Of a stretch of DNA of 37,146 nt, positions 1-37,146 are shown one piece after another. The position numbers and the translations under genes are program-made. The stretch is from an uncultured SAR324 cluster bacterium (GTDB lineage: Bacteria > SAR324 > NAC60-12). The stretch spans positions 1-37,146 of the forward strand of contig CACFAY010000011.1 of the NCBI GenBank assembly GCA_902564345.1, written 5' to 3'. Under the pieces are notes generated by a model. It was not told where the DNA came from. It saw only the letters and a list, made by a program, of their open reading frames with translations, and ran no database searches. The first letter of the stretch is position 1, and every line of letters starts with the position of its first letter.

Positions 1-161
1 TCTAAATTGTTAATAGTGAAATTTACTGCATATTTTACGTCAAGATTATAATTCCATGGTGGTCTGATCAATTCTTCTCCTATAAATGACAAATATTCAT
101 TCAAGATAATTCTTATTTCATCTAAATGGGATGCTCTGTATTGAAATATTTGAATATCCAT
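1..161 (-). CDS. N-terminal fragment of a cut-off gene (possibly GNAT-like)
   Basis: An open frame starts at an ATG whose complement is at 159-161 and reads without a stop to the window edge, giving 53 codons. It is absent from the ORF track because it is truncated. The peptide begins MDIQIFQYRASHLDEI and continues with a helix-rich stretch including EELIRPPWNY. A GGAG element lies upstream of the ATG on the minus strand, a little farther away than is ideal. A D/E-rich start followed by an EYL..I..EL helix resembles the first helix of GNAT acetyltransferases, but the acetyl-CoA motif would lie outside the window, so the function is only a guess. It is divergent from the frl-like cluster. Confidence 0.6.
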   Translation of the reverse strand, partial: MDIQIFQYRASHLDEIRIILNEYLSFIGEELIRPPWNYNLDVKYAVNFTINNL

Positions 162-669
162 TTTTATAGAATCTCTCCTTTCTCTTAATTTAGTAAGAAT
201 TTTTACCTAAGATTGCACCCCCAATCTATCAAAATGGGTGGAGTTCTAATTTTTATCAACTTTTTAAAAAAAACTATAATTTCACAGATTTTTTCGAGAT
301 TTATAGGAATCTAAAAAAGTATATTAACTATTGATAACAAGGAGGTAAATATTAAATTGTTTTATTAATACTCCCAATAGTACCCCCATACTATCATCTT
401 TAATTCATTTAATTAGAATCCATTCAAACACTATACTGAATGTGAACCAGTCTAATTAACTAATATTAAAAGCATCTTAATCCACCCTCTCACTTATACC
501 AAGTTTTATTGAATTGTACTAAATATCAGGGCCTATAGAAACCTATTTGGACACCTAAAATTTAGCACTTGTCCATGGGTGCAGAATTTTTTCTTGCGGT
601 CTATTTATTAATTTGGTATTACTCCCTTAATAACATCTTCGATCAAAATTTGAATAAGTGCGCTGTAAG
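162..669. other. Intergenic region, no gene seen
   Basis: This divergent spacer of about 500 nt is very AT-rich and I see no convincing ORF in it. It contains a small perfect hairpin (AGATTG/CAATCT around CACCCC, 210-227) near the start of the minus-strand gene. An isolated AGGAGGT near 341 is not followed by a usable ORF. Promoters for both flanking genes presumably lie here, but I cannot point to a convincing -35/-10 pair. Confidence 0.4.
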
Positions 670-1509
670 ATGATTAATCAAAAGGTTTGTGTTATCGGCG
701 ATAACTGTATTGACATCTACCCTGAGTCAGGAAAGAAATATGTTGGGGGGAATGGTATTAACAGTGCTATCGCCCTCAAACGAAACGGCATTGATACAGG
801 ATATGTTGGGATAATTGGAAATGATGTAGAGGGTGAATTAGTAATTGCTGCTCTCAAAAATGAAAATATTGATTGTTCAAGAGTTTCTAAGCTGAATAAA
901 AAAACAGCTTGGACAAAAATTGAACTTTACAAAGGTGACAGAGTTTTTGTTAATGAATCTTTGGGAGTCCAGCTCAAGTTTGATCTCATCGAAGAGGATT
1001 ATGACTACTTAAGCAATTTTGCCTTTGTTCATCATACAATTTTTTCTAATTGGCCAACTGCAGTATCAGATGGTATAGAATCATATTATGAAAAAATTGA
1101 AAATCAAATCCAAAGACTGCACAGTAATCGAGTAAGAGTTTCGGTAGATTTTTCAGAACAGTTTGATGAAAAGCTTCTAGCTTCCTTAAAAAACTTTGTG
1201 GATTTGGGATTTTTTTCTAGACCTGAACTTTCTCCTACTGAATTAAAAGAAGAGTTTAAAAAGCTTTATGGATACGGGTTCTCGGTCATTGTAATTACCA
1301 TGGGTGCTAAAGGTAGTGCCGCGTTTTTTGGTAGTGATATTATTACTCAGCCTGCCATCCCCACAAAAGTAATTGATACTCTGGGGGTCGGTGATGCATT
1401 TATAGGTGCATTTTTGTCACAATGGGCAAGAAAGAAAAAAATAAAATTAGCATTAAATTTCGCAGCTAATTACGCAGCAAATACTTGTTTAATAAATGGA
1501 GCATTTTAA
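670..1509 (+). CDS. frlD: PfkB-family sugar kinase, fructoselysine 6-kinase-like
   Basis: This is a ribokinase/PfkB-fold kinase predicted to phosphorylate a fructosamine (Amadori) compound at C6 in the cytoplasm. The N-terminus GDNCIDIYP followed by GGNGIN is very close to E. coli FrlD as I remember it. The DRVF...GV region, the paired His of FVHHTIF, and the C-terminal PfkB signature DTLGVGDAF (catalytic Asp; GVGD instead of the usual GAGD) are all present. The length of 279 residues is normal. The track starts at a GTG (658), but the ATG at 670 puts the GDNC motif at the expected distance from the start. It is first in a (+) cluster with the FrlB-like deglycase, 128 nt upstream of it. The substrate could be a fructosyl-amino acid other than fructoselysine. 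Confidence 0.8.
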   Translation: MINQKVCVIGDNCIDIYPESGKKYVGGNGINSAIALKRNGIDTGYVGIIGNDVEGELVIAALKNENIDCSRVSKLNKKTAWTKIELYKGDRVFVNESLGVQLKFDLIEEDYDYLSNFAFVHHTIFSNWPTAVSDGIESYYEKIENQIQRLHSNRVRVSVDFSEQFDEKLLASLKNFVDLGFFSRPELSPTELKEEFKKLYGYGFSVIVITMGAKGSAAFFGSDIITQPAIPTKVIDTLGVGDAFIGAFLSQWARKKKIKLALNFAANYAANTCLINGAF

Positions 1510-1637
1510 ATAGATATTTCACTTATAAAACCGAAGAAATATTTTTTCATAGGTCTAATTGTCTTAATAATTCAAATTCTAAAAACTAGGCAAAAATTAT
1601 AGTATTTACAGCTAATCTTTAAGAACAGGAGAATTGA

Positions 1638-2648
1638 GTGTTTAATTTTAATCAGGATCGATTTGTAAAGGTAATTAAAGACGCTATATCTATTCGCATT
1701 GAATTAGAAAAATTAATTGATAATCTTTACTCTAGTGGATTTGAGAATTTATTTTTGATTGGAGTTGGCGGTACATATGCTCATTTCCTGCCAATTAAAT
1801 ACATGTCTGAAACCCTTTCAACAATGCCCGTCCACGTTGTTCAGGCAGCAGAGTTCATACTTCAGGACAACAAACATTTTTCAAAAAACTCTCTATGTGT
1901 CTTCTGCTCTAGGAGCGGTGACACTAAGGAAATAGTAGAGGCCATTACCTTCTGCAATATGGCCGGAGCCACTACATTGTCTTTCGTATGTAACCCAAGA
2001 ACTCCTGTTTGTGAACTTTCTAAGTACCATTTCGTAAGTTTTGCAGAAGATGATCACATAGCCGAATGTTTTTATCTAGTAATGTACACAGTAATATTCC
2101 GATTATTAAAAAACCGTGGAGAATTTGTGGAATACGATAAAATGTTCGATCAAATCAACTCGATTGCCCCTTATCTTGTAAAAGCAAAGGAGCAATCCGA
2201 AGAAATTTCAAAGTCGCTTGCAAAACATCATAAGAATACTGATTATCACATGGTTGTAGGTTCCGGTGCAGTATGGGGAGAAGCATATGATTATGCCATG
2301 TGTGTTCTAGAAGAGATGCAGTGGATAAAAACAAAGTCTATACATGCAGGAGAATATTTCCACGGCACAATTGAGTTGACTGAAGAAAACACCAGCATTA
2401 TTTTGTTGTACGGTGAGGACGCTACAAGACCTTTGATGGACAGAGTAAATAATTTTGTGATTAAAATATCAAAGGAGGTTACTATTTTTGACACCAGGAC
2501 TGTTGAACTTCCAGTGGATGAAAAATTTCGTCAATATTTGTCTCCATTAGTCATTTATACAATGTTAGAACGATTCAGCTGTCATCTTGAAAAAGAAAGG
2601 AACCATCCATTATCCACAAGGCGTTTTTACCGTCAGATACAATATTAG
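1638..2648 (+). CDS. frlB: SIS-domain fructosamine-6-phosphate deglycase
   Basis: This 336-residue protein with two SIS (sugar isomerase) domains should cleave a fructosyl-amino acid 6-phosphate to glucose-6-phosphate plus the free amine. Phosphosugar-binding motifs are visible: LIGVGGTYA near residue 42 and CSRSGDTKEIVEA near 90. The second domain has GSGAVWGEAYDYA, then AGEYFHGTIEL, which carries a Glu and His in the place of the FrlB/FraB catalytic pair. The C-terminus ends RRFYRQIQY, resembling the FrlB tail RRYYGGLVEY. The start is GTG, preceded by AGGAGA at good spacing (1627-1632). Adjacency to the FrlD-like kinase strongly supports the pathway call. FraB- or GlmS-like activities on other amines are the alternatives. 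Confidence 0.8.
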   Translation: MFNFNQDRFVKVIKDAISIRIELEKLIDNLYSSGFENLFLIGVGGTYAHFLPIKYMSETLSTMPVHVVQAAEFILQDNKHFSKNSLCVFCSRSGDTKEIVEAITFCNMAGATTLSFVCNPRTPVCELSKYHFVSFAEDDHIAECFYLVMYTVIFRLLKNRGEFVEYDKMFDQINSIAPYLVKAKEQSEEISKSLAKHHKNTDYHMVVGSGAVWGEAYDYAMCVLEEMQWIKTKSIHAGEYFHGTIELTEENTSIILLYGEDATRPLMDRVNNFVIKISKEVTIFDTRTVELPVDEKFRQYLSPLVIYTMLERFSCHLEKERNHPLSTRRFYRQIQY

Positions 2649-2735
2649 TCTTTAAGAAGAATTAAGTGGAAAAAGTATAAAATTTAATTAATTGTCATTT
2701 TATTATAATTAAAATTTTTCAATCCATAAAAAAAT

Positions 2736-3992
2736 ATGTTTGGCATAAGAGAAAATGAAATTGCAGACGCTCTAACTACAGCAGATATTTGGAAAATTAT
2801 GCTTAAAGAGATACCTCCTATCGCAGCAGAATACTTTATTGGTGGTGCTGACGAACTGACTACTCTTAAAGCAAATGTACTCGCATTTAAGCAAATTTTG
2901 TTAGCCCCTCGTGGTGCAATCAAATTTAAAAAATTAGACACTAGTTCAAAAATTTTTAGTCATAATCTTTCCCTTCCTTTTTTTATTGCCCCAATTGGTA
3001 GTCTTCGCACAGCTTGGCCAATGGGGGATGCAGTTGCATCTCAAGTAGCAGGAGAATTCGGCACTGCTATGACATTGTCAACACTTTCACAAACACCAAT
3101 GGAAGATGTTTCTGAGGCTTCTGCTGGACCTAATTGGTTTCAACTTTACCTATGCGGGGGCAGAAATACTGCAAAAAGAGGAATTGAAAGAGCAAAAAAT
3201 GCAGGATTTTCAGCTTTAATCCTTACAATTGATTCAGCTGTATCAGGAAACAGAATAGGACACGCTAGAATGAAACCAATGGACGCAGCAGATTCTATTT
3301 TTTCTGGTCCAAGAAAAATGGAGCGAGCATATCACAAATTAAAACTTGCACCTCAGATTATTCCCCGATTAGGGTGGCTTTTCAGACACTGGAATGACGG
3401 AGGGATTCTTCCATTTGTAAATATCATAGACGAAGAAGGTAAATCGATGCCTTATGTTGGAATTGGTGAACAACTTTCTGCTTCAGCGGTTACATGGAAT
3501 GATATTCCCTGGATAAGAGATACATGGGGTGACCAGCCTCTAATTATTAAAGGTATTCACTGCTTAGAAGATGCTCTTAAAGCAGAGGAGCTTGGGGCAG
3601 ACGGTGTTATTTTTTCAAACCATGGTGGTCGACAGTTAGGACAGGCAATCCCAACACTTCAAATTGTTGCTGAGATTATGCCTAAGTTAAAAAAAGCAAA
3701 TTCAAAACTCGATTGCGCTATGGACGGTGGAATTAGAAATGGTATGGATGTATTAATTGGGCTAAGTTACGGTCTCAAAGCTGTTGGTTTAGGAAGGGTT
3801 GTAGCAGGGGGACTTGGCGCAGGTGGCCATATGGGTCTAACAAAGACTTTTGAGTTAATTAAAGAGGATTTGTGTCGTTCGATGGAACTTCTTGGAGTAC
3901 AAGATATAAAACAAATACATGATCAAGGAGAAAAACTTAGGCGCAAAAGCATTCTTTCTGGCACGGAATATTTCCCTGATTTTATATTTTAA
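2736..3992 (+). CDS. FMN-dependent alpha-hydroxy-acid dehydrogenase (LldD/GOX family)
   Basis: This is a TIM-barrel flavoprotein oxidising an L-2-hydroxy acid to a 2-oxo acid. Family motifs appear in order: PIGSLRTAWP, WFQLYLCGGR, LTIDSAVSGNR, the FMN-binding Lys in PLIIKGI, the catalytic His and substrate-binding Arg in SNHGGRQL, and the FMN-phosphate segments DGGIRNGMDV and GLGRVVAGGLGAGG. At 418 residues it is somewhat longer than the usual 350-390. After HGGRQL the usual Asp is Gly (GRQLGQAIP), so the substrate may not be lactate or glycolate. It is co-oriented 87 nt after the FrlB-like gene. No good Shine-Dalgarno precedes the ATG. An operon with frlDB is plausible but unproven. Confidence 0.85.
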   Translation: MFGIRENEIADALTTADIWKIMLKEIPPIAAEYFIGGADELTTLKANVLAFKQILLAPRGAIKFKKLDTSSKIFSHNLSLPFFIAPIGSLRTAWPMGDAVASQVAGEFGTAMTLSTLSQTPMEDVSEASAGPNWFQLYLCGGRNTAKRGIERAKNAGFSALILTIDSAVSGNRIGHARMKPMDAADSIFSGPRKMERAYHKLKLAPQIIPRLGWLFRHWNDGGILPFVNIIDEEGKSMPYVGIGEQLSASAVTWNDIPWIRDTWGDQPLIIKGIHCLEDALKAEELGADGVIFSNHGGRQLGQAIPTLQIVAEIMPKLKKANSKLDCAMDGGIRNGMDVLIGLSYGLKAVGLGRVVAGGLGAGGHMGLTKTFELIKEDLCRSMELLGVQDIKQIHDQGEKLRRKSILSGTEYFPDFIF

Positions 3993-4132
3993 TTTTATAT
4001 GTTTTATTGATATTGGCAATTATAAATTTAATTTCTAAAACCTCTAGGGCTTAAACTCTAAAAAATTAAAATTTTATTAATAATTTAAATATTGCAGATA
4101 AACAATTTAATGACTGTTATAGTTTCAATTAG

Positions 4133-4162
4133 AACTTGTGGTGGCAAAGTTGTATAGGAATC
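4133..4162. repeat. Direct repeat of the tRNA-Sec 3' end (att-like or tRNA remnant)
   Basis: Aligned without gaps to 8489-8518, 26 of 30 positions are identical, including TTGTATAGGAATC against ATGTATAGGAATC. The right-hand copy covers the CCA end, the acceptor 3' strand and part of the T-arm of the tRNA-Sec gene, plus 9 nt of 3' flank. Such a partial tRNA-end duplication in direct orientation is what integration at a tRNA 3' end leaves behind. About 25 nt further right, ATCGAACCT again matches the tRNA-Sec T-arm, so this may instead be a tRNA remnant split by a small insertion. Confidence 0.55.
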
Positions 4163-4185
4163 TACATTTTTCAATTATCCACCAC
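4138..4185. repeat. Inverted repeat GTGGTGG...CCACCAC
   Basis: Perfect 7-nt arms (4138-4144 and 4179-4185) enclose 34 nt that include much of the tRNA-Sec-like block. Part of the interior can also pair (TTGTA with TACA). It could fold as a hairpin or mark the ends of a small insertion. Its function is unknown. Confidence 0.45.
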
Positions 4186-4461
4186 TTCGTATCGAACCTT
4201 CTTAAACCGACTAATATCGCAAAAATAAACCTTTAGGAAGATTTAGGGACAAGTTATAAAAGAACATGAGGGAAATGATTGACCCCTCAATTTATCCCCA
4301 TTAAATTACAAAAAAAAGGCAGTTTAAATCTATCTAAAAGATATACAAAAACCTCCAAGTAAAATCCCCTCATTCTTGTAAATTACTACCAAAATCTGGT
4401 ATTTGTAGGTATATGATGATGATTAAAATTTTATATTGTTTTTGTATTTGTACAGGAAAAG

Positions 4462-4893
4462 ATGAAAAAGTATTTGTTTAATCCTCTATTTTGTTTTTTT
4501 TGTCTCACAGTTATCTCCTGTGGGACGAATGACAATACAACAGATAGCACAAATATCGAAAGTTCATCATACAGTGACAATGGAACTACATATACAATTA
4601 CAGTGAATTCATCAAAATTTTACATAGACGGTGTCCTAACAAAATCATTGATTTTGAAGAAAGGATATACCTATTATTTTGATTCCACTGATTCAACCAC
4701 AAATAACCATCCTTTATTTATTGGCACAACTTCTTCTGGGGGAAATTATTCTTACGAATATACTTCTAGTGTAACAAACAGTCGAACAACGAATGATACT
4801 TTAAAAATTTTAGTTCCTTCAGACTCTCCTTCAACACTTTATTACAATTGTGGTAATCATGTATCAATGGGAGGATCTATAACAATTAACTAA
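4462..4893 (+). CDS. Cupredoxin-like lipoprotein
   Basis: This 143-residue exported lipoprotein has a hydrophobic signal ending in the lipobox VISC, with Cys20 as the lipidation site, then a Ser/Thr-rich linker. From about residue 43 a small beta-sandwich is suggested by FYIDGV, GYTYYFDSTDST, NNHPLFIG and LYYNCGNHVSMGGSI. This matches the plastocyanin-like domain common in marine bacterial and phage proteins. His83, Cys130, His133 and Met136 form a complete candidate type-1 copper set with amicyanin-like C-x2-H-x2-M spacing. It may be an envelope electron carrier or copper protein; a structural domain without metal is possible. It precedes the MORN gene by 15 nt. Confidence 0.7.
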   Translation: MKKYLFNPLFCFFCLTVISCGTNDNTTDSTNIESSSYSDNGTTYTITVNSSKFYIDGVLTKSLILKKGYTYYFDSTDSTTNNHPLFIGTTSSGGNYSYEYTSSVTNSRTTNDTLKILVPSDSPSTLYYNCGNHVSMGGSITIN

Positions 4894-4908
4894 AACCAAT
4901 CATAATCT

Positions 4909-5352
4909 ATGAAACACCTACTCATTATCCTCTCAATCCTTCTTCTTTCTTCTAGAATTTTTGGAGATAGTCATAAACTTTTCAGATTTGATAGTTCCCT
5001 TGATAGTAGAAGTTCTTTGTCTATCATCAATTATGGTGAAACTCTTTATGGATGGGGAGAATATCCTGATTATGTTTGGAAAGGATTTGGTGATAAAGAA
5101 ACTCATCCAAAATATAAAGGTAAAGTTGAGAACGGAGTTCCAAATGGTCTTGGTTATTTGATTTACCCAAATGGGAGTAGGTATTTAGGCAGTTGGAAAA
5201 AAGGGGAAATGAATGGTCAAGGATCATTCACTTACCCTAACGGAGAAAAGTATGTTGGAGAATGGAAAAATAGTAAATTTTGGAATGTAACAGGAAAAGA
5301 CATAGACGGAAATATTATTGGAAAAGTCATGAATGGAGAATTACAAGAATGA
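4909..5352 (+). CDS. Exported MORN-repeat protein
   Basis: This 147-residue protein has an N-terminal signal peptide (MKHLLIILSILLLSSRIFG) and C-terminal MORN repeats: YKGKVENGVPNGLGYLIYPN, YLGSWKKGEMNGQGSFTYPN and YVGEWKNSKFWN. Before the repeats is a conserved block (LYGWGEYPDYVWKGFGDKETH) shared with the paralogue at 6380-6835. MORN repeats form extended beta-hairpin arrays, often at membranes or in protein contacts; no enzymatic role can be read from them. The stop overlaps the next ATG (ATGA at 5349-5352), so translation is probably coupled. Confidence 0.8.
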   Translation: MKHLLIILSILLLSSRIFGDSHKLFRFDSSLDSRSSLSIINYGETLYGWGEYPDYVWKGFGDKETHPKYKGKVENGVPNGLGYLIYPNGSRYLGSWKKGEMNGQGSFTYPNGEKYVGEWKNSKFWNVTGKDIDGNIIGKVMNGELQE

Positions 5353-5759
5353 AACACCTTCTCATCATCCTCTCAATACTTCTGCTTCCAATATCTGTAT
5401 TTGGTTGGGACTGGACAGTTAAATATGATATGAAACAATCAGATGTAAGATATGATACTGTAATATTATCTGTTCCAAAAGTAATTAAGAGTTTTTGGAC
5501 ACTACCAAATCAAGTAGGTATTTGGAAGTGTTCATTGAGTAGATATGATGATGATTATTATGGTTCTAGTAGTGTCTCCTTAGATTGTCGTTCAAGAGAA
5601 GACAAAACTATTTTATTAACTTCAAAAATTGAGTGTAATCTAAGAGGTAGGAAGAACAATGAGTTGGTAGTTGTTTATCCAAAAACTATCAAAAATAACA
5701 AAAATTCAAAAAATAACACTTATCCAGAAACAATTGTTACACTTAAATGTAATTATTAA
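5349..5759 (+). CDS. Small exported protein of unknown function
   Basis: The track starts at 5280, but the ATG at 5349 overlaps the preceding stop and opens the same signal peptide as its neighbours (MKHLLIILSILLLPISVFG), giving 136 residues. The mature part begins WDWTVKYDMKQSD and is Tyr/Ser/Asn-rich, with cysteines in WKCSL, LDCRS, IECNL and TLKCNY that could pair as disulfides in the periplasm. I do not recognise a family. It is translationally coupled to the upstream MORN gene. Confidence 0.75.
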   Translation: MKHLLIILSILLLPISVFGWDWTVKYDMKQSDVRYDTVILSVPKVIKSFWTLPNQVGIWKCSLSRYDDDYYGSSSVSLDCRSREDKTILLTSKIECNLRGRKNNELVVVYPKTIKNNKNSKNNTYPETIVTLKCNY

Positions 5760-5911
5760 ATTAGGAAGGCAGTAAACAAATAAAAGGGGATTTATAACCT
5801 CTATTTCATTGGAAGAATAACACTCGCTTCCACCATACTTCCAATTAAAATCCCCCACACATTGAAATCCAAATCAAGTTCTGGTATAAATTGGATAATC
5901 CTAAACCACCA

Positions 5912-6376
5912 ATGGATAACTTAGTTAAAAAGATAATAATACTATTATTCGTAATCCTTACATTCATCTTCTCAACCACTTTTATCTTTCAATTCTTCAT
6001 CTACTTGATTGAGGAAATAGTGCCCAAATCTCAACTACAATCACAAAGTTGGGGTGAGTGGATTTATGTTTTAGAAAATCAAAATGGAGGAAAATCATAT
6101 TATGATAAGGATAGATTAAGAAAAAGTGGAAATTATATCTATTTCTGGGAGTTATTAGATTTTACAGAGAAAAATGACACCGAAGGTGTTACCTCTTATA
6201 TCCAATTGGATTGTTCTGTTTTTAGAATAAAGAAACTAAAGTCACAACATTTTACTAAACCCAAGGGAGAAGGAAAAATAAAAGGTGACTTCCCCCAACC
6301 AGATGAGTGGTATTTTCCTCCCCCTAAATCTATAATAGGAAGATTTTATAATAAAGTTTGTGAGGAACACCAATAA
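5912..6376 (+). CDS. Membrane-anchored envelope protein, adhesin-E-like fold possible
   Basis: The track ORF begins at a TTG (5891); the eighth codon is an ATG (5912), preferred here for 154 residues, though neither has a clear Shine-Dalgarno. One N-terminal membrane helix (IIILLFVILTFIFSTTFIF) is followed by a soluble domain: WGEWIYVLENQNGGKSYYDKDRL, YFWELLDF, and SYIQLDCSVFRIKKL. This order resembles small exported 'surface-adhesin protein E-like' proteins, in which a W..v....g..YYD.d.i start and a q.DCs..r..... segment recur. The assignment is tentative. It lies 3 nt upstream of the second MORN gene. Confidence 0.65.
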   Translation: MDNLVKKIIILLFVILTFIFSTTFIFQFFIYLIEEIVPKSQLQSQSWGEWIYVLENQNGGKSYYDKDRLRKSGNYIYFWELLDFTEKNDTEGVTSYIQLDCSVFRIKKLKSQHFTKPKGEGKIKGDFPQPDEWYFPPPKSIIGRFYNKVCEEHQ

Positions 6377-6379
6377 ACC

Positions 6380-6835
6380 ATGAAACACCTACTCATCATG
6401 CTCTCAATACTTCTTCTTTCTTTTCCTGTAATTGGAAATAGCCATAAAAGTAAAACTCTATATGCGTGGGGTGAATGTTGTGATTGGGTATGGAAAGGCT
6501 CTGGGGATAAAGAAACTCACTCTATATATAAAGGTCAGGTAAAGAATGGGAAACCAGAGGGTATTGGAATTTTGATTTACAAGGATGGAAGAAAATATGA
6601 GGGTAATTGGAAAAATGGGATTTGGAATGGAAGAGGGAAATACACTTTCAATGATGGATTTGGATATGAAGGTGAATGGAAAAATGGTGTTGAAAACGGA
6701 ATGGGAATTTTAACTTATCTCAATGGAGACAAATATGAAGGAGAATTTAAGAATGGGAAAATGTTAAATGGTAAAATGTATAAAAAAAATGGAGATATAC
6801 ATGTACAAAAAAATAACGAATGGAAAATAGAATGA
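6380..6835 (+). CDS. Exported MORN-repeat protein (paralogue)
   Basis: This 151-residue paralogue of the gene at 4909 has the same signal-peptide module (MKHLLIMLSILLLSFPVIG) and the same pre-repeat block (LYAWGECCDWVWKGSGDKETH). It carries about four MORN units: YKGQVKNGKPEGIG, YEGNWKNGIWNGRGKYTFND, YEGEWKNGVENGMGILTYLN and YEGEFKNGKMLNGKMY. A CC pair is unique to this copy. It starts 3 nt after the preceding stop, so the block 4909-6835 probably forms one transcript. Confidence 0.8.
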   Translation: MKHLLIMLSILLLSFPVIGNSHKSKTLYAWGECCDWVWKGSGDKETHSIYKGQVKNGKPEGIGILIYKDGRKYEGNWKNGIWNGRGKYTFNDGFGYEGEWKNGVENGMGILTYLNGDKYEGEFKNGKMLNGKMYKKNGDIHVQKNNEWKIE

Positions 6836-6928
6836 GATAATAAGTATCACTCTCTAAAAAAAACAACCCACCAAAATTTATACCAAGCCCCAAAAATCAC
6901 TAAAATAACGTTTATAGCAAAAAAAGCT

Positions 6929-6977
6929 AGTATATTTAAGTAACTAAATATACTTATATTTCAGATCAAAATGATCT
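6929..6977. promoter_or_regulatory. Two inverted repeats upstream of the transhydrogenase gene
   Basis: The first is a perfect 10-nt dyad, AGTATATTTA/TAAATATACT with a 6-nt spacer (6929-6954). The second is AGATCA-AAA-TGATCT (6963-6977). They could be operators for the gene at 7071 or a weak terminator of the MORN gene. No T-tract typical of a rho-independent terminator follows. Confidence 0.35.
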
Positions 6978-7070
6978 TGAAAATAAATATTTTTGTGGTA
7001 CTGGAATATATTACAATTTTTTAAATTAATAGATTTTGAAGTAAAAATTACTAAAATTAAGAGAAATCGA

Positions 7071-8372
7071 ATGTATAAATTTGCAGATCAGAAACAAGAA
7101 AAGGAAACGGTTTTTACAATCAAAACTCAGGACGTAAAATTCGGGGTTGGTGCATTAAGAGAATTATGGTCTGATGCAAGATCATTGGGAATGAACCGGA
7201 TTGCTCTATTCCTCGATTCCAATATTCAAGCCAGTGCACCAATTACTCTTATTCTGGAATCATTTCAATCAACCGGACTGGAAGTCAATATCTATGATGC
7301 AGTTGTTTTTGAACCCAATTCTTCCAGTTGTATGGCCGCAGCAGATTTTGTGAAACAGGGTGAATATGATGGCATTGTTTCCATCGGAGGAGGCTCAGTA
7401 ATGGATACTGCAAAAGCAGCCAACCTCCTCAGTTGTCATGGAGGAGAGATCCTAGACTATGTCAATGCTCCTATAGGTCTTGCCAAGAAGGTACCTGGCC
7501 CTTTATTGCCACACATTGCATGCTCTACCACATCAGGGACAGGGGCTGAAACCACAGGTATTGTGGTACTTGATATTGAGGAAGTTGGTCTAAAATCAGG
7601 GATCTCTTCTCCGTATCTGAAACCGGATCGCGCCATAGTGGATCCAGAAACAACTTTGACTCTTCCTTCAGGTGTGATTGCTTCAACTGGATTTGATGTA
7701 CTTACACATGCCGTGGAATCATATGTTGCGAGGCCCTACACAAGTAGTGATCGTCCATTGAACCCTTCTCTTCGAATTGGTTATCAAGGGGCTACACCAT
7801 ATAACGACATCGGAGCTCTGGCGGCTATTCGTATTGGTGGTAAATATCTTTTACGTGCAGTTCAGGACAAACAGGATGAGGAAGCTCGGTATCAGTTGAT
7901 GTTTGCAGCTACTCTCGCTGGACTTGCTTTCAATTCAGCTGGTGTGCATATTCCTCATGCCATGAGCTATTCTGTTGCAACCTTAAAGCATGAATATACT
8001 GCACATGGTTATGAAGATCTTCCACCAATGGCACCACATGGAATTTCTGTTGTTTTGAACGCACCTGCAGCATTTCGTTTCACAGGACCAACCAATCCAG
8101 AACGTCATCTCGAAGTTGCCCAAGCGATGGGAATTGATACCAGAGATGCAAAATTACAAGATGCAGGGATGATCCTTGCTGACTGTTTCATAGATTTGAT
8201 GAAGAAAACAGGCCTCCCCAATGGTCTTGGAGCTCTTGGTTACAGTGAACAAGATATTCCTGCTCTTGCTGAGGGAGGTTTTGCTCAACAACGACCTCTG
8301 AGTATGTCGCCATGTACTGTCAGTGAAGAAGATTTAAAGAATCTTTACAAGGATGCACTTCAATATTGGTAA
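7071..8372 (+). CDS. Iron-containing alcohol dehydrogenase, hydroxyacid-oxoacid transhydrogenase (ADHFE1-like)
   Basis: This is a group III metal-dependent dehydrogenase. It resembles human ADHFE1 (HOT) through most of its length, for example GGGSVMDTAKAANL, LDYVNAPIG, TTSGTGAETTG, GFDVLTHAVESY, NPSLRIGYQGATPYNDI and MAPHGISVVLNAPA. HOT couples 4-hydroxybutyrate oxidation to 2-oxoglutarate reduction, forming succinate semialdehyde and D-2-hydroxyglutarate. Metal ligands are the Asp/His in FDVLTH, His in VHIPHAMSY and His in APHGI. The start is the ATG at 7071 (434 residues); the track's TTG adds 26 residues that do not look conserved. DddB-type 3-hydroxypropionate dehydrogenase is a weaker alternative, suggested only by the nearby DMSP-lyase-like gene. 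Confidence 0.85.
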   Translation: MYKFADQKQEKETVFTIKTQDVKFGVGALRELWSDARSLGMNRIALFLDSNIQASAPITLILESFQSTGLEVNIYDAVVFEPNSSSCMAAADFVKQGEYDGIVSIGGGSVMDTAKAANLLSCHGGEILDYVNAPIGLAKKVPGPLLPHIACSTTSGTGAETTGIVVLDIEEVGLKSGISSPYLKPDRAIVDPETTLTLPSGVIASTGFDVLTHAVESYVARPYTSSDRPLNPSLRIGYQGATPYNDIGALAAIRIGGKYLLRAVQDKQDEEARYQLMFAATLAGLAFNSAGVHIPHAMSYSVATLKHEYTAHGYEDLPPMAPHGISVVLNAPAAFRFTGPTNPERHLEVAQAMGIDTRDAKLQDAGMILADCFIDLMKKTGLPNGLGALGYSEQDIPALAEGGFAQQRPLSMSPCTVSEEDLKNLYKDALQYW

Positions 8373-8497
8373 CAGTGAGATTCGATGTTGGCATGTTTCC
8401 TACAATTATTTAGGAGTACTAAGAACAATAAAAGTCTTAATATCCCTTGATAATAAGGGCTTTGATAAATATTATTGGATCTTACTGAAACTTGAGG
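8373..8497. other. Spacer with weak hairpin
   Basis: A CCCTT/AAGGG hairpin (8444-8459) lies between the transhydrogenase stop and the 3' end of the opposing tRNA-Sec. No clear T-run follows on either strand, so it is at best a weak bidirectional terminator. Track ORFs 8353-8535 and 8360-8551 cross the tRNA and are not credible. Confidence 0.35.
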
Positions 8498-8518
8498 TGG
8501 CGGAGATGTATAGGAATC
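8489..8518. repeat. Right copy of the direct repeat (tRNA-Sec 3' end)
   Basis: This is the partner of 4133-4162, with 26 of 30 identical positions in the same orientation 4356 nt away. It spans the last 21 nt of the tRNA-Sec gene (CCA, G73, acceptor 3' strand, start of the T-arm) and 9 nt downstream. It is the candidate intact attachment site of an integrated segment. Confidence 0.55.
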
Positions 8519-8596
8519 GAACCTATCTACGATAGTGTTAGTACCGTACACTCGGGTTTGAAGTCCGGGGCGCCCACCAGTGACACATCCATCTCC
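8498..8596 (-). tRNA. selC: tRNA-Sec (anticodon TCA)
   Basis: On the minus strand the RNA starts GGAGATGG, has the anticodon loop CTTCAAA (anticodon TCA, reading UGA) and ends CATCTCC-G-CCA with an encoded CCA and G73. The loop is identical to that of E. coli tRNA-Sec. The acceptor has 7 Watson-Crick pairs (an eighth would be G-A), the D-stem is GTGTC/GGCGC, a long variable arm can form AGTGT/ACACT, and the T-stem is ATAGG/CCTAT with loop TTCGATT. At 99 nt it is slightly longer than the 95 nt of E. coli. The anticodon stem contains two A-C mismatches flanking its core. It implies selenocysteine insertion in this organism; selA, selB and selD are not in the window. Confidence 0.92.
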
Positions 8597-8692
8597 ATTT
8601 TTTAGAGCGATGAAAGCTATATCCTTTCAATAATTCATCTAAAAGTCCAGACTTATGACATTAGGATAATACAGAATTACTTTCTGCTTCGC

Positions 8693-8722
8693 TTGACACA
8701 AAAGTCTTACTTAAGTGATACT
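8693..8722 (+). promoter_or_regulatory. Candidate sigma70-type promoter
   Basis: A perfect TTGACA (8693-8698) is followed after 18 nt by GATACT (8717-8722, four of six matches to TATAAT). The predicted start would be about 40 nt upstream of the LapA-like gene. Confidence 0.35.
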
Positions 8723-8767
8723 GGCTGAATATCGAAATGTTAAAAATTTGCCTCCATTTAAAATTTT

Positions 8768-9019
8768 ATGCGATATCTATCTTTGATTATTTTTGCAGGA
8801 TTTCTGGTTTTTTGTGTGGACTTTGCCACTCAAAATACGGAAAACGTTATAATTAATTATCAACAGGACTGGCTGAAATTTAGTTTAAGAAGCGAGCGTC
8901 CAGTATTTGTCCCCATATTCTTTACTTTTGCTTTTGGGATAATTTTTTGTGTTGTCTATTTCTTCATTTACCATTCAGTTTTACATGCTAAACTTAGAAG
9001 GCAAAAAAAAAGAAATTAA
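8768..9019 (+). CDS. LapA-domain (DUF1049) membrane protein, 5' part of a split frame
   Basis: This frame encodes 83 residues with two membrane helices (LSLIIFAGFLVFCVDF and FVPIFFTFAFGIIFCVVYF) around the typical LapA segment ATQNTENVIINY, ending in a basic stretch LRRQKK. LapA/DUF1049 proteins sit in the inner membrane and usually continue into a cytoplasmic coiled coil. Here the frame stops just after an A9 tract, while the next frame carries exactly such a charged tail (9012-9188). Removing one A would give one continuous protein of about 139 residues. The gene is therefore probably longer than annotated, or broken. Confidence 0.75.
   Translation: MRYLSLIIFAGFLVFCVDFATQNTENVIINYQQDWLKFSLRSERPVFVPIFFTFAFGIIFCVVYFFIYHSVLHAKLRRQKKRN
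9003..9011 (+). other. A9 homopolymer at a frame break
   Basis: Nine consecutive A residues follow CAA codon position 1 (CAAAAAAAAAG). The upstream frame ends RQKKRN-stop within 8 nt, and the downstream frame continues ..EIKRLNKLIESHN. This could be a consensus error, a genuine mutation, or a polymerase/ribosome slippage site. Confidence 0.6.
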
Positions 9020-9188
9020 ACGACTAAATAAACTAATTGAAAGTCATAACAAAACAGACTTTATTCATGATGATCGTAAAAGTGAATTGAACAAGGTTGT
9101 GGCTAGTGTCCATGATGAAGTTGATGAGCATGATGACTTAGCTACTCCTGACTTGCATAAAAAAGAGGATTTGAAAACATCTACGTGA
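9012..9188 (+). CDS. C-terminal coiled-coil segment of the LapA-like protein (shifted frame)
   Basis: In the frame of track ORF 8949-9188, the part after the A9 tract reads EIKRLNKLIESHNKTDFIHD followed by an acidic tail (VDEHDDLATPDLHKKEDL). The part of that ORF before the tract is only an out-of-frame reading of the second membrane helix. The heptad-like I..LNKLI pattern continues the LapA coiled coil. It has no start or ribosome-binding site of its own, so it is best read as the 3' end of the gene at 8768. Confidence 0.55.
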   Translation, partial: EIKRLNKLIESHNKTDFIHDDRKSELNKVVASVHDEVDEHDDLATPDLHKKEDLKTST

Positions 9189-9230
9189 AAGCTAAATACT
9201 ACAAAATTAATAGCCAAATGGAGAAATTAG

Positions 9231-10769
9231 ATGAGTGTGCATGATATTATGCAAAATCTTGGTCTAAAGCAGCTTAATTCAGGTGTAAGCTCTGGAAAAA
9301 TATGGCCAAAAGTAACTGGGCCCTTGACCGAGTCTAAAACACCAATAGATGGGGAGGTAATAGGGCAAATTCAAAACGCCAGCTTAGAAGATTATGATAA
9401 GGTTATGTCACTAGCTAAAAATGCATTTAAGGAATGGCGTAAGGTTCCAGCACCTCAGCGTGGGGAAATTATTCGTCAAATTGGGAACTCAGTGAGGGAA
9501 GCTAAGGAAGATCTTGGCAAACTGATTTCGTGGGAAATGGGTAAGATTTACCAAGAAGGACTAGGAGAAGTTCAGGAGATGATAGACATCTGTGATTTTG
9601 CTGTGGGTCTTTCAAGACAGCTTTATGGTTTTACCATGCACTCAGAGCGTCCTGGGCATCGCATGTATGATCAATACCATCCGCTTGGAATTTTGGGCAT
9701 CATTACAGCTTTCAATTTTCCAATTGCAGTATGGTCATGGAATGCCATGATTGCTGCTGTTTGTGGGAACGTATCTATCTGGAAACCAAGCCCCAAAACT
9801 CCACTTTGTTCAATTGCACTCCAACTTATACTCGGAAAAGTAATGCATGAAAACGGGTTACCTGAAGGAGTATTTAACCTTGTAATAGGTTCGAATGAGG
9901 AAATCGCAGATGAAATGGTTAATGATAGACGTATACCGTTAATTTCTGCAACGGGATCCACAAACATGGGCCAGCAAGTTGCCAGTAAAGTAGCTTCACG
10001 GCTAGGCAGGAGCATTTTAGAACTCGGTGGTAATAATGCAATAATAGTGACTGAAAGCGCAGATTTGAAGATAGCAATTCCAGGGATTGTTTTCGGTGCT
10101 GTTGGAACATGTGGTCAGCGTTGCACAACCACTCGGCGGTTAATAATTCATGAATCAATTTTCGGGAAAGTGAAGGAAAAACTTATCCATGCATACACTC
10201 AAATTGAAAATAGAGTTGGAGATCCACTTGATCCAGAAACACTAATCGGTCCAATGATTGACAATGATGCAGTGAAAAAATTTCAAAATGCTCTCAATGC
10301 TATTCGAAATCAGGGAGGAGAGATAATTTACGGAGGAGAAATTTTGTCAGGATTTCCAACAGATTTATATGTACAACCGGCTCTGGCCATTGCTGAAAAT
10401 CACTGGCCTATTGTACAAGAAGAAACATTCGCACCGCTGCTTTACCTCATTAACTACAAAAATTTTGATGAGGCAATTAGTCTTCAAAACGAAGTTCCAC
10501 AAGGTCTTTCCTCGGCAATATTCACAAGAGATTTAAGTGAATCAGAAAAATTCCTTTCTCAGGAAGGCTCAGATTGTGGACTTGCAAACATAAATATCGG
10601 AACTTCAGGTGCAGAAATAGGAGGAGCGTTTGGAGGAGAAAAGGATACTGGAGGAGGAAGAGAATCTGGTTCAGATGCATGGAAAGCCTACATGAGACGT
10701 CAAACTAATACTATCAACTATTCATCAGATTTACCTTTAGCACAAGGAGTGAATTTTGATATTCAGTAA
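9231..10769 (+). CDS. amaB: ALDH7-family aldehyde dehydrogenase (aminoadipate semialdehyde dehydrogenase, antiquitin-like)
   Basis: This 512-residue NAD(P)-dependent enzyme oxidises aldehydes, typically alpha-aminoadipate semialdehyde in lysine catabolism. It is strikingly similar to antiquitin (ALDH7A1): PAPQRGEIIRQIG, WEMGKIYQEGLGEVQEM, GIITAFNFPIAVWSWN and, near the end, SGAEIGGAFGGEKDTGGGRE. The general base Glu264 (LELGGNN) and catalytic Cys298 (GQRCTT) are present, and the cofactor motif ATGSTNMG is intact. A GGAG stands about 8 nt before the ATG. Bacterial ALDH7 enzymes can also oxidise betaine aldehyde and piperideine-6-carboxylate, so the substrate is inferred. It follows the LapA-like gene and precedes the ABC importer. 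Confidence 0.88.
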   Translation: MSVHDIMQNLGLKQLNSGVSSGKIWPKVTGPLTESKTPIDGEVIGQIQNASLEDYDKVMSLAKNAFKEWRKVPAPQRGEIIRQIGNSVREAKEDLGKLISWEMGKIYQEGLGEVQEMIDICDFAVGLSRQLYGFTMHSERPGHRMYDQYHPLGILGIITAFNFPIAVWSWNAMIAAVCGNVSIWKPSPKTPLCSIALQLILGKVMHENGLPEGVFNLVIGSNEEIADEMVNDRRIPLISATGSTNMGQQVASKVASRLGRSILELGGNNAIIVTESADLKIAIPGIVFGAVGTCGQRCTTTRRLIIHESIFGKVKEKLIHAYTQIENRVGDPLDPETLIGPMIDNDAVKKFQNALNAIRNQGGEIIYGGEILSGFPTDLYVQPALAIAENHWPIVQEETFAPLLYLINYKNFDEAISLQNEVPQGLSSAIFTRDLSESEKFLSQEGSDCGLANINIGTSGAEIGGAFGGEKDTGGGRESGSDAWKAYMRRQTNTINYSSDLPLAQGVNFDIQ

Positions 10770-10800
10770 ATATCAACATATTTATTAATGTTCTTGATAT
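10770..10800 (+). terminator. Weak hairpin after the ALDH7 gene
   Basis: ATATCA and TGATAT enclose an inner ACAT/ATGT pairing (10770-10800) immediately after the stop. It is AT-rich and lacks a T-run, so termination is doubtful. Confidence 0.3.
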
Positions 10801-10911
10801 CTAATTCAGAATAAAGTTGATTTAAATTTCATCAAATAAATTTCAATAGGCTTAAGATCAACAACCCAAATACTTGACTGAAAAAGGTTTAACAACAAAT
10901 AATTTTTTTAC

Positions 10912-10942
10912 TTGACCTGTTTTGTTTTTCCTTTAGTGTAAT
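10912..10942 (+). promoter_or_regulatory. Candidate promoter for the ABC importer operon
   Basis: TTGACC (10912-10917) and TGTAAT (10937-10942) are separated by 19 nt, slightly long. They lie about 90 nt before the binding-protein ATG and after a region with no ORF, consistent with an independent promoter for the transporter. Confidence 0.35.
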
Positions 10943-11029
10943 TTGTTAATGTCAATTCATACATTTCACATCCAAAGACTTCAACGTAACGAGGAAACTG
11001 GATCAATTTATTTGAAAGGAAAAAATAAT

Positions 11030-12091
11030 ATGAAGATTATTAAAAGAACTGCAGTAGCTTTGGCAACAACAATTTTTTTTGCTACAGTAGCCTCTGCTGC
11101 TGATCCAATTACCGTTGTTTCTTGGGGAGGCTCATACGGTAAGGCCCAAGACTCAGCTTTGTTTAATGATGCCTCAAAAAACTCTGGCATTGCAATCAAC
11201 AGAGAATCAGGGGCAAGCATGTCAAAAGCTTGTCTTCAGGTTGAATCAGGTGCAGTTACCTGGGATCTTGTTGTAACAGGTTCTGGATCTGGAGCCGCTG
11301 CTGCCGCTAAGGGTTGTCTAGAAAAAATAGACTATGGTGTTGTAGATGTATCTGATTTCTATCCTAATCTTTACACAGATTACTGTGTTGGTTCAGATGT
11401 GTTTGCCACAGTGATGGCCTGGAACACAGATAAATATGGAGAACCAGGAACTCCTGGAGCTCCTAATTCATGGGCTGATTTTTGGGATGTGAAAAAATTT
11501 CCTGGAACCCGGGCGTATCGCGCAAACAATGTCGACGGAGCTCTAGAACCTGCTTTAATGGCTGACGGTGTCCCTCCTGAAAAGGTTTACGAAGTTCTTG
11601 CAACTCGTGCAGGCAAAGAACGCGCAATCAGAAAAATCAGAGAACTGAAACCACACATTTCAGTTTTCTGGGGGTCTGGGGCTCAGCAGGCTCAACTAAT
11701 GAAGGATGCTGAAGTTGACATGACAACAGGCTGGAATGGACGCTTCGACAATGCCAAGAAAGACGGCGCCAAAGTTGGGTACACATTCAATCAGGCACTA
11801 CTAGATTATGATTGCTTTGCAATGCCAAAAGGTGCACCTAACAAAACAACCGCTATGAAATTTCTTGCAGAAGTTTCAAAGCCTGAATACCAGGCTAATC
11901 TACCTTTTTACATCACCTATGGGCCCACCAACAAAAAGGCCTATGAAATTACAACAGCTCCTAAAGCCTTGATTGAATCCCTGCCTTCTCATCCTAAAAA
12001 TGTGCCTCTTATGCTGCCTGTTAGCCTAGACTTTTATGCAAAAAACCGTACAGAGGCCATTGAGCTATACATGGAACTAATGAGTGAATAA
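11030..12091 (+). CDS. Periplasmic substrate-binding protein of a Pot/opine-type ABC importer
   Basis: This is a PotD/PotF-family extracellular solute-binding protein of 353 residues. The ATG at 11030 is preferred to the track start because AAAGGA lies 9 nt upstream and it opens a clear signal peptide (KIIKRTAVALATTIFFATVASAA), cleaved before DPITVVSWGGSYG. The VVSWGGSYG start is typical of binding proteins for spermidine/putrescine and for opines and similar amino compounds. Later blocks include VFATVMAWN, APNSWADFWDVKKFPG, DMTTGWNGR and LLDYDCFAMPKGAPN. The substrate cannot be read from sequence. A Pot-type system next to frl and ALDH7 genes makes a polyamine, a fructosyl-amino acid or an opine candidates. 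A strong hairpin separates it from the ATPase gene. Confidence 0.85.
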   Translation: MKIIKRTAVALATTIFFATVASAADPITVVSWGGSYGKAQDSALFNDASKNSGIAINRESGASMSKACLQVESGAVTWDLVVTGSGSGAAAAAKGCLEKIDYGVVDVSDFYPNLYTDYCVGSDVFATVMAWNTDKYGEPGTPGAPNSWADFWDVKKFPGTRAYRANNVDGALEPALMADGVPPEKVYEVLATRAGKERAIRKIRELKPHISVFWGSGAQQAQLMKDAEVDMTTGWNGRFDNAKKDGAKVGYTFNQALLDYDCFAMPKGAPNKTTAMKFLAEVSKPEYQANLPFYITYGPTNKKAYEITTAPKALIESLPSHPKNVPLMLPVSLDFYAKNRTEAIELYMELMSE

Positions 12092-12096
12092 ATGCT

Positions 12097-12134
12097 TAAT
12101 CTAGCCGGGCAGATTAATCTTGCCCGGCAATTAG
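12097..12134 (+). terminator. Strong intercistronic hairpin after the binding-protein gene
   Basis: GCCGGGCA and TGCCCGGC (12104-12111 and 12121-12128) form a perfect 8-bp GC-rich stem with a 9-nt loop; outer AATCTA/TAGATT can extend it across a small bulge. No T-run follows. In binding-protein operons such hairpins usually protect the upstream mRNA and lower downstream expression. Confidence 0.65.
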
Positions 12135-12156
12135 ATTTAGCTGTCAAAATAAAATC

Positions 12157-13275
12157 TTGTTAATGCAAGATAAAAATAATGTGGTTGAATACTCAAAGGC
12201 TTTACCCATTTCCATAAGGGGACTCACAAAAAGATATGGCTCACTTTACGCACTGAATTCAATAGATTTAGATGTAAGTAGCGGTGAGTTTCTGACTCTT
12301 CTTGGACCTTCAGGATCTGGAAAAACCACTCTACTAATGGCCATAGCAGGTTTCAATCGACCTGATTCTGGAAGCATAAGGTTTGGTGATTCTGAAATGA
12401 TTCTTGCCCCCCCCCATAAACGTGAAGTGGGTATGGTTTTTCAAAACTATGCTCTTTTTCCGCACATGACAGTTGCTGAAAATATTGGGTTTCCACTTAA
12501 ACTTAGAAAAATTGGATCAAAAGAATGCCAGCAACGTGTTGACGAAGCTCTATCTACTGTCCAACTATTAAATTTAGGTGACCGGAGAATTGATCAACTC
12601 TCCGGTGGTCAAAAGCAGAGAGTTGCTCTTGCCCGTGCTTTTGTTTTCAGCCCAAGAATCCTCCTTATGGATGAACCTTTATCTGCGCTGGATAAAAAAC
12701 TTCGTGAGCAAATGCAGATTGAGTTAAAACAACTTCATCGAAAACTTGGTGTTACTACAGTTTATGTAACTCACGACCAGCGGGAGGCATTGACAATGTC
12801 TGACCGCATAGCAGTAATCAATGAAGGAAAGTTTGAACAGATAGACTCACCTGAGTTTATATACAATAAACCAGCAAATTCGTTCGTAGCAGATTTCATT
12901 GGAGAATCAACCATGCTACCTGTGAAAAAAAAAACATCAGGAGATCTTTTCTTCCAAGATATTCTTATTTCATCAGGATATTCAAATTCTTCTCAAGAAG
13001 AATGGCTACTTGTGATTCGACCTGAACGACTCTTTCTGGTCGAGAAAAATAATTTAGATTCAGATCAAAATATCATTTTTGAAGGTGTAATTAAAGAATT
13101 TGTATATCAGGGTGAAACAGCTTTTGCCCTCATTGCATTAAGCGATCAACATAGTCTCTCAATAAGATTCAGCACAGATTCATCAGGGTCCAGAGATAAT
13201 ATGAGGCCAGGGGAAAGTCTTAAAATTGGACTGAAGAGAAGTGAGGTAATCATCATCCCTGAAAATTCTAACTGA
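12157..13275 (+). CDS. ABC importer ATP-binding subunit, PotA family
   Basis: This 372-residue cytoplasmic ATPase drives the importer. Walker A (GPSGSGKTT), Q-loop (VFQNYALFPHMTV), signature (LSGGQKQR), Walker B (ILLMDEPLSALD) and H-loop (VTHDQ) are all intact. The C-terminal ~120 residues form a TOBE-like regulatory domain (VIRPERLFLV...VYQGETAFALI). The track begins at a TTG; an ATG two codons later (12163) is equally possible. It is the second gene of the transporter operon, 65 nt after the binding protein with the hairpin between them. Confidence 0.92.
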   Translation: MLMQDKNNVVEYSKALPISIRGLTKRYGSLYALNSIDLDVSSGEFLTLLGPSGSGKTTLLMAIAGFNRPDSGSIRFGDSEMILAPPHKREVGMVFQNYALFPHMTVAENIGFPLKLRKIGSKECQQRVDEALSTVQLLNLGDRRIDQLSGGQKQRVALARAFVFSPRILLMDEPLSALDKKLREQMQIELKQLHRKLGVTTVYVTHDQREALTMSDRIAVINEGKFEQIDSPEFIYNKPANSFVADFIGESTMLPVKKKTSGDLFFQDILISSGYSNSSQEEWLLVIRPERLFLVEKNNLDSDQNIIFEGVIKEFVYQGETAFALIALSDQHSLSIRFSTDSSGSRDNMRPGESLKIGLKRSEVIIIPENSN

Positions 13276-13289
13276 AGTCAAATAGTATT

Positions 13290-14177
13290 TTGGTACAGGA
13301 AATTAAAAGGAATAATCAGAAATTAAGGCTCCAGAAATTAAAGGAGCAGTGGATGCTCTTGGGTTTAGCAACTCCATCCATACTAACAATAATTGCAATC
13401 ATTATGATTCCTCTAGGATGGTTATTTTATCTTTCATTTATTGGCAAAGGAGGAGAATTTTCATTAGAAAACTATCAGAGGATGATCGAATACAAATCAT
13501 ACTTCCGTGTATATATTATAACATTTGAGGTCAGTATTCTAACAACACTGGTTTGCATTCTTATAGGCTATCCACTTGCTTATTTTCTATCTCAGTTACC
13601 CCAAAGATTTGCCGGGTTTTTTATGTTGACAGTCCTACTGCCATTTTGGACATCACTTTTGGTTAGGACTTACGCATGGCTAGTATTACTTCAAAAAAAA
13701 GGACTCTTGAATGAATTTGCGATGCAGATCGGACTATGGGAGACTCCTATAAAACTTGTTCACAACATGACCGGTACTTTGATAGGCATGGCTCATATTA
13801 TGCTGCCTTTTCTCGTTCTCCCTCTATATGGAGCTATGCGCCGTATTGAACCCGAAATGATGCAAGCTGCCGCAAATTTAGGAGCAAAACCAGTACATGC
13901 ATTTTGGAAAATCTTCTTTCCTATGTCACTTCCCGGTATGGTTGCCGGTTCGCTTATTGTATTTGTTCTTTGCCTCGGATTTTACGTCACACCCGCAGTT
14001 CTTGGGGGAGGACGTGTTGTTATGGTTGCAACACAAATTACTGCTATCCTAGAAAATCAGTTCAACTGGGGTGCAGCAAGTGCACTGGGAGTGGTACTAC
14101 TTCTTGCAACTCTAGTAATTCTTTTTATAGCCGGACGTATACTCAAACTTGATAATGTACTTTTTGGGAGAAGCTGA
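13290..14177 (+). CDS. ABC importer permease, PotB family
   Basis: This membrane subunit has about six helices and a cytoplasmic EAA loop (MMQAAANLGAKPVHAFWKIFFP) that contacts the ATPase. The typical PotB block LLPFWTSLLVRTYAW is present. The track start is a TTG with no ribosome-binding site, giving 295 residues and a basic cytoplasmic N-terminus as in relatives. An internal ATG at 13353 has an excellent AAAGGAG 6 nt upstream but would drop that basic segment, so the start is uncertain. The stop is followed directly by the PotC-type ATG. Confidence 0.9.
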   Translation: MVQEIKRNNQKLRLQKLKEQWMLLGLATPSILTIIAIIMIPLGWLFYLSFIGKGGEFSLENYQRMIEYKSYFRVYIITFEVSILTTLVCILIGYPLAYFLSQLPQRFAGFFMLTVLLPFWTSLLVRTYAWLVLLQKKGLLNEFAMQIGLWETPIKLVHNMTGTLIGMAHIMLPFLVLPLYGAMRRIEPEMMQAAANLGAKPVHAFWKIFFPMSLPGMVAGSLIVFVLCLGFYVTPAVLGGGRVVMVATQITAILENQFNWGAASALGVVLLLATLVILFIAGRILKLDNVLFGRS

Positions 14178-14999
14178 ATGGGGTTTTGGAAAAAACCAGC
14201 ATCTGAAACTCAGATAACACATGCAGACCGGTTATGGCTTTATATTGTTGCTTTAGTCATAATGTTGCTACTAGTAATACCCTCAGTAATTGTTGTTCCA
14301 ATGTCATTTTCTGATTCACAGTATCTTGAGTTTCCACCAAGTAACTGGTCTCTGCGCTGGTATGAAGAATATTTTGGTTCGGCAAAATGGATGCAAAGTA
14401 CTATAACATCTTTACATATAGGAATGTTGACAATGTTATTGTCAACACCTTTGGGGACTATGGCGGCTTATGCTCTATATGTATCAGGACATCCTGCATC
14501 AAAAGCTATTTTTGTTTTCCTGATTACTCCAATGATTGTACCAGTGATTTTAATTGCCATTGGGACCTTTTATGTTTTTGGGAGAGTTGGTCTTAACAAT
14601 AGTATTGGTGGTTTGGTACTAGCTCATACTTCTCTTGCAACTCCACTTGTAATGATAATCATTACAGCAGCTCTTAGAACATACGACCTCAACCAAGAAA
14701 GGGTTGCTAGGAGTCTGGGTGCAAGTCGGTTGAAAGCCTTTTTTCTGATCACACTACCACAAATACGTTTCTCCATCCTAACTGCTGCACTGCTGTCATT
14801 TCTTACTTCATTTGACGAGGTTATCATTTCAATCTTCATTTCAGGTGGAGTAAATTCAACTTTAACCAAGCAAATGTTCAGTGCACTTCGAGATTTCATC
14901 GATCCAACCATAGCTGCCATTTCAACAATAATGGTTTTCATTTCCACTGCACTACTTCTGACAACTCAATTTATAGATATACATCAAAGGGAAAAATAA
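14178..14999 (+). CDS. ABC importer permease, PotC family
   Basis: This is the second membrane subunit, 273 residues with about six helices. It has the PotC-like periplasmic block SDSQYLEFPPSNWSLRWY and the EAA loop (QERVARSLGASRLKAFFLITLPQ). The ATG directly abuts the PotB-type stop, and GGGAGA lies within the end of the upstream gene, so translation is coupled. It completes a four-gene importer. Confidence 0.9.
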   Translation: MGFWKKPASETQITHADRLWLYIVALVIMLLLVIPSVIVVPMSFSDSQYLEFPPSNWSLRWYEEYFGSAKWMQSTITSLHIGMLTMLLSTPLGTMAAYALYVSGHPASKAIFVFLITPMIVPVILIAIGTFYVFGRVGLNNSIGGLVLAHTSLATPLVMIIITAALRTYDLNQERVARSLGASRLKAFFLITLPQIRFSILTAALLSFLTSFDEVIISIFISGGVNSTLTKQMFSALRDFIDPTIAAISTIMVFISTALLLTTQFIDIHQREK

Positions 15000-15072
15000 T
15001 GTGAACTATAATTTGCTAGCTATTGCAGAATAAACCTGCTGGTGGATAGGAAGACTAAAAAAGATAGGTGCT

Positions 15073-15092
15073 AAAATGAATCAATTCATTTT
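15073..15092. terminator. Candidate bidirectional terminator between convergent genes
   Basis: AAAATGAA/TTCATTTT forms an 8-bp AT-rich stem with loop TCAA, with a short T-run on the plus strand. It sits between the end of the importer operon and the end of the opposing cupin gene. Confidence 0.35.
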
Positions 15093-15144
15093 TCTTGTTG
15101 AACGCTAGAACTTTTTGAGTTCTTTAATTACTTTTGGACTTATT

Positions 15145-15774
15145 TTATAAAATGCCAGGACAATCTATTTCTTCATGGCCCACAAACCAGTAACGTCCTT
15201 CAATCAAACCTGTCCAAATCCAAATTGCAAATAAGGGTTCTGATTTAGTAATCATTCTATGAGAAACTCCGGGCTGGTGATGGAATATTTTTCCTGGTAT
15301 TGCATCATACCAAATATTACTAATCTGCCATGATCCAATACCGCTTAAAATAAGATAAAATTCCTCTGCTTCATGCGCATGGGGGGGATAATCAATATTT
15401 TGATTTTGTAAATAAAAACCCATGCGAATATTTGTTGAAGAAACTAATCCAGAATCACCAATAACTACTGAAGAAGAGTAACCTCCTTCAAAAAATTCAG
15501 GAACGCCCCTTGATGCTTTACACCAGCTAACATACTCAGACAACTTAACGATATCATCATAAAATGAAACCATCTCACCTTTTATGTTTTCCAATGAGTA
15601 CTCTAAATTAGGAATGGAATCTTTTCTTATCATTTCTTTATTGGGCGAAATCACATGGTTTCCCTCTGCAAATTTTTTTAATCTTTCTTCCAGTTGCTTA
15701 TAATTATGATTACTGAATACTTTGATCAATTCACTGATCAAGGAAGACAAATTAAATTCAGGATTATAAATCAT
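15145..15774 (-). CDS. Cupin of the DMSP lyase family (DddL/DddQ/DddW-like)
   Basis: This 209-residue protein has a helical N-terminal half and a C-terminal cupin barrel. The metal-site region reads YPPHAHEAEEFYLILSG, followed by WYDAIPGKIFHHQPGVSHRM and PLFAIWIWTG, the pattern of the dimethylsulfoniopropionate lyase family. His134, Glu138, Tyr140 and His172 have the same relative spacing (0, +4, +6, +38) as the residues I recall for DddQ (His125, Glu129, Tyr131, His163). The expected reaction is DMSP to dimethyl sulfide plus acrylate. Related cupins with other substrates exist, so activity is not proven. It is convergent with the importer and co-oriented with the slipin/NfeD pair. Confidence 0.72.
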   Translation of the reverse strand: MIYNPEFNLSSLISELIKVFSNHNYKQLEERLKKFAEGNHVISPNKEMIRKDSIPNLEYSLENIKGEMVSFYDDIVKLSEYVSWCKASRGVPEFFEGGYSSSVVIGDSGLVSSTNIRMGFYLQNQNIDYPPHAHEAEEFYLILSGIGSWQISNIWYDAIPGKIFHHQPGVSHRMITKSEPLFAIWIWTGLIEGRYWFVGHEEIDCPGIL

Positions 15775-15876
15775 TTTGATATTTATCTAAAAAATTTTCA
15801 TCTTTACAAAGTGGACTTAAAATATCTTCTAACTGTTCAATCTAAAAATTAAATCAACAACATTTCTTACAAATTC

Positions 15877-16647
15877 TTAACTCTTATTATTGTTTCTTAT
15901 ATTTTTCAGAAAAGGCTCCACCAAGTCCATAGGCAGTGGAAAGACTATTGTATTTGTTTTATCTGAGGTGATTTCAGTTAAGGTCTGAAGATAGCGCAAT
16001 TGCATCGACTCTGATTGTTTAGCGAGTGTCTGTGCCGATTCAAGTAATTTGCTTGATGCTTGAAGTTCTCCTTCTGCATGGATCACCTTTGCGCGACGCT
16101 CTCGCTCTGCTTCAGCCTGACGTGCTATCGCTCGTATCATGCTTTCGTCTAGATCAACCTGTTTCATCTCTACATTAGAAACTTTTATACCCCAACCGTC
16201 AGTTTGTTGATCAAGAATGTCCTGGATATTTGTACTTAGTTTCTCACGTCCCGACAGCATTTCATCCAGTTCATGCTGACCCAGAACAGAGCGTAACGTG
16301 GTTTGAGCAAGCTGGCTAGTTGCTTCAAAATAATTTTCAACCTGAATAATTGCTTTTTCAGGGTCAACAACACGCATGTAGACAACCGCATTGACCTTGA
16401 CAGAAACATTGTCACGAGAAATTACATCCTGAGTTGGAACGTCAAGCACAATAGTCCGAAGATCAACGCGTGTCATTTCCTGCAAGATTGGAATAATAAT
16501 AATGAGTCCAGGACCTTTTACAGACCAGAAACGTCCAAGCATGAAAACTACGCCGCGCTCATATTCACGAAGTATTTTGAGCATACTTACAAGCAAGACA
16601 ATCAGTAAAACCAATGGTATAACAAAGGTAAATGCATCTAAAATCAT
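15877..16647 (-). CDS. Slipin (SPFH/stomatin-domain membrane protein)
   Basis: This 256-residue protein has an N-terminal membrane helix ([16 protein letters not shown]), then [13 protein letters not shown] and an SPFH domain with [20 protein letters not shown] and [19 protein letters not shown] coiled-coil follows ([21 protein letters not shown]). Slipins form oligomeric membrane scaffolds and are substrates and partners of NfeD proteases. Its ATG overlaps the stop of the upstream NfeD gene by 4 nt (16644-16647), the canonical slipin/NfeD operon arrangement. Confidence 0.92.
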
Positions 16648-18020
16648 TTCTCCTCCTGGGTATTTAATGGGGTTACAAGAAGCACCAAACCATCGGTGCT
16701 GATTATTTTCAATTCCTGCTCTGACTTAACAGGTACTGTTGATCGTGCCTTCCAAATTTCACCTCTGGTTTTGACTTTACCTTCAGAATTAAAATTCTCC
16801 AGCGCAAAAGCTTTTGTTCCCACCATTATAGAAGAGCCTGTCACAACAGGACGTTTACGGGCCTTAATTACTGACCCCAGAACAAATGCAAAAAAAGCTA
16901 AATTCATTAAGCCCAGAGTCCCAACGAGAGCAGGTGAAATTCCATATCCTGGTGCAGAAGTATCTATCAAAAAGATTGAACCAATAATGAAAGCCAATCC
17001 ACCTCCTATTCCAAGTATTCCAAAACTGGGAACGAATGCCTCGGTAATCATCAGAGCCAGTCCAAATAGCATAAGGGCAAATCCAGCATAACTAATTGGA
17101 AGCACCTGGAATGCGTAAAGAGAAAGCATAAGAGAAATAATCCCAACAATACCAGGAATCAAAGTTCCTGGAGCTGCAAACTCAAATATAAGTCCGTAAA
17201 TACCGATAAGCATTAGGATGTAGGCAACATTCGGATTTGTGATAAATGATAACAGCTGTGTATGCCAATCTGGCTCTATTTTTTTAATTGTTAAACCCAA
17301 AGTTTGGAGTACCTGAGTTTGATTGATAAGCTTTATTTCCTTTCCGTCAATTTGGGCTAGCAAATCAGGAACATTATTAGCTACGATATCGATTACGTTT
17401 TTCTGAAGGGCTTCCTCAGCAGATAGACTTTCTCCTTTGCGGACGGCTGATGCGACCCACTCAACATTTCTACCTCTTAACTGTGCTAAGCTTCTAAGGT
17501 ATGCCTCAGCATCATTGATTATTTTGCTCTTCATGTCTGATTCTCCAGAAGAAAATAAATTTTCTTCATCAGATCCATTTTTTCCTTGATTAGATCTACC
17601 GCTAAATTGAATTGGAGTTGCAGCACCAAGGTTAGTCCCAGGAGCCATGGCGGCAACATGGCTGGCGTAAAGAATATATGTCCCTGCACTTGCTGCTCGA
17701 GCCCCACTTGGTGATACAAAAGTTACAACAGGTAAAGAAGAAGTCATTAAAATCTGAATTATTTTTCGCATGGAAGTATCCAGACCTCCAGGAGTGTCTA
17801 GTTGCAAGATCAAGAGGGTTGATTGATTACTCGTAGCATGTTTAATGGCACTTTCAATAAAACTTACAGAAGGTGGCCCTATAGGACCTTTAAATTCAAG
17901 CAAGGTTGCAGTTTTAGTTACATTTGAAAAAGCCGAATTTATACAAAATACTGACATTAGTCCCAACAAGATTGGGAAATGCTTTAGGATAAAATTTTTG
18001 AGAAAAATTGGATAGTTCAT
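16644..18020 (-). CDS. NfeD-family membrane-bound serine protease (ClpP-like)
   Basis: This 458-residue protein has a signal sequence, a periplasmic ClpP-class protease domain and a C-terminal membrane/NfeD (OB-fold) region. [12 protein letters not shown] and the catalytic Ser111 in [13 protein letters not shown] match the archaeal PH1510-type Ser-Lys protease that cleaves stomatin. Several helices follow ([26 protein letters not shown] and beyond), then the soluble NfeD part with [12 protein letters not shown]. It acts in membrane-protein quality control with the slipin encoded immediately downstream. Confidence 0.92.
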
Positions 18021-18342
18021 ATAATTTTCAAAATAAATTAAAAAAAAAGTACTTTCATGATTGTTTACAAATTAGTCTCATAAAATAATCGTAACCGGCA
18101 ATGTCATCCTAAATAATTTTTAAATTAGTAATTTTACAGTCCACTTATTTTCCCATTAATAAGTTTTCAAAATATGAATCTCATATTAATGATTCAAATA
18201 GTCAATTCTTTTTTAATTATTTTGTTATCATTTCGAGTCTTGTTATGACACTATTATAACTCTATGCAAAAATTCATTATAAGCACTTCAGTTTAAAGTC
18301 AATCGTCAAAATAAGTAATTTGTAAAAAAGTATCATTAGACC
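18021..18342. other. Divergent intergenic region
   Basis: This AT-rich spacer lies between nfeD (-) and coaE (+). I see no ORF, RNA gene or strong hairpin. Promoters for both genes must lie here, but no -35/-10 pair stands out. Confidence 0.4.
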
Positions 18343-18954
18343 GTGGAAAAAGAACCAATTTTGATTGGACTTACAGGTGGCATTGCTTCAGGTAAAAGTA
18401 CAGTAATACAGTATCTGCGATATCAAGGATATCCTGTTATTGATGCAGATAAACTAGGACACAAAGTTCTGGAGCCAGGTAATCAGGGATATAAAAAAGT
18501 TGTGGATAAATTTGGAGAAGGCATATTAAACAAAGACAAAACAGTAAATAGACTTATATTGGGAGGAATTGTCTTTTCTGATCCTAATAAGCTACAGGTT
18601 CTAAATGAAATTTCTCATCCAATAATTGCTGAAATGGTTATGAAAGAATTTAAATCAATATCCTCAATGGACCAAACAGGGATAGTGTTCTTGGAAGCAG
18701 CTTTATTAATTGAAGCAAACTGGTTTAACATGTGCCAACATATTTGGGTAGTAACTTTGGAGAAGGCTGAAGCAAGTCGAAGGTTACAGAAACGTGATGG
18801 CTTGAGTGAATCTGAAGCAATATCGAGACTTGAATCCCAACTCACTGCAAAAGAAAAAATAGCTTACGCTGATGTTGTATTACGTAACGATGGATCTAGG
18901 AAAGATTTATTGTCTCAAACACAGCATGCACTCGAAAATCTAAGAGAAAATTAA
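18343..18954 (+). CDS. coaE: Dephospho-CoA kinase
   Basis: This 203-residue P-loop kinase catalyses the last step of coenzyme A synthesis, phosphorylating dephospho-CoA on the ribose 3' hydroxyl. Walker A is GLTGGIASGKST near the N-terminus, followed by VIDADKLGH (catalytic Asp region) and LNEISHPII. The lid region RRLQKRDGLSESEAISRLESQ and C-terminal ADVVLRNDGS are typical. The length is normal. The start is GTG. It is probably cotranscribed with the downstream gene, although a small hairpin with a T-run lies between them. Confidence 0.95.
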   Translation: MEKEPILIGLTGGIASGKSTVIQYLRYQGYPVIDADKLGHKVLEPGNQGYKKVVDKFGEGILNKDKTVNRLILGGIVFSDPNKLQVLNEISHPIIAEMVMKEFKSISSMDQTGIVFLEAALLIEANWFNMCQHIWVVTLEKAEASRRLQKRDGLSESEAISRLESQLTAKEKIAYADVVLRNDGSRKDLLSQTQHALENLREN

Positions 18955-18982
18955 ATAGAAATAAATAGGCAAATACAGTTTA

Positions 18983-19003
18983 ACTTACTTAGTAAGGTTT
19001 TTT
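18983..19003 (+). terminator. Weak hairpin with T-run between coaE and the next gene
   Basis: CTTAC-TTA-GTAAG is followed by GTTTTTT, ending directly before the next ATG. The stem is only 5 bp, so it would be a partial terminator at best. Confidence 0.35.
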
Positions 19004-19004
19004 A

Positions 19005-19943
19005 ATGAAACATCCAATGCACTTGATTCTTGACAGTTATTCTAAACCAGCAATTTCAATGTTTTGGAAAAGGCATGGTCTTGGAATCATGGAACATCTG
19101 GTTCCAAATGAATTTTTCTTCACAGACAGTGACACACCACTAGAAAAACTTGTCGAAAGAGATATATGGTCAGGATGGAAAAAAATAATATTAATTGGAT
19201 CTTCAAGTTCCATAAGACGTGGATTTAATACTTTAATGCAAGCCAGCAAGGAATGCCGAAGTACATTGGAAATTGGCTTATGGCCACTAAACCTACAGAA
19301 AATTGCAGCTTATATCGCTCATTCACCCTCAAGTTTAAGACCAATTCTTCAGGTATTCAAAGCAGGTCACACACTAAAGGTTGACGTAATGAAAGTTCAA
19401 TTTCTGACTCCTTCTCTTGAAACAAGATTTTTTTGGAATGATTTGGTAATAAACAGTACTCAATCAAACGCTGATACTACCATTTACATTGATGAGCAGA
19501 ACAGCCAAGTGGGTGGAAGATTCCGATGCCGCATTGCATTCCATGATGAAATATTAAGCTCACTCACAATGCATCCTGGCAAGTTGATGAGGTCTCCTGT
19601 TCTAAAAGTTTATATTAAAAGAGAAGTTGGTTTAAATTTTACTGAATTATTAAATCAATTTAGGCAAATATTTACATTTGAAAAGGGGGCCCCAGAAGAA
19701 GAAATGCTTCTTAAAACTGGTAAACAGGTTGAGATTCAAGGGAACTGGGCAAATTTAAACCTCAACGTGACTGCAATAAAGGATTCTGTGCAATCAGTGC
19801 ACTTTAGCGTAGATCGCAAGTCTTTCTCGCTAATAGTTCCTGGGAAACCAATTTTGATACCTGAAAGTGCCAGAAAAATGATCCCTGCATTTCGACCTAC
19901 TGGCGTAATTGCCAACAACAGGGGTAAATCCGGTAAATTTTAA
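19005..19943 (+). CDS. Diacylglycerol/lipid-kinase-like protein with degenerate nucleotide motif
   Basis: This 312-residue protein shows no obvious family at first sight, but its order of motifs follows the DAGK/sphingosine-kinase fold. IILIGSSSSIRRGFNTLM (61-78) aligns with the ATP loop VxxGGDGTxxEVxNGLL. LEIGLWPLNLQKIA (88-101) aligns with LGxLPxGTANDFA. FKAGHTLKVDVMKVQFL then aligns with the segment leading to the second domain, and VHFSVDRKSFSLIVPGKPILIPES with the C-terminal DGE...P strand region. The GGDGT and GTxND residues are lost, so kinase activity is unlikely. This assignment is inference from pattern order. It follows coaE on the same strand. Confidence 0.5.
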   Translation: MKHPMHLILDSYSKPAISMFWKRHGLGIMEHLVPNEFFFTDSDTPLEKLVERDIWSGWKKIILIGSSSSIRRGFNTLMQASKECRSTLEIGLWPLNLQKIAAYIAHSPSSLRPILQVFKAGHTLKVDVMKVQFLTPSLETRFFWNDLVINSTQSNADTTIYIDEQNSQVGGRFRCRIAFHDEILSSLTMHPGKLMRSPVLKVYIKREVGLNFTELLNQFRQIFTFEKGAPEEEMLLKTGKQVEIQGNWANLNLNVTAIKDSVQSVHFSVDRKSFSLIVPGKPILIPESARKMIPAFRPTGVIANNRGKSGKF

Positions 19944-19984
19944 TCCAGTCTAAATTAATTTAGTAGTTTCTCACTTACTGTAAT

Positions 19985-20497
19985 TTAAAATTTTAATGCT
20001 TCTTCTTTAGATATTTCCACTTTCTCTTCGGATTTTATATCTTCTTTATTTTGCGAAGACTCCGTTGCTTTTGATGGAATAGAGCTATCATCTGGAAGTA
20101 ATTTGGGGATCTGTTCAGGAAGAAGTTTTTTCATTTTCTCTTCTGTTGCAGTTAGACATTGCCCCTCAAGAATTCCTCCAGTCTGAATAACAAGTGAACC
20201 TGCTAGATTAGTTATATTTCCAGTTACTCGTCCTTTTGCCATTATTTCAATACTGTTGGAAGCAAACAATTCTCCTTCAACTGATCCATTTACTTTAATA
20301 GTAGATGCTCTAATGGTGGCATCTACTTTGGCAAATTCTCCAATAATAACTTCACTTATACTGTCTATTGTACCATGCACTTCGCCATCAATCCAGATGG
20401 GTCGCATTCCAAAAATTTTCCCCTCAATTCGCATACCACGACCAATATAAGTAGGAGCTGAATTTACAGATGGTGTTTTTTTGTCTTTTCCAAACAA
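19985..20497 (-). CDS. Bactofilin (polymer-forming cytoskeletal protein)
   Basis: This 170-residue protein has a central bactofilin (DUF583) beta-helix: GRGMRIEGKIFGMRPIWIDG, GTIDSISEVIIGEFAKVDAT, TIKVNGSVEGELFASNSIEI and GRVTGNITNLAGSLVIQTGG. The tails are disordered; the C-terminal one is Ser/Glu/Lys-rich. Bactofilins polymerise without nucleotide on the inner membrane and organise cell shape, stalks or polar complexes. The gene is convergent with the DAGK-like gene and divergent from ccmH. Confidence 0.93.
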   Translation of the reverse strand: MFGKDKKTPSVNSAPTYIGRGMRIEGKIFGMRPIWIDGEVHGTIDSISEVIIGEFAKVDATIRASTIKVNGSVEGELFASNSIEIMAKGRVTGNITNLAGSLVIQTGGILEGQCLTATEEKMKKLLPEQIPKLLPDDSSIPSKATESSQNKEDIKSEEKVEISKEEALKF

Positions 20498-20569
20498 TTT
20501 TTACTCTTATTATTTTATTATGGCAACGATAGATTTTTTGAAAACAAAAAATATTCTATGAAAAGTATT

Positions 20570-20588
20570 AAATACGTAAAACGTATTT
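20570..20588. promoter_or_regulatory. Inverted repeat AAATACGT-AAA-ACGTATTT
   Basis: A perfect 8-nt dyad with a 3-nt spacer lies in the divergent region between the bactofilin and ccmH genes. The size and symmetry suit a dimeric repressor site, but I see no second copy nearby. Confidence 0.4.
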
Positions 20589-20761
20589 TAAACAAGATAA
20601 TTATTTCTTCTATTTAGACAAATATAAATAAAAATCTATATTATTATATGGTTATTTAAAATTCAAATTTCAAGAATTTTTTGTTTTAAATTGAAACCTT
20701 TTTGACAGAAAGGTAAGATGCTTATCAAGAAAAAAAGAAATAAAACATAAATTAAATAAAA

Positions 20762-21286
20762 ATGAATTTCATCAATTTTATTTTTCATCACAACACTGTT
20801 AAAAAACACTCAAATTTCATAGGAATTAGATTTTTTTTGGGGTTAACAATTTTAATAACTACATGTGTAATTCCTACTACAATTTTTTCATTAGAAAACA
20901 AACAATCCGAGGATAGATATAAGAAACTTTCCAACGAACTGCGTTGTCCTACATGTCAGGGACTATCTGTTAAAGATTCTGATGCAGGATTTTCTAATAG
21001 CATCAAAAGCAAAATTCGTGAACTAATGAAAAAGGGTAAATCTGATAAAGAAATAAAGGCATATTTCGTTGAGAGATATGGAGAATGGATTTTGCGTACA
21101 CCTCCAGTTTCAGGTTTCAACATGGTGTTATGGCTATTGCCTGGACTTACCATAATAACAGCCTTCTTATGGATGCTTTACAGGTCAAAAAAATGGGTAG
21201 AAAAACCAAAAAAAGAAATGATCAGACTCACATCTGATGAGGAGAAAAAAATAATGGATGATCTAAGTCGTTTTGAAAACAGTTAG
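20762..21286 (+). CDS. ccmH: Cytochrome c maturation protein CcmH
   Basis: This 174-residue membrane-anchored thioredoxin-like protein keeps apocytochrome c heme-binding cysteines reduced for the haem lyase. The redox motif LRCPTCQ is at 60-66 (Cys62, Cys65), followed by the helical domain (SIKSKIRELMKKGKSDKEIK) and YGEWILRTPP. Hydrophobic segments lie near residues 23-41 and at the C-terminal side (MVLWLLPGLTIITAFLWML). Other ccm genes are not in the window, so this copy is separated from its system. Its stop lies 5 nt from that of the convergent gene. Confidence 0.92.
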   Translation: MNFINFIFHHNTVKKHSNFIGIRFFLGLTILITTCVIPTTIFSLENKQSEDRYKKLSNELRCPTCQGLSVKDSDAGFSNSIKSKIRELMKKGKSDKEIKAYFVERYGEWILRTPPVSGFNMVLWLLPGLTIITAFLWMLYRSKKWVEKPKKEMIRLTSDEEKKIMDDLSRFENS

Positions 21287-21291
21287 TTAGT

Positions 21292-22344
21292 TTATTTCAT
21301 GCGGAACGCATTGAAATTATTAAAATCAATACAATAATCAATTTGGTCATGCACCTTAAAATTATCTAGGTAATCTGCATAATATTTGCCTTCTTTTTTC
21401 AAATAAGTTTCGACGAATGACTGGTCAAAATTTTCACGTTCATCCAGAGAAAACATGCGGGCAGCAGCAGTTTTTTCAGAAAGTTCAAGCAATACTCGTA
21501 AATCAATAAGATTTTTCATTTCCGGGATGAATACTGTTGTACCCCACACAAACAGAATCATTTCTGGGGCAAGAAAAAAAGGCGCCGTTGTAATTTCAAA
21601 ATTATGTATCATTTCAGGGAGTTTATCAAAATATACTTTTTTTCCCTTGCTATAGGGAAGCAACACGTCTTCAACTATCCATTTTTGTATTTCTTTAGAT
21701 CGCCACAAAGTTGATGTTGATTTATTACTTGATATATTCTGCTTTTGAAATTCTGATCCCAGGACTTGAGACAGATCAAGTCCAGAAACAAGTATTTCTT
21801 GGTCTTCTAGGGCTTCTGTCATTTCACTTACAAAAAAAATATGACCACACTCATCTGGACCTCCAACCCCAACTATCAAAGGGAGTTGTGGCGATTCAAG
21901 CTTAAGTTTGGAAATTTCAGCTGACAAATCAGCCGCAGTAATTTTACTTGGATGAAAAATATGAAGAATATCTTGAAGATACTGAAACTGCATTCCGCCG
22001 TTATGATTTGTGTTTTTATTACTACCTGCAAAGTTCCGGGTAGTTTCAGATAATTTTGATTGAAGTTCCGGCAGTTCAGTAAACCAGAAAACATCATTTT
22101 CTGTGAGGGAGTTGTTTTTTTGAAGGGCTTCAATTGTGTTAAATTCTAGAACAGAAAGTTTTGAATATGATTTCCAGTCTGAGTACTCGATAGATTCTGA
22201 GATTAATACTATTTCAAAGTCACGATCGTCGAGAACGTGCAATAATTTTCGAAAATTATCCCAACTTTCTTGATCGAAACCAACAGTAAGGCTGTCAATG
22301 TCAAAAACAAGAAGACGTATGTTGTTTGGATGAAAATCTAGCAT
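21292..22344 (-). CDS. HAD-like domain fused to a degenerate uridine-kinase-like domain
   Basis: This 350-residue protein combines two domains. The N-terminus LLVFDIDSLTVG (Asp15, Asp17) is a HAD motif I, and EIVLISES fits motif II. From about 155, LIVGVGGPDECGHIFFVSEM aligns with the uridine/phosphoribulokinase P-loop, but the GK[ST] residues are replaced by GHI. The later segment LAPEMILFVWGTTVFIPEMK, then DLRVLLELSEKTAAARMFSLDERENFD, follows the uridine-kinase pattern of an EG..a..e..DL strand and RR..RD helix. ATP binding is therefore doubtful. The function is unknown. The gene is divergent from the WcaJ-like gene and tail to tail with ccmH. Confidence 0.55.
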   Translation of the reverse strand: MLDFHPNNIRLLVFDIDSLTVGFDQESWDNFRKLLHVLDDRDFEIVLISESIEYSDWKSYSKLSVLEFNTIEALQKNNSLTENDVFWFTELPELQSKLSETTRNFAGSNKNTNHNGGMQFQYLQDILHIFHPSKITAADLSAEISKLKLESPQLPLIVGVGGPDECGHIFFVSEMTEALEDQEILVSGLDLSQVLGSEFQKQNISSNKSTSTLWRSKEIQKWIVEDVLLPYSKGKKVYFDKLPEMIHNFEITTAPFFLAPEMILFVWGTTVFIPEMKNLIDLRVLLELSEKTAAARMFSLDERENFDQSFVETYLKKEGKYYADYLDNFKVHDQIDYCIDFNNFNAFRMK

Positions 22345-22416
22345 GAATAAATTATAGCATTTTTAATTTTTTTTTTTCAGTTAATAGTCAATATTTTTTT
22401 GTTAAGCAATTCGAAA

Positions 22417-23820
22417 ATGATAAAAAGACATACACAAATTTTTTCTACAATACTCCGTTTGTTAGACATGTCTCTTGCTTTTGCTGCATGGGAGCTGGCA
22501 TATCTGCTTCGTTTTATTTGGGTTGATTTTCCGGCCGCAGTACTGATTCCAGAACATCATGAATATTTAAAGGCAGCATTTTTTGTTACCATTTTATCAG
22601 GTTTTGTATTTTCCTTCATAGGTGTATACAAAATGCACAAAGCAATACACCTACGTCATGAAATTTATAGTCTATTGCGTGGAACCTTAACGCTTTTCCT
22701 ACTTACATTAGTAACTGCCTTTTTCTATCGAAATTTTTCATATTCGCGTGTTCATACAATATATTTTCTAATCTGCTTTTTAAATTTACTATTTTTGTCA
22801 AGGTTTTTGACAAGATGGTGGCTAGAATGGCTCCATAAAAAAGGTAAATATATTGAAAATATACTTATAATTGGAGAAGGAGACTCCGCATGTAAATTTA
22901 TTGACAGACTTGAACGTTTAAAAACATGGGGAATAGAACTTAGAGGGGTGATTGAAACAGGAAGCAAAATCAAATCAAATATTCCAGCAAATATTCCAAG
23001 ACTGGGTGGAATTGATAAACTAAGCCTAATTATTCAGACACATAAAATAGATCAGGTCTTTATTGCACTGTCTCCACACGAACAGCAGTTCTTACAAGAA
23101 CTCAAGGAAATTCTTTCCGAACAGTGGGTTGATGTCAGGATAATGCCAGATTTGGGTACTTTCCGAACATTAAATACCGAAGTTGAATCTTTTGATGACA
23201 TGCCAATTGTCACAGTTGTTCAAAGCCCCATGACTGGCTGGAATCAGGTTTCAAAAAGAATAATTGACATTGTTGGAGCATTGATTGCTTTAGTTCTTTT
23301 TGCTCCCCTAATGTTGATCATTGCAATAGTAATAAAAATAACATCTTCAGGTCCATCTCTATACGGCCAAGAACGTATGGGGCTTGATGGACGTACTTTT
23401 AATGCTTTAAAATTTCGATCCATGCATTATGATGCAGAATCTGAGACCGGTGCCGTATGGGCCAGTGAAAACGATAATCGCCGAACAAAAGTAGGTACCG
23501 TCCTAAGAAAATATAGCCTGGATGAACTTCCACAACTTTTCAATGTATTCAAAGGAGAAATGAGTCTAGTTGGACCCCGGCCTGAAAGGCCTGTGTTCAT
23601 TGAGCAGTTTAAAAGTCAGATACCAAATTATATGTTACGGCATAAGGTCAAAGCAGGGATAACAGGATGGGCACAAATAAATGGATGGAGAGGAAATACA
23701 TCACTTGAAAAACGTATTGAATTTGACTTGTATTATATAGAACGCTGGTCAATCTGGTTCGATATTAAAATTTTGTTTCTTACCTTTTACAGAGGTTTTT
23801 TTGGAACTAATGCTTATTAA
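22417..23820 (+). CDS. Undecaprenyl-phosphate sugar phosphotransferase (WcaJ/PssY-like)
   Basis: This 467-residue membrane enzyme transfers a hexose-1-phosphate, probably glucose or galactose, to undecaprenyl phosphate to start exopolysaccharide assembly. The N-terminal half has several helices and a Rossmann-like CoA-binding-type domain ([19 protein letters not shown]). The C-terminal bacterial sugar transferase domain carries [35 protein letters not shown], the [19 protein letters not shown] block, PRPERP and [15 protein letters not shown]. The ATG at 22417 is preferred over the track TTG at 22399. No other glycosyltransferases are adjacent, so it may serve an unlinked polysaccharide locus. 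Confidence 0.92.
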
Positions 23821-24259
23821 TTGTTATTATTTTGGTTTCAATTTGTATTGAGTTATAAAAAGTATTAATTCAATGTTTACCATATCAGACATGAAAGTAT
23901 TTCTTTGCTTTAGTTGATTGTTCTGTTGGAATTTATAAATACTTCATTTCAATTAATTTTTCCTAGCCAACATTCAAACTGCTGGTTCTTAAACAACTAA
24001 TATCTCACCTAGTTTATAAAGATTCATTATTTTTCATGCTACAATTAAAAGTCCCTAAAAAAATCAAAAAATTTAAGAGGGAAAGTTAATTGTCGAAAAC
24101 TATGTCGTTTTAAAACAATTAACATCATTTAGTGCATTTGGATTAGTGCAAGGTGGATCTATCATTATCCCAAATAAAAGACTACGCAAAAAAAATGGGA
24201 TCAGTCTAATAGAAATTACTCACCATACTAAAGTTAAAAAAATAAAGGTTTTTATAATC
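23821..24259. other. Intergenic region, nothing recognised
   Basis: About 440 nt of AT-rich sequence holds no credible ORF on either strand. The track ORF start for the next gene at 24146 extends into it but lacks a signal sequence, and the real start is at 24260. Confidence 0.4.
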
Positions 24260-25393
24260 ATGAAAGCAGAGAGTATATTCTTAAGGTTTTCACTCATCTT
24301 GTCAGCAATTTTACTGACATTAAGCTGCGCAAAAAAAAATTCTAGCTCTTCCGAAAGCAGTGATAATTTTACAGTTTCCGAAATTGCACAAACATCAGGC
24401 AGTGACGGACTTTCAGGTTCCTTTGTGGTACCAGAAAATAGTATATCATTTTTACTTTCCGTCTTCCTTGATAACAATAACTCTGTTGTATTTAAGTCAT
24501 TAACTGACCCTGATGGAATAGATATTTTAAGCTATTCATCAACACCAAATTTATATCTTGATGCAAGTGGAAGTTCCGGCAGCAGTGTAACCAAGTACGG
24601 ATACGCAAATGTACTAATTCCTCAATCTCCTAGCTTCAGTGCAAAAACAGGAAAATGGACTTTCACTGCATATAATAACGACCGTGTAAAACTCGCCCTA
24701 CGCAAAGGAGTTATTCCTTTAGAAGCAACAATTGAAGTTCAGCCCTTTATCACTGGGACAACATGGTCTGCGGAAAATATTTTAGACGCGCTGACTATCT
24801 TGTCTGATATTTACCTTGAAAACGGAGTTAAAATAACAATCAACAACACTATTACAATTACTGAAGGTGAATACAGCTCAGTTTCACCAACCTTCACTAA
24901 CACAACAACATCAGCTCTAGTAAAACAGGGTAGTTCAGATGCAGTAAATATATTTTTCATTGAGGATTATTCTGGAATTGGATCTGGTATACTCGGGAAT
25001 GCTGCCGGGATGCCGGGATCAATGGGGGAGGTTAATTCTTGGAATGGAGTTCTAGTAAGTCTCTCTGCACATGCGTCAGGTACTGTGGTGGATGCACAGC
25101 TACTAGGAGAAACAGCAGCCCATGAAATGGGTCATCAGTTAGGATTATTCCATACGACTGAAAAAGGGGGTAATGTATTTGACATCTTATCCGATACCCC
25201 AGAATGCACAATTAGCTCGCTGGATAATGACAGTAACGGGATTCTAACTGCAGAAGAATGTGATTTATTTGGAGGAGATAATTTAATGTTTTGGACATCA
25301 TGGTCTTCTACATCACGATCTTCAGGAAAAAAACAGGATAAATTATCCAGTTTTCAACAATACGTTATAAAGCATTCACCTATAGCAAAATAA
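24260..25393 (+). CDS. Lipoprotein zinc metalloprotease, M43 (PAPP-A/cytophagalysin)-like
   Basis: The ATG at 24260 gives 377 residues with a lipoprotein signal (FSLILSAILLTLSCAKK); the 38 extra residues in the track are not signal-like. The middle region is Ser-rich beta structure. The protease motif HEMGHQLGLFH (His ligands, catalytic Glu, near residue 288) is complete. It is followed by ILSDTPEC, typical of M43 proteases, and NLMFW as a candidate Met-turn. Between these is DNDSNGILTAEE, an EF-hand/thrombospondin-like calcium loop. It probably acts on extracellular protein at the cell surface. Confidence 0.8.
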   Translation: MKAESIFLRFSLILSAILLTLSCAKKNSSSSESSDNFTVSEIAQTSGSDGLSGSFVVPENSISFLLSVFLDNNNSVVFKSLTDPDGIDILSYSSTPNLYLDASGSSGSSVTKYGYANVLIPQSPSFSAKTGKWTFTAYNNDRVKLALRKGVIPLEATIEVQPFITGTTWSAENILDALTILSDIYLENGVKITINNTITITEGEYSSVSPTFTNTTTSALVKQGSSDAVNIFFIEDYSGIGSGILGNAAGMPGSMGEVNSWNGVLVSLSAHASGTVVDAQLLGETAAHEMGHQLGLFHTTEKGGNVFDILSDTPECTISSLDNDSNGILTAEECDLFGGDNLMFWTSWSSTSRSSGKKQDKLSSFQQYVIKHSPIAK

Positions 25394-25486
25394 ATTAATA
25401 GCTACTAAAGACCTGCTTTTATACACATGGACATAATAAACGATTTAATAACCAGGAAAAAAGTTAATTAAAATTTCCATAAAAGC

Positions 25487-25636
25487 CTAAAAAACAGCTG
25501 TTAAAAAAACCAGCAGAAAAGTCAAAACTGCACCTCCCACAAAAAATACGTGCATTACAAACAGCAAAGAATGATTTTCACGAAGATTTTGAAGAATGGT
25601 AAGGTAGTTTTTAAGCATTTTTTTAATTAATTGCAT
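25487..25636 (-). CDS. 49-residue single-span membrane protein
   Basis: This ORF is too short for the supplied track. It reads MQLIKKMLKNYLTILQNLRE at the start, then one strongly hydrophobic helix (VFFVGGAVLTFLLVFLTAVF) to the stop. A basic amphipathic N-terminus followed by a C-terminal helix is typical of small bacterial membrane proteins. There is no clear ribosome-binding site, but these are weak across the window. It is downstream of ilvE on the same strand, about 230 nt away. I do not recognise a family. Confidence 0.55.
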   Translation of the reverse strand: MQLIKKMLKNYLTILQNLRENHSLLFVMHVFFVGGAVLTFLLVFLTAVF

Positions 25637-25864
25637 TTTTTCATTTAAGGTGTGATTTACTTCCTTTATCGAAAGGGCTATTAATTATTTTAAAGATGAA
25701 TATCAAATGTTTTTTTTAGTTTATCTTTTGATTTCAAGCTAATCTTTATGTGAAGTTAAGTATAATTCTTTAAGATTTATTAACTAAGTAAAAAAATTAA
25801 AAGCATTTAGATAAGATTTGTAATGCGAATGTAAGAGTTAACTATACAGATTTTTATGAATGTT

Positions 25865-26935
25865 TTAAATAAGCTCCAGCCAGCCAAAAGGATCCGATTT
25901 TTTTCCATATTGAATGCCTGTGAGGTGTTTATAAAAACGAATAGCTACCGGTCCCGTTTCACCTTTTCCAACCTGAAAATCTTGACCCTTATATGCTAGC
26001 ATACCAACAGGAGAAATAACTGCAGCAGTGCCAGCACCAAAAACTTCTGTGACCGATCCATTTTCTAAACCCTTGAGCACCTCATCTATAGTGACTCGCC
26101 TTTCTTCAACATTTAGTCCCCAATGTTTACCAAGTTCAATGACAGACTTACGAGTAATTCCGGGCAAGATTGATCCTGTTAACATCGGAGTAACTACGCA
26201 GTCATTAATAACAAAAAAGATGTTCATTGATCCTACCTCTTCAATATAACGGCGCTCCAATGCATCAAGCCAGAGGACTTGGCTATAACCCAATTCTTTT
26301 GCTTCTTTTTCTGCCAAGTTGCTGGCTGCATAATTGCCTCCAGTTTTGGCAAATCCTATCCCTCCAGGGACAGCTCGGATATATTTTTCTGAAACCATAA
26401 TATTAACAGGATTAAATCCTTGGGAATAATATGGTCCAACAGGACTGAGAATAATAAAAAATAGATATTTTGATGAAACTTTTAGCCCAATAGCCTCTTC
26501 TGTCGCCAAAATTACTGGGCGAATATACAAGGAAGTTCCATCTTCATCTGGAATCCATCTAGAGTCCAAGCGCAACAGTTGTTTTAGAGCATCCAAAACT
26601 TCTTCAGTATCCAGTTCAGGAAGACACATACGTTGAGCAGTACGGTTCATCCTTTCAAAATTTTCTCGTGGACGAAAAAGTGCATGCTTTCCTGACTCTA
26701 TTTTGTATGCTTTTAATCCTTCAAAAGACATTTGAGCATAGTGCAAAACCATGGAAGATGGTTCCAGCCTAAGTGCCCCATATGGTTTGATTTGCGCACT
26801 ATGCCATCCTTTCCCTTCTCCCCACTCCATGCTGAACATATGATCTGAAAATACAGTTCCAAATACAACTCCAGAAAGCGTTTCAGGAGGAGTCTTAGTT
26901 TGCTCAAGAGTTACTTTTTTAAGCCTTATTTCCAT
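25865..26935 (-). CDS. ilvE: Branched-chain amino acid aminotransferase
   Basis: This 356-residue fold-type IV PLP enzyme transfers amino groups between Leu/Ile/Val and 2-oxoglutarate. The PLP Lys197 lies in GGIGFAKTGGNYAAS, with IEEVGSMNIFFV and SVTEVFGAGTAAVISPVG also matching the type II BCAT subfamily, and HYAQMSFEGLKAYK near the N-terminus. The length is normal for that group. It probably shares a promoter with the small membrane protein ORF 37 nt upstream. Confidence 0.93.
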   Translation of the reverse strand: MEIRLKKVTLEQTKTPPETLSGVVFGTVFSDHMFSMEWGEGKGWHSAQIKPYGALRLEPSSMVLHYAQMSFEGLKAYKIESGKHALFRPRENFERMNRTAQRMCLPELDTEEVLDALKQLLRLDSRWIPDEDGTSLYIRPVILATEEAIGLKVSSKYLFFIILSPVGPYYSQGFNPVNIMVSEKYIRAVPGGIGFAKTGGNYAASNLAEKEAKELGYSQVLWLDALERRYIEEVGSMNIFFVINDCVVTPMLTGSILPGITRKSVIELGKHWGLNVEERRVTIDEVLKGLENGSVTEVFGAGTAAVISPVGMLAYKGQDFQVGKGETGPVAIRFYKHLTGIQYGKKSDPFGWLELI

Positions 26936-26971
26936 TTAATTTTTTTATGAGCTAATTTAATTTCATGAATT

Positions 26972-27121
26972 CTAAAATTTATGATTCATATGCCAAATCT
27001 GACGATCTCTTTGCTCAGATTTAATATCATCATAGTTAATCCATACATAAGACAATATCAATCCCATACAAATAATCAGCAGAACAGCGAACCTACTGGT
27101 AAAATGGTAATTTTTATTCAT
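26972..27121 (-). CDS. 49-residue small membrane protein upstream of ilvE
   Basis: This ORF is too short for the track. It begins MNKNYHFTSRF, has one helix (AVLLIICMGLILSYVWI) and ends in a charged tail (NYDDIKSEQRDRQIWHMNHKF). A stop codon lies immediately upstream of the ATG in the same frame, so the start is fixed. Positive-inside topology and a hydrophilic C-terminus look protein-like. The plus-strand track ORF 26981-27238 overlaps it and looks spurious. It lies 36 nt before ilvE. Confidence 0.55.
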   Translation of the reverse strand: MNKNYHFTSRFAVLLIICMGLILSYVWINYDDIKSEQRDRQIWHMNHKF

Positions 27122-27520
27122 TTATATTTTTTTCTAAAGGCTTTAAAACAAATAATCTTAAACTATAAAAGTATTGCTTGCAATCACCTAATGTTTTTCC
27201 TTAATAAAGCAGTTTTGAACAGTAAAGGAATTACATAAAATAAAATTCTATTTGTAAATTAATTTTTTGATAAGGAATAGAAATTAAATAAAAAACAAAC
27301 ATAAATAACAATTAGTTAAGAAATTACTTTTTTTATTGACATTTTAACAAATATTCTGTAATGTTCTTGTCTTAAAAAGGTATGTTGCATGGTTCTTGTA
27401 TTATAAAATCGCAAAATTGCATATGAATTAACTGTAACAAACGATCCTTTTAAAAGATTTTGAGATGGTAATACTCAATCTCTTCATAGGTAATAATAAA
27501 TATTATTACAATTTTCGTTA
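27122..27520. other. Divergent AT-rich region, no gene seen
   Basis: No credible ORF is visible. It separates the small membrane protein/ilvE pair (-) from the small hypothetical gene at 27521 (+). A candidate promoter is annotated separately, leaving a leader of about 150 nt whose only visible structure is a short GAGAT/ATCTC pairing. Confidence 0.4.
27336..27364 (+). promoter_or_regulatory. Candidate promoter upstream of the 27521 gene
   Basis: A consensus TTGACA (27336-27341) is followed by TGTAAT after 15 nt or TAATGT after 17 nt. The -35 is convincing and the -10 is imperfect. Confidence 0.35.
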
Positions 27521-27781
27521 ATGATAAATTTTACAGAGCAGGTTATGCCGGTACGGATTTTTGGATTATTCGGCCTGCACCATGGATTGGAGATAGAGCT
27601 GAAATCAAAAGTTAAGGAGTCAATTCAGGAAGAAGCTTTTTTTGACTATAAAGATCGCAGTTATGAAATTCAAAGTTATTCTCTAACTGGTAATCGACGT
27701 TATATAAATGTACGACAGATACCAAACCCAGGATTATATCCTACGAAAAAAAGGCTGAAAATTTTGCCAGAGGCAAGCTGA
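27521..27781 (+). CDS. Small hypothetical protein
   Basis: This ORF has 86 codons, or 78 from an internal ATG at 27545 that has a weak GAGCAGG upstream. The sequence contains MPVRIFGLFGLHHGLEIEL, a charged helix (KSKVKESIQEEAFFDYKDR) and SYEIQSYSLTGNRRYINVRQ, and ends basic. It has no signal peptide and no membrane segment. The residue mix looks coding rather than random. I do not recognise a family. Confidence 0.5.
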   Translation: MINFTEQVMPVRIFGLFGLHHGLEIELKSKVKESIQEEAFFDYKDRSYEIQSYSLTGNRRYINVRQIPNPGLYPTKKRLKILPEAS

Positions 27782-27787
27782 TATGAG

Positions 27788-27817
27788 ATAATATTAAAAG
27801 AATAAGCTTAATATTAT
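27788..27817. terminator. Inverted repeat between convergent genes
   Basis: Perfect ATAATATTA/TAATATTAT arms enclose 12 nt, located just after the stop at 27781 and before the end of the opposing gene. It is AT-only in the arms and lacks a T-run, so it is only a possible bidirectional terminator. Confidence 0.3.
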
Positions 27818-27908
27818 TAAAAATGATTCCCAAAATATATTTATTTTTTTTATCTGATAAAACTTTTAGCAATTTAGTCCCGCAAACAAATTACGATTAA
27901 AAATAGTT

Positions 27909-28376
27909 TTACCACCAAGGCCTTGACCATTCAAAAACTTTTGCCCATAGCGGTTCCTCCTGTTCAAGATTGTGAAGTGCAGCCTCAACGCTTATAACTT
28001 CTCCAGATTGTCTTATTTTTACTGTTAAAAAATCGTTTACTTCTAGGATTGCTGCCAGCCTTTTTCTATTAGTAAGATTTTGTACTCCTCGAGTTACAAC
28101 AGAACCATTATCCACTGGATATCGATAGACATTGTCACAAATATGACATGATTTTGGAATATTACTATCAAACCAAATATTTGCAACCTCCTCCTGGAGC
28201 CAAGGGTGTATTTCACGTTCTACACTTGCCGTAAAAACATAACGAACAGCAGTTGTCTGATGATCTAACGTCTTTTCTTCTGCTAAAAGAAAATAAGGAA
28301 GAACAGCTAGGCAAATGACAAAAAAAATTAATGTTTTCTTAACTATTTTGACTAAATTTTGAGTCATTATATTCAA
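27909..28376 (-). CDS. Small exported protein of unknown function
   Basis: This 155-residue protein has a signal sequence (TLIFFVICLAVLPYFLLAEE). The mature part contains a CxxC pair (KSCHICDNVYRYPVDNGS), an R/N-rich centre (QNLTNRKRLAAILEV) and ends with Trp-rich WAKVFEWSRPWW. The CxxC could be a disulfide or metal site. Its ATG overlaps the stop of the upstream barrel-protein gene by 4 nt (28373-28376), so the two are translationally coupled and probably functionally linked. No family is recognised. Confidence 0.7.
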   Translation of the reverse strand: MNIMTQNLVKIVKKTLIFFVICLAVLPYFLLAEEKTLDHQTTAVRYVFTASVEREIHPWLQEEVANIWFDSNIPKSCHICDNVYRYPVDNGSVVTRGVQNLTNRKRLAAILEVNDFLTVKIRQSGEVISVEAALHNLEQEEPLWAKVFEWSRPWW

Positions 28377-30415
28377 AAAAATATACCAAATCCTAATAAT
28401 ATTCGTGTCAAATCTTTTGCTTTATCCCATCGGTCTGTAACTGCTGAACGCTGGTTTGGATTTTCTGGAATACTAGTTTCCTCATAGCCATCTTGGTAAA
28501 CGACATAAAACGATGGCTGAAGAGAGAATTGGAAGTAGTAATTCTCCTTTCCTTGCCAGCCACCGTCAAGTACTGCAAAAAGTCCATATCCAATTGTAGA
28601 ATGATTATATTCAGTTGCGATTGAATCATAAGTCTCAGAATCACCTGAAATAGTTGCTACAGCCGCAGTATCTTTACCTTGATATTTTAATGTTGCATAT
28701 CCAAGGCCAACACCTGCACCATAAAAAATTCCATCTGAAATCCCCCATAAAAGAGACTCATCAACAAACCATCTCAAGGTCGCAGAAAATAATGATCTGT
28801 TTATTTCCAAGGTGTTACCTGAGCCACTTGCAGCAATACTCTGCATTTCAGTACTTTCTTCTGTCAAGCGTAATGCTTTGAATGCACTATTTACCTGTGA
28901 GCCTGTCAGCTCCACCGAATAGTGTAACTGTAAATCATAGTCCAGATTGTAGTCATAAAATGTAACTATACCGTTAAGACCAGTAAACGACATCCCCAGT
29001 CCAAGGCCACGATATTCTGAAATTCTCCATTGTGATCCCTCCCTAGTTTTGTCTTCTTTTTCCTCTTCAGTCTTTATAATGCTTGCATAATTATCAATTT
29101 CTTCTGCAGATGTTTCTTCTTGCTTTTTAAATTTTGATAAGGAGAAATTTTTTAGTCCTTCTTTAATATTAACCAAAACTTTTTCTTTTTTCTTTGATCC
29201 TGCCGGATCCATGACAGAAACATTTGCAATTGGTCCTTTCAATCTTCTTTCAGCGTCATCCTGAAACCAGAATTTTTTTTGAGTGTAAACCAGAATATGG
29301 GTTGCTCCTTTAGGAAAAATTGTGTTTTCAGGGAATTTATACCTTAATTCTGGCCTTGCTTTACCTTCAGTTTTTACGTCAATTTCCTGATCCATTTGAG
29401 AGATTGTTGAAACCTGTATTTCTTTATCGGTCAAACCATCTTTAAATTTTTTTACTTCAATTTGAGCGAATGGTGGATGTTCTCCCAGACGTGTTTGCTC
29501 TCCCTTACCCCAAAAAAACAAAAAATGACTAAAATCTTCTTCAAACTTCGTACGTATTAATCTCAAGTTACCATTTATGAATCCGAGTGCAGAGGATTTT
29601 TTTTCTAGGATTAATCTCAAATTTTCAGTTTTTTTCTCTTCCTGCATTCCTTTTAGTTTAACGAACTTACCCTCACTCATTTGTCCTTCATTATTTCTTG
29701 TGAAGACAATTAAATGAGTTGCCTCTGGAGGTAAAAGAATATCAATTTCTTCAGTCAAAGCAGAGCCCCTCCATGGCGCCATAAATTGGACTCCCAGACT
29801 GCCAAGCCAAGAACGTTTTTCAATTACCATAACAGCCGGTTGAGTTCGTAGAACAGTATTCTGTCCTTCTCCCCAGTATACTGCATAGTGGGTAACGTCT
29901 CTTTCATCCCATGCTCGTGTTATTCGAATTTCTCCATGTACCCTGTTTCCCTCTTTTCCTGTTTGTTCAAAAATTATGTCCTGGGCTTTATTCTTTGGAA
30001 CACCTTTGTCAATCAACCTTAGACTATAAATCTCTGTTTCATTTCCAGATTCACTACGTGCATATAGTAAAAAATGAGTTGCACTTTGAGGAACACGTGT
30101 TTTATTGAACTGTAATCTGATTTTACTCCCAGGCCCTGCTAAAGGCAGTTTAGTAATTGGTCTAAACATTCCAAGTCGCTGATGAGGATTGTTCCCCCAA
30201 TAAATAACATAATCTTTGATTTTTGATGGATTTTTTTTTGGTACGGTAAAGATAAGGTCTCCCGTGAGTATTCCACCACGAGCATCATTATCAGTGAATA
30301 CTAGAGGTGGTTCTTTTTGAGCAAATAATGATCCATGAATAACCACACTAAATGTGAGAATTAGTACGATTTTTTTCTGGAAAGGAGGTAGCACTGATCC
30401 ATTTTTCCACCCCAT
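28373..30415 (-). CDS. Outer-membrane protein with three 'YWG...ATH' repeats and a C-terminal beta-barrel
   Basis: This 680-residue protein has a signal peptide up to about residue 32. Three domains of about 110-120 residues follow with the pattern D.VIYWG......L......P..ATH.LLY: DYVIYWGNNPHQRLG/ATHFLLYARSESGNE, HYAVYWGEGQNTVLR/ATHLIVFTRNNEGQ, and HFLFFWGKGEQTRLGEHPP/ATHILVYTQKKFW. A charged linker follows, rich in Lys/Glu. The last ~210 residues alternate aromatic and polar residues (LHYSVELTGSQ, YYFQFSLQPSFYVVY) and end ILLGFGIFF, with the terminal Phe of outer-membrane barrels. It lies 32 nt downstream of the giant protein gene, consistent with one operon. Confidence 0.75.
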   Translation of the reverse strand: MGWKNGSVLPPFQKKIVLILTFSVVIHGSLFAQKEPPLVFTDNDARGGILTGDLIFTVPKKNPSKIKDYVIYWGNNPHQRLGMFRPITKLPLAGPGSKIRLQFNKTRVPQSATHFLLYARSESGNETEIYSLRLIDKGVPKNKAQDIIFEQTGKEGNRVHGEIRITRAWDERDVTHYAVYWGEGQNTVLRTQPAVMVIEKRSWLGSLGVQFMAPWRGSALTEEIDILLPPEATHLIVFTRNNEGQMSEGKFVKLKGMQEEKKTENLRLILEKKSSALGFINGNLRLIRTKFEEDFSHFLFFWGKGEQTRLGEHPPFAQIEVKKFKDGLTDKEIQVSTISQMDQEIDVKTEGKARPELRYKFPENTIFPKGATHILVYTQKKFWFQDDAERRLKGPIANVSVMDPAGSKKKEKVLVNIKEGLKNFSLSKFKKQEETSAEEIDNYASIIKTEEEKEDKTREGSQWRISEYRGLGLGMSFTGLNGIVTFYDYNLDYDLQLHYSVELTGSQVNSAFKALRLTEESTEMQSIAASGSGNTLEINRSLFSATLRWFVDESLLWGISDGIFYGAGVGLGYATLKYQGKDTAAVATISGDSETYDSIATEYNHSTIGYGLFAVLDGGWQGKENYYFQFSLQPSFYVVYQDGYEETSIPENPNQRSAVTDRWDKAKDLTRILLGFGIFF

Positions 30416-30447
30416 CCATAAGTCCGAGGCGGTATTGTTTTAGGTGT

Positions 30448-30795
30448 TTAAATTGCGGGTGGTTCTGAATGTGACAGGCTGGTAGGAATGCCACTGACAC
30501 TAAGTCTTACCCAATATCCCTGGCCTTTTTCTACTGTGCTGAATGTAGTGTAGCCAAGTTCTTCCAATTCATCAGCAATAGATGATTTAGGGGAATATGC
30601 AAGCCATTTGCTATTCTCGTCATCCCATGTCCAAATTGAATGAACTCTATCATATGAACCCATATAATCATAAGTTTCAGAAGTTGAATCACTTTGTGGT
30701 GGAGCGCATGCTACGACTAGCATTATCATTCCAGCAGAAAAAATCATCAATTGCCATGAGGAAATTTTCTGTGATTTTGAAATGCTGATTAACAT
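30448..30795 (-). other. Lipoprotein-like module fused in frame to the giant protein
   Basis: An ATG (complement at 30793-30795) inside the giant frame opens a complete 115-residue lipoprotein. It has a basic start, a hydrophobic helix, the lipobox LVVAC (Cys30), an acidic/Ser-rich linker and a domain VHSIWTWDDENSKWLAYSP...VEKGQGYWVRL. That domain is a paralogue of the W-rich module in the giant protein. It directly follows the RFKQT tail without a linker or stop. It could be an independently translated gene inside the ORF or the product of a lost stop codon. Confidence 0.55.
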
Positions 30796-33700
30796 TGTTT
30801 GTTTGAATCTGAACATTAAGCTTGCAGATGACAACAGTAACATTGCCATCACTAAAGCAAAACCATTAAATTGTCCTATTTGATTTCCGGAGACAATGAA
30901 GTCATCTTCCATAAAGTTAAGTCCTGAGGAAGGTCCATTTCCTCCTGAGTTATCTATAAATCCCAAAGTATTGGAATCATCTTCTTTTGTTTTGTCAAAA
31001 TTTCCAGCCTGAGTTATTTCCACAACCGTGATCTCTTTAGATGTTCCAAGTAAATTCCATTCAGAAGTCATGCTGCTCAATTGGGGTAAAGCAGAATATC
31101 CTCCATAATCGGCAATTTCAAAATTTGTAGGATTTGCAGGAGAATTCAGTTCAATCCAGAATCCTTCCCCAGCTTCAATGTTAGAGCTTAATTCAGAATA
31201 TCCTTTTTCTATATATATAGTACTTTCTTCACCACTTGTATAAAACTGCCATGCGCCATTTCGTCTTACCCAAACAGTTTTATAATCCCTGAAAAAGCTT
31301 CCAAAACTTGCTGGTGCAATTGATGAATATGCAGGAAGTGCGACAAGATTGCGAGATCCGTTCAATGCAACTGAAGCGGGGGTACTGTTTACATTTAATG
31401 TTTGACTTAAGGAAGATGGCAAATCATCTCCAATTCGGTATTGAGCAGTCCCCTGAGACAAACTTACGGAAGTTATATTGTCATATTCATTTGAAACTAA
31501 GAGGGATGCGTCTGATGATGTAGACTGGACAAATACTGGTTTTCCTAAAGATGTGTCAACTCCAACCCAAGTTCCAGTCACTGAGTATTCTGATAAAACT
31601 CCTGTACGTTGAGAAGTCCTGATAGTAGACCTGCTTCTAGACTGAGTCCTTGAATTGTTAGATGTATTTAAAGGTATCGTGAGGGTTATTTTATCAGCTT
31701 CCTGACTTACAGTACCTCCGGCACCTACTTCAGGTAAAACGTATTTTTCATTAGTTGAAACAGTCGTTAATACGGGATACATCAGGCCCTCATTGTTCAT
31801 GCTAACAGTGCTAGTGATACTCTCATCAGGGGCAAATGTGGATGTAATTTCTCGATCACTATTTACTGTTATGGTCGAACCTGTTGCCGCCTCCAAAGTA
31901 CTATCAGATATACCAGAACCCTGTACCTGAACGGAAGTATTTGAGTTAGTTATTGTACTGGTTATGCTACGGCTTACTCCATCATCAGCTGTCGCTGCTG
32001 AAATAGTGCTTACCACCATTCCACTCTTAACTTGGAGATCCATATTCGTAGATGAACTGAAAGTAGATAATACTGGTAAGGAATTTACAGGCAAAGTTTC
32101 GTAACTGGTAGAAGATGTACCATCAGTACCAATACTCGCTCCAAGAGTTCCACCTGTAACAGCCATGTTGGCAGTCACTCCATTACTAGTACTTATGGAA
32201 ACTGATAGTCCTGAATCTGTGCTTAAGCTTGATGTGGTGGTTGCTGAAGCTTCATCCACGTTGGATGTTGTTCTTCCAGAACCTCCACTGAGAGTAATTT
32301 CAATAACTGCTGAACCATCTGGACTTATTAAACTGGTAACCTGGGAGCTTATACCCGTCGATTCATCAGTTGTAGCCGGCTGAGAAATTTCAGAAATTCC
32401 ACTATCACTAATTACTACTTCTGATCCTTTAGGTGCTTTAACATTTGGTCCTGCTCCAGAGGAATCAACACCAACTGTGACCTCACCAACTGAACTAATA
32501 TTTGTAGAGAGTTGTGATCCCGTAGAAAGCGTCTGTAAGATGCTGATTGAAGCATCATCGTTCATATTAAAATCTGCACCCAGAGGAACATTTACTTTAG
32601 ACTCAGTTCCATCTTCAGTTTTAACTGTGCTGTAACCAGTACCATCGGTTTTCATGTCAATATTAAGTTCCGTCTCCCCTGATACAAGCTTATGGGCTTG
32701 AGCAACTTCTGGATCTGTAGAAGTAACATTTTCAAGAGTACTACCCTCAGGATATTTTGGTACAATTGCGCCAGTAACATTTGCTACAGCATTAATTTCA
32801 ACGATTGGCATGACCGTAACGGAAGTAGATCCGTATGCTGCAATCAGGTCATCATCAACGACTTCGAGACTAAACAGAAGAATAGTAACTTCAGAAATAT
32901 CTGGAGCAGAGAAATATGATATACTTTCACTTTCCCTTTCAATTGTAATATCAGTTCGCTGGCCAACATAATTCCATTTATATGAAACGATACGTCCAGT
33001 TGGGTCAGGGTCATAAGAAGCCGAACCGTCAAGAATCACTCTTGTCTTTTCATTTATTTTCTGGTCTTCACCAATTTGTACTATTGGACTGAGACCTTTC
33101 TGCAGGTCATCGTTGATATTGGTAAAAGTATATTTAAAAGCATGCAACCTGTTTGCTGAAGTGGAAGCGTAATTAGTGTCATCTGACTCCGTATAACCAA
33201 TAATTCGTACACTTACATCACCATCGACAACCGAATCATCCTCACCGGTAATGGTTACTTCCTGACTGCGGTTCCAATTAGCTGGAGTGAAAGTTAAAGA
33301 ATATTGATCAAGTGTTGCTTCCGTTAAGTCAGAGCTACTTAATACCACCTGTACATCACTTGATGGTCTGCTAAGGAGTTTAACTTCCATATTAGCAGTT
33401 TTTCGTTCACCTTCTGCCTCTGAAAGTAACCAGTTTGCACTTGTAACATATCTGTAAACACCATGAATATTATAGCCATAGGCACCTGTTTCTATAAATC
33501 CTATGCAGTTCTGAAGACATTCAACTCCTCCAGATGTACTAATTGAACCAATTGTATCTGTTGATGTAGTAAGTGTTATGTTCGAAACAGTACTTTCATC
33601 AGTCATACTAAGATCAGGTTCTCCATCAATTTCAATTATAGCAATCTCATTATTATTGTCCGATGTTATTAGAGTATCATCAAGCATCATCACGGCATCT

Positions 33701-36700
33701 GCGCTAAATATAGATGTTTGATTACTGGCGAATTTAATGCTTCCTCCTGCACTTTGCAGCAAGCCATTACTCATAATTAAAGCACTTTTCAATATTAAAT
33801 CAGCTTCTCCTGTTGAAATTCCCTCAGTGCTTTCATCAATTATTAAGCTTTCCTCCACTGTGAGATCGCTTTCTGCGCTTCCCAGAGTAAGGATAAATCC
33901 ATTTAAATCAAGCAATGCTATATTTAAAGGTTGATCGCTAGTCAAAGTTGTATCTTTTCCTAATTTCAAATTTGTTTGATAAAATACATAGGTTCCACCT
34001 AATTTGAAAAGAGAACTCCCAGTAACCCAAGTACTACCAGTGAAATCTATTGTGCCTGTTCCAGTCAACTCACCGCCACCAAGAAAGGAAAGTGTACCAC
34101 CAGTAGATGTAACTCCACCAGCACTAATATTCAGAGTAGAAAGCATTGTTATATCTGCATCTCCTGTAACTATAAACTCGTTTGGATTATCCACAATTAC
34201 AGCAGAAGAAATTTGCAGGTCTGTATTTGAATCAGCAAGGGTAAGTGTAAAGTCATTGAGTTCCAACTTATCAAATTCAATAGCTGTTTCACTAGCTATT
34301 GTGGTGTTATCATTCAGACTCAAAGTGGCAGATGAACTATCTAGGCTGCCACCAGTTTTTGTATAGTTACCACCAAGGCTAAAAATACTTTCTGCAAGAT
34401 TAAACTCAAATGATTCGGACTGAACTGTAGTATTTGTAAAACGAACTGTTCCCTCTGTTGACTCAAGCTTACCTTCGTTAAGGTTAACATTGCCTCCAAC
34501 ACTAAAGTCTGCATCCCCAGTATTGAGATGAACGTTCGCCTCCACTAATGAAAAATCCCCGCTGACTGCCAAATCGCTTGTGGCTGATCCCAGCTCAAGA
34601 GTATTATCTCCAAGATTAATCGATTTAACCGAAATTTCAGAATTACTGGTTATTTCCATGTCAGCTAATATTGTAGTTTCAGCGTCTAAGGTTTGCAGAA
34701 TCCCTCCCGTTTTAAAAATATCCCCACCTAACTCTAATTGAGCGTTATTTAGTCTCAGCAGACCTCCGGTCTGATTTATACCACCTGTAAATTTCAGGGA
34801 GGCATTATCTGAGATAATTCCACCATCGTCCACACTTAAAAGTCCTTTTAGATTTAAATCTGCTGAATTTGCAAAAATTTGTTCATCTGCTTGATCAAAG
34901 TTAATTGGCCCTCCGATTGTAAGCCCAGTTGTTTTAGAACCAAGAGTTAGAGTATTGTCATTCAACGCAATACCTAGTAGATACGATAAAGTATCGCTGG
35001 TTAACGTAAGGTTATCTGTAAGTTCCAAAATCGTTCCGTTTTCTGTGGAGGTCAAAGTACCACCAGATTTAAAATAATCGCCACCAAGTTTAAGAAAACT
35101 TGAAGTAACGTCCAGTTCACCTCCGGATTGGTTACCTCCTTTTTCAAGGGAAACAAATCCTCCTGTTGATGAGATTGCGCCATCTTCTATGTTAAGAATT
35201 TCCTCAAGAGTAATATCTGCCAAGCCTGAACTTAAATGTTCATTTGAATTGTTGAAGGTCATGTTGTCGGACACCGTCACATCACTATCTGCTGATCCCA
35301 GAGCAAGAATATGATCATTCAATATAAGTGTTTTAATCTCGATCTCTGTGTCGCTTGTATAAGTGGTATCGTCAGTCAGGTTCCATACCATATTTTCAAG
35401 ATTCATTGAGCCTCCTGCTTTTGATAAGGTCCCCTGTGTGTACCAGTGATTATCTTTTAACTCCAGTATTTTCCCTGCAGTCACTTGTATCTCGCTGTTA
35501 TTCCACCTGCCAATTGAAGATTTAATTTTAGTATCCTCTTGTGCATCAATTAAATTGCTTTCTTTGAAGTCAAAACTCCCACTGATTTGAGAATTTGATG
35601 AATCTAAGACCAGCTGACTATCATTTTCAAAAGTTAGTGTCCCGCCAAATAAGAGTTCTCCTTCTTCTCCACTTACTGTCATGGATTTTTGCTGAGGAAC
35701 TGAAATTGAGTTGGATATGTTGAGTAGAGTGTTGTCAGCCAACTGAAGATTTGAACTACCCTCGTGATCAAGATTTTCAACTAAGATTGTTGATGAATCG
35801 TGTATAATTTGGTCTCCAGAACATACAGAATTTTGATTCTGGGTTATTTGCAGTACTGCAGTAAGCACGTTTTGATCAATGTGGAGATGAGAAATTGATG
35901 TTGCATTATCTGCTAGCTTAAGTATTCCTCCATTCTGGTTCAGACTGATTGAATTATTTTCCAGACTTGAAAAATAACCACCGCCCTGCAGAGCAAGTTC
36001 AAGGTTGTTGATCTCAAGCTTATTTTCACCTTTGTAGGTAAGAATTCTTTCAGGAGCAATATATATCACTGAATTTGCAAGGTGACTAATATCTCCATCA
36101 ATTGTAGAATTATCTAAGACACACATTGTACCACCCATCAAATTTATATTTGCAGTAAGGTGACCTTTGAAATCCATTGTACCAGTCAAATTAAATGTGA
36201 GCCCACCAACAACTTCGAATATTGCGCTGTCTGTCATAGCAATTTGATTTTTAAAAGACAGTTCAATTTCTTCCTGCACCTTTGCAGTTATATTATTTAG
36301 TGTTAGTAAGGCATCTTGATTGTCCTGTAGAAGCTCAGTAATAAATACTAGACCTCTACTTCCTTCAGTTGAAAGAGTTGCTGCCGAGCTAACTATTAGA
36401 TTTTCAATATTAAATACGTACTGTTCGCTGTCAAAAATAAGTTTTAAGTCAGCACCAAGATTCAGGTTTGTAACTTTTGCTCCAGCACTTTTAACTTGTA
36501 TTCCTTTTCCTGATGAGCTGTCTGCTTGCACCATTACAAGCGCAACTGTAATGTCATCAGCAAAAATAATTGCTCCTTCAGAATTACTTAGGAGAACAGC
36601 GTTGGAATTCAGCATAGTTCCTTTGCCGAGAAAAGAAAGCTGGTACGAATTGATATCGATGACATCACCTAAATATGTCAAAGTCATTTCTGAGGCAACA

Positions 36701-37146
36701 TCAATATTAGAATCACCTGAAATTTTGATGTTTGAACCAATATTTGTATTATAATCAATATCGAGTAGGCCTCCTGATGCTAGTTCAAGTGTTCCATCAA
36801 TCAAGCTGTGATATTGAATTTGAGAGCTTACATTTGGTGGACTAAACTTAATAGTACCTCCAACTTTCAGGGTATCAGAAAGGCTTAAGGATCCTCCGTC
36901 AGTTCCTTTAATTTCAAGTTCTAAGTCAGATGGAACTTCAAAAGACTGTGTTACACTTAAAGTCTTACTACTGTCTAAATCCATTCTGGCATTTTTGCTG
37001 AGCACGATCTCTGTTGCAATCGTAGTATCCTGATCTAAATCAATCAATCCATCATTGAATATCAATTTCCCGCCACTAATAATATTATTCTCAGCATTCA
37101 GTTTCAGAACTCCTGATAGAGTAATGTTGTCATTTATATCAATAGT
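30448..37146 (-). CDS. Giant secreted repeat protein with Calx-beta-like, PKD and sorting-type tail (5'-partial)
   Basis: The track starts this ORF at a TTG (37065), but the frame is open for the remaining 27 codons to the window edge, so the N-terminus is missing and the protein exceeds 2230 residues. Its first ~1100 residues are beta-helix-like repeats with a 118-residue period (TLTLGSAESDL..., GGNYTKTGGSL). Then come a Calx-beta-like domain (DVQVVLSSSDLTEATLDQYS, TITGEDD), a PKD domain (DGSASYDPDPTGRIVSYKW), a long Ser/Thr-rich region, and a W-rich module (VWVRRNGAWQFY..GEGFWIEL). A tail (FNGFALVMAMLLLSSASLMFRFKQ) looks like a membrane anchor or sorting signal, yet the frame continues for 116 residues as a lipoprotein-like domain. 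It is probably a surface adhesin or matrix protein. Confidence 0.8.
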   Translation of the reverse strand, partial: TIDINDNITLSGVLKLNAENNIISGGKLIFNDGLIDLDQDTTIATEIVLSKNARMDLDSSKTLSVTQSFEVPSDLELEIKGTDGGSLSLSDTLKVGGTIKFSPPNVSSQIQYHSLIDGTLELASGGLLDIDYNTNIGSNIKISGDSNIDVASEMTLTYLGDVIDINSYQLSFLGKGTMLNSNAVLLSNSEGAIIFADDITVALVMVQADSSSGKGIQVKSAGAKVTNLNLGADLKLIFDSEQYVFNIENLIVSSAATLSTEGSRGLVFITELLQDNQDALLTLNNITAKVQEEIELSFKNQIAMTDSAIFEVVGGLTFNLTGTMDFKGHLTANINLMGGTMCVLDNSTIDGDISHLANSVIYIAPERILTYKGENKLEINNLELALQGGGYFSSLENNSISLNQNGGILKLADNATSISHLHIDQNVLTAVLQITQNQNSVCSGDQIIHDSSTILVENLDHEGSSNLQLADNTLLNISNSISVPQQKSMTVSGEEGELLFGGTLTFENDSQLVLDSSNSQISGSFDFKESNLIDAQEDTKIKSSIGRWNNSEIQVTAGKILELKDNHWYTQGTLSKAGGSMNLENMVWNLTDDTTYTSDTEIEIKTLILNDHILALGSADSDVTVSDNMTFNNSNEHLSSGLADITLEEILNIEDGAISSTGGFVSLEKGGNQSGGELDVTSSFLKLGGDYFKSGGTLTSTENGTILELTDNLTLTSDTLSYLLGIALNDNTLTLGSKTTGLTIGGPINFDQADEQIFANSADLNLKGLLSVDDGGIISDNASLKFTGGINQTGGLLRLNNAQLELGGDIFKTGGILQTLDAETTILADMEITSNSEISVKSINLGDNTLELGSATSDLAVSGDFSLVEANVHLNTGDADFSVGGNVNLNEGKLESTEGTVRFTNTTVQSESFEFNLAESIFSLGGNYTKTGGSLDSSSATLSLNDNTTIASETAIEFDKLELNDFTLTLADSNTDLQISSAVIVDNPNEFIVTGDADITMLSTLNISAGGVTSTGGTLSFLGGGELTGTGTIDFTGSTWVTGSSLFKLGGTYVFYQTNLKLGKDTTLTSDQPLNIALLDLNGFILTLGSAESDLTVEESLIIDESTEGISTGEADLILKSALIMSNGLLQSAGGSIKFASNQTSIFSADAVMMLDDTLITSDNNNEIAIIEIDGEPDLSMTDESTVSNITLTTSTDTIGSISTSGGVECLQNCIGFIETGAYGYNIHGVYRYVTSANWLLSEAEGERKTANMEVKLLSRPSSDVQVVLSSSDLTEATLDQYSLTFTPANWNRSQEVTITGEDDSVVDGDVSVRIIGYTESDDTNYASTSANRLHAFKYTFTNINDDLQKGLSPIVQIGEDQKINEKTRVILDGSASYDPDPTGRIVSYKWNYVGQRTDITIERESESISYFSAPDISEVTILLFSLEVVDDDLIAAYGSTSVTVMPIVEINAVANVTGAIVPKYPEGSTLENVTSTDPEVAQAHKLVSGETELNIDMKTDGTGYSTVKTEDGTESKVNVPLGADFNMNDDASISILQTLSTGSQLSTNISSVGEVTVGVDSSGAGPNVKAPKGSEVVISDSGISEISQPATTDESTGISSQVTSLISPDGSAVIEITLSGGSGRTTSNVDEASATTTSSLSTDSGLSVSISTSNGVTANMAVTGGTLGASIGTDGTSSTSYETLPVNSLPVLSTFSSSTNMDLQVKSGMVVSTISAATADDGVSRSITSTITNSNTSVQVQGSGISDSTLEAATGSTITVNSDREITSTFAPDESITSTVSMNNEGLMYPVLTTVSTNEKYVLPEVGAGGTVSQEADKITLTIPLNTSNNSRTQSRSRSTIRTSQRTGVLSEYSVTGTWVGVDTSLGKPVFVQSTSSDASLLVSNEYDNITSVSLSQGTAQYRIGDDLPSSLSQTLNVNSTPASVALNGSRNLVALPAYSSIAPASFGSFFRDYKTVWVRRNGAWQFYTSGEESTIYIEKGYSELSSNIEAGEGFWIELNSPANPTNFEIADYGGYSALPQLSSMTSEWNLLGTSKEITVVEITQAGNFDKTKEDDSNTLGFIDNSGGNGPSSGLNFMEDDFIVSGNQIGQFNGFALVMAMLLLSSASLMFRFKQTMLISISKSQKISSWQLMIFSAGMIMLVVACAPPQSDSTSETYDYMGSYDRVHSIWTWDDENSKWLAYSPKSSIADELEELGYTTFSTVEKGQGYWVRLSVSGIPTSLSHSEPPAI
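33860..35310 (-). repeat. Five clear 118-aa (354-nt) tandem repeats in the giant gene
   Basis: The motif ...LTLGSAxSDLTV... recurs at about 35290, 34940, 34590, 34235 and 33880. The same nucleotide landmark in copies 1, 3 and 5 lies exactly 708 nt apart each time, i.e. two 354-nt units. Each unit has the order LxLGSAxSDLxV, TGxADxxLxxxLN, STGGxxxF, GG and LGGxxxKTGG. Protein identity between units is moderate, so they are old rather than freshly expanded. Confidence 0.7.

Follow-up and report, generated by a model that had tools for sequence, protein, structure and literature searches.

A conserved internal lipobox cassette interrupts the C-terminal module of giant exported proteins in a SAR324 family

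The window analysed here is one whole contig of 37146 bases from a 1.86-Mb, 52% complete genome, whose nearest named relatives are for the most part SAR324 cluster genomes. A giant open frame of 2232 codons (37146-30448) lies on the minus strand of the contig and continues beyond the contig end. The body of the exported protein that it encodes (31366..37146, minus strand), cut off at the contig end, is repetitive and beta-helix-like by eye, and contains a PKD domain, the sole Pfam domain recognised in the window's part of the giant protein. Complete relatives in genomes G004 (9484 codons; L069-L070, G004:C3:10001-50000, minus strand) and G023 (8385 codons; L072-L073, G023:C18, minus strand) each carry an N-terminal signal peptide. 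Their long repetitive stretches look beta-helical by eye, and a 3666-residue stretch of the 9484-codon giant gave no Pfam match. Both frames have very few cysteines and are unusually large for bacterial proteins. Just downstream of the giant gene another gene (28373..30415, minus strand) encodes a 680-aa protein that has a signal peptide, domains resembling beta-sandwiches and a beta-rich C-terminal part ending in LLGFGIFF (...LTRILLGFGIFF). A gene family for a protein of 650-730 residues occupies this position in the window's genus, G023 and G021. The 680-aa protein matched no family, and structure prediction for 10 sequences was of low confidence (mean pLDDT 47), worst in the C-terminal part. 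By eye, the C-terminal end resembles the signal of outer-membrane beta-barrels, and the protein is a possible outer-membrane partner of the giant.

All tail elements of interest lie on the minus strand in the last 305 residues of the giant frame (31365-30451), whose translation reads ...SGGNGPSSG...GFALVMAMLLLSSASLMF-RFKQTMLISISKSQKISSW-QLMIFSAGMIMLVVA-C-APPQSDSTSETYDYMGSYDRVHSIWTWDDENSKWLAYSPK...GQGYWVRL...PPAI-stop. Module 1 of the C-terminal domain (NLVALPAY...VWVRRNGAWQFY...GEGFWIEL; 31096..31365) is uninterrupted and homologous both to module 2 and to uninterrupted paralogue tails. The first fifth of module 2 (EWNLLGTSKEITVVEITQAGN; EWNLLGTSKEITVVEITQ; 31000..31062) matches positions 2-19 of a profile built from continuous copies of module 2, and the remaining four fifths (VHSIWTWDDENSKWLAYSPK...GQGYWVRL...PPAI; 30451..30645) match positions 22-81 and extend to the C-terminus. 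Between these two parts stands a cassette of about 120 residues, composed of a linker, a first transmembrane helix (TM1), a basic loop, a second helix (TM2) with a terminal lipobox, a lipidatable Cys and a flexible tether. The linker (30862..30999) contains Gly, Ser and Pro and, in the alignment of copies, a conserved PxxG before TM1 in which P is invariant and G nearly so. TM1 (FALVMAMLLLSSASLMF; 30811..30861) has a mean hydropathy of 2.2 and an equivalent in all 24 copies compared below. It is followed by the basic loop (RFKQTMLISISKSQKISSW; 30754..30810), predicted to be cytoplasmic, and by TM2 (30706..30753), which ends in LVVA-Cys. The lipobox LVVAC, pointed out in an earlier, sequence-only reading of this DNA, is indeed present at 30720-30706 (Cys codon 30708-30706). 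The flexible tether after it (APPQSDSTSETYDYMGSYDR; 30646..30705) is Ser/Thr-rich, and poly-Gly in several copies of other genera. The predicted lipidated product, made up of the Cys, the tether and the C-terminal half of module 2, would have 86 residues.

We compared 24 copies of the interrupted tail from one SAR324 family, 15 from the window's genus and nine from four other genera (G023, G018, G021 and G026). Across these five genera all copies keep one open frame, two hydrophobic helices and a net positive loop, at identities down to about 23%. A protein search of relatives recovered the tail from 13 other genomes of the same genus. The frame was unbroken and the match either full or partial but large in all of them except G003, which has only a 27-residue fragment at a contig end. 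Given that the architecture and the Cys are kept in 24 copies of five genera, the arrangement is not due to chance. In a set of 383 genomes, 52 of them from the phylum, interrupted copies were found in this family only.

The sequence-only reading had proposed that a stop codon was lost between two duplicated neighbour genes, or that a frame-internal start, the ATG of MLISIS within the basic loop (30795-30793), makes a second lipoprotein. We found no stop codon at the junction in any of the 24 copies, including 14 further copies from the same genus (62-98% identity) and the nine from other genera. The in-frame ATG is common to this genome and its nearest relative, G002, only, and six of the 24 copies have no ATG, GTG or TTG anywhere in the loop. 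A lost stop and an internal start therefore both fail as explanations of the family. A lost stop, an assembly error or an internal start producing a separate lipoprotein gene can draw on the in-frame ATG in this genome's loop, but the frame is open in all other copies, from independent assemblies, and the start codon is not conserved; we give these explanations practically no weight.

The Cys at the end of TM2 is present in 24/24 copies, preceded by Ala in 23 and by Ser in one, and followed by Ala or Gly in all. Among distant copies, TM2 retains only two strongly conserved positions, the Cys and the -1 residue, and most of its other positions vary. The lipobox pattern of PROSITE PS00013 is fitted by 22 copies, and the other two have an unusual -2 residue (His, Trp). 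The lipobox is thus under selection and probably used. The sequence-only reading had counted a continuous fusion without lipobox conservation as evidence against itself; the fusion proved continuous and the lipobox conserved as well, a third case that it had not foreseen. Net charge is positive in the loop of every copy and, for the most part, neutral or negative in the flanks, so hydropathy and charge suggest a hairpin with the loop inside and both flanks outside, in the periplasm. Thus, what had been taken for an anchor followed by a new start is better described as a two-helix hairpin with a basic loop between its helices. Genomes of the family encode the enzymes of the lipoprotein pathway (LspA in 28/31, Lgt in 28/31 and LolA in 29/31, covering all eight genera), and Lgt and LspA are encoded in the window's own genome too. 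In G018, G021 and G026, poly-Gly comes right after the internal Cys, and about 19 N-terminal lipoprotein-like frames in these genomes have the same tether behind their Cys. These features argue strongly for lipidation and cleavage at the internal Cys, and the lipidated C-terminal piece suggested earlier is, with its conserved lipobox, likely.

It is conceivable that the hairpin serves instead as an uncut membrane anchor and that the Cys is otherwise used, for example in lipidation without cleavage or in a disulfide. The conserved hydrophobicity of the hairpin and the two copies that deviate at -2 are consistent with such a role, but the pattern of conservation is that of a lipobox, with Ala or Ser at -1 and a small residue after the Cys. 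The match between the poly-Gly tethers and the N-terminal lipoprotein-like frames and the presence of Lgt and LspA also speak against it. Moreover, the last 1000 residues of the G004 giant contain no Cys other than the internal one, which leaves it no partner nearby for an intrachain disulfide. We consider an uncut anchor improbable.

TM1 and the basic residues after it had also been likened to an exosortase-type C-terminal signal. A C-terminal sorting signal of the exosortase, rhombosortase or myxosortase type would show the same order of PxxG motif, helix and basic residues. However, TM1 is not terminal, with about 120 residues or more following in frame in every complete copy, and in the window's genus about 20 residues separate the PxxG from the helix. 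Exosortase and rhombosortase are well-known enzymes for such sites; no exosortase, and no rhombosortase over the cut-off, was found in the 31 family genomes, and the tail matched no NCBIfam model, sorting-signal models included, at E up to 5. A sorting signal of this kind is therefore very improbable.

The cassette shares with Lgt/LspA lipoproteins a basic stretch, a hydrophobic helix, a lipobox with Ala or Ser at -1, the Cys, a flexible Ser or poly-Gly tether and the enzymes. Among the marks of a lipoprotein, the lipobox with its invariant Cys, the positive residues before the helix and the enzymes are all in place, whereas the signal is internal in every copy, without a conserved internal start, rather than at the precursor's N-terminus. 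The proteins run to thousands of residues, and the signal sits 85-120 residues before their C-terminus, as the second helix of a hairpin that interrupts a domain. The cassette would act like a lipoprotein signal, yet one that is not N-terminal, and it is not a classical C-terminal sorting signal.

Uninterrupted paralogues in the family have the same two-module tail, in which module 2 is continuous (...GWNLLGTQNEMTIQALLEQNSQIKSIWYWNDNNWNVY...). In the window, its counterpart is broken after EWNLLGTSKEITVVEITQAGN by an insert (linker, two helices and tether; about 120 residues) and continues with VHSIWTWDDENSKWLAY. A pair profile made from uninterrupted copies matches the interrupted ones up to position 118-120 of 189 (window: 120) and picks up again at 120-123 in two G021 copies. 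In most copies of the genus, the likeness of the two modules draws the second match to the homologous part of module 1 (positions 12-76). With a module-2 profile, N-halves mapped to positions 1-19 (18/22) and C-halves to 21-87 (22/22), and shuffled controls were not comparably scored; this profile was built from three sequences, and the cut points of some N-halves were probably wrong. Therefore, module 2 starts before TM1, and the "lipoprotein domain" of the sequence-only reading is its remaining four fifths. The kinship of that part with the preceding module is real, and the open frame, hydrophobic pieces and lipobox of the proposed membrane tail and lipoprotein hold as well, but the lipoprotein is not complete, and comparison with uninterrupted paralogues reveals a single module divided by an insert where two duplicated neighbour genes had been proposed. 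In a tree built without the cassette columns, one change parts interrupted from uninterrupted copies (support 97/96). Since module 1 is an uninterrupted homologue and G285, a genome outside the phylum, has an uninterrupted pair-like match, a single insertion is the simpler direction. Most tails, interrupted and uninterrupted, have PP close to the last residue (EPPAI, KPPSFK, LPPN). This two-module C-terminus may serve the SAR324 family as a general domain for secretion or sorting.

Both halves of module 2 are as constrained as an intact module. Within the genus, dN/dS, estimated by simple counting over nine pairs that are not independent, was about 0.08 for the first fifth of module 2, 0.12 for its C-half and 0.11 for module 1. 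The hairpin drifts: its dN/dS is about 0.36, and that of its loop about 0.49. As both halves are constrained like the intact module, the two pieces most likely fold as one module, and we regard docking of the two halves as moderately well indicated by these comparisons. Structure prediction for 12 tail sequences was of low confidence (mean pLDDT 37), and a sequence search of the tail against solved structures returned nothing.

These results are best explained by a type II (LspA) signal inside the chain, yielding a lipidated C-terminal half-domain that is probably docked to the other half; we put the probability of this explanation as a whole at roughly 0.6. The cell would thus probably cut the giant at the cassette and fix its tail to a membrane by lipid. 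The giant would enter the Sec pathway via its N-terminal signal peptide, TM1 would stop transfer and TM2 restart it, leaving both flanks periplasmic, and TM2 would serve as a type II signal peptide inside module 2. Lgt would then add a diacylglyceryl group to Cys220 of the tail, as the conserved lipobox and the enzymes suggest, and LspA would cut before Cys220, releasing an 86-residue C-terminal lipoprotein with four fifths of module 2. The two pieces would most likely fold together as one module, the lipid-bearing piece holding the giant's C-terminus at a membrane. The residue after the Cys is Ala, not Asp; if the E. coli rule applies, LolA would preferentially deliver the lipoprotein to the outer membrane. 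The stricter proposal, that LspA cuts inside the domain and the docked halves give a giant surface protein a C-terminal lipid anchor by non-covalent domain complementation, has in our view slightly less than an even chance.

Several observations weigh against internal type II processing with docked halves. Both structure predictions, of low confidence, give docking no structural support, and the -2 residue is unusual (His, Trp) in two of the 24 copies. The main piece left by the cut would retain its two-helix hairpin in the inner membrane, a poor fit to outer-membrane anchoring unless a second cut occurred, possibly before TM1 and perhaps at the conserved PxxG region. The halves might also part after cutting and lipidation at the Cys, leaving the 86-residue lipoprotein alone and the giant held by its inner-membrane hairpin. 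The lipobox evidence is identical for this outcome, the tether and linker are long and variable, and no predicted structure shows docking, but an N-half of about 20 residues constrained like the rest of the module (dN/dS about 0.08) is hard to explain outside a fold, and uninterrupted paralogues have both halves as one continuous module. We therefore find separation of the halves unlikely, if less so than an uncut anchor.

In MYXO-CTERM proteins, the C-terminal region fixes a surface protein and an invariant Cys is predicted to be lipidated; these tripartite signals comprise a motif with the Cys, then a helix, then a basic end at the C-terminus (PMC11980579). The SAR324 tails resemble this myxosortase system in the proposed fixing of a surface protein by its C-terminal region and in a Cys predicted to be lipidated, but in the tails the helix precedes the Cys, the order of N-terminal lipoprotein signals, and a folded piece lies beyond the Cys. 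In adhesion-GPCR GAIN domains and mucin SEA domains, the chain cuts itself and the pieces stay associated. The tails are similar to these in that the chain would be cut within a domain and the two pieces are proposed to stay together, but the cut is predicted to be made by LspA, at a break that holds an inserted membrane hairpin. A search of titles and abstracts on internal or C-terminal lipoboxes, with most subscription journals outside its coverage, found no description of this arrangement. Lipoprotein signals are sought at protein N-termini, and an internal one would escape standard predictors. If the proposal is true, bacteria can anchor the C-terminus of very large exported proteins by lipid without a sortase, the general Lgt/LspA pathway acts mid-chain, and the tails represent a naturally evolved, testable fragment-complementation design.

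The cassette is carried on unlike cargo, namely PKD-bearing giants and, in G021, subtilase/FG-GAP proteins. The latter (L075 3913-13359 and L076 3526-12840) have two lipoboxes each, one N-terminal and one in the internal cassette; the need for a second lipid anchor in two proteins that already have an N-terminal lipobox is not obvious, a further point against internal type II processing. At L071 (G005:C4:638001-658000), in a five-contig assembly, the giant and downstream genes are split into several frames, through sequencing frame errors or because the copy has decayed. A record named Rhodospirillaceae bacterium ARS16 (L066, L067) contains two copies of SAR324 type that share 62-64% identity with the window, and is probably a misnamed or mixed bin.
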